This document shows positions 1 through 64,000 of a stretch of 64,000 nucleotides of DNA, in pieces. The notes under the pieces were generated by a model, which saw only the letters and a program-made list of their open reading frames with translations, ran no database searches and was not told the DNA's origin. The DNA comes from Luteimonas rhizosphaericola (GTDB taxonomy: Bacteria; Pseudomonadota; Gammaproteobacteria; Xanthomonadales; Xanthomonadaceae). Numbering within the stretch: the first letter of the stretch is position 1; each line of letters starts with the position of its first letter. The DNA lies in the NCBI RefSeq assembly GCF_029888045.1, contig NZ_JARXRN010000020.1, positions 252,283 through 316,282 on the forward strand, written 5' to 3'. Made by a program: the position numbers and the translations under genes.

Positions 1-504
1 GAGCGGGACCAGGCATTCGCGCCGGGCGACGCCGACGCGGGCCTGTACGACGGCTTCATTCCGGACGGCGACAAGCGCCTGTTCGCCGACGTGCGCACCA
101 CGCCGCCGGCGCAACTGGGGGCGCGCACTTTCGGCTTCCAGGATCCGCGCATGCGAGAACTGCTGTTCCGCTACCGCGCGCGTAACTGGCCGCACACGCT
201 GGACGCCGGCGAACGCCTGCGCTGGGACGCCTACCGGCGCCTGCGCCTGGCCGACGGCAGCGGCCTGTCCGAACTCGGGTTCACGCAGTATTTCGAGCGC
301 ATCGCGACACTGCGCAGCGGCCACGCCGCCGACCCGGACCGCCTGCGCCTGCTCGACCGGCTGCGGCACTGGGGCGAGGATCTGGCGCGCAGCCTCGGCA
401 GCGACGCCGCGCCACTCGCGCAGGAGGCGGGCCGTGCCGCGCCGGCCGTCACGGCCGGCCCGCCGTCCGATCCGGTCACGCCATCCCTGTTCCCGACCCG
501 CTGA
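1..504 (+). CDS. sbcB: Exodeoxyribonuclease I, C-terminal part (truncated by window edge)
   Basis: The reading frame is open from base 1 and ends at TGA 502-504, giving 167 residues of a longer protein. The visible part contains LYDGFI and then RELLFRYRARNWPHTL followed by a run rich in Arg and Trp, which matches the C-terminal region of exonuclease I (SbcB), a 3'-5' single-strand DNA exonuclease used in recombination and mismatch repair. The catalytic DEDD exonuclease domain lies upstream of the window, so activity cannot be judged here. The last 40 residues are Ala/Pro-rich and probably an unstructured tail. Confidence 0.85.
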   Translation, partial: ERDQAFAPGDADAGLYDGFIPDGDKRLFADVRTTPPAQLGARTFGFQDPRMRELLFRYRARNWPHTLDAGERLRWDAYRRLRLADGSGLSELGFTQYFERIATLRSGHAADPDRLRLLDRLRHWGEDLARSLGSDAAPLAQEAGRAAPAVTAGPPSDPVTPSLFPTR

Positions 505-535
505 GCCTACGTACCGCACCGCGCCCGCCCCACCC

Positions 536-1222
536 ATGCCGACCTACTTCACGCCCAAAAGCCTTAAATTCCTGCGCGCCCTCGCCCGCCACAACGAACG
601 GGCATGGTTCCAGGACCACCGCGACGACTACGAGACCCACGTGCGCGAGCCGTTCCAGCGCCTGCTGGCCGGCCTGCAGGCGCCGCTGGCCGAGGTCAGC
701 GCGCACTACCGCGCCGATCCGGCCAAGGTCGGCGGCTCGCTGTTCCGCATCCACCGCGATACCCGCTTCGCCAACGACAAGACCCCGTACAAGACCTGGC
801 AGGGCGCGCGGCTGTTCCACGAGCGCAGCCGGCAGGTGCCGGCGCCGTCGTTCTACGTGCAGCTGCAGCCGGGCAACTGCTTCATCGGTGGCGGCATCTG
901 GCACCCGGAGCCGCCGGTGCAGCGCCAGATCCGGCAGTTCATCGTCGACAATCCGGGCGGCTGGCAGGCGGCGGCGCATGCGCCCGCGTTCCGGCGCCGC
1001 TTCGCGCTCGACGACGCCGACATGCTGGTGCGACCGCCGCGCGGATTCCCGGCCGATTTCGAGTACATCGACGACCTGCGCCACCGCAACTTCGTCGCCT
1101 GGCGCGGCATCGAGGATGACGCGATGCTGGGTCCGCGCCTGCTGCCCACCCTGGTGAAGGACCTCCAGGCCATGGCCCCGTTCATGGACTACCTCTGCGC
1201 CGCCCTCGACCTGGAGTTCTGA
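536..1222 (+). CDS. DUF2461 / TIGR02453 family protein
   Basis: A 228-residue protein. The start is placed at ATG 536, giving MPTYFTPKSLKFL, because the family begins with this YFTPKSLKFL-like segment; a longer reading frame begins about 34 codons earlier but runs through the sbcB end. The motifs NERAWFQDHRDDYE, RIHRDTRFANDKTPYK and GGGIWHPE are characteristic of the DUF2461 family. No biochemical function is established for the family that I can state. It lies 31 nt after sbcB and 4 nt before the next gene, so the three are probably co-transcribed. Confidence 0.85.
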   Translation: MPTYFTPKSLKFLRALARHNERAWFQDHRDDYETHVREPFQRLLAGLQAPLAEVSAHYRADPAKVGGSLFRIHRDTRFANDKTPYKTWQGARLFHERSRQVPAPSFYVQLQPGNCFIGGGIWHPEPPVQRQIRQFIVDNPGGWQAAAHAPAFRRRFALDDADMLVRPPRGFPADFEYIDDLRHRNFVAWRGIEDDAMLGPRLLPTLVKDLQAMAPFMDYLCAALDLEF

Positions 1223-1226
1223 GCCC

Positions 1227-1766
1227 ATGCGCAAGTGGATCATCCTCGCCGGAGTGCTGCTGGCCGCGCTGCTGGCATGGACCGCCGCCGGGCCGTACCT
1301 GACGATGCACGCCATCGGCAAGGCGGTGCGCGAGGAGAACGCCGCCGCGCTGGCGCGCCACGTCGACTTCCCGCCGCTGCGCGCGAGCCTCAAGGCGCAG
1401 CTGGGCGACCGGCTGGCGCGCCGCGTGGGCGTGGAGGCGCAGTCGGGCTGGCTCGGTGCGCTGGGTGCGACGGTGGCCAACGAACTGGCCGGCGGCGCGG
1501 TCGACCTGATGGTCACGCCCTACGGCCTGGGCGCGCTGATCGAAGGCCGCAAGGTCTGGAACCGCGCCACCGGCCTGCCCCCGCCGCGCACCGAAGCCGG
1601 TGCCGCCGCGCGCCCCGACCCCTGGCGCGATGCCCAGCGGCGCTACGAATCGACCTCGCGCTTCACCGCCACCGTGCACACCGACGACGGCGCGCCGGTG
1701 GTGTTCGTGCTCACCCGCCAGGGCGTGCGCTGGAAGCTGTCGGATATCCGCCTGCCGCCGCCCTGA
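1227..1766 (+). CDS. DUF2939 domain protein, membrane-anchored
   Basis: A 179-residue protein with an N-terminal hydrophobic segment (about residues 4-22) that looks like an uncleaved signal anchor, followed by a soluble domain. The stretch containing AIGKAVREENAAALARHVDFPPLR and LKAQL matches the DUF2939 family found in many gammaproteobacteria. The remainder is Ala/Arg-rich with a final strand-rich segment ending RWKLSDIRLP. It is probably exported and membrane-tethered; function is unknown. It starts 4 nt after the DUF2461 gene. Confidence 0.75.
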   Translation: MRKWIILAGVLLAALLAWTAAGPYLTMHAIGKAVREENAAALARHVDFPPLRASLKAQLGDRLARRVGVEAQSGWLGALGATVANELAGGAVDLMVTPYGLGALIEGRKVWNRATGLPPPRTEAGAAARPDPWRDAQRRYESTSRFTATVHTDDGAPVVFVLTRQGVRWKLSDIRLPPP

Positions 1767-1886
1767 CGCGCGTTCGCCATCGGCTGGCGCTTCGGTCGCG
1801 GCGCCAAGCGGCCCGGCGCATCCTGCCGCTGCGGTCGTCGCCCGCGCGTGGGCGGGCTCGTCCCGTCGGTACGCCAGCCCCCGCCC

Positions 1887-4067
1887 TCAGAACCGCCAGT
1901 TCAGGCTGAGCGTGTAGTTGCGCGGGGCGCCGTAGTAGCCGCTGTAGCGCAGCGTGTTGATGTACTTCTCGTCGCCGGCGTTGTTGACGTTGAGCCGCAG
2001 CGCGGCCTCGGGCAGGAAGTTCCAGGCCACGAATCCGTTGATCACGGCGTAGCTGTCCTGGCGCACGGTGAAGCCACTGCTCTCGACGTTGGAGATATCG
2101 CTCTGCCAGCGCGCGCCCACGCCCCACGACAGCGTGTCGAACGACGGCACGCGGCCGCTGAGCACGAGGTTCGCGGTACGCCGCGGGACCCAGCGATAGG
2201 TGTCGTCGCCGTCCTGGCCGGTCAGCTTCAGGGCCGTGTAGCCGAACACCACGTCGAGCGAGTCGCTCACCCGGCCGGTGGCTTCGAGCTCCACGCCGCG
2301 CGAGGTCACGTCCACGCCCTCGTAGTAGAACTGGCCCATGTCGTTGTAGCCGGCCCCGGTGGCCAGCCCGTCCTGCTCGGCGCGGAACACCGCGAGCGTG
2401 GTCAGCAGGCGCTTGTCCAGCCATTCGGCCTTCACGCCCAGCTCGTAGTTCGAGCCCCTGGTCGGGTCGAGGTAGCGGCCTTCGGCGTCGGACTGGCTCT
2501 GGGGCTGGTAGATGTCGGAGTAGCTCACGTAGCCGAGCACGTCGGGCGTGAAGTCGAACGTCAGCCCGGCGTAGGGGCTGGTCTGGCGTTCGGTCTGGTC
2601 GAACACCACGCCGTAGTTCTGGCCGTCGCGGTGGTACTCGGCCCAGTTGACGCCGAGCACGGCCTTGAAGCGGTCGGTCAGCGACAGGCGGGTGGCGCCG
2701 TAGGCGCGCTTGAGGCGCTCGTCCAGGGTGCTGTAGGTGGACAGCTCGCCCCACACCGGCTCCGGGATCACATCGCCGCCCCACGGGAAGCCCGGCATCG
2801 GGATGTACCCGCACACCGCCTCGCCGCACAGCGCGCCGGCGAACTGGTTGCTGACGTTCTCGCTCTGCGACCAGCTCACGCCGAACATCGCCTCGTGCTC
2901 GCGTCCGCCCATCGCGAAGCGGCCGTTGACCGTGGCCGAGCCGAGGTCGGCGGTAAACGCGTCCGCGCCGCCCCACGGATAGCCGTAAAGGCCCACGTTC
3001 GTACCCGGCTCCAGGCCGGTGCCATCGCGATCCGTGGCGTAGAACAGCTTGTCGTCGCTGCGGATGTCGCGGCGGTTGTAGGCCAACTTCAGCTGCCAGT
3101 CCGCGCCCAGCTGGTGCGTGTATTCGATGAAGCCGGTGCGGGTGGTGGTGTCCCAGTAGGTCCAGTCCTGGGTGGTGGACGCGCCCCGGTCCCATTCGGC
3201 CTGGGTGCCGTCGCTGTACATGAAGCCGAGCGCGCCCCACATGTTGCCGTCGGTGTCGGCGTCCTGCCAGGAGTAACCGATCGTGAGGGTGCCGTTCTCG
3301 CCCACCTGCCCGTCGACCACACCGTAGACGAAATCGCGCCGGTCGTCCTTGCCGCGCAGGTACGAGCCGCCCTGCTCGTGCGCCGCGACCACGCGTCCGG
3401 CCCAGGTCCCGTCGGCGGTGAACGGCGTGGAGTAGTCCACCTCGCCGCGGACCGTGCCCCACGAGCCGTAGGAGAGCCCGAACGTGCCGCGGGTGTCGTT
3501 GGTCGGGCGCTTGCGCACGTAGTTGATCGTGCCGGCGGAATTGCCCACGCCGGTGAGCAGGCCGTTCGCGCCGCGGATGACTTCCAGCTTCTCGTAACCG
3601 AACGTGTCCTGGGCACCGGTCACGATGCCCCAGCTGTTGGGCAGGCCCACGCCGTCGATCTGGGTATTGGCGATCTCGAACCCGCGCGCGGTGAAGTTGG
3701 TGCGGTTGGTCTCCCACTCCTCGACCTGGATGCCGGTGGCCAGGCGCAGGGCCTCGTTGAGGCTGTCGGTGCCGAACTGGGTCATCTGCTCGCTGCCGAC
3801 CACGCTGATCGACTGCGGCGTGTCCTTGATGGTCAGGTCCAGGTTGGTGGCGCCGTTGCTGACGCGGTTGGCACGCTGGCCGACCACGAGCACCGCGTCG
3901 AGATCGCGGGCCGACGGCGTGGCGCCGTCCGTCGCCTCCTGGGCAAGCGTGAGCCCGGGGACGCCGGCCAGGGCCAGGCACACGGCCGCGGACAGGCGGC
4001 GGGGAACGGGTCGGAGCGACGGAGCACGGCGGCCCGGAACACGGGCGGGGACGAAGACGGAACGCAT
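1887..4067 (-). CDS. TonB-dependent siderophore receptor
   Basis: A 726-residue outer-membrane beta-barrel receptor that takes up ferric siderophores using energy from TonB-ExbBD. There is a signal peptide with cleavage likely near residue 42 (...GLTLAQE), a TonB-box-like stretch DAVLVVGQR just after it, the plug motif DTPQSISVVG, the segment YEKLEVIRGANGLL seen in the FhuE/FpvA-like TIGR01783 family, and a final Phe (NWRF) as expected for barrel insertion. The N-terminus is short, so no secretin/TonB signalling domain of the FpvA/FecA kind is present. No siderophore biosynthesis gene or sigma/anti-sigma pair is nearby, so it may serve a siderophore made by other bacteria. The substrate cannot be assigned from sequence alone. 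Confidence 0.92.
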   Translation of the reverse strand: MRSVFVPARVPGRRAPSLRPVPRRLSAAVCLALAGVPGLTLAQEATDGATPSARDLDAVLVVGQRANRVSNGATNLDLTIKDTPQSISVVGSEQMTQFGTDSLNEALRLATGIQVEEWETNRTNFTARGFEIANTQIDGVGLPNSWGIVTGAQDTFGYEKLEVIRGANGLLTGVGNSAGTINYVRKRPTNDTRGTFGLSYGSWGTVRGEVDYSTPFTADGTWAGRVVAAHEQGGSYLRGKDDRRDFVYGVVDGQVGENGTLTIGYSWQDADTDGNMWGALGFMYSDGTQAEWDRGASTTQDWTYWDTTTRTGFIEYTHQLGADWQLKLAYNRRDIRSDDKLFYATDRDGTGLEPGTNVGLYGYPWGGADAFTADLGSATVNGRFAMGGREHEAMFGVSWSQSENVSNQFAGALCGEAVCGYIPMPGFPWGGDVIPEPVWGELSTYSTLDERLKRAYGATRLSLTDRFKAVLGVNWAEYHRDGQNYGVVFDQTERQTSPYAGLTFDFTPDVLGYVSYSDIYQPQSQSDAEGRYLDPTRGSNYELGVKAEWLDKRLLTTLAVFRAEQDGLATGAGYNDMGQFYYEGVDVTSRGVELEATGRVSDSLDVVFGYTALKLTGQDGDDTYRWVPRRTANLVLSGRVPSFDTLSWGVGARWQSDISNVESSGFTVRQDSYAVINGFVAWNFLPEAALRLNVNNAGDEKYINTLRYSGYYGAPRNYTLSLNWRF

Positions 4068-4141
4068 CTAGCGGGTCCTGAGACGGGGTGGTCGCGGGGC
4101 CCGGAGGCCGCTCGCGGCGCGGCTCGCTGCCGCGGATGCGT

Positions 4142-4171
4142 ATTAAAATGCAAATCACTCGCATTTGGCAA
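4142..4171 (-). promoter_or_regulatory. Fur-box-containing promoter of the TonB-dependent receptor
   Basis: On the minus strand a -35-like TTGCCA (4171-4166) and -10-like TTTAAT (4147-4142) are 18 nt apart. Between them, overlapping the -10 by one base, lies a 19-bp imperfect palindrome (4165-4147, AATGCGAGTGATTTGCATT) with 7 of 9 arm positions paired. This closely resembles the AATGA/ATTCTCATT form of the Fur box, and its place in the spacer is ideal for iron-dependent repression. The receptor start codon is about 75 nt downstream. Fur binding is inferred from sequence only. Confidence 0.72.
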
Positions 4172-4389
4172 CGGGCAATCGGCGGAGGTGGTGTCGACCG
4201 GATGGGCTCGAATTGGCCCGATCCGCGATGCGCGACATGCCTGGCGACTTGTCCGCGAGGTCGTCGAGGGCGCGGCGATGCCCTGCACCGCGCGTGTTCC
4301 GCTGATGATCTGCTGACCGCTGGCGGCCGACCGGCGCCCTGGCTCTACCAGGCCGGCCCACGCGGCCCGGGCGCCCGCCTGGGCATAGG
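4172..4389. other. Non-coding stretch between the receptor promoter and the 5'-nucleotidase gene
   Basis: The gene-free interval 4068-4389 is 322 nt. Apart from the Fur-controlled promoter at 4142-4171 and the receptor leader, I see no convincing gene, hairpin terminator or RNA gene in it. Both flanking genes read on the minus strand, so the 3' end of the nucleotidase transcript must lie in this stretch. Confidence 0.4.
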
Positions 4390-5304
4390 CTAGCTGTTCG
4401 ACACCCCGTGCGGGACATGGCCGGCCAGCACGTGCTGGCGGGCGCTGTCGATGTTGTGCGCCGAATCGTCGAAGAAGATGTCGGCGCCGAAGGCTTCCAG
4501 GAACGGCCCCTTGGCGCGCCCGCCCAGGAACAGCGCCTCGTCCAGGCGCACGCCCCATTCGCGCAGGGTGCGGATCACGCGCTCGTGCGCCGGCGCGGAG
4601 CGGGCGGTGACCAGGGCGGTGCGGATCGGCGAGGCCTCGCCGACGGGAAACGCCGCCTGCAGGTCGTGGAGTGCCGACAGGAACGCGCGGAACGGTCCGC
4701 CCGACAGCGGCTCGCGCGCGTTCTCGATCTCGTGGCGGTGGAAGGCGTCGATGCCGCCCTCGCGCGAGACCCGCTCGCCCTCGTCGCCGAAGATCACCGC
4801 GTCGCCGTCGAACGCGATGCGGATCTGCTCGCTGGCCATGGTGCCGGGCTTGGCGCGATCGGGAAGGATGGTGGCGGCCGCGACGCCGTTCGCCAGCGCC
4901 TGCCGCACGGATTCGGGATTCGCCGACAGGAACAGCTGCGCGCCGAACGGGCGGATGTAGGGCCACGTGGGCTCGCCGGAGGTGAACGTGGCGCGCGAGA
5001 TGGGGAGTCTGTGGTGCTGGATGGAATTGAAGATGCGCAGGCCGGTGTCGGCGGAATTGCGCGAGAGCAGGATGACCTCGACCCGCGGCGCGTCCGGCGG
5101 CGCGGCCACGTTGAGCGCCAGCAGCTTGCGCACCAGCGAGAACGCGATGCCCGGCTCCAGCACGTCGTCCTCGTGGGTGCGCTGGTACTCGGAATACGGC
5201 TCGATGCCCTCGCGCTCGAACAGGGCGTGGCTGTCCTCCAGGTCGAACAGCGCGCGCGAGGAGATCGCGATGGTGAGGACCGCGACGGGTTCTTTGCGGG
5301 ACAT
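4390..5304 (-). CDS. 5'-nucleotidase (NT5C1-like family)
   Basis: A 304-residue protein of the bacterial 5'-nucleotidase family related to cytosolic NT5C1, which dephosphorylates nucleoside monophosphates. The start at ATG 5304 (MSRKEPVAVLTIAISSRALFD) is preferred over an in-frame ATG 21 codons upstream because the family begins just before the AISSRALFDLE segment. Family motifs include EPGIAFSLVRKLLALN, VILLSRNSADTGLRIFNSI, FLSANPESV, DGDAVIFGDE and DIFFDDSAHNID. The C-terminal DDSAHN segment is where HAD-type enzymes usually carry acidic residues that help bind metal. It lies alone on the minus strand between the receptor and nadK. Confidence 0.82.
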   Translation of the reverse strand: MSRKEPVAVLTIAISSRALFDLEDSHALFEREGIEPYSEYQRTHEDDVLEPGIAFSLVRKLLALNVAAPPDAPRVEVILLSRNSADTGLRIFNSIQHHRLPISRATFTSGEPTWPYIRPFGAQLFLSANPESVRQALANGVAAATILPDRAKPGTMASEQIRIAFDGDAVIFGDEGERVSREGGIDAFHRHEIENAREPLSGGPFRAFLSALHDLQAAFPVGEASPIRTALVTARSAPAHERVIRTLREWGVRLDEALFLGGRAKGPFLEAFGADIFFDDSAHNIDSARQHVLAGHVPHGVSNS

Positions 5305-5497
5305 GGGGAAATTATGCCTGTGTTGGCGGCGGGCGCGGCGGCGAGTCGCCGTCGGCTCGCCGGCCATCCCCGCTCCATGCCGGACAGGATGCGCGCGAGG
5401 CGCCCGAGAGGCCTCAGCGTGACGCCCGCGTCCCGCCCCGAGTGGCGGCTCGACTGTTCACCGATCGAGCCCGTGGCCTGTCCGCCGTTCCGCCCGC

Positions 5498-6268
5498 TCA
5501 GGCCTCGAACTGCTCGCTGAGGATGCGTTCCTCGAGGTTGTGCTCGGGATCGAACAGCATGGTGACGGTGCGCTCGCGCGATTCGCGGATCATGACTTCG
5601 ACCACGTCGCGCACCTCGTGCGAATCGGCGGTGGCGCTGACCGGACGCTTGAACGGGTCGAGCACGCGGAAGCGCACCTCCGTGTCGCCCTTGAGCAGCG
5701 CCCCGCGCCAGCGACGGGGCCGGAAGGCCGCGATCGGCGTCAGCGCCACCACGTTCGCGCCCAGCGGCAGGATCGGCCCGTGCGCAGAATAGTTGTAGGC
5801 GGTGCTGCCGGCGGCCGTGGCCACCATCACGCCGTCGGCGATCAGCTCGTCCAGCCGCAGCTTGCCGTTGAGTTCGATCGACAGGTGCGCAGCCTGGCGC
5901 GTCTGGCGCAGCAGCGACACCTCGTTGTAGGCCAGCGAGCCCACCGTCGCCCCCGACTCGGTCTGCGCGATCATCTCCAGCGGATGCAGCACCGCCGGCT
6001 CGGCCGCGCGGATGCGCTCGATCAGGCCCTCCTCCCGGTGCTGGTTCATCAGGAAGCCCACGGTGCCGAGCTTCATCCCGAACACCGGCTTGCCGAGGCT
6101 GCCGTGGCGGTGCAGCGTCTGCAGCATGAAGCCGTCGCCGCCGAGCGCGCACAGCACGTCCGCCTCGTCCGGCTCGCACTGGCCATGGCGCGCGGCAAGC
6201 GCGGCGATCGCGCCCTGCGCCTCGTCGGTCTGGCTGGCGAGGAAGGCGATGCGTGGCGTGGTGCTCAT
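5498..6268 (-). CDS. nadK: NAD kinase
   Basis: A 256-residue enzyme that phosphorylates NAD+ with ATP to NADP+. The GGDG motif is at residues 43-46 ([11 protein letters not shown]), followed by [10 protein letters not shown], the NEVSLLR substrate segment, and the conserved [10 protein letters not shown] motif. The start at ATG 6268 has an AGGAG ribosome-binding site six bases upstream; the frame stays open much further upstream, but that extension overlaps the glutamate dehydrogenase gene and is spurious. It is on the shorter side for the family (usually about 290 residues), as in other xanthomonads. Confidence 0.93.
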
Positions 6269-6429
6269 CGGCGGCTCCTGCTCGGTCGATCCCCGAGGAT
6301 AACCCGCGCAGGCGTCGCGTCCGAGGCGGGCGCCGCCGGCGCCCGCCGTGCGGGACCCGTGCGGCCGGGAAGGCAGGCACGGGAGCACCGACCGCGGCGG
6401 ATGCCGCGGCCGGCCGCGATCAGCCGCGA

Positions 6430-9400
6430 TCAGCCGCGCTGGGCGAGCTGCGACAGCCGCTGCACCGCCACCGACGCGGTCGGGTAGTCGAGCGTTTTCT
6501 GCGCCGCCAGCTCGGTCAGCATCGCCAGGGTGAAGCGCAGGGTGGCGTCGTCGCGACCCAGCCACTGCTGCACCTTCTCCTCCGGCGTCTCGCCGGGCAT
6601 CGCCAGCACCTGGCCGACGATCGTGCGCTGCTGGGTCGCGAGTTCCTCGCGCAGCACGCCGCGTGCCACCGCATGCCAGCGGCCGTCGACCTGCAGCGCG
6701 TCGATCTGCTGCGTGAGCCACGGCACGCGCAGCGCCTCGCCGACGCGGAAATGCAGCCTCGCGACATCGATCGGTCGCCGCTTGCGCTCGGTCGCCAGTT
6801 CGATGATGTCGGCGCATGGCTCCAGGTACGGCAAGGCGGCCAGCTGGCCGGCGAGTTCCGCCGGCACGCCCTTGCCCAGCCAGTCGGCCAGGCTGGCCTC
6901 GTACTCGGGCCGCTGCGAGTCGGGCAGGATGTTCTCGCCCGCGCGGATGTCGCGGAAGCCGTCGTGGTAGCGGTTGACCGCGGTGGTGATGTCCGGGATC
7001 GCGCCCGGGCGCGACAGCAGCCAGCGGGTGAACGAGCGCTGCAGGTTCCAGATCACCAGCAGCGCGTCGATCTGCACCGACTCGGCGACGCGGCCATCGA
7101 GCGCGTCGATGTCCAGCCACAGCGCGCGCGCCTCCAGCGTCTCGCGGGTGATGGTGAACGCCTTGGCCACCTCGCCGTAGCTGCGGCCGCTGTCCTCCTG
7201 CATGCGCAGCAGGAAGGTCGCGCCCATGCGGTTGATCATGGTGTTGGTCACCGCCGTGGCGATGATCTCGCGCTTGAGACGGTGCTGCTCCATGGCCTGG
7301 GCGTACTTCTTCTGCAGCGGCTGCGGGAAGTAGCGCTGCAGTTCCTTGGACAGGTACGGATCCTCCGGCACGTCCGAGCGCAGCAGTTCGTCGAACGCGA
7401 CCAGCTTCGAATACGACAGCAGCACCGCCAGCTCCGGCCGGGTCAGGCCCTGCCCGCGCGCCTTGCGCTCGGCCATCTCCGCGTCGGACGGCAGGTATTC
7501 GATCTGCCGGTCCAGCAGCCCCTGCTGTTCGAGCGTGCGGATGAAGTGCTGCTTGGAGCCCAGGCGCGAGACGCTCATCCGCTCCATCAGGCTGATCGCC
7601 TGGTTCTGGCGGTAGTTGTCCCACAGCACCAGCTGCGCGACCTCGTCGGTCATCGAGGCCAGCAGCTTGTTGCGCGCCTCCATCTTCAGCCGGCCGTCCT
7701 GCACCTGGGCGTTGAGCAGGATCTTGATGTTGACCTCGTGGTCGGAGGTGTCCACGCCGGCGGAGTTGTCGATGAAGTCGGTGTTGAGCAGTACGCCGTG
7801 CTGCGCGGCCTCGATGCGGCCGAGCTGGGTCAGGCCCAGGTTGCCGCCCTCGCCCACCACCCGGCAGCGCAGGTCGCGGCCGTCGACGCGGATGGCGTTG
7901 TTGGCGCGGTCGCCGACGTCGGCGTGCTGCTCGCGGCTGGACTTGACGTAGGTGCCGATGCCGCCGTTCCACAGCAGGTCCACCGGAGCCCGCAGGATCG
8001 CCGACAGCAGCTCGTTGGGCGCCATCGCGGTGGTGCCCTCGGCCAGGCCGAGCGCGGCGCAGGCCTCGGGCGTGAGCGCGATCGACTTGAGCGTGCGCGG
8101 AAACACGCCGCCGCCCTTCGAGATCAGGGCCGTGTCGTAGTCGGCCCAGCTCGAGCGCGGCAGCGCGAACATGCGCTCGCGCTCGGCGAACGAGCGCGCG
8201 GCGTCGGGCTGCGGGTCGATGAAGATGTGGCGGTGGTCGAACGCGGCCACCAGGCGGATGTGCCGGGACAGCAGCATGCCGTTGCCGAACACGTCGCCGG
8301 ACATGTCGCCGATGCCCACGCAGGTGAAGTCCTGCGCCTGCGAATCGTGGCCCAGGGCGCGGAAGTGGCGCTTGACCGATTCCCACGCGCCGCGCGCCGT
8401 GATCCCCATGCCCTTGTGGTCGTAGCCGACCGAGCCGCCGGAGGCGAACGCGTCCGCCAGCCAGAAGCCGTAGTCGGCGGAGATGCCGTTGGCGATGTCG
8501 GAGAACGTGGCCGTGCCCTTGTCGGCCGCGACCACCAGGTACGGATCGTCCTGGTCGTGGCGCACGACGTCGACCGGCGGCACGATGCGGCCGTCGACGA
8601 TGTTGTCGGTGACATCGAGCAGGCCGCTGATGAACAGGCGGTAGCAGGCCACGCCCTCGGCGAACAGCGCGTCGCGGTCGCCGCCCGCGGGCGGGCGCTT
8701 GACGATGAAGCCGCCCTTCGAACCCACCGGCACGATCACGGTGTTCTTCACCATCTGCGCCTTCACCAGGCCCAGCACCTCGGTGCGGAAATCCTCACGT
8801 CGGTCGGACCAGCGCAGGCCGCCGCGCGCGACCGCGCCGAAGCGCAGGTGGATGCCCTCCACGCGCGGGCCGTACACGAAGATCTCGCGGTAGGGGCGCG
8901 GCTTGGGCAGGTCGGGCACGCGCGCGGAGTCGAACTTGAACGCGATCGTCTCCTTGAACGCGTCTTCCCGGCCGCGCTGGTAGTAGCTGGTGCGCAGGGT
9001 CGCGTCGATCAGGCCCATGAAGCTGCGCAGGATGCGGTCCTCGTCGAGGCTGGACACCGTGTCCAGCAATGCCCGGATCGCGAGGCGCGCGGCGTCGTCG
9101 CGCGCCTCGCGCCCGGCGCCGCGGGCATCGACCACGGGCTGCACCGCCGCGGCCGCCACGGCGTCCCCGCCGGCCAGCGCCTGCAGGTGGCCGGACAGGT
9201 GCGCGGTTGCGGTCGCGAGCGTCGCCTTGTCCTCGCGCCCGGCGCGCGGGTCGAAGCGCGCCTCGAACAGCTCCACCAGTAGCCGCGCGATCAGCGGATT
9301 GCGGGCGAACGTGTCCTCGACGTAGCTCTGCGAGAACGGCACCCCGACCTGCTGCAGGTAGCGCGCGTAGCCGCGCAGCAGCGCCACCTGGCGCCAGGTG

Positions 9401-11409
9401 AGCGAGGCGCCGAGGATCAGGCGGTTCAGGCCGTCGTTCTCGGCATCGCCGCGCCAGACCCGCGCGAAGGCCTCGGAGAAATCGCTGCCGGCGCGCTCGG
9501 CGTCGAGCCCGGCCACGTTCGATTCGACCTCGAAGTCCTGGATGTACACCGGCGCGCCGTCGACCTCGATCCGGTACGGATGCTCGGTGATCACGCGCAG
9601 CCCGAGGTTCTCCATCATCGGCAGCGCGTCGGAGAGCGGGATGTCGCCGCGCTGGCGGTAGAGCTTGAAGCGCAGCGCGCCCTCGCCGGGCATCGCGTGC
9701 GGCGACTGCTGCAGGCTCAGCTGCAGGTCGTCTTCGCCCGTCAGCGCCGCGAGGCGCTCGACGTCGGTGGCGGCGATGGCGGGCGTGGCGTTCTCGATGT
9801 AGCCGGCCGGCAGCGCGCGACCGTAGCGGCCGGCGAGCGCCAGGCCCTGTTCCTCGCCGTGGCGGGCCACCAGCTCGTCGCGCAGGTCGTCCTGCCAGTT
9901 GCGCACGATCACCGCCAGCTCGCGCTCGAGCTGGGCCTGGTCGACCTCGAACTGCTCGCCGCTGCGCGGGCGCACGATCAAGTGCACCTGCGCCAGCGGC
10001 GATTCGCCGATCAGCACGTTGGCGTCGACGTGGTCGGCGTGCAGCACTCGGCGCAGCATCGCCTCCACCCGACGGCGGACCTCGGTGTTGAAGCGGTCGC
10101 GCGGGATGTAGGCCAGCACCGAGTAGAAGCGGCCGTAGCGGTCGCGGCGCAGAAACAGGCGGCTGCGCACTCGCTCCTGCAGGCCGAGCACGCCCGTGGC
10201 CAGGCGGAACAGCTCGTCCGCGGTGGACTGGAACAGCTCGTCGCGCGGCAGGGTTTCCAGGATGTGCTTGAGCGCCTTGCCGCTGTGGCCGGTGGGCTTG
10301 AGGCCCGATTCGCTCATCACGTGTTCGTAGCGCTCGCGCACCAGCGGGATGTCCCACGGCCGCCGGTTGTAGGCGCCGGAGGTGTACAGGCCGAGGAAGC
10401 GCTGTTCGGACACCGCGCGCCCCTGCGCGTCGAAGCCCAGCACGCCGATGTAGTCCATGTAGCCGGGACGGTGCACGGTGGAGCGGGCGTTGGTCTTGGT
10501 GAGCACCAGCGAGTCGGCCAGGCCGTCGTTGCTCATGCGGTGCGCGGCCAGCGACTTCAGCGGCCGTCCCTTGCCCTCGCCGCCGCGCAGCAGGCCCAGG
10601 CCGCTGCCTTCCACCGGCACCAGCAGCTCCTCGCCGCTCTTGCTGCGCAGCTGGTATTCGCGATAGCCGAAGAAGGTGAAATGGTCGTTCGCGGCCCAGC
10701 GCAGGTACTCTTGCGCCTCGCGCCGCTCGGCGTCGGTCACCGGCAGGCGGCGGGTGGCGAGGTCGGCCGCCACCTGCTGCATCTTCTCGCGCATCGCGCC
10801 CCAGTCGCGCACGATCGCGCGCACGTCCTCGAGCACCTCGACGATCGCCGACTCGATCTCCTTCATGCCCTCGGCGGTCTGGCGGTCGATCTCCAGGTGC
10901 ATCACCGATTCGGTCTCGCCCTCCCCCACCGCGACCAGCCGCCCGGCCTTGTCGCGCGCGATCTGGATCACCGGATGGCCCAGCACGTGCACGCCGACGG
11001 CGCGCTCGGCCAGCGCCATGGTCACCGAATCGACCAGGAACGGCATGTCGTCGTTCACCACCTGCAGCACGGTGTGCGGCGATTCCCAGCCGTGCGACTT
11101 CAGGCCCGGGTTGAACAGCCGCACCTGCGCGGTGCCGGGCTTGCGGCGACGCATGAACTCGAGCAGGTCGGTGGCGAGCGCGGCCCAGCCTTCGGCGCTG
11201 TGCTGGGGCAGTTCGTCCTCGGTCATGCGCCGGTAGAAGGCGTTGGCGAACGCGTTCGCGTCGTCCTGCGCGGCCTTGCCGGCGCGCTTGCGGACCGCAT
11301 CGAGGATCGGCTGCAGCACGCCCGCGGTGGCGGAGGTCGCCGGGGTACGCGCGGGCTTGGCGCCCGCGGCCTTGCGCGCCGGGGCTCGGGAGGGTTTGGC
11401 GGGGGTCAT
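6430..11409 (-). CDS. gdhB: NAD-specific glutamate dehydrogenase, large (180-kDa) type
   Basis: A 1659-residue enzyme catalysing NAD+-dependent oxidative deamination of glutamate to 2-oxoglutarate, feeding the TCA cycle. The N-terminal ACT-like regulatory region (about residues 30-700) contains segments such as [11 protein letters not shown] and [11 protein letters not shown]. The catalytic core is marked by [20 protein letters not shown] and GSKGGFIVK near residues 850-910 and by later [15 protein letters not shown]. Length and order match the large GDH first described in Streptomyces, Pseudomonas and Caulobacter relatives. The first about 30 residues are a Lys/Ala/Pro-rich extension that is probably disordered. 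It appears monocistronic. Nearby sucAB-lpdA consumes the product. Confidence 0.95.
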
Positions 11410-11572
11410 GGGAAGCGGGCTCCGGATGGAGTGAGGCCCGCGTTCTCACGCGGGCCACGGGGCTGGGCGCGCGCCGCGGGGCGCGCACCAATGGATGCTG
11501 CGGGATGGACGCCGCCTCCCGTGTCGGGATCGACGGCCAGCCTGGCGCGGTGGCGCGAAGACACGGCCGGGC

Positions 11573-12721
<1,149 letters not shown>

Positions 12722-12889
12722 GGCGACCTCTATCGTTTCCGGAGAAACCTTATTGTAGCCCGCGGCGGCACGCGTGGTCCCCATGGCGCCCACCTGCGCA
12801 CCGCGCTTCGCCCGCACCTGCGCCCGGGCTTGCAGCGTGACACCACGGTACACCCCGCGCGGTTGCGCTCACCGACGTCGCGGCGCAAA

Positions 12890-12917
12890 ATATCTCTATA
12901 TCGCGATATGGAGATAT
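12890..12917. promoter_or_regulatory. Probable SahR operator, four ATATC/GATAT half-sites
   Basis: A 28-bp near-perfect palindrome (one mismatched pair) centred on TCGCGA. It is built of two ATATC half-sites spaced by TCT, then GC, then two GATAT half-sites spaced by GGA. It ends two bases before the sahR start codon and covers the GGAG ribosome-binding site (12910-12913). This position suits autorepression and repression of the downstream metH genes. ArsR-type repressors bind such inverted repeats. Assignment to SahR is inferred from the adjacent gene. Confidence 0.78.
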
Positions 12918-12919
12918 GC

Positions 12920-13849
12920 ATGGACCTCGAGGCCTGGTCTTCCCGGCTGAAGGTGCTCGCCGACCCCACCCGCGTGCGCCTGCTGGCGCTGCTGGAGGGC
13001 GAGGAGCTGACGGTGGCCGAGCTGTCGGGCATCACCCGGCTGGCGCAGCCGCGCGTGTCCACCCACCTGGCCAAGCTCAAGGACGCCGGCCTGGTGCGCG
13101 ACCGGCGCGCGGGCGTGTCGGCCTACTATCGTTTCGACGACGAATCGCTCGATCCCGCGCAGCGCGCCCTGTGGCAGGCGCTGTCCACCGGCAGCGACGA
13201 CCCCCTGTTGCGCCAGGATGCCGAACGCGTGGCCGGCGTGCTGGCGATGCGCGCGGCCGACCAGAACTGGGCCGATTCGGTGGCCGGCGACATGGAGCGC
13301 CACTACTCGCCCGGGCGCACCTGGGAGGCGCTGGCGCGCAGTGCGCTGCCGCTGCTGGAAACCGGCAACGTGCTCGACATCGCCTCCGGCGACGGCGTGC
13401 TGGCCGAACTGCTGGCGCCGCACGCACGCCGCTACGTCTGCGTCGACAGCAGCCGGCGCGTGGTCGCGGCGGCCGCCGAGCGCCTGCGCAAGTTCCGCAA
13501 CGTGGAGGTCCGCGAGGGCGACATGCACGCCCTGCCCTTCGGCGACGGCGAGTTCGACCTGGTGGTGCTGATGCACGCGCTGACCTATGCCGACAAGCCC
13601 GCGCAGGCGGTGGCCGAAGCGGCACGGGTGCTGCGCCCGGGCGGCCGCCTGCTGCTGTCGAGCCTGGCGCGGCACGAGCACCAGAGCGTCGTGCAGGCCT
13701 ACGGACACGCCAATCTCGGCTTCGCCGACAAGGACCTGCGCCGGTTCGTCTCGCGCGCCGGGCTGGAGCTGGTGAACGCCGACACCGTGACCCGCGAGAA
13801 GCGCCCGCCGCATTTCGAGGTGATCTCGATGATCGCCCGCAAGCCGTAG
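12920..13849 (+). CDS. sahR: SahR-like ArsR-family regulator with methyltransferase-fold sensor domain
   Basis: A 309-residue two-domain protein. Residues about 5-80 form an ArsR winged helix ([15 protein letters not shown], then [18 protein letters not shown]). Residues about 130-300 form a class I SAM-methyltransferase fold with motif [11 protein letters not shown] at 151-160 and [11 protein letters not shown]. This matches SahR, described in Proteobacteria as a repressor of SAM-cycle genes that is released from DNA by S-adenosylhomocysteine bound in the methylase-like domain. Position directly before the two metH genes, and the operator over its own start, support this. ATG 12920 is preferred to ATG 12908 because GGAG is correctly spaced from it. 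Confidence 0.86.
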
Positions 13850-13925
13850 CGGCGCCGATCCACCCTCGCCGCGGCCGCCGCGCCGTTTCTCCGCCACTTC
13901 CGAACGCCTGCCCATCGAGCCACGC

Positions 13926-15008
13926 ATGAAGACCCTCCCCTGGCTGCACCCCGACCGCGTCGCCCTGCTGCTGGACGCGCTGCGCACGCGCATCCTGGTG
14001 ATCGACGGCGCCATGGGCACCATGATCCAGCGCCACGACCTGCAGGAAGCCGACTACCGCGGCGAGCGGTTCGCGGGCGGCTTCGACAGCGCGCACGCGT
14101 CCGCCGGCGCCGCGCCGCAGGGCCACGACCTCAAGGGCAACAACGACCTGCTGCTGCTCACGCGGCCGGACATCATCGCGGACATCCACACCGCCTATCT
14201 CGAGGCCGGCGCCGACCTGGTCGAGACCAACACCTTCAACGCCACCGCCGTCAGCCAGGCGGACTACCGCCTCGAGCACCTGGTGCGCGAACTCAACGTC
14301 GAGGGCGCGCGCATCGCCCGCGCCTGCTGCGACGCGGTCGCCGCGGCCACCGGCCGGCCGCGCTTCGTGATCGGCGTGCTCGGGCCGACCAGCCGCACCG
14401 CCTCGATCAGCCCAGACGTGAACGACCCCGGCTTCCGCAATACCAGCTTCGACGAGCTGCGCGCGACCTACCGCGAGGCGATCGACGGCCTGGTCGATGG
14501 CGGCGCCGACACCCTGATGGTCGAGACCATCTTCGACACGCTCAATGCCAAGGCGGCGCTGTATGCGATCGAGGAGGCGTTCGAGGCGCGCGGCGGGCGA
14601 CTGCCGGTGATGATCTCCGGCACCATCACCGACGCCTCCGGCCGCACCCTGTCCGGGCAGACCGCCGAGGCGTTCTATGCCTCGGTCGCGCACGGCCGGC
14701 CGCTGTCGGTCGGCCTGAACTGCGCGCTGGGCGCGAAGGACCTGCGCCCGCATGTGGAAACGCTGGCGACGGTCGCCGACGGCTACGTCAGCGCGCATCC
14801 CAACGCCGGCCTGCCCAATGCCTTCGGCGGCTACGACGAGACCCCGGAGGAGATGGCGGGCGTGCTGAAGGAGTTCGCCGAAGCCGGCCTGCTCAACCTG
14901 GTCGGCGGCTGCTGCGGCACCTCGCCCGACCACATCCGCGCGATCGCGGACGCGGTTGCCGGCGTCGACCCGCGCGCGCTTCCCGATCGCCTGGCGGACG
15001 CCGCGTGA
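13926..15008 (+). CDS. metH: Methionine synthase, homocysteine-binding module (split MetH, first part)
   Basis: A 360-residue protein equal to the N-terminal module of cobalamin-dependent methionine synthase. It binds zinc and homocysteine: the zinc ligands are the Cys in [12 protein letters not shown] (about residue 267) and the Cys pair in [14 protein letters not shown] near the end (about residues 326-327). Other family segments are [34 protein letters not shown] and [17 protein letters not shown]. It ends with its own stop and is followed after 99 nt by the remaining modules as a separate gene, an arrangement typical of xanthomonads. It would work together with the next protein. Confidence 0.93.
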
Positions 15009-15107
15009 CCCCCACCGCCACCCGCGCGCCCGCCACCATGCGGCGCCCCGCGCCAATGCCCCCGCGGCACGGGCGCCTCGCCCCGCGCGCGGCCGAAGGA
15101 CTCGCCT

Positions 15108-17807
<2,700 letters not shown>

Positions 17808-17844
17808 GCGGCCGGAAGATCATCCCGCGTGGCGCGATCCCGGA

Positions 17845-18465
17845 TCACCAGACCAGGTCGTCGGGCACCTGGAACTTCGGATCGGCATAGGGATCGCCCT
17901 CCGCCGGCGCCTGCGGATCGATCCTGAGCGCGACCGAGGGCGCGAAGATCGCCTCCGCTTCGGCGAGGTCGGCCGCCGTCACCAGGCAGTAGCGGCCATT
18001 GAGCTGGACCACGCCCAGCTCGCCGGCATTGAGCGCACGCAGCTGCGCGGCGTTGACGTAGATGCGCTTGATCTTGCCGCCGTAGGGAAAATGGCGCGCG
18101 ATGTCGGCCTCGGGATCGTTGAGCAGCCGGTCCTGCAGGAACGCCTCCAGCTTCGCCCGCGCCTCGCGGCGCACGCGTGCGAGCTCCTGGCGTTCGCGCT
18201 CGGCCTGGATGCGCTCGTCCTTCTCCTTCTGCGCCCGGATCGCGTAGGCCTTGGCGAGATCGATGTCCTCCCGGCTGCGCGGGCCGCGGCCGCCCTTGCG
18301 GGCGCCCGGCTTCCCCGGCGCGCCGGATCCGGACTTGCCGGCGCCCGTGGCCTCTCGTGCCGGGCGCCTGGCGTCGCCGCGCCCCTGCGGGGGCTGGGCG
18401 CGTGCAGGCTTGGAGGCCGGCTTGAAGCCCAGGCCGAGCAGCTGGTCACGCAGGGAATCAGTCAT
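17845..18465 (-). CDS. DUF2058 family protein
   Basis: A 206-residue protein of the DUF2058 family (YaiL-like). It has a conserved N-terminal LRDQLLGLGF, then a basic Gly/Pro/Arg-rich linker (about residues 17-65), a charged coiled-coil-like helix with LAKAYAIRAQKEKDERIQAERERQ, and a C-terminal globular part with HFPYGGKIKRIYVN and GRYCLVTA. The basic linker suggests nucleic-acid binding, but function is not established. It starts 12 nt after slyX and is likely the last gene of the FKBP-ugd-slyX operon. It converges with metH. Confidence 0.85.
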   Translation of the reverse strand: MTDSLRDQLLGLGFKPASKPARAQPPQGRGDARRPAREATGAGKSGSGAPGKPGARKGGRGPRSREDIDLAKAYAIRAQKEKDERIQAERERQELARVRREARAKLEAFLQDRLLNDPEADIARHFPYGGKIKRIYVNAAQLRALNAGELGVVQLNGRYCLVTAADLAEAEAIFAPSVALRIDPQAPAEGDPYADPKFQVPDDLVW

Positions 18466-18477
18466 CGCGGGTCCGGA

Positions 18478-18693
18478 TCAGTAATGCGGTGGCGGCGGTT
18501 CGAGCCCGGCATCGCCAGGTCCATCGCTGCGCGCCAGTTTCAGATCTTCGAGCACCCGCCGGAGCAGGTCGGCATGGCCGACCGCCTCCAGCCGCATTGC
18601 GGTCAGGGCCTCGTTGAGTTCGGCGATCACCTGCTCCTGGAACGCCAGCCGCGTCTCCAGTTCGACCAGTCGCTGCTCGAGCTCGCCATTCAT
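18478..18693 (-). CDS. slyX: SlyX protein
   Basis: A 71-residue protein that is almost entirely one amphipathic coiled coil (residues 3-50, LEQRLVELETRLAFQEQVIAEL) and ends in the family hallmark PPPHY. It is a typical size for SlyX. Its start codon overlaps the ugd stop by one base. SlyX genes are often found beside FKBP-type isomerases, as here; the molecular role is unknown. Confidence 0.88.
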   Translation of the reverse strand: MNGELEQRLVELETRLAFQEQVIAELNEALTAMRLEAVGHADLLRRVLEDLKLARSDGPGDAGLEPPPPHY

Positions 18694-20045
18694 CACGCCT
18701 GGCTCCGCAGGATCGACCTTCCGCGCCCGATCGCCCAGTAGGCGATGCCCTCGGCCTCGATCTCGCCGGGCTCGTACAGGTTGCGGCCGTCGAACACCAC
18801 CGCGTCGCGCAGCGCCTCGCGCAGCCGGGCAAAATCCGGGCTGCGGAACTGCTTCCACTCGGTGACCACGGCCAGCGCATCGGCGCCCTGCAGCGCCTCC
18901 TCCGCGCTTTCGCACAGCACCAGGTCGTCGCGCTGCCCGAAGATGCGCCGCGCCTCGTCGCGTGCCTCGGGATCGAACGCCCGCACGTGCGCGCCGGCAT
19001 CCCACAGCTGCTGCAGCAGGCGGCGGCTGGAGGCCTCGCGCATGTCGTCGGTATCGGGCTTGAACGCCAGGCCCCAGACGGCGAACGTCTTGCCGCGCAG
19101 CGCCTCGGCTGCGCCGTAGTGGCGCACGAGCAGGTCGAACAGGTGCGCCTTCTGGCGGTCGTTCACCGCCTCCACCGCATTGAGCAGGATCGGCTCGTGG
19201 CCGTGCTGGCCCGCGGTGCGCGCCAGCGCCTGCACGTCCTTGGGAAAGCACGAGCCGCCGTATCCCGCACCGGGGTAGATGAAGTGCCAGCCGATGCGCG
19301 GATCCGATCCGATGCCGCGTCGTACCTGCTCGACATCGGCGCCGACGCGCTCGGCGATGTTGGCGATCTCGTTCATGAAGCTGATCTTGGTCGCCAGCAT
19401 CGCGTTGGCCGCGTATTTCGTCAGCTCCGCGGAGCGCACGTCCATCGCCACGATGCGGTCGCGGTTGCGGTTGAACGGCGCGTAGAGCCTGCGCAGCTTC
19501 TCGATCGAGGCCGGGTCCGTACTGCCGATGACGATGCGGTCGGGGCGCATGCAGTCCTCGACCGCCGCGCCCTCCTTCAGGAACTCGGGATTGGACACCA
19601 CGTCGAAGGCGATGTCGGCGCCGCGCGCGGCCAGCTCCGCCGCGATCGTCTCGCGCACGCGGTCGGCGGTCCCGACCGGCACGGTCGACTTGTCGACTAC
19701 GATCGCCGGCGCCCGCAGGTGCCGTCCGATGGTGTGCGCCACCGCCAGCACGTACTGCAGGTCCGCGCTGCCGTCCTCGTCCGGCGGAGTGCCGACAGCG
19801 ATGAAGATCACCTCGGCGTCCGCCACCGCGCGGGCGGCGTCGGTGGTGAATTTCAGCCGGCCCGCTGCGTGGTTGGCCTTGACCATCGGCTCGAGGCCGG
19901 GCTCGTAGATCGGGACGACACCACGCTCGAGGCCCGCGATCTTGGCCTGGTCGACGTCCACGCAGATGACATCGTGGCCGACCTCGGCCAGGCAGGCGCC
20001 ACTGACCAGGCCGACGTATCCGGTGCCGAAGATCGCAACATGCAT
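18693..20045 (-). CDS. ugd: UDP-glucose 6-dehydrogenase
   Basis: A 450-residue enzyme oxidising UDP-glucose to UDP-glucuronate with two NAD+, supplying exopolysaccharide and LPS sugars. The N-terminal dinucleotide-binding motif is FGTGYVGL (residues 5-12), followed by YEPGLE and [14 protein letters not shown]. The catalytic Cys is near residue 266 in [10 protein letters not shown]. The start at ATG 20045 gives [13 protein letters not shown], the standard N-terminus; the longer frame upstream overlaps the isomerase gene. It follows that isomerase by 14 nt. Confidence 0.95.
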
Positions 20046-20059
20046 TCGCGACGCGTCCC

Positions 20060-20836
20060 TTATTCGGCGGAATTGACGATGTCGAGCAGCTCGACCTCGA
20101 ACACCAGCGTCGCATTCGGGCCGATCGGACCGCCGGGCGTGCCCTGCTCGCCGTAGCCGAGCTTGCCGGGAATCCACAGCTTGTACTTGCTGCCCACCGG
20201 CATCAGCTGCAGGCCTTCCTGCCAGCCCGGCACCACCTGCGAAAGCGCGAACTCGACCGGCTCGCCGCGGGCGTAGGAATCGTCGAAGGTCTCGCCGTCG
20301 AGCAGCGTGCCCTTGTAGTGCACGCGCACGGTGTCGCCCGCCTTCGGCTTCGCGCCCGAGCCTTCGCTCAGCACCTGGTACTGCAGGCCCGAGGCGGTGG
20401 TCTGCACGCCCTCCTTGCCCGCGTTCTCGGCCAGGAAGCGCTCGCCGTGCTCGGCGTTCTCCTTGCCGGATTGTTCGAATTCGGCCATCTGCTTGGCCTG
20501 CATGCGGGTGCTGAACGCCTGCATGACCTGCATCGCCTCCTCCTGCGTCAGCAGCGGCTCCTTGCCGTCCAGGGTGCTGCGCACGGCCTTGAACAGGGTA
20601 TCCAGGTCGACCTCGTCCTTGGCGCCCTTGAGGCTGTCGCCGATCTGCATGCCGATCACGTAGCTGACCTGCTCCTTCTCGGTCTTCAGTCCGCCCTTCG
20701 CGGCGACTGCAGGCGCATCGTCGGCGCCGTCCACCGGCTTGCCGGTGTCCTTGTCGAGCGGCTTGCAGGCCACCAGCGCGATCGACAGGGCGAGGCCGAA
20801 CACGGCCAGGGAAGTGGAACGCATGGACACTTTCAT
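20060..20836 (-). CDS. FKBP-type peptidyl-prolyl isomerase, lipoprotein (FkpA/Mip-like)
   Basis: A 258-residue periplasm-facing cis-trans prolyl isomerase. The signal peptide ends in a lipobox, LVAC at about residues 21-24. An FKBP N-terminal dimerisation region (about 50-150, with [14 protein letters not shown]) is followed by the catalytic FKBP domain (about 155-258: [56 protein letters not shown]). The start at ATG 20836 has GGAG upstream. It is paralogous to the next upstream gene and probably co-transcribed with it and ugd. Confidence 0.92.
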
Positions 20837-20901
20837 CGGGAACTCCAGGAAAACACGGTGCACAAGGGGAGCGCCGGCGGAACCGCCGCCGACGATGATG
20901 T

Positions 20902-21834
20902 CTACAGGATGCCGAGCAGTTCGACCTCGAACACCAGGGTGGCGTTCGGGCCGATCAGCGGCGGACTGCCGGCCTGGCCATAGGCGAGCTCGCCGGGAAT
21001 CCAGAAGCGGTAGCGCGAGCCGACCGGCATCAGGGTCAGGCCCTCGGTCCAGCCGGCGATGACCTGGTTGAGCCCGAACTCGGCCGGTTCGCCGCGGCCG
21101 ATCGAGCTGTCGAACTCGGTGCCATCGAGCAGGGTGCCGCGATAGTGCACGCGCACCTGGTCGCCCGGACGCGGGCGCGGCCCCGAGCCTGCGCGCAGGA
21201 CGCTGTACTGCAGGCCCGACCCGGTCGTGAACACGCCCTTGGCCCCGCGGTTGCGGGCCAGGAATTCCGCGCCCGCGGCGCGGTTGGCCTCGGCCGCGCG
21301 CGCGGCCTCGCTGCGGGAGCGCTGCTCCAGCGCCGCGCGGACCTCGGACGCCTGCTCGGTGGACAGCAGCGGCGTGCCGCCCTCGATTAAGGTGCGCATG
21401 GCCTGTACCAGCACCGGCACCTCGATGGTGTCGGCCATCGGTCGCAGCGAACGCCCCACGTCCAGCCCGGTCATCAGCCCGACCTTGGCCGGATCGACCG
21501 CGGGCGGCGGCGTGCCGGGCGCCATGCCCGGCACCTGGCGGCCGCTGCGCACGGCGATGCGCTGCATCAGCGCCTGCCCGACCTGCGCCACCTCGGCCTC
21601 GCCGATCAGCGGCTCGCCACCGGCCAGCGCATGGCTCACGGCGCGCTCGAAGCTCGCGTAATCGATGTCGGGGCCGGCCGCGGCCAGCGACCGCGCGACG
21701 TCCATCCCCACCAGGTAGCTGATCTGCTGGCGCTCGCCCGACAGGCGGGTCAGCTCCTGCGCCATGCCCACCGATGCCGTCGCCACCAGCGCAGACAGGG
21801 CCAGCGCGGCCATGCCACGCGCGAAACGGTTCAT
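20902..21834 (-). CDS. FKBP-type peptidyl-prolyl isomerase with doubled N-terminal region
   Basis: A 310-residue secreted isomerase. It has a cleavable signal peptide (about residues 1-25, ending SVGMAQE) instead of a lipobox. The catalytic FKBP domain (about 205-310) is very similar to the neighbouring gene: [46 protein letters not shown]. Ahead of it the FKBP_N-type unit occurs twice, each with a GMDVARSL or GLDVGRSL signature and an Ala-rich helix (about residues 40-110 and 120-190). This looks like a tandem duplication followed by divergence. It is the first gene of the likely operon down to DUF2058. Confidence 0.9.
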
Positions 21835-21948
21835 CGGATCCAGACTCCGGCACGCGCCGCCTGGTGCGGCGCAGGGGCCGCTATTGTCGCGGCCGGCGCC
21901 CGCCACGGCAATCTCGCGCCGATGCCGCGCCCGCGGGCGTTCAGCACC

Positions 21949-22509
21949 TCAGCGGGCGGGAACCGGCGCCCTCAGCGCCTGCTCGATCGCGGCGACGATC
22001 TCCGGATCCTCCGGCAGCGTACGGCTCCCGAACGAGGCGACCACCTTGCCGTCGCGGCCCACCAGGTACTTGTGGAAGTTCCACGCCGGCGCCTCGCCCG
22101 TGGCCTGCAGCAGGTCGCGATACAGCGGAGTGGCGGCGTCGCCGACCACGTGGACGCGTTCGAACATCGGGAACTTCACCCCGTAGGTGAGGGTGCAGAA
22201 CTCCTGGATCTTCTGTTCGTCCTCGTACTCCTGGCCGCGGAAATCCGCCGAAGGGAACCCCAGGACCGAAAACCCGCGCGCCTTGTAGCGCGAGTGCAGG
22301 GATTCCAGTCCCTCGAACTGCGGGGCCAGCCCGCACTTGCTGGCGGTGTTGACGATCAGCAGGACCTGCCCGCCATATGCCTGCGAGAGCTCCACCGGGG
22401 TCTTGCCCGTCAGCGGACGGAAGCTGCGTTCGAGCAGGCCGCCGGCAGCGGCGGCGGTCGCGGACGCCGTCATGAGGACGGCGAGTACGAGATATCCGAT
22501 TGATTTCAT
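21949..22509 (-). CDS. Glutathione peroxidase family protein, periplasmic
   Basis: A 186-residue thiol peroxidase of the GPx fold with a signal peptide (about residues 1-22), so probably periplasmic. The peroxidatic Cys59 is in NTASKCGLAPQ, and the WNFHKYLV motif (Trp143, Asn144) supplies two further members of the catalytic tetrad. The segment that normally reads FPCNQFGGQE is here FPSADFRGQE, so the usual catalytic Gln position carries Asp89 and the second Cys is absent there. Periplasmic bacterial members often diverge in this segment. Thioredoxin rather than glutathione may be the reductant. It is divergent from the ytr operon. Confidence 0.88.
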   Translation of the reverse strand: MKSIGYLVLAVLMTASATAAAAGGLLERSFRPLTGKTPVELSQAYGGQVLLIVNTASKCGLAPQFEGLESLHSRYKARGFSVLGFPSADFRGQEYEDEQKIQEFCTLTYGVKFPMFERVHVVGDAATPLYRDLLQATGEAPAWNFHKYLVGRDGKVVASFGSRTLPEDPEIVAAIEQALRAPVPAR

Positions 22510-22584
22510 GGCTGTTTCCTCGCCCCGGACGGATTGCGCCCGTGGACCGTGACTTCAGTTGGGTCGACCAGGGCCCGAAACCCC

Positions 22585-22625
22585 TTGCAACGGCCTGTTC
22601 TGGTGTTATAGTTGAATACAACACC
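22585..22625 (+). promoter_or_regulatory. Promoter and YtrA-type operator of the GntR/ABC operon
   Basis: A -35-like TTGCAA (22585-22590) and -10-like TATAGT (22607-22612) are separated by 16 nt. A 24-bp imperfect palindrome with perfect GGTGTT/AACACC ends (22602-22625) covers the -10 and the expected transcription start. YtrA-subfamily GntR regulators bind operators with GTGTA/TACAC-type ends, so this is the likely site for the repressor encoded two genes downstream. The first start codon is 25 nt away. Confidence 0.75.
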
Positions 22626-22650
22626 TATCCACCAGAGCAGGACGTTCATC

Positions 22651-23166
22651 ATGAACCGCAAGCTCCGCAACACGATACTGGCTTTCTCGGTGACCGGCAT
22701 GGTGCTGGCGCTGGGCCTGATGGCGGCCCGCCCCATGGTCGACGCCGGGGCGGGCGAAGTCCGCGCGCTCGCCGGCGCGCAGGCGCCCGCGGCTCCGGCG
22801 CGCACCGCCCCGCTGATGCCGCTCGCCGACGCTGCCGGGCAAGACGTCTCCGCGCTGGACCAGGCCGACGCCGTGGCGGTCCGGCTGCAGGCGCGCGGCC
22901 CTCAGTACGAGGCGGCGCTGGTGGACGCGCGTTCGGTCGAACAGGCTGTTGCGCTCACCGTGAGCTTTGTGACCACCGTGGTGGCCGAGTCCCTGATGAC
23001 CCCGTCGCTGGAGACTGACCCGGCCACCGCCGCGGCCTCCGACGCAGGCGACGGGAGCACCGACACCGATGCCGCCCCGGCCCGCCGCAGCGGCAGCGTG
23101 CGCAGCGCGATCGCCGTCCCCTACTTCTCGTTCGCACGCGGGACAGGCCGCGCCGGCCGGAGCTGA
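22651..23166 (+). CDS. Unknown membrane-anchored protein, first gene of the ytr operon
   Basis: A 171-residue protein that I do not recognise. Residues about 8-27 are a hydrophobic segment after a basic start (MNRKLRNT), suggesting a signal anchor or signal peptide. The rest is Ala/Asp-rich with no Cys: a low-complexity linker, a central region with QARGPQYEAALVDARSVEQAVALTVSFVTTVVAESL, which may be one amphipathic helix, and an acidic then basic tail. ATG 22651 is chosen because an ATG at 22612 would lie inside the operator. It is followed after 4 nt by the GntR gene, so it belongs to the regulated operon and may be an accessory subunit or a stress-signal sensor for the ABC transporter. Confidence 0.6.
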   Translation: MNRKLRNTILAFSVTGMVLALGLMAARPMVDAGAGEVRALAGAQAPAAPARTAPLMPLADAAGQDVSALDQADAVAVRLQARGPQYEAALVDARSVEQAVALTVSFVTTVVAESLMTPSLETDPATAAASDAGDGSTDTDAAPARRSGSVRSAIAVPYFSFARGTGRAGRS

Positions 23167-23170
23167 TGCC

Positions 23171-23542
23171 ATGACCAATATCCAGTGGAGCGATGGCGCT
23201 CCCATCTACCGCCAGCTGAAGGAACGCGTGATCGCGATGATGCTGGACGGGATGCTCAAACCGGGCGACGCGCTGCCGTCGGTGCGCCAGGTCGCCGCCG
23301 AATACCAACTCAATCCGATCACCGTCTCGCGCGCCTACCAGGAGCTGGCCGACGAGTCGCTGGTCGAAAAACGAAGGGGCCTAGGCATGTACGTCACCGA
23401 AGAAGCCGCGAAGAAACTCCTGCTGAACGAACGCGAACGCTTCCTGCGCGAGGAGTGGCCGCTGGTGCTCGAACGCATCCAGCGGCTGGGCCTGGCGCTG
23501 GAGGACCTGGTGCAGGCGCAGTCCGACGGGGGTGCGCGATGA
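23171..23542 (+). CDS. GntR-family transcriptional regulator, YtrA subfamily
   Basis: A 123-residue repressor. The N-terminal winged helix (about residues 8-75) has the GntR signature PIYRQLKERVIAMMLDG, LPSVRQVAAEYQLNP and TVSRAYQELADE. The C-terminal part is only about 45 residues, too short for a FadR or UTRA ligand domain, which defines the YtrA subfamily, whose members dimerise through short helices and autoregulate ABC operons. The predicted target is the palindrome at 22602-22625. Its stop overlaps the ABC ATPase start in ATGA. Confidence 0.9.
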   Translation: MTNIQWSDGAPIYRQLKERVIAMMLDGMLKPGDALPSVRQVAAEYQLNPITVSRAYQELADESLVEKRRGLGMYVTEEAAKKLLLNERERFLREEWPLVLERIQRLGLALEDLVQAQSDGGAR

Positions 23543-24417
23543 ACGCACCGGCCGACACCCTGCAGGTGGTCGATGCGCGCGGCCTGCGCAAGGCCTACAA
23601 GAACAAGCTCGCGCTCGACGGCGCCAGCTTCCGGATCGACGCCGGCCGCATCGTCGGCCTGATCGGCCCCAACGGCGCGGGCAAGACCACCGCGCTCAAG
23701 GCGATGCTGGGCCTGATCCCGTTCGACGGCGAACTGAGCGTGCTCGGCCGCGACCCGCGCACCGAGCGCGACGAGCTGATGAAGGACGTGTGCTTCATCG
23801 CCGACGTGGCGGTGCTGCCGCGCTGGATCCGGGTGCGCGAGGCGATCGATTTCGTCGCCGGCGTGCATCCGCGCTTCGACCGCGCCCGCTGCGAACGCTT
23901 CCTGGCCAACACCCAGCTCAAGCCGAAGCAGCGCGTGCGCGAGATGTCCAAGGGCATGATCGTGCAGCTGCACCTGGCGCTGGTGATGGCGATCGACGCC
24001 CGCCTGCTGGTGCTGGACGAACCGACGCTCGGGCTGGACATCCTGTACCGCAAGCAGTTCTACCAGCGTCTGCTGGAGGACTACTTCGACGAGCAGAAGA
24101 CCATCGTCATCACCACCCACCAGGTCGAGGAGATCGAGCACATCCTCACCGACGTGATGTTCATCCGCGACGGCAAGGTAGTGCTGGACGCGCCGATGGA
24201 GGACGTGGGCGAACGCTTCGTCGAGGTGCTGGTGAACGCCGACCGGGCCGAGGCCGCCCGCGCGCTGGGTCCGATCGACGAGCGCGCCCTGCCCTTCGGC
24301 AAGACCGTGATGCTGTTCGACGGCGTGCCGCAGTCCTCGCTCGCCGCCTACGGCGAAACCCGTACCCCCGGGCTCGCCGATCTGTTCGTCGCCACGATGA
24401 AAGGAACCTACGCATGA
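23539..24417 (+). CDS. ABC transporter ATP-binding protein (YtrB-like)
   Basis: A 292-residue ABC ATPase. Walker A GPNGAGKT is at residues 43-50, Walker B LLVLDEP at about 156-162 and the switch His at 194 (TTHQVEE). The signature loop reads REMSKGM (about 134-140) instead of LSGGQ, a variation common in YtrB/BcrA-type exporters. The C-terminal about 65 residues are an extension without a recognisable domain. Together with the next protein it forms a two-gene exporter whose substrate is unknown; related systems respond to cell-wall-active peptides. Confidence 0.92.
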   Translation: MNAPADTLQVVDARGLRKAYKNKLALDGASFRIDAGRIVGLIGPNGAGKTTALKAMLGLIPFDGELSVLGRDPRTERDELMKDVCFIADVAVLPRWIRVREAIDFVAGVHPRFDRARCERFLANTQLKPKQRVREMSKGMIVQLHLALVMAIDARLLVLDEPTLGLDILYRKQFYQRLLEDYFDEQKTIVITTHQVEEIEHILTDVMFIRDGKVVLDAPMEDVGERFVEVLVNADRAEAARALGPIDERALPFGKTVMLFDGVPQSSLAAYGETRTPGLADLFVATMKGTYA

Positions 24418-25481
24418 ACGCCGTCGTCGATACCCCCGCCGAAGCCCCGCGCGCGGCCGGTGCCGGGCACGTCCATCCGGTGCATCGCTTCCGCTGGCTG
24501 CTGCGGCGCGAGTTCTGGGAGCACAAGGGCGGATTCCTGTGGGCGCCGCTGGTGGCCGGCGGCATCTCGCTGCTGCTCTCGGCGATGGGCATGGTGCTGG
24601 CCATGGTTGCCGCCCGCGGCAAGGTTCCGCAGGACGCGCACATCTCGCTCGACGACGGCACCTCGATCCAGATCAACGGCATGGACCTGGGCATGCTCAC
24701 CTCGCAGCTGGGCCACGAGGAACTGGCACGGCTGGGGGACGGCATCGACGTCACCCTGATCCTGGCGTCGAGCTGGCCGTTCATCGTGCTGGCGTTCGTG
24801 ATGTTCTTCTACTGCCTGGGCGCCCTGTACGACGAGCGCCGCGACCGCAGCGTGCTGTTCTGGAAGTCGCTGCCGCTGTCGGACGCCTCCACCGTGCTGT
24901 CGAAGGTGGTCAGCGCGATCCTGGTCGCGCCGCTGCTGGCCACGCTGGCCGCGATCGCGACCCTGTTCGGGTTCCTGGCGCTGATCAGCGTGGTGACGAT
25001 GTTCTACGGCGGCAATCCGGCGACCCTGCTGTGGGGACCGGCGAGTCCGGTGGTGCTGTCGCTGCAATACCTGTCGGTGATCCCGGTGTACGCGCTGTGG
25101 GCGCTGCCGACCGTCGGCTGGCTGATGCTGTGCTCGGCCTGGGCGCGCAGCAAGCCGTTCCTGTGGGCGATCATGATCCCGCTGTTCGCCGGCATCTTCG
25201 TCGCGTGGCTGGAGTTCCTGGGCGTATACGACGACCTGACCTGGCCGTTCTTCAAGAACATCGTGCTGCGGATGCTGACCAGCGTGTTCCCGATGACCTT
25301 CCTGGATCTGGACTATCTGCAGCACGTGGACTTCGACGTTCCCGGCGCGGCGCGCAACATCCTCAATCCGGTCAACGTGTACCGCAACCTCGCCAGCGCC
25401 AACCTGTGGATCGGCGCCGCGGCCGGCGCCGCGATGATCTTCGGCGCCATCCGCCTGCGCCGCTGGCGGGACGAGGGGTGA
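24414..25481 (+). CDS. ABC transporter permease of the ytr operon
   Basis: A 355-residue integral membrane protein. After a hydrophilic N-terminus with RWLLRREFWEHKGGF it shows about six hydrophobic segments, with a periplasmic loop (about residues 75-115) between the first two. Cytoplasmic motifs DERRDRSVLFWKSLPLSD resemble the coupling region of ABC-2-type permeases. Its start overlaps the ATPase stop in ATGA, so they are translationally coupled. The second half carries a large AT-poor stretch of aromatic-rich helices (LWALPTVGWLMLCSAWARSKPFLWA). Confidence 0.88.
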   Translation: MNAVVDTPAEAPRAAGAGHVHPVHRFRWLLRREFWEHKGGFLWAPLVAGGISLLLSAMGMVLAMVAARGKVPQDAHISLDDGTSIQINGMDLGMLTSQLGHEELARLGDGIDVTLILASSWPFIVLAFVMFFYCLGALYDERRDRSVLFWKSLPLSDASTVLSKVVSAILVAPLLATLAAIATLFGFLALISVVTMFYGGNPATLLWGPASPVVLSLQYLSVIPVYALWALPTVGWLMLCSAWARSKPFLWAIMIPLFAGIFVAWLEFLGVYDDLTWPFFKNIVLRMLTSVFPMTFLDLDYLQHVDFDVPGAARNILNPVNVYRNLASANLWIGAAAGAAMIFGAIRLRRWRDEG

Positions 25482-25483
25482 GG

Positions 25484-25518
25484 CCGCGATGCCCGCGACG
25501 CATCGCGTCGCATCGCGG
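25484..25518 (+). terminator. Strong hairpin directly after the ABC permease gene
   Basis: Three bases after the permease stop there is a two-part stem: outer arms CCGCGAT/ATCGCGG (7 bp) and inner arms GCGACGC/GCGTCGC (7 bp) around an ATC loop, with a four-base bulge on one side. It would be a very stable RNA hairpin at the end of the ytr operon transcript. There is no U-tract, so it may attenuate transcription or protect the 3' end rather than act as a classical terminator. Confidence 0.5.
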
Positions 25519-25524
25519 CCGAAC

Positions 25525-25545
25525 GCCTCGCGCGCTGCGCGAGGC
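25525..25545. repeat. Perfect 9-bp inverted repeat
   Basis: Arms GCCTCGCGC and GCGCGAGGC pair perfectly around a GCT loop, seven bases after the previous hairpin. It is the second of three hairpins in a row in this 305-nt gene-free stretch (25482-25786). Confidence 0.55.
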
Positions 25546-25554
25546 CGGGCCGGA

Positions 25555-25611
25555 TCGCTCCGGAGACCGGCGAGTTCCGCCGGGGATGGCGACACGTCAT
25601 CTCCGGAGCGA
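25555..25611. repeat. Perfect 12-bp inverted repeat with a nested hairpin
   Basis: Arms TCGCTCCGGAGA (25555-25566) and TCTCCGGAGCGA (25600-25611) are perfectly complementary across 33 nt. Inside lies a smaller stem CCGGCG/CGCCGG. It is the third hairpin after the permease. The rest of the gap (25612-25786) shows no gene; it holds only the AAGGAG ribosome-binding site of the next gene, at 25775-25780. Confidence 0.55.
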
Positions 25612-25786
25612 CACCGATCGCGAGCGGGCAGCGTCCGATCACCTCGTGGGCAGGCGCGATCGCATTCAGGACCGGAGCAGGCCCGACTGCCTCGCACCCG
25701 ACACATCCGTCCCACCCAGGACGTCACCCCACTCACCGTCGCGCCCTGCGCCCCACCCGGCCGCGCATCCCGCCAAGGAGCCCCGC

Positions 25787-26638
25787 ATGAAGACCGTCGC
25801 CACCCTCGCCCTGCTTGCCGCCCTGCCGCTGGTGGCCGCCTGCGGGCGCGAACCGGATCCCGCACCCGTTGCCTCGCCGACGGCCGACGCGGACGCCGCC
25901 GACGCCGCGCCGGCGCCCACAACCGCGCTCGGCCGCACCGTTGCGCGCGCGCTCGACGAGGCCCGCAAGGAGTTGCGCGAAGGCGAGCTGAGCCTGAACG
26001 GCGATTACAACGTCACCGTCAACGGCAGGCGGATCCAGCGCAAGGCCGACGACCTGCCGAAAGCGGCGATCACCCCGGAAGGCGACCTGCGTATCTCCGG
26101 CACCCTCGTGCCCATGGATGCGCAGGCGCGCGCGCTGGCGCTCGACTACCGCAGCGCGATGCTCGACGTGGCCGAGGCCGGCATGGACCTGGGCGTGCGC
26201 GGCGCGGACCTCGGCATGAAGGCGGCAGGCGACGCCATCGGCAGCCTGCTGCGCGGCGACACCGAGCAGATGGAAAAGCGGGTCGAGGCCGAAGCCGCCC
26301 AGCTGGAGGAGGCCGCGATGCAGCTGTGCGAGCAACTCCCGCGCCTGCTGGCGGCCCAGGAGGCCCTCGCGGCCGCGGTCCCGGAGTTCGCGCCCTACGC
26401 GCGGATGACCGCCGGCGACATCGACGACTGCCGCGACGGCGACCATGGCGTGGCCGCCTCCGAGACGGCGACCGCCGCGCGTGCCGCGGACGACGCGAAC
26501 CTGGATGCCGCCGCCGAGGCCGATGCGGCGGCCGCGTCCCGCGCCGCCAAGGCACCGGACCGGGCCCGCGACGCACGCGACGATGCCGCCGCGGATGCCG
26601 CCACCGAAGCCGCCGCGGCGACCGATCCGACCCGTTGA
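25787..26638 (+). CDS. YggN-like (DUF2884) lipoprotein
   Basis: A 283-residue lipoprotein: signal peptide with lipobox VAAC at about residues 16-19. The core (about 45-225) resembles the YggN/DUF2884 family of periplasmic proteins, with AITPEGDLRISG, AEAGMDLGVRGADLGMKAAGDAIGSL, and a Cys pair in MQLCEQLPRLLAAQEAL and MTAGDIDDCRDG that could form a disulfide. The last 60 residues are an Ala/Asp-rich low-complexity tail. The start has a clean AAGGAG site. It follows the ytr genes on the same strand after the hairpin cluster, so co-regulation is possible but unproven. Function unknown. Confidence 0.78.
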   Translation: MKTVATLALLAALPLVAACGREPDPAPVASPTADADAADAAPAPTTALGRTVARALDEARKELREGELSLNGDYNVTVNGRRIQRKADDLPKAAITPEGDLRISGTLVPMDAQARALALDYRSAMLDVAEAGMDLGVRGADLGMKAAGDAIGSLLRGDTEQMEKRVEAEAAQLEEAAMQLCEQLPRLLAAQEALAAAVPEFAPYARMTAGDIDDCRDGDHGVAASETATAARAADDANLDAAAEADAAAASRAAKAPDRARDARDDAAADAATEAAAATDPTR

Positions 26639-26717
26639 CCACGCGGCAGCGCGTGGGCTTCAACCTTTCGCGCCGCCGCCGCATCCAAGCTGGCCAACAC
26701 TTCGAATGGAGCGCTCC

Positions 26718-27548
26718 ATGACCCGCCACGCCGCCCTCGCCGCCCTGTTGCTCGCCGCCGTCTCCGCCCCCGTCCTGGCCGAAGACTGCCAGCATTCGGC
26801 TCCGCGCAGCCTGGACCTCGATTTCGACGGCGTGCGCACGGTGATGTTCGACGTCGGGCCGCATACCCTGCGGGTCGACGCCGGGCCGGCCGCCACCGGA
26901 CAGGTCGAGGGACGCGCCTGCGCCTCGGACGAAGGCCGGCTGCAGGCGCTCACCCTCGAGGCGGCGCGCGACGGCGACAAGCTGGTGGTACGGCTGGGCC
27001 ACGACAGCAACTGGAGCGGCATCTCGCTCGGCAAGCGTTACGCGTACATGACCCTGGACGCGAGCGTGCCCGCCGACGTGCTGGTTCAACTGCAGGTGGG
27101 ATCGGGCGATGCGCGCGTCACCGGCGCGTCCGCGGCCAGCGCCGATGTCGGCTCCGGCGACGCGGAGCTGCTGCGCATCGCCGGCCGGGTGACGGCGAAG
27201 GTGGGGTCGGGAGACGTCGAGGTCGACGATGCCGGTGCGCTGCACGTGCTGTCGATCGGCTCGGGCGACCTCGAGGCCGCGAACGTGCGCGGCGAGGTGG
27301 AGGTCGGCAGCATCGGCTCGGGCGATTTCACCCTGCGCGGCGCCGCGGGCGATGTCTCGATCCGGTCGATCGGCTCCGGCGATGCCGACCTGGCCGACGT
27401 GGCCGGCAGCGTCGACGTGGGATCGGTCGGATCGGGCGATCTCGATGCGCACCGGATCGGCGGCGACCTGCGGGTCGGTTCGGTCGGCAGCGGCGACCTG
27501 GACCACAGTGGCGTGGCCGGCCGGGTCGAGGTTCCGCGCAAGCGCTGA
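26718..27548 (+). CDS. Secreted DUF4097-like protein with eight GSGD repeats
   Basis: A 276-residue secreted protein with a signal peptide (about residues 1-21, ending SAPVLAED). After a beta-rich N-terminal region, residues about 135-270 consist of repeats of about 15-22 residues, each containing GSGD followed by a short strand; eight copies are present (GSGDARV, GSGDAEL, GSGDVEV, GSGDLEA, GSGDFTL, GSGDADL, GSGDLDA, GSGDLDH). The layout suggests a right-handed beta-helix like DUF4097/DUF2807 proteins. ATG 26718 is preferred over ATG 26706 because GGAG is six bases upstream of it. It follows the YggN-like gene by 79 nt. Confidence 0.78.
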   Translation: MTRHAALAALLLAAVSAPVLAEDCQHSAPRSLDLDFDGVRTVMFDVGPHTLRVDAGPAATGQVEGRACASDEGRLQALTLEAARDGDKLVVRLGHDSNWSGISLGKRYAYMTLDASVPADVLVQLQVGSGDARVTGASAASADVGSGDAELLRIAGRVTAKVGSGDVEVDDAGALHVLSIGSGDLEAANVRGEVEVGSIGSGDFTLRGAAGDVSIRSIGSGDADLADVAGSVDVGSVGSGDLDAHRIGGDLRVGSVGSGDLDHSGVAGRVEVPRKR

Positions 27549-27705
27549 CCTCCACGGGGCGGGCGCCCTGCGCCGCCTCCAGTGCGGGCGCAAGGTCCGC
27601 GCCGCCGCCATCGCGCTCGCGGACGAACTCCACCCTGGCCTGGCCAGCACCGCGCCATGCGCGCCCGTGCCCGCGGTGCGATGCTCCGCATGCGCCCCGG
27701 TGCGA

Positions 27706-29136
<1,431 letters not shown>

Positions 29137-29297
29137 CGTTCGGGTCTCCCGGATGCGTGGCCGGCAGCATCGCCGGCGATGCCTGGAGGATACGGGAGCC
29201 GCCGCATGCGACGTGTGTCGGCGGGCGCCGGTGCGCGGGGAAACCGCGACGCGCGTGCGGACGCCGCGCACCGGCGCCCACGGCGCGCAGCCACTAG

Positions 29298-30725
<1,428 letters not shown>

Positions 30726-31124
30726 GTGCAGCTGCTGCTCAATATCGACGTGCCCGACCTCGCCCGCGCGGAAGCGTTCTACACCGCCGCGTTCGGGCTC
30801 ACGCCGGCGCGCAGCTTGGGCGACGGCGGCCTGGAACTGCTCGGCGCGCAAGCGCCGCTGTACCTGCTGCAGCAGCCCGCGGGCAGCGAGGGCGCCGCCG
30901 GCCGGGCGCGCGACTACGAGCGCCACTGGACCCCGCTGCACCTGGACGTGGTGGTCGACGACCTGGACGCGGCGCTGGAGCGCGCGCTGGCCGCCGGCGC
31001 CACCCGCGAGGGCGAGGTGCGCGAGGCGGCCTGGGGGCGGATCGTGCGCATCGCCGATCCGTTCGGCCACGGCTGGTGCCTGCTGCAGTTCCTCGGCCGC
31101 GGCTACGACGAGATCGCGACATGA
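30726..31124 (+). CDS. VOC-family (glyoxalase-like) protein
   Basis: A 132-residue protein starting at GTG 30726 directly after the purB stop. It shows the vicinal-oxygen-chelate pattern of paired beta-alpha-beta-beta-beta units: [23 protein letters not shown] in the first half, then [22 protein letters not shown] and [16 protein letters not shown]. Such proteins include glyoxalase-like enzymes and drug-binding proteins; the substrate cannot be told from the sequence. It overlaps the beta-lactamase gene by four bases. Confidence 0.8.
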
Positions 31125-32080
31125 CGGCGGCGATCCGTTGCGTCCTGCTGCCCGGCGCGCTGGCTGCCGCGCTGCTGCTGGCGTCCTGCGCCCGCGACGA
31201 GGCGGCCGTTCCCGCGCCCGCTGCGGCGACGGCGGATGCGCAGGCCGCCCCGGCGCCCGCGCCGGCGCCGTGCCGCGACGATTCGGAATGGAACGCGCCG
31301 GCCGAGCCACTGCACGTGTTCGGCAACACCTGGTACGTGGGCACCTGCGGCCTGAGCGCGCTGCTGGTGAAGTCCGACGGCGGCCACGTGCTGGTCGACG
31401 GCGGCACGCCTGAGGCGGGCCCGCTGATCCTGGACAGCCTGCGCAAGCTCGGCGTCGAGCCGACCGGGATCAAGGCGATCGTGCTCTCGCACGAGCACTT
31501 CGATCATGCCGGCGGCCTGGCGGCGCTGCAGGACGCCACCGGCGCGCCGGTGTTCGCCCTGGCGCCGGCGGTGGCGACGCTCGGGCGCGGTCGCAGCGAC
31601 CGCAGCGATCCCCAGTTCGGGGCGCTCGAGTCGTTCCCGCCGGTCGCCGACGTGCGCCTGGTGCCGGAGGACGGCGTGCTGCGCGTCGGCGATGTGGAGC
31701 TGCGCGCCGTGCCCACGCCCGGTCACACCCCCGGCGGCACCAGCTGGACCTGGCGCACCTGCGACGGCGACGACTGCCGCCAGATGGTCTATGCCGACAG
31801 CCTGACCGCGATCTCCGACGACGTGTTCCGCTACAGCGACAACGCGGCGCACCCCGGGTATCTGGCCGCGTTCCGCGACTCGATCGCGCGGATCGCCGGC
31901 CTCGACTGCGACGTCCTGGTCACGCCGCATCCATCGGCCAGCGGCCTGTGGCAGCGGATCGGGCCGACCGCCGACCGGCCCCTCGCCGGGCCCGGGGCCT
32001 GCGAGGCCTACGCGCGCGCGGCGGGTGAACGGCTGGAGCGGCGCCTGGCGGAGGAAGCCGCGGGGCCGGCGGCGCCATGA
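31121..32080 (+). CDS. Subclass B3 metallo-beta-lactamase, lipoprotein
   Basis: A 319-residue zinc hydrolase of the beta-lactamase superfamily. The zinc motif H124-E-H126-F-D128-H129 is the B3-type HxHxDH; further predicted ligands are His202 ([13 protein letters not shown]) and His270 (VTPHP). The [11 protein letters not shown] segment is also typical of B3 enzymes. The signal peptide ends in a lipobox (LASC, Cys23), followed by an Ala/Pro linker, so it is probably tethered in the periplasm. It overlaps the VOC gene and roxA by four bases each, in a housekeeping cluster, so it is likely intrinsic to the chromosome. Carbapenemase activity is plausible for the family but not shown. Confidence 0.9.
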
Positions 32081-33273
32081 GCCGCGCGCCCGCCATCGAG
32101 CTGCAGGGGCGACCCGGCCAGCCGCTGGGCATGCCGCCGGCGCGCTTCCTGCGCGACTACTGGCAGAAGCGCCCGCTGCTGGTGCGCGGCGCGTTCCCCC
32201 GCTTCGTCTCGCCGATCGAGCCGGAGGACCTGGCCGGGCTGGCCTGCGAGGAGTTTGCGCTCTCGCGCCTGATCCGCCACGACCGCGCCCGCGATGCCTG
32301 GGAACTGCGCCACGGGCCGTTCCCCGAAGCACTATTCCCCACGCTGGGCGAGCGCGACTGGACCCTGCTGGTCCAGGACGTGGACAAGTGGGACGCCGAC
32401 GTCGCCGCGCTGCTGGCGCGCTTCGGCTTCCTGCCGCGCTGGCGGATCGACGACATCATGGTCAGCTTCGCCGCCACCGGCGGCTCGGTCGGCGCGCACG
32501 TGGACCAGTACGACGTGTTCCTGCTCCAGGCGCAGGGACACCGGCGCTGGCAGATCGACGCCGGCCCGTCGCCGCCGCTGGACTTCCGCGACGACGTCGA
32601 GCTGCGCCTGCTGCGCCGGTTCGCGCCCACGCACGACTGGGTGCTCGGCCCGGGCGACATGCTCTACCTGCCGCCCGGCGTGCCGCACCACGGCGTGGCC
32701 GAAGATCCCTGCCTGACCTTCTCGATCGGCATGCGCGCGCCATCCGCCGCCGAGCTGATGGGCGACTACATCGACACCCTGGCTGCGGACGCCGATGAAG
32801 CCCTGCGCTATGCCGACCCGGACCTCGCGCCGCCGAAGGATCCCAACGAGATCGATGCCGACGCCATGCGCCGCGTGGTGGACGCGCTGAACGCGCTGCG
32901 CTTCGATGATCCCGACCGCCTGGGCGACTGGTTCGGCCGCTTCATCACCGCCTACCGCAATGCCGAGGTGGCCGCCGACGATGCCGGGCCGCCGGCGCGG
33001 ATCGAGCTGGAGTGGTCGCTGCAGCACCAGGGTGCGGTGCTTCGGCGGCATCCCTTCTCGCGCATGGCCTGGCGACGGGCCGCGGACGGCGGACGGCTGT
33101 ACGTGTCGGGCGAGGATCATCCGCTGCCGGTGCCCGATGCGCGCCGGCTGGCCGCCGCCGAGTGCATCGACGGCGCGGCGTACGACGCGCTTTCGCCCCC
33201 GGGCCGCGATGTGGTGCACGCGCTCCTCGCCGCCGGCCACTACCGCTGGCTGCCCGCGGAGGATGCTGGATGA
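32077..33273 (+). CDS. roxA: JmjC-type ribosomal oxygenase (RoxA/YcfD-like)
   Basis: A 398-residue Fe(II)/2-oxoglutarate oxygenase; the E. coli relative YcfD hydroxylates an arginine of ribosomal protein L16. The iron ligands are predicted as His141 and Asp143 ([10 protein letters not shown]) and His204 (PPGVPHHG). The N-terminal [12 protein letters not shown] and the segment LLVQDVDKW match the family, and the C-terminal half carries the winged-helix dimerisation region. ATGA overlaps link it to the beta-lactamase gene before and the GNAT gene after. Confidence 0.92.
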
Positions 33274-34181
33274 CCGCCGACGGGCCCATCCAGATCGTTG
33301 CGGTCGACTACGCCGGTTCGCTGGAGGCGCTGCGCGCGGTCCGCGAGGCGGTGTTCGTGCTGGAACAGCAGGTCCCCGCGGAGCTGGAGCTCGATGCGCT
33401 CGACCCGCGCTGCCGCCACGTCCTGGCGCGCGATGCGGCCGGGCTGCCCATCGGCACCGCGCGGCTGGCGCCGGACGGCCGAATCGGCCGCATGGCGGTG
33501 CTGCGCGCCTGGCGCGGGCGTGGGGTCGGCAGCGCGCTGCTGCAGGCCCTGCTGCGGCTCGCGCGCGAGGACGGACGCGACCGGGTGAGCCTGCATGCGC
33601 AGGCCGGCGCGATCGACTTCTACCGGCGCCACGGCTTCGTGCCGGTCGGCGAGCGTTTCATGGAAGCCGGCATCGAGCACCTGGCGATGGAGCGGCACCT
33701 GGAACGCCCGCTGGCGGTGGACGACCGCGACGCGGCCGTCGCCACCACCGCCGCGATCGTCGCCGCAGCGCGCCGCCGGCTGTGGATCTACAGCCGCGAG
33801 CTGGATCCCGGGCTGTACGACCATCCGCGCGTGGTCGAGGCCCTGCGCCGGTTCGGGACCGCGGGGGTGGCCGGCGAGGCGCGGATCCTGCTGCAGGACG
33901 CGGCCGCCGCGCAGCGCGCGCATGCACCGCTGATCTCGCTCGGCCAGCGGCTGCCCAGCGTGTTCGCCTTCCGCGAGGTGGGCGATCCGGTCGACCGCAC
34001 CTATCCGTCCGCGTTCATCGCCAACGACGCCGGCGGCTACTACTTCCGCGCGCTGGGGCACCGCTTCGACGGCGAGGCCGGCCTGGACGCGCGCGCCCGC
34101 GCGCGCCAGCTCGCGGACACGTTCGACGCGGTCTGGGAACGCGCGCGGCCGTGCAGCGAACTGCGCGCCCTGGGCCTGTGA
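33270..34181 (+). CDS. GNAT acetyltransferase fused to a C-terminal DUF7931-like domain
   Basis: A 303-residue two-part protein. Residues about 5-150 form an ElaA-like GNAT domain with the acetyl-CoA loop RAWRGRGVGSALLQ and IDFYRRHGFVPVGERFMEAGIEH. Residues about 160-300 form a second domain with RRRLWIYSRELDPGLYD, ARILLQD, RLPSVFAFRE, and FIANDAGGYYFR, which resembles DUF7931 and a phospholipase-D-like fold. The substrate is unknown. Its ATG overlaps the roxA stop; it ends the packed cluster that begins with purB. Confidence 0.8.
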   Translation: MTADGPIQIVAVDYAGSLEALRAVREAVFVLEQQVPAELELDALDPRCRHVLARDAAGLPIGTARLAPDGRIGRMAVLRAWRGRGVGSALLQALLRLAREDGRDRVSLHAQAGAIDFYRRHGFVPVGERFMEAGIEHLAMERHLERPLAVDDRDAAVATTAAIVAAARRRLWIYSRELDPGLYDHPRVVEALRRFGTAGVAGEARILLQDAAAAQRAHAPLISLGQRLPSVFAFREVGDPVDRTYPSAFIANDAGGYYFRALGHRFDGEAGLDARARARQLADTFDAVWERARPCSELRALGL

Positions 34182-34240
34182 ACGCTGCGCGCGTCCTGTC
34201 CACCGCCCCAACGCGCGCCGCGCCCCGGACCAAAGCATGA

Positions 34241-34269
34241 TGCATCGCCACATGCGCAGCGGCTATAAT
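34241..34269 (+). promoter_or_regulatory. Probable sigma-70 promoter of sucA
   Basis: A perfect -10 TATAAT is at 34264-34269. Seventeen bases upstream is TGCATC (34241-34246), a weak -35. The sucA GTG lies 90 nt downstream, leaving a leader in which I see no riboswitch. It is the only perfect -10 hexamer I noticed in an intergenic stretch of this GC-rich window. Confidence 0.6.
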
Positions 34270-34358
34270 GCCGGCCTTCCCGCACGCATCCCGCCGGACG
34301 CCAGAAATCCGTTCCGGATCAGCGGCTTGCCTCCCCACCTGAGTCCCAAACGCCCGAC

Positions 34359-37190
34359 GTGGACAGTCTCCTGAAGCAGTTTGCGCAGTCCTCCCAGCTC
34401 GGCGCCAATGCCGCCTACATCGAGGACCTCTACGAGCAGTACCTCGTCTCTCCCGACAGCGTCGGGCCGAAGTGGAAAGCGTGGTTCGACGGCTTCCAGG
34501 GGCGCGAGGCCGGGGACGTCCCGCATTCGACGGTGATGGCGGCGGTCGCGCAGGCCGGGCGCGAGGCCGCGCGTGGCGTGGTCGCCGGCGGCACGGGCGG
34601 CAGCGACGAGCGCGAGCGCAACGTGGGCCGGCTGATCACCGCCTACCGCTCGCGCGGTCACCTCGGCGCGAAGCTGGACCCGCTGGCGCTGACCCCGCCG
34701 ATGAACCCGCCCGACCTCGGGCTGCCGTTCCACAACCTGTCCGAAGCCGACCTCGACGGCGAATTCAGCACCGGTGGCGTGGCCGGGCAGCCGCGGATGA
34801 AGCTGCGCGACCTGCTGTCGCGGCTCAAGGCGACCTACACCGGCCCGATCGGCGCCGAGTTCATGCACATCCCGGAGGTCGAGCAGCGGCAGTGGCTGTA
34901 CCAACGCCTGGAGACCGCGGCCGGCGACTACAACCTGAGCGCCGAGACCCGCCGCCGCGTGCTCGAGCGGCTGACGGCCGCGGAAGGGCTCGAACGCTAC
35001 CTGCACACCAAGTACGTCGGCCAGAAGCGCTTCTCGCTCGAGGGTGGCGACTCGCTGATCCCGCTGCTTGATGGCGTGATCCGCCAGTCGGGCCTCGACA
35101 AGGTCAAGGACATCGTGGTCGGCATGGCCCACCGCGGCCGCCTCAACGTGCTGGTGAACACGCTGGGGAAGAATCCGCGCAAGCTGTTCGACGAGTTCGA
35201 AGGCAAGTTCGAGCACGACGAGCGCGCGCACGCCGGCGACGTGAAGTACCACATGGGCTTCTCCGCCGACCTCGCCACCCCAGGCGCGCCGGTGCACATC
35301 GCGCTGGCGTTCAATCCCTCGCACCTGGAGATCGTCGATCCCGTGGTCGCCGGTTCGGTGCGCTCGCGCCAGGAACGGCGGGGCGACGAGGAACGCCGCC
35401 AGGTGCTGCCGATCCTGATCCACGGCGACGCCGCATTCGCCGGCCAGGGCGTGGTGATGGAACTGTTCCAGATGTCGCAGGCGCGCGGATTCGCGGTCGG
35501 CGGTACGCTGCACGTGGTGATCAACAACCAGGTCGGCTTCACCACCAGCAACAAGGAAGACGCGCGCTCGACGCTGTACTGCACCGACGTGGCGAAGATG
35601 GTCGGCGCGCCGGTGTTCCACGTCAACGCCGACGATCCCGACGCGGTGGTGTTCGTGGCGAAGATGGCCTACGAATTCCGCCAGCAGTTCCGCAAGGACG
35701 TGGTCATCGACCTGGTCTGCTACCGCCGCCACGGCCACAACGAGGCCGACGAGCCGGCGGCGACCCAGCCGCTGATGTACCAGACCATCCGCAAGCACCC
35801 GACCACCCGCGAACTCTATGCCCGGCGCCTGGAACAGGACGGCGTGCTGGACGCGGCCGGGATCAAGGCCCTGGTCGACAGCTACCGCGACAAGCTCGAC
35901 GCCGGCGAGGTCACCACCGAACTGGCCGGCTCCAAGCCCGAAGACTACGAACTGACCATCGACTGGTCGAAGTACCTGACCGGCAACCTGTACGACGCGG
36001 TCGACACGCGGGTCAAGCCGTCCACGCTCGCCGAACTGGCGAAGGCGATCAACACCATCCCCGAGGGCGTGCACCTGCACGCGCGGGTGGCGAAGATCTA
36101 CGAGGACCGCCGCAGGATGAGCGCCGGCGAGCTGCCGGGCGACTGGGGCTTCGCCGAGAACCTGGCCTACGCCACCCTGCTCGCGGAAGGCCATGGCCTG
36201 CGCCTGGTGGGCCAGGACGCCGGTCGCGGCACCTTCTTCCACCGCCACGCGATCCTGCACGACCAGAAGACCGACAGCTACTACCTGCCGCTGCGCCAGC
36301 TGGTCGACAGCCCGGAGCAGTGCACGATCATCGACTCGCTGCTGAGCGAGGAAGCGGTGATGGCGTTCGAGTACGGCTTCTCGACCACCGACCCGAACAC
36401 GCTCGACATCTGGGAAGGCCAGTTCGGCGACTTCGCCAACGGCGCCCAGGTGGTGATCGACCAGTTCATCGCCTCCGGCGAGGCCAAGTGGGGCCGCATC
36501 TCGGGCCTGACCCTGCTGCTGCCGCACGGCTACGAGGGCCAGGGGCCGGAGCACAGCTCGGCGCGCCTGGAGCGCTTCCTGCAGCTGTGCGCGCTGGAGA
36601 ACATGCTGGTGTGCGTGCCCACCACGCCCGCGCAGTGCTTCCACATGCTGCGCCGGCAGCTGAAGATGGCCACGCGCAAGCCGCTGGTGGTGATGAGCCC
36701 GAAGTCGCTGCTGCGCCACAAGCTGGCGGTCTCCACGCTCGACGAGCTGGCCAACGGAGAATTCCAGCACCTGATCCCCGACGCCAGCGCCGACCGCAAG
36801 AAGGTCCGGCGCGTGGTCCTTTGCTCGGGCAAGGTGTACTACGACCTTGTCGAGGACGCGCAGAAGCGCGGCCAGGACGATGTCGCGATCCTGCGCATCG
36901 AGCAGCTCTACCCGTTCCCGCGCGAGCTGCTGGCCGAGGAACTGAAGAAGTACGCCAAGGCCACCGACGTCGTCTGGTGCCAGGAAGAGCCGCAGAACCA
37001 GGGCGCCTGGTACCAGATCAAGCACCACCTGCAGGCCTGCATGGCCAAGGGCCAGGCGCTGAGCTACGCCGGCCGCAGCCGTTCGCCCTCGCCCGCGGTC
37101 GGCCACTTCGCCGACCACGTCGAGGAACAGCTGAAGCTGGTGGCCGACGCGCTGGTCAACTCGCCCGGCGACCAGATCGTCGCCGAGTAG
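34359..37190 (+). CDS. sucA: 2-oxoglutarate dehydrogenase E1 component
   Basis: A 943-residue thiamine-diphosphate enzyme that decarboxylates 2-oxoglutarate and passes the succinyl group to SucB lipoyl domains. It begins at GTG 34359 with the conserved LLKQFAQSSQLGANAAYIEDLYEQ segment that binds E2. Catalytic and TDP-binding motifs include GMAHRGRLNVLVN, HGDAAFAGQGVVME, YRRHGHNEADEP and GQDAGRGTFFHRH. The length fits the family (about 930-950). It starts the sucA-sucB-lpdA operon, 42 nt before sucB. Confidence 0.97.
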   Translation: MDSLLKQFAQSSQLGANAAYIEDLYEQYLVSPDSVGPKWKAWFDGFQGREAGDVPHSTVMAAVAQAGREAARGVVAGGTGGSDERERNVGRLITAYRSRGHLGAKLDPLALTPPMNPPDLGLPFHNLSEADLDGEFSTGGVAGQPRMKLRDLLSRLKATYTGPIGAEFMHIPEVEQRQWLYQRLETAAGDYNLSAETRRRVLERLTAAEGLERYLHTKYVGQKRFSLEGGDSLIPLLDGVIRQSGLDKVKDIVVGMAHRGRLNVLVNTLGKNPRKLFDEFEGKFEHDERAHAGDVKYHMGFSADLATPGAPVHIALAFNPSHLEIVDPVVAGSVRSRQERRGDEERRQVLPILIHGDAAFAGQGVVMELFQMSQARGFAVGGTLHVVINNQVGFTTSNKEDARSTLYCTDVAKMVGAPVFHVNADDPDAVVFVAKMAYEFRQQFRKDVVIDLVCYRRHGHNEADEPAATQPLMYQTIRKHPTTRELYARRLEQDGVLDAAGIKALVDSYRDKLDAGEVTTELAGSKPEDYELTIDWSKYLTGNLYDAVDTRVKPSTLAELAKAINTIPEGVHLHARVAKIYEDRRRMSAGELPGDWGFAENLAYATLLAEGHGLRLVGQDAGRGTFFHRHAILHDQKTDSYYLPLRQLVDSPEQCTIIDSLLSEEAVMAFEYGFSTTDPNTLDIWEGQFGDFANGAQVVIDQFIASGEAKWGRISGLTLLLPHGYEGQGPEHSSARLERFLQLCALENMLVCVPTTPAQCFHMLRRQLKMATRKPLVVMSPKSLLRHKLAVSTLDELANGEFQHLIPDASADRKKVRRVVLCSGKVYYDLVEDAQKRGQDDVAILRIEQLYPFPRELLAEELKKYAKATDVVWCQEEPQNQGAWYQIKHHLQACMAKGQALSYAGRSRSPSPAVGHFADHVEEQLKLVADALVNSPGDQIVAE

Positions 37191-37232
37191 CATCGTCCCT
37201 CCCCGAATCCAACGCATCAAGGACGCCATCCC

Positions 37233-38468
37233 ATGGCCACCGAAGTCAAAGTCCCGGTCCTCCCCGAGTCGGTCTCCGACGCCACCATCGCCGGCTGGCA
37301 CAAGAAGGCGGGAGACGCGGTCAAGCGCGACGAGAACCTCGTGGACCTGGAGACCGACAAGGTCGTGCTCGAGGTCCCGTCCCCGGTCGACGGCGTGCTC
37401 AAGGAGATCAAGTTCAAGGAAGGCGACACGGTGACCAGCCAGCAGCTGCTGGCGCTCATCGAGGAAGGCGCCGCCGCCGAGGCCGCGCCCGCCAAGGACG
37501 CCAAGGAAGACGCGCCCGCCGCAGGCAACGAGGAAGTGCAGCCGAAATCCGGCGCCGCCAAGGCCGGGGCGGCCGCCCCGGCGTCGACCAAGCCCGCGCC
37601 GGTCAAGTCCGGCGGCACCGGGGAGTTGCCCCCCGGCGCGCGCTTCACCGCCGAGAAGGAAGGCATCGACCCGTCGCAGGTCGAAGGCACCGGCCGCCGC
37701 GGCGCGGTGACCAAGGAAGACCTGGTCAACTACGCCAGCGGCAGGACCGCCGGCGTGTCCGGCGGTGCGCGCCCGGAAGAGCGCGTGCCGATGACCCGCA
37801 TCCGCAAGCGCATCGCCGAGCGCCTGATGCAGTCGAAGAACTCCATCGCCATGCTCACCTCGTTCAACGAGGTCAACCTCGGCAAGGTGATGGCGCTGCG
37901 CAAGGAGCTGGGCGAGCAGTTCCAGAAGGATACCGGCGTCAAGCTCGGCTTCATGAGCTTCTTCGCCAAGGCCGCGGCCAACGCGCTGCAGCGCCACCCG
38001 GTGGTCAACGCCTCGGTCGACGGCGACGACATCATCTACCACGGCTACGCCGATATCTCGGTGGCGGTGTCCACCGACAAGGGCCTGGTCACGCCGGTGC
38101 TGCGCAACGTCGAGCGCATGTCGTTCGCGGAGGTCGAGAAGGGCATCGGCGATTACGCCAAGGCTGCGCGCGAGGGCGGGCTCAAGCTCGAGGACCTGCA
38201 GGGCGGCACGTTCACCATCACCAACGGCGGCACGTTCGGCTCGCTGATGTCGACGCCGATCGTCAACCCGCCGCAGTCGGCGATCCTGGGCATGCACGCG
38301 ATCAAGGAGCGCGCGATCGTCGAGGATGGCAAGGTCATCGCCGCGCCGATGATGTACATCGCGCTCAGCTACGACCACCGCATCATCGACGGCAAGGACG
38401 CGGTGCTGTTCCTGGTCGACATCAAGAACCAGCTGGAAAACCCGGGCCGGATGGTGCTCGGGCTGTAA
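37233..38468 (+). CDS. sucB: Dihydrolipoamide succinyltransferase (E2 of 2-oxoglutarate dehydrogenase)
   Basis: A 411-residue core enzyme. One lipoyl domain occupies about residues 2-77 with lipoylated Lys43 (ETDKVVLEV). Then come an Ala/Pro/Lys-rich flexible linker, a peripheral subunit-binding domain (about 125-170, ending TGRRGAVTKEDLVNY), and the catalytic domain with His382 and Asp386 in the DHRIIDG motif. It starts 42 nt after sucA. A repeat element separates it from lpdA. Confidence 0.96.
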   Translation: MATEVKVPVLPESVSDATIAGWHKKAGDAVKRDENLVDLETDKVVLEVPSPVDGVLKEIKFKEGDTVTSQQLLALIEEGAAAEAAPAKDAKEDAPAAGNEEVQPKSGAAKAGAAAPASTKPAPVKSGGTGELPPGARFTAEKEGIDPSQVEGTGRRGAVTKEDLVNYASGRTAGVSGGARPEERVPMTRIRKRIAERLMQSKNSIAMLTSFNEVNLGKVMALRKELGEQFQKDTGVKLGFMSFFAKAAANALQRHPVVNASVDGDDIIYHGYADISVAVSTDKGLVTPVLRNVERMSFAEVEKGIGDYAKAAREGGLKLEDLQGGTFTITNGGTFGSLMSTPIVNPPQSAILGMHAIKERAIVEDGKVIAAPMMYIALSYDHRIIDGKDAVLFLVDIKNQLENPGRMVLGL

Positions 38469-40054
<1,586 letters not shown>

Positions 40055-40055
<1 letters not shown>

Positions 40056-40450
40056 TGCCCGGCGGGCGCCACGCTGCGCCGGCGCGATGCGCACGCGTCG
40101 CGCTGCTGGGCGGCCTGGGCCTGCTGGCGAGCGGAGCGATGGCGATGCCCGACCCTGCCGACCCGCCTGCGCCGGCCGCCGGCTGCGGTGCCATCACCCC
40201 CGGCATGAACATCCGCGAGGCGCTGGCGATCATGCGACGCCCGCCCGACAGCACGCTCTCCGGACACACCGCCGCCGGCCCCGGCGGCGATCCGCCGGCC
40301 GGCAGCTACGCCATCGACTTCTGGCACGCGATCGGCGCCGACGGACGTCGCCTCACCACATCGATCCGCTCCAGCGGCGGCGTGGTCGAGGAGGTGGACT
40401 GCGAACGGCCCGATGCCGCGCCAGCCGCGACCACTTCCAGGGGATCATGA
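40055..40450 (+). CDS. Small secreted protein of unknown function
   Basis: A 131-residue protein with a signal peptide (about residues 1-31, ending SGAMAMPDP). The mature part has one Cys pair (CGAITPGMNI near the start and DCERP near the end), likely a disulfide. The stretch ITPGMNIREALAIMRRPPDSTLSG vaguely resembles BamE/OmlA-like domains, where a helix follows a GMS...V motif, but this is only a hint. It overlaps lpdA by one base and the LOG gene by four bases. I do not recognise a family. Confidence 0.6.
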
Positions 40451-41046
40451 CCATGCGCTCGATCTGCGTGTACTGCGGTTCCAACGCCGGCGCGAGGCCG
40501 GTCTACGCCGAACGCGCGCGGGCGCTGGGCGAACGCCTCGCCCGCGACGGCATGAGCCTGGTGTACGGCGGCGGCAATGTCGGGCTGATGGGCGTGGTGG
40601 CCGACGCGGTGCTCGCCGGCGGCGGCGAGGTGGTCGGCGTGATTCCCGAGCAGCTGGTGAACTGGGAAGTCGCGCACCGGGGCGTGAGCCGTCTCGAGGT
40701 CGTCGGTTCGATGCACGAGCGCAAGATGCGCATGTTCGACCTCGCCGACGGCTTCGTCGCCCTGCCCGGCGGCTTCGGTACGCTCGACGAGATGTTCGAG
40801 ATGCTCACCTGGCGCCAGCTCGGCATCGGCGACAAGCCCTGCGCCTTCCTCGACGTGGACGGATTCTTCGAACCGCTGATCGCGATGATCGACCGCATGG
40901 TCGACCAGCGCTTCCTGCACCCGGCGCAGCGCGCGGACCTGTGGCATGGCGACGATCTCGAGGCGATGCTGTCGTGGATGCGGGCGTATGCGCCGGCGAA
41001 TGCGTCGAAGTGGTTGGACGAGAAGCACCGCAAGGACCTGCGGTAG
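40447..41046 (+). CDS. LOG family protein (TIGR00730), cytokinin riboside phosphate phosphoribohydrolase-like
   Basis: A 199-residue protein. LOG-family enzymes hydrolyse nucleoside 5'-monophosphates, releasing the base; in plants they activate cytokinin. The hallmarks GGGNVGLMG, HERKMRMFDLADGFVALPGGFGTLDEMFE and the Arg/Glu pair in SMHERK are present. Start is ATG 40447 overlapping the preceding gene; a second ATG at 40453 is also possible and would shorten it by two residues. Confidence 0.9.
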   Translation: MTMRSICVYCGSNAGARPVYAERARALGERLARDGMSLVYGGGNVGLMGVVADAVLAGGGEVVGVIPEQLVNWEVAHRGVSRLEVVGSMHERKMRMFDLADGFVALPGGFGTLDEMFEMLTWRQLGIGDKPCAFLDVDGFFEPLIAMIDRMVDQRFLHPAQRADLWHGDDLEAMLSWMRAYAPANASKWLDEKHRKDLR

Positions 41047-41190
41047 TTCCACGGCGCGTGGCGACGCGTCCAACGCACCGGCGGCCATGCTCCGCAGGGG
41101 CGCTCCTTTCGTGTCGGGCGCGGTCGCGGGCGCTGTGTGACAATGCCGTCGGACCGGCGTCCGCAGTCACCGGCATTCATGGAGCGACAG

Positions 41191-42186
41191 ATGGACACCC
41201 CCGGCAGCTTCTCCGCCTTCCGCATCCACCGCGACGCCGAAGGCCACCGCAGCGGGCTCGAGCAGCTCGCGCTCGACGACCTCTCCCCGGGCGAGATCGT
41301 GCTCCGCACCGCGTATTCGTCGGTGAACTTCAAGGATGCGCTGGCCGGCACCGGCAAGGGCCGGATCCTGCGCGAGTTCCCCCTGGTGGGCGGCATCGAC
41401 GTCGCCGGCCACGTGGTGTCGTCGGCGGATCCGAAATTCCGCGAGGGCGACGAGGTGCTGGTCACCGGCAGCGGGCTGAGCGAGACCCGCGACGGCGGCT
41501 ACGCGCAGTACGCGCGGGTGGAGGCGAAGTGGGCGGTGCCGCTGCCGATGGGACTGTCGCTGCGCGAGAGCATGATCCTGGGCACCGCGGGCTTCACCGC
41601 CGCGCTCGCCCTGCTGCGCATGGAGGAGAACCGGCAGTCGCCCGCGCTCGGGCCGCTCGCGGTCACCGGCGCGACCGGCGGCGTCGGCTCGCTCGCGGTC
41701 GACATCTTCAGCCGTGCCGGCTACACGGTGCACGCGATCAGCGGCAAGCCCGCGCAAGCCGAATACCTGAAGTCGATCGGCGCCAGCGAGGTGTTCGACC
41801 GCGACGCGCTGGCCACGCAACGGCCGCTGGAATCGGTGCGCTTCGGCGGCGGTCTGGACAACGTCGGCGGGTCGATGCTCGCCAGCCTGCTGGCGCAGAC
41901 GCGGCCCTACGGCAACGTCGCCAGCGCCGGGCTGGCGGCCAGCGCGGACCTGTCCACGACCGTCATGCCCTTCATCATCCGCGGCGTCTCGCTGCTGGGC
42001 GTGGCTTCGGCCGGGACAGCGCGCGGGATCCGCGACGAAGTCTGGCGGCGCCTGGCCAGCGACTGGAAGCCGCGCCACCTCGACCGCATCTGCACCCGTG
42101 AAACCACGCTCGCGCAGCTGCCCGAGGTCTTCGAGGGCATGCTGGCGGGCGGTTCGGTCGGCCGGACCCTGGTCACAGTCGCCTGA
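41191..42186 (+). CDS. Acryloyl-CoA reductase-like medium-chain oxidoreductase (AcuI/YhdH)
   Basis: A 331-residue NADPH-dependent quinone-oxidoreductase-type enzyme. The cofactor loop GATGGVGSLAV starts at residue 160, and segments SSVNFKDALAGTGKGRI and FPLVGGIDVAGHV match YhdH/AcuI, which reduces acryloyl-CoA to propionyl-CoA. The start at ATG 41191 has GGAG eight bases upstream; an upstream ATG at 41137 would add 18 residues. It is probably independently transcribed. Confidence 0.88.
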   Translation: MDTPGSFSAFRIHRDAEGHRSGLEQLALDDLSPGEIVLRTAYSSVNFKDALAGTGKGRILREFPLVGGIDVAGHVVSSADPKFREGDEVLVTGSGLSETRDGGYAQYARVEAKWAVPLPMGLSLRESMILGTAGFTAALALLRMEENRQSPALGPLAVTGATGGVGSLAVDIFSRAGYTVHAISGKPAQAEYLKSIGASEVFDRDALATQRPLESVRFGGGLDNVGGSMLASLLAQTRPYGNVASAGLAASADLSTTVMPFIIRGVSLLGVASAGTARGIRDEVWRRLASDWKPRHLDRICTRETTLAQLPEVFEGMLAGGSVGRTLVTVA

Positions 42187-42195
42187 CACAGGCGG

Positions 42196-42224
42196 TTGGC
42201 AAGGCGCGGCCGGGCGGCGACAAT
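42196..42224 (+). promoter_or_regulatory. Probable promoter of the PilH-like regulator
   Basis: TTGGCA (42196-42201, five of six matches to TTGACA) and GACAAT (42219-42224) are separated by 17 nt in the short space between the reductase gene and the response regulator. The start codon is 27 nt downstream. No hairpin terminator precedes it. Confidence 0.5.
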
Positions 42225-42250
42225 CGATCCGGTCCGCAAGGGGAACCCGA

Positions 42251-42649
42251 ATGGCGCGCATCCTCATCGTCGATGATTCACCCTCGCAGCTGATGGGCAT
42301 CCGCCGCATCGTCGAGAAGCTGGGGCACGAAGCGGTCACCGCCGAGGACGGCGCGGCCGGCGTACGCGCCGCCAAGGAGCACCTGCCCGACCTGATCCTG
42401 ATGGACGTGGTGATGCCCAACCTCAACGGCTTCCAGGCCACGCGCACGATCAAGCGCGACGCCGCCACCGGCCACATCCCGGTGATCCTGGTGACCACCA
42501 AGGACCAGGAGACCGACCGCATCTGGGGCATCCGCCAGGGCGCGCAGGGCTATCTCACCAAGCCTTTCAGCGAAGCCGAACTCACCGAAGCCATCGTCTC
42601 CACGATCGGCCACGGCGGCGCCCCCGCACCGGCCCCGCAGGCCGGCTGA
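42251..42649 (+). CDS. PilH-like single-domain response regulator
   Basis: A 132-residue protein that is only a receiver domain. It has the acidic pair Asp8/Asp9, phospho-accepting Asp52 in DVVMPNLNGF, Thr82/Thr83 and Lys104 (YLTKPF). The segment TTKDQETDRIWGIRQGAQGYLTKP closely resembles PilH of the type IV pilus chemosensory system. Here it stands without pilG, pilI, pilJ or chpA, so it may be an orphan or a paralogue. It has its own likely promoter and a Pro/Ala tail. Confidence 0.85.
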   Translation: MARILIVDDSPSQLMGIRRIVEKLGHEAVTAEDGAAGVRAAKEHLPDLILMDVVMPNLNGFQATRTIKRDAATGHIPVILVTTKDQETDRIWGIRQGAQGYLTKPFSEAELTEAIVSTIGHGGAPAPAPQAG

Positions 42650-42681
42650 CGCCGGCCGCACGGGCCGGCGCGAACGCGGGC

Positions 42682-43602
42682 TCACTCGCGGCGCCAGTCC
42701 TCGGCGAACGCTTCCCGGATCTTCTCGTAGGCCTCGCGCTGGCGCAGGTCGTGCGGCGTGGGGGCCTGGATCTCCAGTTCGACCAGCTGGTCTCCCGACG
42801 CCGCGCCGCCGGTGCCCGGCAGGCCGCGTCCGCGCAGGCGCAGCTTGCGCCCGGCCTCGGACCCGGCGGGGATCTTCAACTCCACCTGGCCACCGAGCGT
42901 CGGCACGCTCACCGTGGCGCCCAGCGCGGCCTCCCAGGGCGCGACCGGCAGGCTGTAGAGGATGTTGCGGCCGTCGACCTCGAACTTCGGGTGCGCGGCG
43001 TACTCGATTTCCAGCAGGAGGTCGCCGCCGTGGCTGCCCTGCCCGGCCAGCCGGATCACCTGGCCGGGGCGGATGCCGCGCGGCACGCGCACGTCGAACG
43101 AACGGCCGTCGATCGCGATGCGCACGCTCTCGCCGCGGTGCACGTTCTCCAGCGAGACCGCCAGGCGCGCGCGCGTGTCGCCGGCGCCCATGGCGGCGCC
43201 ACGCGGCCCGCCGCGCATGCCGGGTCCGGGCCCGGGACCGCCGGCGCCGCGGCGGAACAGGCTCTCGAAGAAGTCGCTGAAACCGCCGCCCGCGCCGCCG
43301 CCGGCGAACACCTCGTCGAAATCGAACCCGCCTTGGCCGCCACCGCCACCGAAGCCGGCCGGGGGCACCTCGTCGCCGGGGCGGTAGCCGCCGGCGCGCA
43401 GCTGGTCGTAGGCCTTGCGCCGGGCGGGGTCGCGCAGCGCCTCGTAGGCCTCGTTGACGGCCTTGAACCGGTCTTCGGCGCCGGCTTCCTTGCTCACGTC
43501 CGGATGGTACTTGCGCGCCAGGCGCCGGTACGCGGACTTGATCTCCGCGTCGCCCGCGCCGGGCTCCACGCCGAGCACACTGTAGTAATCCTTGAACTGC
43601 AT
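42682..43602 (-). CDS. DnaJ-type co-chaperone, CbpA-like
   Basis: A 306-residue type II J-protein. Its J domain (residues 4-69) contains HPD at 33-35 (KYHPDVSKE). A Gly/Phe-rich region (about 85-140) follows, with no zinc-finger repeats, then two C-terminal substrate domains (about 155-300) with VPTLGGQVELKIPAGSEAG. This is the CbpA arrangement, acting with DnaK. It sits directly before, on the same strand as, the Hsp20 gene (66 nt apart), so they may be co-regulated under heat stress. Confidence 0.92.
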   Translation of the reverse strand: MQFKDYYSVLGVEPGAGDAEIKSAYRRLARKYHPDVSKEAGAEDRFKAVNEAYEALRDPARRKAYDQLRAGGYRPGDEVPPAGFGGGGGQGGFDFDEVFAGGGAGGGFSDFFESLFRRGAGGPGPGPGMRGGPRGAAMGAGDTRARLAVSLENVHRGESVRIAIDGRSFDVRVPRGIRPGQVIRLAGQGSHGGDLLLEIEYAAHPKFEVDGRNILYSLPVAPWEAALGATVSVPTLGGQVELKIPAGSEAGRKLRLRGRGLPGTGGAASGDQLVELEIQAPTPHDLRQREAYEKIREAFAEDWRRE

Positions 43603-43617
43603 GGTCGCTCCACGACA

Positions 43618-43638
43618 ACGGCCCGCATTGCGGGCCGT
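43618..43638. terminator. Perfect 9-bp hairpin between the Hsp20 and DnaJ-like genes
   Basis: Arms ACGGCCCGC and GCGGGCCGT pair around a three-base loop. It sits downstream of the Hsp20 stop and upstream of the DnaJ-like start on the minus strand. There is no U-tract, so it might separate the two transcripts partly or stabilise the upstream mRNA. Confidence 0.5.
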
Positions 43639-43668
43639 CGCCAGTCTAACGGTGGACCCGCGCGACCG

Positions 43669-44127
43669 TCAGTGCGCGGTCGCGGCTCCGACCTGGATCC
43701 GCCGCGGGGTGGTCTCCGGCTTCTTCGGGATCACGATCTCGAGCACCCCGTTGCGGCCGTTGGCGGAAATGCCCTCGGCATCGGCGCTGTCGGGCAGCGC
43801 GAAGCGGCGGTGGAAGCTGCCGTAGCGACGCTCCACGCGAGAATAGCGCTCGGTCTCGGTGGTCGATTCGCTCTTGCGCTCGCCCTTGATCGAGAGGATG
43901 CCCTTGTCCATCTGGATCTCGATCTCCTGCGGGTCGATGCCCGGCAGGTCGGCGTACAGGACGAAGCGTTCGGCTTCTTCCTTGATGTCGACCCGCGGCA
44001 CCCACTGCGCGGTGACCACGGCCGAGGCGTCGGTGTCCTGCTCGCCGAAGAAGCGGTCGAAGACCTGCTTGATCTCATCATGCAGCGCCAGCTCCGTCGG
44101 GCGCTGGCGGTAACGGACGATGCTCAT
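43669..44127 (-). CDS. Small heat-shock protein Hsp20 family
   Basis: A 152-residue alpha-crystallin-type chaperone. The core domain (about residues 45-135) has VPRVDIKEEAERFVLYADLPGI, GERKSESTTETERYSRVERRYGSFHRRFALP and the NGVLEIVIPK strand, and the C-terminal RRIQVG supplies the I-x-V motif that docks into neighbouring subunits. Start at ATG 44127 with AGGAG upstream; the frame is open further but the extra 26 residues are Arg-rich and unlikely. It is divergent from the peroxiredoxin gene. I find no clear sigma-32 box. Confidence 0.93.
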   Translation of the reverse strand: MSIVRYRQRPTELALHDEIKQVFDRFFGEQDTDASAVVTAQWVPRVDIKEEAERFVLYADLPGIDPQEIEIQMDKGILSIKGERKSESTTETERYSRVERRYGSFHRRFALPDSADAEGISANGRNGVLEIVIPKKPETTPRRIQVGAATAH

Positions 44128-44270
44128 GTCTGGCTCCTGGTGTCTGGTTCGGGCGGCGCGTCGGCCGCCATGCCCGCGATGTGTGCGCGGGCGACGGGTT
44201 TTCAAGACCCCGCCGGCCGCCGCGGCGGCGTGCGAGGATAGGGACCGTTCACTCCGCCGGAAGGCCCCCC

Positions 44271-44753
44271 ATGACCATCCAGATCGGCGACCGTATCCCC
44301 GAGGTCGTGCTCAAGTACATCGACGACGGCGTCCAGGCCATCGACACCCCGACCCTGTTCGAGGGCCGCAAGGTGGTGCTGTTCGCCGTCCCCGGCGCGT
44401 TCACGCCCACCTGCTCCGAGCGCCACCTGCCGGGCTTCGTCGAGCATTTCGACCGCTTCCAGGAGCGCGGCATCCACGTCGCCTGCATGGCGGTCAACGA
44501 CCCGTTCGTGATGCAGGCCTGGGGCGAGGCGCAGCAGGTGCCCAAGGGCCTGCGCATGCTCTCGGACGGCAATGCCGACCTCACCCGCGCGCTGGGCCTG
44601 GAGATGGACGCCAGCGGCTACGGCATGGGCGTGCGCTCGAAGCGGTTCGCGCTGTACGCCGAGGACGGCATCGTCAAGCAGCTGTTCGTCGAGGCGCCGG
44701 GCGAGTTCAAGGTGTCCGGCGCGGAGCACGTGCTGGCGCAGCTCGAGGGCTGA
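44271..44753 (+). CDS. Peroxiredoxin (Prx5-type)
   Basis: A 160-residue peroxidase. The peroxidatic Cys48 is in PGAFTPTCSERHLPGF, the Prx5 signature. A further Cys75 (HVACMAVNDPFVM) could act as resolving residue, and the conserved NDPFVMQAWGE and FALYAEDGIVKQL segments are present. No glutaredoxin domain is fused. Start at ATG 44271, preceded by GGAAGG. It probably protects against hydrogen and organic peroxides. Confidence 0.92.
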   Translation: MTIQIGDRIPEVVLKYIDDGVQAIDTPTLFEGRKVVLFAVPGAFTPTCSERHLPGFVEHFDRFQERGIHVACMAVNDPFVMQAWGEAQQVPKGLRMLSDGNADLTRALGLEMDASGYGMGVRSKRFALYAEDGIVKQLFVEAPGEFKVSGAEHVLAQLEG

Positions 44754-44892
44754 CGCACCCCGCTGACGTCTGCCGGTGGCCCCGGCAGCGCCGCGACACG
44801 CGCGACCACGCGTCCGCGTTCGCGGCCTCCGGGCGGTATGCCGGGGCGTCCCTGCGCCCGGAAGTGCGGGCGCCACGGTGCGCGGCCCCTGC

Positions 44893-47304
44893 TCAGTCCA
44901 GTACCCGCACCGTGAGGCTGTGCCAGGCCCCGGTCTCGGCCAGCGCGGTGAGCCGGTGGGTCCCCGGCGCGTCGAAGACGTGCACGAACGCGTTCGCGCC
45001 GCGGGTCCCGGCGATGCGGCGCCCATCGAGCAGCCATTCCACCGGCGCCTCGGTCCCCAGCGCGCGCAGCGAAATCCGGATGCCGCGCGTGCTGCCGGGC
45101 GGTTTCGCCAGGGTGGCGCCGTCCTCCAGGCCTTCGATGCGCAGTTCGGCCATCGCGTCGCGCCCGTCGGGCGCGCAGTCCGGCGACAGCGGCGGCAGTT
45201 GCGCGGCCCGGCGCGCGGAGGCCGGCAGCCAGGGCGCCGCGAGCGCAGGCCAGCGTGCGATCGCCGCGGTCCGCGCCTCGTGCGGGGCGCTGCAGGTGGC
45301 CGACAGCCGCAGCCCGGTCCGCGCGTCCACGTCGAAGCGTTCCACGCCCGCGCTCCAGGCGCGCGCGCCGCGCTCGGCGAAGGTCGGCGGGATGGCGCCG
45401 TCGAGCACCCAGGCCTCGAACCGGCGCCGGCACAGGGCCGCGGGCTGCCCTTCGGCCGCGGTGCCCAGCGGCCAGCACACCTCGCGCCGCGACACCTGTG
45501 CCGGCATCGGCACCGGCGCGACATCGCCGGGGCCGCGCGGCAGGCTGTCGACCACCTCGAACAGCAGCGGCAGCGCGGTGAGCGCGCCGTACTGGCCCGG
45601 CAGCGGCGTGCCGTCCGGGCGCCCGACCCACACGCCCACGGTGTGGCGGCGGGTGCCGCCGATCGCCCAGGCGTCGCGGAAGCCGTAGCTGGTCCCCGTC
45701 TTCCACGCCACGCGCGGGCGGCGACCGGCATCGAACATGCCGTCGCGCTCGCCCGGGCGCGGATTGGATTCGAGGATCTCGCGCACGATCCACGCGGCGC
45801 CCGGCGACAGCAGCCGGCGGTCCAGCACCGGGTCCTGCGCCGTGTAGCGCACGCGCCCGGCGATCCCGTCGCGGTGCAGCGCCGCGTGCGCGCCGACCAG
45901 GTCCTCCAGCCGCGCACCGGTGCCGCCCAGGATCAGCGCCAGATTGGGCGAAGCGCCGCGCGGAAAGCGCAGGCCGATGCCCGCGTGCGCCAGGCGCGCC
46001 GCGAAGCGCGCCGGCCCGACGCGGTCGAGCAGGTCCACCGCCGGCACGTTGAGCGACAGCCGCAGCGCCGTCGCGGCCCCGACCGGCCCGTTGAACGCGG
46101 CGTCGAAGTTGCCCGGCCGGTAGCCGCCGAACGACTGCGGCGCGTCCACCAGCAGGCTTTCGGAGTGGATCAGCCCGTCGTCCAGCGCCATGCCGTAGAG
46201 GAAGGGCTTGAGCGTCGAGCCCGGAGAGCGCCAGGCGCGCACCATGTCCACGTGCCCGAGGCGCGCGCGGTCGGCGAGGTCGAGCGAGCCGACGTAGGCG
46301 CGCGCCTCCAGGGTCGCGTTGTCCACCACCAGCAGCGCCGCGGAGGTGCGTTCGGGCAGGCCGGAGAAGTAGGCCGCCACGCGCGCTTCGAGCGTGCGCT
46401 GCAGCCCGGCATCGAGGGTGGAGACGATGCGGGCCCGGCGCGGATGCGCGCTGCGCAGCCGCTGGGCGAGCAGCGGTGCGCTCAGCGGTGGCCGCAGCCG
46501 CCGCGCCACCACGGTCTCGATCTTCGCGTCATCCACCTGCGCGCGCGACCACGTGCCGAGCGTGGCCATGCGCTCGAGCACCTTGTCGCGCGCCGCTTGC
46601 GCCGCGTCCGGATGGCGGTCCGGGCGCAGCCGGCTCGGCGCCTGCGGCAGCACCGCCAGCATCGCGGCCTCGGCATGCGACAGCCGTGCGGCGGGCTTGC
46701 CCAGGTACGCCCAGCTGGCGGCTTCCACGCCTTCGATGGTGCCGCCGAACGGCGCCCGCTCCAGGTACAGCGCGAGGATCTCGCCCTTCGACAGGTGCGC
46801 CTCCAGCTGCAGCGCACGCAGGATCTGCCGCAGCTTGCCGGACACGCTTCGGGTCGAGCCGCCCTCCCCCTGTTCGAGGATGCGCGCGACCTGCATGGTC
46901 AGCGTGGAGCCGCCCGAGACGATGGCGCCGCCGCGGACCCATTGCCATGCGGCGCGCAGCAGCGCGACCGGATTCACGCCCGGGTGGTGCTCGAACCAGC
47001 GGTCCTCGTAGCCGAGCAGCGCCTGCAGGTACAGCGGCGACACGCTCGCGCGCGTGGCCGGATGCCGCCACACGCCTTCGGCGTCGGCGAACGCGCGCAG
47101 CGGGGTGCCATCGGCCGCGACCACCAGGGTGCTGGTGTCGCGCGCACCGGGCAGCCGCGGCGGGAACGCGAGGTCGAGCGCCAGCACTGACAGCAGCAGC
47201 GCGACCGTGCCCCAGCGCAGCCAGGGCAGCATCCGACGCAGCCTGCGGCGCGCCGCCGCCGGGACCGGTGGCCGGGGGGCGGCCTTTCGGTGTTCCCGCA
47301 TCAC
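44893..47304 (-). CDS. pbpC: Penicillin-binding protein 1C
   Basis: An 803-residue bifunctional peptidoglycan synthase. A transmembrane anchor is at about residues 31-47. The GT51 glycosyltransferase has its catalytic Glu100 in LLGYEDRWFEHHPG and SGGSTLTMQVAR. The transpeptidase has Ser363 (SPGSTLKPF, SxxK), SLN at 417-419 and KTGTS at 535-539. The C-terminal BiPBP_C-like domain follows (about 700-803). It is encoded 104 nt after the alpha-2-macroglobulin gene, an arrangement conserved in bacteria and taken to link wall repair with protease trapping. Confidence 0.95.
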   Translation of the reverse strand: MMREHRKAAPRPPVPAAARRRLRRMLPWLRWGTVALLLSVLALDLAFPPRLPGARDTSTLVVAADGTPLRAFADAEGVWRHPATRASVSPLYLQALLGYEDRWFEHHPGVNPVALLRAAWQWVRGGAIVSGGSTLTMQVARILEQGEGGSTRSVSGKLRQILRALQLEAHLSKGEILALYLERAPFGGTIEGVEAASWAYLGKPAARLSHAEAAMLAVLPQAPSRLRPDRHPDAAQAARDKVLERMATLGTWSRAQVDDAKIETVVARRLRPPLSAPLLAQRLRSAHPRRARIVSTLDAGLQRTLEARVAAYFSGLPERTSAALLVVDNATLEARAYVGSLDLADRARLGHVDMVRAWRSPGSTLKPFLYGMALDDGLIHSESLLVDAPQSFGGYRPGNFDAAFNGPVGAATALRLSLNVPAVDLLDRVGPARFAARLAHAGIGLRFPRGASPNLALILGGTGARLEDLVGAHAALHRDGIAGRVRYTAQDPVLDRRLLSPGAAWIVREILESNPRPGERDGMFDAGRRPRVAWKTGTSYGFRDAWAIGGTRRHTVGVWVGRPDGTPLPGQYGALTALPLLFEVVDSLPRGPGDVAPVPMPAQVSRREVCWPLGTAAEGQPAALCRRRFEAWVLDGAIPPTFAERGARAWSAGVERFDVDARTGLRLSATCSAPHEARTAAIARWPALAAPWLPASARRAAQLPPLSPDCAPDGRDAMAELRIEGLEDGATLAKPPGSTRGIRISLRALGTEAPVEWLLDGRRIAGTRGANAFVHVFDAPGTHRLTALAETGAWHSLTVRVLD

Positions 47305-47408
47305 TCCGCCTCCCTACCCGCGGTCGCTGCGTCGGATCGCCGTCCGGCCGCGTGCGCGCCTGCCGGCCCGACGACCACGGTCGCGCGCGAAGCGGACGCC
47401 GCCCGCGC

Positions 47409-50400
47409 CTACGGCTGGACCACCGTGACCGTCGCCGGCACGGCGCGGCCCACGCCGCGGGTCTCGGGCCGGTACATGTCCTCGACCATCGGCGGCGGCA
47501 CGGTGTAGCTGCCTGGCGTCACCGCGCGCACCAGGTAGAACACGCGCGCCTTGCGCCCCGGATCGAGCGCCAGCGCGGCGACATAGCGGTCGTCGCGGAA
47601 CTCCTCGTGCTTCACGTCCGCGGCGTCGGACCGCTCGCTGATCCCGATCCCGTCGACCACGACGTCGGCCCACTGCTTCGCGTCGCCGAGGTTGAAGTTC
47701 TCGATCTCCAGCCCCGCCGGCAGCAGGTCGGTGAGCAGCGCGTCGGGCATGGCGACGTCGGAGGTGATCGACACCGCCACGATCAGCGCCTCGCCTTCCT
47801 TCAGCGGTGCCGGCGTCCACGGCCGGCCCTCGATGGTGAACAGTGCGCGTTCGACCTTGATCCGGCTCGCATCCGGCACCGGCGCGGACGTCGGCACGCC
47901 GGCGACGTCGATGCTCACGAACAGCGGGCCGGCCCCGGTGCCGGCCGCGACCTCCGGATCGAAGCGCACGCCCCTGCCCAGCGCACCGGCATCGTAGGTC
48001 CGCCCGACCACCCGCGCGGCGGGCACCGGCTGCGACACGCCGCCCTCGACCAGCGTGCCCGACACCCGCCGCCCCTGCGCCGCCGACAGCGCCTTGCCCA
48101 GTCGCGCCAGCGCGATCTGCTCCTGCGTGCTCAGGTACAGCCAGCCGCGGTCACGGCGCGTGTCCAGCTCGCGGCCGATGTCCACCGCGCGCGCATCCCA
48201 GGCCGCGCGCGACTGGCCGCGTTCGTGCGTCAGCGCCACCATCAGCGACTGGTCGCGCAGCGGGCTGCCGTAGTCCCACAGATAGCCGGGACGATCGCCC
48301 TTGAACGCGAACGCCGCCTCCAGCGCCTTGCCGCCGCGCGCCGTGTCGCCCTGCAGCGACAGCGCCAGCCCCAGGTGCGCCAGCGGCAGCGCGGTCAGCG
48401 TGGCCTTGCGCTCGTTTTCGTACAGCGCGCGCAGCGTGCCCAGCGGGGCGCGGTTGACGCGCGCGAGCACGTAGCCGGCGTGCGCCTGGTAGGCGAACTT
48501 CAGGTGCGAGCGGTGGTCGCGGCCGTAGAACTCGTTGCCGCCCGCCAGCAGGTCCTCGCCGAGACGTTCCAGCGCCTTCTGCAGCATGGCCTCGGGCACG
48601 TTGAAGCCGGCTTCGCGCGCGTCGAGCAGAAACTCGACGATGTAGGGCGTCAGCGCCGGGTTGACGTCGCCGTCGTTGCCCCACATCGAGAAGTGCCCGG
48701 TGCTGGTCTGCATCGACGCCAGCCGGCCGAAGGCGCCTTCCACATACTGGCGCCGCTTTTCGTCGTCGACGTCGCGGATGCCCAGCATGTCGGCCGTGGC
48801 CCGGTCGAGCTGCAGCGCGGCGTAGCCCTTGCTCGTGGTCTGCTCGGCGCAGCCGTAGGGATAGTCGAGCGCGCCACGGATCGCGCTCGCGAACGGGATC
48901 GGCGGAATCGCGCTGACGGTGAACTGCGCCGTCACCGACCCCGGCATCAGGCCATCGGCCAGCGCCGCGTCCAGCGTCACCGGCGCCGGCGACTGCAGTA
49001 CCTGCGTGCGCGAGCGCAGTACCGACGGCCACGCGGCGCGCACCGGCAGGTCGTAGCTGCGATCCACTTTCGCCCCGTTGCCGTCCACGCGCACGCGCAC
49101 CTTCGCCACGGTGTAGCCGGTTCCGGCCTGCAGCGGGAAGCTCAGCGTCGCCTTGCCGTCCGGGTCGAGACGCGCCTTGCGCGCGCCCTCGCCGATCGTG
49201 ACCGGGCCGACGCCGTCCACGCGCACGTCGAACTCGCCGGCCCGGCCGGTGAAGTTCGTGAGGTCGAGCGTCACCGTGCCGCGGTCGCCCGGCGCCATCA
49301 CCCGCGGCATGCTGGCCTCGGCCACCACCGGCGCGCGCGACACCGTCTCCACCGCGCGGCTGCCGTAGCCGTCGGCCGAATACACCAGCGCCGACACCCG
49401 CAGCGTGCCGTTGAAGTCCGGCACCTGCACCGCGACCTTCGCATTGCCCTGCGCATCGAGCTTCACCGGTCCGGAGAACAGGTCGACGGTCTGCACCCGT
49501 GCGGTCGGGCGCCGTGCCTGCGGCAGGGCCGCCAGCGCCATGTCGCCACCGAAGCGCAGGCGCGCGGTGCCGCCTTCGAAACTCTCGACCACGCGTCCGT
49601 AGACGTCGTACGCATCCACGCCCAGCCGCCGCTGGGCGAAGAAATGCGCCAGCGCGTCCGGCACCGGATAGCGGGTGATGTTGACGATGCCCAGGTCCAC
49701 CGCCGAGACCGTGGCGTACGCCTCCTTGCCCGCCAGCTGGGGCGCGCTCAGCACCACCTGCATCGGCCCCTCGGGCCGGATCTTCTCCGGCGCTTTCAGC
49801 CCCACCGCCACCCGCCGGTCGCGCCGGTCCATCGCCACGTGCGCCACGCCCACCGCCCGCGCCGGAGTGACCTTGCTCGACGCGCTGCCCCCTCGGAACA
49901 CCAGCGCGGTCACGTAGACATCGTGCCGCTCCCATTCCCCGGTCACCGGGATCTCGAACCGGCTGCCGGCGCGCACGTCGATCTCCTGCACGTACAGCAT
50001 GCGGTCGCTCTCGACCATCAGCAGGCCCTTGCCCGGGTGCGGCGGCGTCACCGTCACCGCGAGCGTGTCGCCGGCCCGGTAGCGGGTCCGGTCGAGCGAC
50101 AGCTTCACCTTGTCCGGGCGCGCGTCCAGGCCGCGGTTCTCGTCGCCCCAGCCCCAGCCGGCGCGGAACGGGTAGCGCGTGACCAGCTTCGTCTCCGGAT
50201 CCAGCACGTCGAGCCGGTATTCGCCCCACTCCACCGGCACGCTGATGCGTGCCGCGGTGTCGCCCAGGTCGACGGTCCGGGTCTCGACGTTCTCGAACCG
50301 GCTCGAGTACTCGTAGTCCCAGCCGCCGTCCTCGTCGTATCGCCAGTGGTAGTCGCGGTGCTCGCGCACCAGGGTGACCTGTACGCCCTTCACCGGGCGC

Positions 50401-52328
50401 GGCTTGCCCGCGCCGTCCACGCGCAGCAGTTCGAAACCGGGGCTGGAGTCGGCGTCGGCGCCCTCCTTGTCGTCGAACTGCGGGCGCACCGCGACCAGTG
50501 TCGGTGCCGGCCACAGCACGCGCTCCAGCGTCCGGTTGACCGTGCGTCCCCCTGTTTCATACAGGCTGCCGGAGACCACGGCCACTACCGGCGTGGTCGC
50601 CTTCACTTCTTCGGGGAGCGGGATGTCCTGGCGCAGGCGCCCCTGGGCGTCGAGCGTCGCGTCGACGACATCCTTCGCCTCCTTCGGCAGCTGCACCGTC
50701 GGATCGCCGAAGAACCAGCCGGGCATGCCCTCGACCGGGTGCTGCTCCACCGCGACGGCCAGCTTCGCAGTGAAGCGGTTGCCCGCGGCCGGCGCGCCGT
50801 ACAGGTAGGCGCCGGCCGCTTCCAGCACCAGCGGCTGGCCGGGGGCCAGCACGGCGGCGGGCGACGCCAGGTCGAGTTTCATCCGCTCGGGCAGGAATTC
50901 CTCGATCCGCAGGGTCATGCCCTGCACCGCGTCCTTGCTCGACGGGTCGGTGCGGAACTCCACCTGCCAGCGGCCGGTGGGCGCATCGATGGGCACCTGC
51001 TTCTCGAAAGCGAAGTAACCCAGCGCGCCCGGCTGCAGCCGGGTCTCGAAGAACGTCTTGCCATCGGGCTGCCGCAGCCGCACGAACAGCGACTGCGCCT
51101 CGCCGTCCTTCGCCGCCACCGGCCGGCCGTCGTGGTCGCGCAGCAGCGCCGAGACGCGCACGGTCTCGCCCGGGCGGTAGAGGTCGCGGCCGGACCAGGC
51201 GTAGACGTCGAACCACGCGTTCCCGCGCCCCGACACCGCGAACTCCGACAGGTCCAGCGCCGGCTGGTTGAAGGGCAGCATCGACACGTTGCTGCCGCGG
51301 CTGGCGACCAGCACGTGCGCGGCATCGAGCGTGTAGTCGAGCATCGCGTTGCCGTTGCCGTCGGTGGTGCCCCTGTAGATCGTCTCTCCGCGGGCGTCGA
51401 GCACCCGCAGCTCCACGCTGCCGACCGCGCCGCCCTCGCGCAGCGACGCGGTATGCACGAACAGCGTGTCCTTGTACGCCCGCGCATGCAGGCCGATGTC
51501 GCTGACGGTGAAGAACGCGGTCTCGAACCGGTCCTGGAACGAGCCGGCCGGCTTCATCACCGCGAAATACAGGCCCGGCTGCTGCAGTTCGGCGATGTCC
51601 TGCAGCGGCAGGTAGGTCAGCACCCGCTCGTTGCGCGCGCCGCCGAGCACGAACCGGTTCACGTACACCGGCTCGGCCAGTTGCGAGATCGGCAGCTTGT
51701 CGCCCCAGCGGCTGTCGAGCTCCCAGCTGCCGCGGCGGCCGCCGCGCTGGTATTCGGCGAAGAACTTCGGCAGCGACGACTCCCGCACCCGCAGGAACTC
51801 GACGTCGACTTCTTCCACGTTCACCGACACCACCGGCAGGCCGCGCGAGTCCTTCGCCGGCAGGACGCTGCCCTGCGAGGCGAAGCCGACCACCGGATCG
51901 AGCTCGCCGGTGTAGACCTTCTCCTCGCGCGCCTGCCCGAGGCGGGTACCATCGGCGGCGGTCAGGTCGCCGGCGATGCGCACGGTGTAGTGCGCATCGG
52001 CCTCGACATGCGGATAGCGCAGCACCCTGCCGTCGTCCGACAGCGTCCAGCCGCTCGGCTCGGCCACGGTTTCCGCGAACGTGACCAGGCGGTCGAAGTC
52101 CTGGGTGCCGACCAGCGGCTGCGAGAACTCCAGCGCGATCGCCAGCCCGTCCGCGGACTGGTCGGGGAACGCGCGCACCAGGCCGAACCCCTCGACCGCG
52201 TCGCGCTCGCCCCGGATCGCCTCGCCGCTGACGGCCGGCAGCTGGCCCGATTCGTTGCGCTTGCAGCCTCCCGTCGCCAGCGCCGCCGCCAGCAGGGCCA
52301 GTCCCGCCCAACGTCCGAGTCTCCGCAT
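47409..52328 (-). CDS. yfhM: Bacterial alpha-2-macroglobulin, thioester-type lipoprotein
   Basis: A 1639-residue inhibitor-like protein of the periplasm. The signal peptide ends in a lipobox (ATGGC, Cys about residue 22). It carries several MG domains, the bait region and the thioester motif CAEQ with Cys1160 and Gln1163 (PYGCAEQTTSKGY), which would trap attacking proteases covalently. The C-terminal region includes an SLQGD-type helical TED and a receptor-binding-like domain. Length agrees with E. coli YfhM (about 1650). Start at ATG 52328. It is followed by pbpC, so the pair is likely one transcript. Confidence 0.95.
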   Translation of the reverse strand: MRRLGRWAGLALLAAALATGGCKRNESGQLPAVSGEAIRGERDAVEGFGLVRAFPDQSADGLAIALEFSQPLVGTQDFDRLVTFAETVAEPSGWTLSDDGRVLRYPHVEADAHYTVRIAGDLTAADGTRLGQAREEKVYTGELDPVVGFASQGSVLPAKDSRGLPVVSVNVEEVDVEFLRVRESSLPKFFAEYQRGGRRGSWELDSRWGDKLPISQLAEPVYVNRFVLGGARNERVLTYLPLQDIAELQQPGLYFAVMKPAGSFQDRFETAFFTVSDIGLHARAYKDTLFVHTASLREGGAVGSVELRVLDARGETIYRGTTDGNGNAMLDYTLDAAHVLVASRGSNVSMLPFNQPALDLSEFAVSGRGNAWFDVYAWSGRDLYRPGETVRVSALLRDHDGRPVAAKDGEAQSLFVRLRQPDGKTFFETRLQPGALGYFAFEKQVPIDAPTGRWQVEFRTDPSSKDAVQGMTLRIEEFLPERMKLDLASPAAVLAPGQPLVLEAAGAYLYGAPAAGNRFTAKLAVAVEQHPVEGMPGWFFGDPTVQLPKEAKDVVDATLDAQGRLRQDIPLPEEVKATTPVVAVVSGSLYETGGRTVNRTLERVLWPAPTLVAVRPQFDDKEGADADSSPGFELLRVDGAGKPRPVKGVQVTLVREHRDYHWRYDEDGGWDYEYSSRFENVETRTVDLGDTAARISVPVEWGEYRLDVLDPETKLVTRYPFRAGWGWGDENRGLDARPDKVKLSLDRTRYRAGDTLAVTVTPPHPGKGLLMVESDRMLYVQEIDVRAGSRFEIPVTGEWERHDVYVTALVFRGGSASSKVTPARAVGVAHVAMDRRDRRVAVGLKAPEKIRPEGPMQVVLSAPQLAGKEAYATVSAVDLGIVNITRYPVPDALAHFFAQRRLGVDAYDVYGRVVESFEGGTARLRFGGDMALAALPQARRPTARVQTVDLFSGPVKLDAQGNAKVAVQVPDFNGTLRVSALVYSADGYGSRAVETVSRAPVVAEASMPRVMAPGDRGTVTLDLTNFTGRAGEFDVRVDGVGPVTIGEGARKARLDPDGKATLSFPLQAGTGYTVAKVRVRVDGNGAKVDRSYDLPVRAAWPSVLRSRTQVLQSPAPVTLDAALADGLMPGSVTAQFTVSAIPPIPFASAIRGALDYPYGCAEQTTSKGYAALQLDRATADMLGIRDVDDEKRRQYVEGAFGRLASMQTSTGHFSMWGNDGDVNPALTPYIVEFLLDAREAGFNVPEAMLQKALERLGEDLLAGGNEFYGRDHRSHLKFAYQAHAGYVLARVNRAPLGTLRALYENERKATLTALPLAHLGLALSLQGDTARGGKALEAAFAFKGDRPGYLWDYGSPLRDQSLMVALTHERGQSRAAWDARAVDIGRELDTRRDRGWLYLSTQEQIALARLGKALSAAQGRRVSGTLVEGGVSQPVPAARVVGRTYDAGALGRGVRFDPEVAAGTGAGPLFVSIDVAGVPTSAPVPDASRIKVERALFTIEGRPWTPAPLKEGEALIVAVSITSDVAMPDALLTDLLPAGLEIENFNLGDAKQWADVVVDGIGISERSDAADVKHEEFRDDRYVAALALDPGRKARVFYLVRAVTPGSYTVPPPMVEDMYRPETRGVGRAVPATVTVVQP

Positions 52329-52585
52329 GGCCTTCCGTTCCACCCGACGTACTCCCCGATCCGCTGTCGCCCGAAGTATAGGGATTGCCTGCACGCGCAC
52401 GCACCCTCGAACGGGAGCGCGGGACGGGGCGTCACCGGCCCACGCACCCTGCCGCCCGCGCGACGGCGCGCGTGGACGAGTCGCGTGCGGGTGCGCGCGC
52501 GTCCGGTGCACGTCGCGTCCTGGCCGCCACGGCAGCCGGTGTCCCGGCGTTCGACATCCGGCGCCGACGCGCCGGTGGCGGCGCG

Positions 52586-53893
52586 TCACGCGGTCGCGGC
52601 GGTCGCCCGGGTGCGGTCGGCCAGCCAGGCGCCGAATTCGCGCTGCGACATGGGCCGTCCGAACAGATAGCCCTGCAGCACGTCGCAACCGAGGTGCGCG
52701 AGGCGCGCGCAGGTCGCCTCGTCTTCCACGCCTTCGGCCGCCACCGACAGCCCGCAGCGGTGCGCGAGCGCCACGATGAAGCCGACGATGTCGGCGCTGG
52801 CGGGATCGGTCGACAGGTCGCCGACGAACGAGCGGTCGATCTTCAGCTCGTCCGCCGGCAGGTTGCGGAAGTACGACAGACAGGAATAGCCGGTGCCGAA
52901 GTCGTCGATCGAGATGCGCACGCCCATCGCGCGCAGGCGTGCGAGGATCGGGAACGCGCGGGCGGCATCGACGATCGAGCCTTCGGTGATCTCCAGCACC
53001 AGCCGCACGTCGGGACCGGACCAGAGTTTCAGCGCGGCCTCCACCAGCTCCGGCAGGTCGGGCTCGACCGCGAGCGACGCCGGCAGGTTCACCGCCACCG
53101 AGACAGGCGCGCCGCCCGCATCCCACTGCCCGGCCTGGCGCAGCGCGGTATTGAGCGCCCACAGCGTCAGGCGCCGGATCTCGCCGGTGCGTTCGGCGAC
53201 CGGGATGAAGACCGCGGGCGAGACCAGCCCGCGCGACGGCGACTTCCAGCGCATCAGCGCCTCCGCCCCGACCACGCCCCGTTCGCGCGCGTCGACCTTG
53301 GGCTGGTAGTACAGCTCCATCTCGCCGCGCTCGACCGCCCCGGTCAGCTGCAGCTCCAGGTCCCACAGGTCGGAGATGTCGAGGTCGGCCGGCGCATCCG
53401 GCGTCCAGCCCGTGCGCACGCCGGTGCGTCGCGCACGCAGAAGCGCGGCCTCGGCGCGGCGCAGCAGGAACTCCGCGTGGCTGGCGTGCTGCGGGCACAG
53501 CGCCACGCCCACCGTCACCGGGACGCGCAGCTTCGCGTCGCCCGCCAGCATCGGCGGTTCGAGCAGGCGGAACAGCTTCTGCACCGCGAGGCCGGCGTGG
53601 CCGCGGTTGAGCATGCCGCTCAGCAGCAGGGCGAAGCGGTCGTCGCCGATCCGTCCCACGTAGTCCTGGCGCCGGGCCACGGCCCGCAACTGCGCGGCAA
53701 GATGTCTGAGGATCGCGTCGCCGGCCTGGAAGCCGTGCACGCCGTTGAGCTGCATGAACCCGTCGATGTCGACCACCACCAGCGCCATGGTGGCGCGCCG
53801 CTCGCAGGCGGCCACCACCTGCCGGCCGAGCAGCTGCATGAAGTCGCGTCGGCCGCGCAGGCCGGTCAGTTCGTCTTCCCCGGGCGCATGCAT
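52586..53893 (-). CDS. Degenerate-GGDEF/EAL protein, probable cyclic-di-GMP phosphodiesterase
   Basis: A 435-residue cytoplasmic two-domain protein without membrane segments. Residues about 5-160 are a GGDEF domain in which the active site reads IGDDR (82-86) instead of GGDEF, so it is probably not a cyclase and may bind GTP or c-di-GMP as a regulator. Residues about 175-430 are an EAL domain with E211-A-L, NLPASL, LEITE, DDFGTGYS, KIDRSFV, AEGVE and QGYLFGRP, all expected for an active phosphodiesterase. It follows the HD-GYP gene by 4 nt. Confidence 0.92.
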   Translation of the reverse strand: MHAPGEDELTGLRGRRDFMQLLGRQVVAACERRATMALVVVDIDGFMQLNGVHGFQAGDAILRHLAAQLRAVARRQDYVGRIGDDRFALLLSGMLNRGHAGLAVQKLFRLLEPPMLAGDAKLRVPVTVGVALCPQHASHAEFLLRRAEAALLRARRTGVRTGWTPDAPADLDISDLWDLELQLTGAVERGEMELYYQPKVDARERGVVGAEALMRWKSPSRGLVSPAVFIPVAERTGEIRRLTLWALNTALRQAGQWDAGGAPVSVAVNLPASLAVEPDLPELVEAALKLWSGPDVRLVLEITEGSIVDAARAFPILARLRAMGVRISIDDFGTGYSCLSYFRNLPADELKIDRSFVGDLSTDPASADIVGFIVALAHRCGLSVAAEGVEDEATCARLAHLGCDVLQGYLFGRPMSQREFGAWLADRTRATAATA

Positions 53894-53897
53894 GGCG

Positions 53898-55373
53898 TCA
53901 GTCCAGGAACAGCAGGGCCGGGTCGATGCCGTACGAGCCGAGCGGCAGGCCGCCGCGCACGCTGAGCCCGATGCCCGGCGCGTCCGCGGCGGGCCGCGAC
54001 AGGTCGACGACCTCGAACTCCGGCAGCAGCTGCTTGTCCGCGCCCAGCACGCGCATCAGGGTGGGCCGCAGCCGCTGCAGCGCGTTGACCGCCATCACCA
54101 CGCCCACGGTGCCGTCGCTCAGCTCCACCAGGGTGCCGGTGGGGTACACGCCGCAGACGCGGATGAACTGTTCGACCACCGCGCCTTCGAACAGGCGGTC
54201 GCGGGTCTGGTACAGCTCCATCATCGCCTGGTGCGGCGAACGCCGCGAGGCGTAGCCGCGGTCGCTGATCATCGCGTCATAGCTGTCCACCAGGCCGAGG
54301 ATGCGGCTGCCCAGCGCGATCCCCGGTCCGCGCAGCCCGTGCGGATAGCCGCTGCCGTCGTGGCGTTCGTGGTGCTGGCCGACCATCCGCGCGACCGCGG
54401 GCGACAGCCCTGAAATCGCCCCGACGATCGCGCGGCTCTCGTCCACGTGCGCGCGCAGCGTCCGCAGCTCGTTCTCGTCCAGCGCACCGGACTTGAGGAG
54501 CAGTTCGGAGGGCATGCGTACCTTGCCCACGTCGCACAGCAGCGCGGCTATCGCGAGTTCGCGCAGTTCGCTCCGCTCCAGGCCGATGTGCCGGCCAAAG
54601 GTGGCGGCCCAGATGCTGCAGGCCACGCCGTGGCGGTAGATGTAGTCGCCCTTGCGCTGCATCTCGACCACCCACGACAGCGCCGCCGGATTGCGGCCGA
54701 GCGAGTCCAGCATGTCGTCCACGCCGTCCTGGAGTCCGGCCGCAGTCAGGGTCTGGTCGCTGCGCGCCGCGTCAAGCACCCGGCGGATCCCGCATTCGAG
54801 CTTCGCGTGCGCCGCCTCGGCGGCCGCCAGCTCACCGCCGAAGACGTCGACGGCAGCACTGCGGACCGGCGACGGCACGGGCGCCGACTGGCCCGCAGCC
54901 GATGGCCCGGCCGTCGCCGGCATCGAGGCCCAGCCATCCAGGACCGGGTCGGTCGGGGGCGGAGGCGGCCATCGCACGGCGGCGGGTGGCTGTGGCTGTG
55001 GCTGTGGCTGTGACTGTGCCTGTGGCGCCGGCGCCGGCGCCGGCGGCGGCGGCGATGGCGATGGCGATGGCGATGGCGATGGCGAAGGTGCCGGCGGCTC
55101 CGCCGCCGCGGACCCGGTCGACTCGGGGACATCGTCGAGGATGACGTGGATCGTGTCGGGCGACTTGCCGCGCAGCACGTCCACGTGCACCCGGCGGCAT
55201 GCGGCACGCACGCGGCGGACCTCGTCCTCGGTGCGCACCAGCCAGCCTTCGAACGCGAAGCCGGCCTCCTGCCACGGGCGGTCGAGGCGGCTGATGTACA
55301 TGCCCGCCTCCAGCCCGGCCGTCCAGATGCACAGTTCCATCGCGAACGGAGCATCGGGTGTCGCCTGCGTCAT
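53898..55373 (-). CDS. DUF3391 plus HD-GYP domain protein with altered HD motif
   Basis: A 491-residue protein. Residues about 10-85 are a DUF3391 domain. A Pro/Ser/Gln-rich linker (about 95-160) follows, encoded by hexanucleotide repeats. Residues about 230-400 are an HD-GYP domain. The HD motif reads CDVGK (Cys280-Asp281) in place of HDIGK, while the later HHERHDGSGYP (334-344) is intact. The usual metal-binding His is thus changed to Cys, so phosphodiesterase activity is uncertain. It lies between gyrA and the EAL gene in a tight pair with the latter. Confidence 0.9.
   Translation of the reverse strand: MTQATPDAPFAMELCIWTAGLEAGMYISRLDRPWQEAGFAFEGWLVRTEDEVRRVRAACRRVHVDVLRGKSPDTIHVILDDVPESTGSAAAEPPAPSPSPSPSPSPSPPPPAPAPAPQAQSQPQPQPQPPAAVRWPPPPPTDPVLDGWASMPATAGPSAAGQSAPVPSPVRSAAVDVFGGELAAAEAAHAKLECGIRRVLDAARSDQTLTAAGLQDGVDDMLDSLGRNPAALSWVVEMQRKGDYIYRHGVACSIWAATFGRHIGLERSELRELAIAALLCDVGKVRMPSELLLKSGALDENELRTLRAHVDESRAIVGAISGLSPAVARMVGQHHERHDGSGYPHGLRGPGIALGSRILGLVDSYDAMISDRGYASRRSPHQAMMELYQTRDRLFEGAVVEQFIRVCGVYPTGTLVELSDGTVGVVMAVNALQRLRPTLMRVLGADKQLLPEFEVVDLSRPAADAPGIGLSVRGGLPLGSYGIDPALLFLD
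54988..55086. repeat. Hexanucleotide repeats GGCTGT and GGCGAT in the HD-GYP linker
   Basis: Four perfect GGCTGT units (54988-55011) continue into degenerate ones. After three GCCGGC-like units, five perfect GGCGAT units (55051-55080) are followed by GGCGAA. On the coding (minus) strand they give Gln-Pro and Ser-Pro repeats. Because each unit is six bases, copy-number change would lengthen or shorten the linker in frame. Confidence 0.8.
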
Positions 55374-55509
55374 GGCGTCCGCCCGGCGCCGCCGCGGGCG
55401 CTCGCTCGTTGGGTGCGCGCGGGCCGGTGCACGGCCGCAGACCCGCTGCTGGCAACTGGACGCATCTCGTTTCGGCCCCCCGACCTCTTGCGAGGTATCG
55501 GCCAGCCCA

Positions 55510-55529
55510 GCCGGCGCTGGAGCGCCGGC
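55510..55529 (-). terminator. Hairpin just after gyrA
   Basis: On the minus strand GCCGGCGC/GCGCCGGC form a perfect 8-bp stem with a TCCA loop, 12 nt after the gyrA stop (55542-55544). The following bases are not U-rich, so it is a weak terminator candidate. It falls in the 168-nt space between gyrA and the HD-GYP start. Confidence 0.45.
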
Positions 55530-55541
55530 CGACGAACGGCG

Positions 55542-58190
55542 TCAGCCTGTTGGATCTCCCGGGGTGCCCGCGTCGACTGCGGCACCGCCCTCGGCCTGCG
55601 GCGGCGCGATCCCTGGGCCTGCGGCAGCCGCGACCTCGGCCGGCACGCCGGCATCGTCGGCTTCCAGCAGGGCGTCGACGCGCTCGATCGCCTGCAGGCT
55701 CTCGTCCTGCGCCAGGCGCATCAGCATCACGCCCTGGGTGTTGCGGCCGACCTGGGAGATCTCCGCCGCGCGCGTGCGCACCAGGGTGCCGCCATCGGAG
55801 ATCAGCAGCACTTCGTGGTGGTCCGAAAGCTGGATCGCCCCCACCAGCCGGCCGTTGCGGGCGGTGGTCTGCAGCGCGATCACGCCCTGGGTACCGCGGC
55901 CCTTCTTCGGGTACTCGTCGACCGGCGTACGCTTGCCGAAGCCGCGCTCGCTGGCGGTGAGAATGTCGCCCGGCCCCTCGACCACCACCAGGCTGCGCAC
56001 TTCCTCGCCCGCGGCCAGGCGGATGCCGCGCACGCCGGTGGCGGTACGGCCCATGGCGCGCACGGACGCCTCGTCGAAACGCACCGCCTTGCCGTTGCTG
56101 GCGAACAGCATGATGTCGCGGTGGCCGTCGGTCAGCGCCGCGTTGACCAGGGCATCGCCCTCGTCGAGGTTGATCGCGATCTTGCCGCGCGCCAGGCGGT
56201 AGGCGAACTCGGTGAGCGGCGTCTTCTTCACCGTGCCGTGGCGGGTGGCGAAGAACACGAACTTGTCGACCGCGTACTCGCGCACCGGCACAACCGCCTG
56301 CACCTTCTCGCCTTCCTCGAGCGCGATCCAGTTGATGATCGGGCGGCCGCGCGCGTTCGGCCCGGCGTCGGGCAGCTGGTGCACCGGCAGCCAGAACACG
56401 CGCCCGGCGCTGGTGAAGGTGAGCAGGGTGTCGTGGGTGTTCACCAGCCACAGCTGGTCGATGAAATCCTCGTCCTTGGTGCTGGCGGCATTGCGCCCGC
56501 GTCCGCCACGCCGCTGGGCGCGGTAGGCCGTGACCGGCTGGCGCTTGGCGTAGCCGGCGTGCGAGAGCGTGACCACCACGTCCTCCGGCGCGATCAGGTC
56601 GAGGATGTCGAGATCCTCCTCGCTGGCGCGGATCTCGCTCCGGCGCGCGTCGCCGAACTCTTCCCTGACGTTGCGCAGCTCGGTGCGGATCACCTCCAGC
56701 AGCACTTCCGGATCCTCGAGGATCTCGATCAGGCCGCGGATGGTTTCGAGCAGCTGCCGGTATTCCTCGGTCAGCTTTTCCTGCTCCAGGCCGGTCAGGC
56801 GGTGCAGGCGCATGTCCAGGATCTGCTGCGCCTGGACCTCGGTCAGCTGGTAGCCGTCGGCCAGCAGGCCCACGCCCGCGGGCAGGTCCTCGGGACGCGA
56901 GGCCTCGGCGCCCGCGGCGCCGAGCAGCGCGCCGACCAGGCCCGGCTGCCACAGGCGCGCGAGCATGCGCTCCTTCGCGACGGCCGGGTTCTCCGAGGTC
57001 TTGATCAGCTCGATCATCTCGTCGATGTTGGCCAGCGCGACCGTCAGGCCTTCCAGCACGTGGGCGCGGTTGCGCGCCTTGCGCAGCTCGAAGATGGTCC
57101 TGCGCGTGACCACCTCGCGGCGGTGGCGGACGAAGGCCTCGAGAATCTGGCGCAGGTTGAGCAGCTGCGGGCGGCCATCCACCAGCGCCACCATGTTGAT
57201 GCCGAACACCGATTCGAGCTGGGTCTGCGCGTAGAGGTTGTTGAGCACCACCTCGGCCGAGTCGCCGCGCTTGATCTCGATGTAGATGCGCATGCCGTCC
57301 TTGTCGGACTCGTCGCGCAGCTCGCTGATGCCCTCGAGCTTCTTCTCCTTCACCAGCTCGGCGATCTTCTCGATCAGCCGCGCCTTGTTCACCTGGTAGG
57401 GAATCTCGGTGACGATGATCGACTCGCGGCCGTTGTCGGCCACCTCGACGTCGCACTTGGCGCGGATGCGCACGCGGCCGCGGCCGGTGCGGTAGGCCAG
57501 GTGGATGCCGCCGACGCCGTTGATGATGCCGCCGGTGGGGAAATCCGGGCCCGGGATGTGCTCCATCAGCCCGTCGATGTCGATCTCCGGGTTGTCGATC
57601 AGCGCGATCAGCGCGTCGACCACTTCCGACAGGTTGTGCGGCGGAATGTTGGTCGCCATGCCCACCGCGATGCCGGCCGAGCCGTTGACCAGCAGGTTCG
57701 GGAACCGCGTCGGCATCACCGACGGCTCGAGTTCCTTCTCGTCGTAGTTGGGCGTGAAATCGACGGTTTCCTTGTCGATGTCGGCCATCAACTCGTGGGT
57801 GATGCGCGCCATGCGCGCCTCGGTGTAGCGCATGGCCGCGGCGGAGTCGCCGTCGACCGAACCGAAGTTGCCCTGCCCGTCCACCAGCATGTAGCGCAGC
57901 GAGAACGGCTGCGCCATGCGCACCAGGGTGTCGTACACCGACTGGTCGCCGTGCGGATGGTATTTACCGATCACGTCACCGACGATGCGCGCCGACTTGT
58001 AGTAGGGCTTGTTGCTGTGCGCGCCGAGTTCGTTCATGGCGTGCAGCACGCGCCGGTGCACCGGCTTGAGGCCGTCGCGGACGTCGGGCAGCGCACGCCC
58101 CACGATCACGCTCATCGCGTAATCCAGGTAGCTGCGCCGCATTTCGTCTTCGAGGTTGACCGGGATGATTTCCTGCGCGAGATCGGTCAT
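55542..58190 (-). CDS. gyrA: DNA gyrase subunit A
   Basis: An 882-residue type II topoisomerase subunit. The catalytic Tyr is residue 122 (AAMRYTEAR), the same number as in E. coli. The quinolone-determining region reads [19 protein letters not shown]: Gln at position 83 (Ser in E. coli) and Asp at 87. The GyrA-box QRRGGRG is in the C-terminal beta-pinwheel. The tail after about residue 845 is Ala/Gly-rich, less acidic than in E. coli. Start at ATG 58190. Confidence 0.97.
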
Positions 58191-58327
58191 CGAATTGCTT
58201 GCATCCTCGTGGAGCCGGAAGGTCGCCGCGCCGGCATCGGCGGGTCTGACGAAACAGGGCGGCGGAGCCTAGCGGCTCCGCCGGAAACAATGCCCGGAAT
58301 GGTATCACGCGCGCGCTCGTCGTGCCA

Positions 58328-58358
58328 GTATTTTTCATCGGAAAAACAATGACTTGCA
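58328..58358. promoter_or_regulatory. AT-rich tract in the gyrA upstream region
   Basis: The 316-nt gap 58191-58506 between gyrA and the CPBP gene holds one clearly AT-rich stretch, with TTTTTCATCGGAAAAAC forming a small inverted repeat. On the minus strand it lies about 140 nt before the gyrA start. I could not assign -35 and -10 boxes with proper spacing. Elsewhere the gap shows a 23-bp palindrome near the other end and no gene. Confidence 0.35.
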
Positions 58359-58445
58359 TGCTGCCGAACCCTCCAGCAAGGGGTTGGCGCGTCGGCCACG
58401 CATGCGTTGGCGAAATGTGCGCAAGCCGCCGCATTGCCCGATGTT

Positions 58446-58468
58446 GACCTGACACCTGTCACTAGGTC
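58446..58468. promoter_or_regulatory. 23-bp nested palindrome before the CPBP gene
   Basis: TGACA-CC-TGTCA (58450-58461) lies inside outer arms GACCT (58446-58450) and AGGTC (58464-58468), all perfect. It ends 38 nt before the start codon of the CPBP gene. This looks like a binding site for a dimeric repressor (TetR- or GntR-like), but no regulator gene is adjacent. The protein that binds it is unknown. Confidence 0.5.
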
Positions 58469-58506
58469 GGCCGGCACTCGCGATCCACGATCGGTCCAGC
58501 TCCGCC

Positions 58507-59304
58507 ATGGTCGTGCCGATGACGCCGCCCGCCCTGCTCCTGCGCCTGTGCCTGCTGTTCGCCGGCATGGTCCTGCTCTGGTGGGCCGTGCTGTCGCTGC
58601 TCCCCTACGAAGCCGGGCGCGATGCGCCGGTGCACGTCGCAGCCGGAGTGCTGGTGACCGCGGGAGTGATGGCGCTGGTGCGGTTCCTGCTGCGCAGGGA
58701 TGGGCTCTCGTGGCGCGCGGCCGGCTGCGGCAAGGCGCGCGAGAACCTGCGCGCATTCGCGCTGGGCGCCGCCCTGTGGCTGGTCCCCGCCGCGGTGGGG
58801 GCAGCCCTGTGCATCGCACTGGGCTGGACCACGCTCGAGCTGCGCGCTTCAGCCGGACCGTTCGCATGGACGTTGCCGGCGATGCTCGCAGGCGTGTTCC
58901 TGGTGGAGGCCCTGCCCGAGGAGCTCGCGGTGCGCGGCTATGCCCAGGGCCTGGCTGCGCGTGCGCTTCCGGCCTGGGCGGCGCTGCTGCTGCAGGTCGC
59001 GCTGTTCACCGGGTTCGCGTGGGCCATCGGTGCGCTGGTGTCGTTCCAGCAGTGGCTGTTCATCCCGTCGCTCGCGCTGATTCTCGGTTACGTCCGGGCC
59101 CTGACCGGCAACGTGTGGACAGGCATCGGCGTGCACACAGCCTGGATGACCGCGCAGCAATGGCTGGCACTCCATGCCGACGCACAGGGCTTGCAGGTCC
59201 TGCAGTTCGTCGCGTTCGCGCTGCTGCCATCGGCGACGCTCGGCGCCGTGCTGGGGCTGCGTCACCCGGTTTTCGCCTGGCGCGGGCGGGCGCCAGCACC
59301 CTGA
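58507..59304 (+). CDS. CPBP-family intramembrane protein (putative CAAX-type protease)
   Basis: A 265-residue protein with about seven or eight hydrophobic segments. The family motif EExxxR is present at Glu138-Glu139...Arg143 (LPEELAVRG), and a later His211 (GIGVHTAW) fits the final metal-binding motif. The middle motif F-x-x-x-H is not obvious: the corresponding FTGFAW has no His, so catalytic activity is uncertain. Homologues function in peptide processing or self-immunity to bacteriocins. It stands alone on the plus strand, convergent with mtnA. Confidence 0.78.
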   Translation: MVVPMTPPALLLRLCLLFAGMVLLWWAVLSLLPYEAGRDAPVHVAAGVLVTAGVMALVRFLLRRDGLSWRAAGCGKARENLRAFALGAALWLVPAAVGAALCIALGWTTLELRASAGPFAWTLPAMLAGVFLVEALPEELAVRGYAQGLAARALPAWAALLLQVALFTGFAWAIGALVSFQQWLFIPSLALILGYVRALTGNVWTGIGVHTAWMTAQQWLALHADAQGLQVLQFVAFALLPSATLGAVLGLRHPVFAWRGRAPAP

Positions 59305-59401
59305 CCCAGCGGTCGGGCCGCAGCCGAGATGGACCGCCGGGCCACGGCCGTCGGGGCCTGGCGCCGGACCCGTTGGAACCCGCGGGGTCGGACGCCCGGG
59401 A

Positions 59402-60472
59402 TCAGCGGCCGAACAGCGCCTGCATCGCGGCGGTGTCGGGACGCTCGACGATGCCCTTCTCGGTCACGATCGCGTCGATCAGGCCGTGCGGGGTGACGTC
59501 GAAAACCGGGTTCCAGGCGGCCACGCCTTCGGCCACGGTACGCGTGCCGCCGATCGCGAACAGCTCGGCCGGATCGCGCTCCTCGATCTCGATCAGCTCG
59601 CCCGAGGCGGTGTCCATGTCCACCGTGGACGAGGGCGCGACCACCATGAACTTCGCGCCGTGGTGGCGCGCCGAGATCGCCAGCTGGTAGGTGCCGATCT
59701 TGTTGGCGGTGTCGCCGTTGGCGCAGATGCGGTCGGCGCCCACGACCACCCACTGCACCGCGCCGGTCTTCATCAGGTGCGCGGCGGCCGAATCCGCGAT
59801 CAGGGTCGCCGGGATGCCGTCCTGCATCAGTTCCCACGCGGTCAGGCGCGCGCCCTGCTGCCAGGGCCGGGTCTCGCCGGCGTACACGCGCGCGATGTCG
59901 CCGCTGGCCACGCCGGCGCGAATCACGCCGAGCGCGGTGCCGAAACCCGCGGTGGCCAGCGAACCGGTGTTGCAGTGGGTCAGCACGCCGCTGCCCGGGC
60001 CGATCAGCGAGGCCCCCAGCACGCCCATGGCGCGGTTGGCGGCAAGGTCCTCGGTCTCGATCGCGCGCGCCTCGGCCTCCAGCGCCGCGCGCCAGTCCAT
60101 GCCCTCGCCCGCGGACGCCCGCACCAGCGCCGCTCGCATCTGCGCCAGCGCCCAGGCCAGGTTGACTGCGGTCGGCCGCGCCGCGTTGAGCCGCCGCAGC
60201 GACGGTTCGAGTTCCGGCGCGGCGTCGGAGGCGGTGCCCGCGGCGCACTCGCGCGCCGCGAGCACGACGCCCCAGGCCGCGGCGATGCCGATCGCCGGGG
60301 CGCCGCGCACGGCCAGCGTGCGGATCGCGTCGGCGACCGCATCGCTGGTGGCGCAGCGCAGGTACTCGACCTCGAACGGCAGCCGCCGCTGGTCCAGCAG
60401 CTCCAGCGCATCGCCGGTCCAGCGGATCGGTCGGATGCGGTCGTAACGGGCGTAGTCGATGGGATCGCTCAT
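59402..60472 (-). CDS. mtnA: Methylthioribose-1-phosphate isomerase
   Basis: A 356-residue enzyme of the methionine salvage pathway converting S-methyl-5-thioribose-1-phosphate to the ribulose form. Motifs: [25 protein letters not shown] with the catalytic Cys, [19 protein letters not shown] with the catalytic Asp, and a C-terminal [17 protein letters not shown]. It is found near gyrA as in other xanthomonads. Other mtn genes are not in this window. Start at ATG 60472. Confidence 0.95.
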
Positions 60473-60529
60473 GCAGCGATTGTAGGCGGTGGCCCGCGAT
60501 CGGGTCGCGGGCTCACCACCCTGCAGCGC

Positions 60530-61114
60530 TCAGCGGACGCGGAACTCCGCCCGGCAACCGCCGTCGACCCAGACGCCGCTGCGGTCCCAGCCCCAGTTCT
60601 GCCCACGCACGCAGCGGCGCTCGGACAACTGGCGCACCAGCTGCACGTCGCGCTGCACCTGCACCGGGCAGCGCTGGTGGCGGTCGTTCTTCGATTCGCA
60701 GCGCAGGACCTGCTCGCCACCGCCGCCGTAGCCGGGTCCGCCATGACCCGGCCCCGGGCCGTAGCCGCCGCCGCGCCCGGTCACGAACTCCGCGCGGCAT
60801 CCCTCCGACACCCATACGCCGCTGTTGTCCCAGCCCCAGTTGCGGCCCTGCACGCACTGGGTGCGCGAGAACTGCCGCGTGAGCGACACGCCGCCGCGGG
60901 TGTCGACACGACAGTGGCGGGTGCGGCCGTCGTCCGACTCGCAGCGCACGACGCTGCCGGCACCATAGCCGCCACCAGGGTAGCCACCGCCGCCGTAACC
61001 GCCGCCCGGATAGCCGCCGGTGCCACCGCCGTAATAGCCGCCGGCGGGATAACCCACACACCCGGCCAGGAGCAGCATCGCCCCGGCGCCCCATGCATTC
61101 CTGATCATGCCCAT
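60530..61114 (-). CDS. DUF3011 lipoprotein with two repeats
   Basis: A 194-residue lipoprotein. The signal peptide ends in a lipobox, LAGC at about residues 16-19, followed by a Gly/Tyr-rich segment. Two DUF3011 units of about 60 residues (about 53-112 and 133-194) each contain RCES, a Gln/Arg/Cys-rich stretch, NWGWD, SGVWV and GCRAEF; each has four Cys for two possible disulfides. A second Gly-rich linker separates them. GGGAG supports the start at ATG 61114. Function unknown; outer-membrane location likely. Confidence 0.85.
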   Translation of the reverse strand: MGMIRNAWGAGAMLLLAGCVGYPAGGYYGGGTGGYPGGGYGGGGYPGGGYGAGSVVRCESDDGRTRHCRVDTRGGVSLTRQFSRTQCVQGRNWGWDNSGVWVSEGCRAEFVTGRGGGYGPGPGHGGPGYGGGGEQVLRCESKNDRHQRCPVQVQRDVQLVRQLSERRCVRGQNWGWDRSGVWVDGGCRAEFRVR

Positions 61115-61209
61115 CGGAGTTCTCCCGACCGTCGTGATGCGCGGAACAGTGCGCGCAGGCACGTGAACGCAGGGGCAAGCGGGCCGGTCGACACGGCCCG
61201 GCCAAAGGT

Positions 61210-64000
<2,791 letters not shown>

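Follow-up and report, generated by a model that had tools for sequence, protein, structure and literature searches.

What does a small gene of no named family do at the head of a repressor-controlled transporter operon? The question is raised by a locus of Luteimonas rhizosphaericola, located on a stretch of 64,000 nucleotides which is referred to as the window. A sequence-only reading had placed a protein of 171 residues, with one hydrophobic segment, an Ala/Asp-rich body and no recognisable family, at the start of a ytr operon and had suggested that it may be the working partner or the sensor of the transporter. The gene is called the leader in the following.

The leader gene and its operon

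The reading frame at 22651-23166, encoding 171 aa, was borne out (Table 1), and so was the composition of the body: alanine accounts for 23 % of all residues and for 28 % of residues 29-144, aspartate for 6 % and 9 %, respectively. The hydrophobic segment stood as the strongest 19-residue stretch of the protein (residues 8-26, Kyte-Doolittle 2.05), but it is not the only one, as a second, weaker stretch covers residues 99-117 (window 22945-23001, Kyte-Doolittle 1.62) inside a predicted helical hairpin. Sixteen of 79 aligned family members reach a value of 1.6 beyond residue 45. Profile searches agreed that the family is not a recognisable one: the leader had no match in Pfam at E<=10 and nothing close to the cut-off in NCBIfam, the family profile retrieved no PDB sequence at E<=1, and a fold search with the AlphaFold model gave nothing in PDB at E<=0.001. 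A Pfam identity for the family was discarded, as a scan of the 79 members yielded weak scattered matches only, none of them shared by more than two members. The AlphaFold model (mean pLDDT 70.9) predicts a helix at residues 4-25 and a confident hairpin at residues 64-116, while the tail is poorly determined; members of 65-100 aa are too short for this hairpin. A literature search, with subscription papers mostly outside its reach, found no published description of the leader family.

Table 1 Features of the leader operon and its upstream region, with positions in the window
Feature	Position	Strand	Evidence
Sigma-70-like promoter TTGCAA-16-TATAGT, -10 within operator	22585..22612	+	1 found vs 0.1 expected in shuffles
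Palindromic operator GGTGTT-N12-AACACC, presumed YtrA-type repressor site	22602..22625	+	0 mismatches
Leader protein, 171 aa	22651..23163, stop codon 23164-23166	+	ORF call, ATG to TGA; alignment A1 of family; AlphaFold model
Hydrophobic N-terminal segment, residues ~4-26, presumably membrane-targeting	22660..22728	+	Hydropathy; model helix 4-25
Portion of variable spacer, predicted helical hairpin, residues 64-116	22840..22998	+	AlphaFold blocks, pLDDT 92-97
Conserved C-terminal motif R151-x5-P157-Y-F-S-F161	23101..23133	+	R, P, S invariant; protein-level conservation
YtrA-type GntR repressor, 123 aa	23171..23542	+	PF00392, E 7.9e-15; start 4 nt past leader stop
ABC transporter ATPase	23539..24417	+	PF00005, E 1.5e-20; 4-nt overlap with gntR
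ABC-2-like permease, 355 aa	24414..25481	+	PF13346, E 0.023, weak, under cut-off
DUF2884 lipoprotein-like gene	25787..26638	+	Homologue in 74/80 relative loci
DUF4097/DUF2807 gene, weakly LiaG-like	26706..27548	+	Homologue detected in 43/80 relative loci

Behind the leader follow the genes of a GntR-type repressor, an ABC transporter ATPase and a permease. All three were found in 80 of 80 relative loci, with a median identity of 85 % for the ATPase and 54 % for the permease. The GntR has the traits of the YtrA subfamily, namely a GntR HTH with a short C-terminal part, an ABC operon and a long palindromic operator with a 12-nt spacer. The best NCBIfam matches were PmtR for the repressor (E 1.2e-15) and PmtA for the ATPase (E 8.5e-38), both far under the cut-off. 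The permease retrieved nothing from PDB at E<=0.1. The DUF2884 and the DUF4097/LiaG-like genes after the permease may belong to the same envelope-stress unit.

The leader had been described as the first gene behind a repressor-controlled promoter, and this agrees with its place at the head of the GntR/ABC operon, downstream of the operator and the promoter-like sequence of Table 1. The operator GGTGTTATAGTTGAATACAACACC is a perfect site 25 nt upstream of the leader start codon, with 0.00 sites expected by shuffling at <=3 mismatches allowed. It carries <=1 mismatch in all 79 tabulated loci and was present in 13 of 13 genomes scanned (<=3 mismatches).

Conservation of the leader in front of gntR

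The GntR query found 516 loci, of which the best 80 were compared. Their assemblies are titled Luteimonas, Lysobacter, Vulcaniibacterium, Pseudoxanthomonas, Xanthomonas or Lysobacteraceae/Lysobacterales, two of them just Proteobacteria or Gammaproteobacteria. With the window included, all 81 loci have a reading frame that carries P[YF]xS close to its end and terminates 1-11 nt upstream of gntR. Two loci (L055, L062) with the motif were excluded from the alignment of 79 sequences, since their leader is cut by a contig edge. The aligned leaders share the end R-x5-P-[YF]-F-S-F, a feature absent from the sequence-only reading; the window leader reads RSAIAVPYFSF at residues 151-161. R(-6), P(0) and S(+3) are invariant in 79 of 79 sequences, F(+4) occurs in 78 and F(+2) in 77 (exceptions L057, L106, L109). 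The leaders are between 74 and 174 aa long and differ in length mostly in the spacer. At the motif the synonymous codons vary, with all four TCN codons used for Ser160, five codons for Arg151 and three for Pro; invariant residues encoded by varying codons indicate selection on the peptide. The pN/pS ratio was 0.71 for the N-terminal 28 codons, 0.80 for the middle, 0.42 for the C-terminal end and 0.16 for GntR, from counts over 1353 pairs in which synonymous sites are partly saturated; both leader ends are thus more conserved than the fast-evolving middle. Slow codons at the motif were considered and rejected: third-position G+C drops there, but the terminal parts of gntR and abc show such a drop as well.

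Among 198 genomes of the family, the GntR was detected in 191 (E<=1e-30) and the leader profile in 168 (E<=0.01), leaving 30 with no match to the profile. Among the matches listed, 150 profile places in 147 genomes were compared with the GntR places, weaker places lying outside the comparison; a place counted as adjacent if a GntR match lay <=350 nt downstream of it, on the same strand of the same contig. Directly before gntR were 148 of these 150 listed places, 143 at the first comparison and then five of six places with an initially unlisted GntR, most of them at a distance of 2-14 nt. The two non-adjacent places lie at contig breaks: in one genome (G024) the leader is split over two contigs, in the other (G110) the leader match reaches the contig end and the GntR was not found. 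Seven weak matches away from gntR (E 2.6e-4 to 0.0078) in 21 rechecked genomes, none with P[YF]xS, look like chance or signal-peptide matches. The expected co-occurrence with a YtrA-like GntR and ABC genes was thus found, and a lack of homologues at the same place, which would have spoken against the earlier view, is clearly not the case: the homologues are position-locked in relatives.

A loose version of the motif fitted 49 of 54 family loci (40 hand-picked across genera, 14 from another search). Four of the five others retain the leader with an altered end, VPFFAF in L140 and L151, MPFFDY in L163 and LPYVPS in L158. In the fifth, L141, the motif is lost. The named and unnamed sets share some genomes, so that their 143 tails comprise 134 distinct sequences.

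In the order, the GntR was detected at E<=1e-15 in 144 of 151 genomes, a set that includes family members. We inspected 45 order loci from ten other families, 40 hand-picked and five from the order search, choosing for each ORF the start with the most hydrophobic N-terminus (ATG favoured), <=75 nt from the best operator-like site. In 45 of 45 loci, an ORF whose N-terminus is hydrophobic begins 15-56 nt after this site, a count without a shuffled control. The sites have 0-5 mismatches; those with the poorest match, in f8, in f9 and in isolated loci of f2, f3 and f11, may not be true sites. Most of the ORFs end <=16 nt from gntR or overlap it, with larger gaps in L210 (21 nt), L237 (31 nt), L220 (62 nt), L204 (160 nt) and L205 (154 nt). 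An MPYYSFG-like C-terminus was found by pattern in 15 of the 45 loci and, in another frame, in L204 and L205, which retain the motif despite the long gap. The other 28 tails are divergent, with lineage-specific ends such as LLIPK/LLLPK in most f8 loci, LLPWF/LLPGF in several f9 loci and LLPF/LLLF in f7. Tandem leaders occur in L241 (G283), where a 60-aa ORF without the motif ends early and is followed by a 111-aa ORF with MPYYSFG, 5 nt before gntR.

Outside the order the GntR is rare, with a match at E<=1e-20 in just nine of 226 genomes. Four of these loci (L248-L251) have a leader-like ORF ending 27-93 nt before gntR and one (L256) has a hydrophobic ORF of 48 aa. No small ORF with a hydrophobic N-terminus precedes gntR in L253, L254 and L255, and the first two of them retain homologues of the ABC and permease genes. 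Ten distant YtrA-type/ABC loci were also found in family genomes (L165-L169, L171-L175), and in eight of them no ORF of 35-220 aa with a hydrophobic N-terminus ends near gntR. L173 and L174 contain overlapping GTG/TTG frames; in L171 a hydrophobic-N ORF of 401 aa ends 78 nt before gntR. A subunit of the ABC transporter would be expected wherever the transporter is, and L253 and L254 lack the leader. Together with the eight distant loci, they make the leader look like an add-on and not like an essential transporter subunit.

Related systems and a second operator-like site

In Bacillus subtilis, the ytrGABCDEF operon likewise starts with a small transmembrane protein, YtrG, of unexplained function, together with the YtrA repressor and ABC genes (PMC12772383, PMC8060467). 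Unlike the leader operon, it comprises two ATPases, two membrane subunits and YtrF, and the accessible text of these sources does not mention a conserved tail of YtrG. The likeness between leader and YtrG is one of position only. The name ytr operon has its basis in the YtrA-type GntR and the ABC layout; the downstream genes are unlike those described for B. subtilis. The B. subtilis YtrA-type system is described to respond to cell-wall antibiotics (PMC12772383).

PmtR/Pmt of Staphylococcus aureus and ClnR/ClnAB of Clostridioides difficile are likewise self-repressed systems of a YtrA-subfamily GntR with an ABC transporter. The reported effectors are phenol-soluble modulins for PmtR (PMC5080381) and LL-37 for ClnR (PMC6117091), and the ClnR-guarded ABC system is reported to respond to antimicrobial peptides (PMC6117091). 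In contrast to the leader operon, the regulator gene comes first in both operons, and the accessible portions of the sources mention no leader gene.

HpaR1 of Xanthomonas campestris (XC_2736) is a YtrA-subfamily, autorepressing regulator (PMC4730234; locus tag PMC8995066); unlike the window GntR, it has no leader gene named in the accessible text. The hpaR1 mutant is reported to show a 13.84-fold increase of XC_2740 and a 3.21-fold increase of acrA (PMC6430473); XC_2740 lies four locus tags from hpaR1. The Luteimonas genome contains a single further operator-like site (L258, G000:C12:119618-119641, - strand, with 3 mismatches); 20 nt separate it from the gene of an RND efflux adaptor downstream (TIGR01730, E 4.3e-83). 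All 11 other genomes of the family that were scanned likewise carry a site with 3 mismatches ahead of this adaptor gene and on its strand, with the aligned part of the adaptor beginning 19-240 nt after the site; no such site was present at this gene in two scanned genomes of another family. On this sequence evidence the YtrA-type repressor probably also controls the efflux pump. The site at the RND adaptor and the raised acrA and XC_2740 levels of the hpaR1 mutant suggest that the window GntR may be the HpaR1 orthologue.

Function of the leader

The leader family is real, conserved and unnamed; its motif is well defined and its place constant, and its function has to be inferred. We favour, at a probability of roughly 0.35, the reading that the leader serves the YtrA-type repressor system as its sensor, not the transporter as a subunit, and acts on the repressor, probably co-translationally. 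The sensor role proposed earlier may be a good guess. Position, architecture, tail conservation, the tight spacing and the operator and promoter-like sequences are observed, and the position lock, the tight junction and the occurrence of leaderless GntR-ABC operons point to a role at the repressor. The C-terminal domain of YtrA-subfamily repressors consists of two helices only, possibly a serious limit to the binding of an effector (PMC4494728); a separate sensor would make up for this, and the conserved tail may be the sensor that a YtrA-type repressor lacks.

Monitoring-substrate arrest peptides (SecM, VemP, ApdA, the RQH family) are described as small upstream ORFs with an N-terminal localisation signal, a variable spacer of >30 residues and a conserved C-terminus near the stop (PMC10987492). 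Three of these four published criteria apply to the leader, which has an N-terminal signal by hydropathy, a conserved C-terminus and a spacer of >30 residues: measured between the hydrophobic stretch and the last motif residue, it amounts to at least 34, in the median 73 and at most 140 residues in the 152 sequences with both features (some genomes counted twice). This wide spread resembles that of the Sec-type monitors in the same source. The first criterion applies by half, as the leader is a small unannotated ORF upstream of gntR rather than of secA, secDF or yidC. The leader thus differs from these arrest peptides in preceding a repressor gene and in a motif without a RAPP-like ending. The same paper reports arrest peptides with novel motifs and, beyond Sec and YidC, YwcI before the antiterminator gene sacT (PMC10987492). 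With an architecture that fits most of the criteria, these precedents place a co-translational sensor first among the explanations.

The membrane insertion, the pausing and the direction of the effect are what we infer. The N-terminal hydrophobic segment would send the leader to the inner membrane, and the tail R-x5-P-[YF]-F-S-F would be read inside the ribosome exit tunnel right before the stop codon. As long as the N-terminus inserts normally into the membrane, the chain would be pulled through. A disturbance of insertion or of the envelope would make the ribosome pause close to the leader end, over or just before the gntR start; repressor synthesis would drop, which would release the transporter operon as well as the RND efflux pump as a likely second target. 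That a nascent-chain or membrane-insertion sensor of this kind operates throughout a bacterial order and, by signalling membrane insertion or envelope state to a YtrA-type repressor, governs an ABC system together with an RND efflux pump, we regard as doubtful.

Several observations speak against a co-translational sensor. The downstream gene is gntR and not sec or yidC. Published arrest motifs are missing from the tails: NAP/NSP-stop, DGMK-stop, LPPP and KYxIW occurred in none of 143, and a RAPP-like sequence in one (L111), upstream of the conserved motif. The tail of one clade presumably resembles the SecM arrest sequence; this candidate was rejected, as the RAPP-like residues are absent and the likeness fails for the family core. 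RNA structure at the leader/gntR junction was not beyond that of shuffles (mean z +0.64 from -60 to +20 in 40 sequences), which makes a SecM-type hairpin unlikely. The motif Pro is followed by 9, 13, 14 or 15 residues to the C-terminus in 36, 11, 13 and 19 sequences, respectively, so that only leaders of the short class would let a paused ribosome reach over the start of gntR. In L204 and L205 the motif persists at a long distance from gntR, and outside families f1, f3 and f12 the tail differs or is partly alike in seven of nine families (small numbers). Finally, the hairpin predicted for the long window leader may indicate a protein that folds and acts in trans.

Such a protein would be a membrane-anchored partner with its N-terminus in the inner membrane, a periplasmic spacer and an aromatic tail that docks either on the permease or on the surface of the membrane; it would be an accessory or sensor subunit of the ABC system. 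We consider this the main rival, only slightly less probable than the co-translational sensor. It is consistent with a hydrophobic N-terminus in nearly all sequences (Kyte-Doolittle >=1.6 in 167 of 183, some genomes twice), with the hairpin predicted for a long member and with the constant company of gntR, abc and permease. By its sequence the tail is commonly an aromatic or leucine-rich, interface-seeking patch near the stop: the Wimley-White interface score exceeded that of shuffles (p<0.05) in 79 of 79 family members, 31 of 45 order members and one of four outside members. Its Kyte-Doolittle hydropathy, in contrast, was above shuffles (p<0.05) in just seven of 79, nine of 45 and none of four, respectively. 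The leader evolves far faster than the ABC gene, with 20-70 % identity against the median of 85 %, and among the listed profile places none with the motif lies away from gntR. The idea of a working partner of the transporter is weakened by the leaderless L253 and L254 with their ABC and permease homologues and by the degenerate L141 (G047, an 81 % complete assembly), in which a 37-codon ORF without membrane segment and motif stands before gntR, while operator, gntR and abc are kept.

Alternatively, the leader could supply a built-in peptide effector: its tail, left in the cytosol after failed insertion or cleavage, would bind the YtrA-type repressor and free the DNA. In favour of this, PmtR and ClnR, both of the YtrA subfamily, are reported to bind amphipathic peptides (PMC5080381, PMC6117091), PmtR and PmtA were the best NCBIfam matches, under cut-off, of repressor and ATPase, and the last 30 residues of the family leaders are cationic (median net charge +6). 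Outside the family the tails do not keep this charge, with a median of 0 in 15 motif-bearing order members, and in the accessible text the peptides bound by PmtR and ClnR do not come from a leader gene. A built-in effector appears quite unlikely.

Still less probable is a precursor of a secreted peptide, or a substrate of the ABC exporter, with an N-terminal signal peptide and a tail released outside the cell. An N-terminal signal, a variable middle and a conserved end fit such precursors, and PmtA, the under-cut-off match of the ATPase, belongs to a peptide exporter, but the core is near-invariant across many genera, unlike species-specific signals, Pfam recognised no peptidase or receptor among the five genes following the leader, and related transporters occur without it. 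It is least probable of all that the ORF is a mere translational coupler which brings ribosomes to the gntR start and whose sequence hardly matters: the stop lies 1-5 nt before gntR in 77 of 79 loci, and the short ORF of L141 still stops 2 nt before gntR, but the invariant R, P and S with their protein-level codon variation and the hydrophobic N-terminus in ten other families stand against it.

The leader is present at nearly every examined locus of this GntR in the order, with a defined motif and an operator, which makes the role of the first gene testable. If the leader, as the sensor of its repressor, is an arrest peptide, it would extend this class to the control of a transcriptional repressor.
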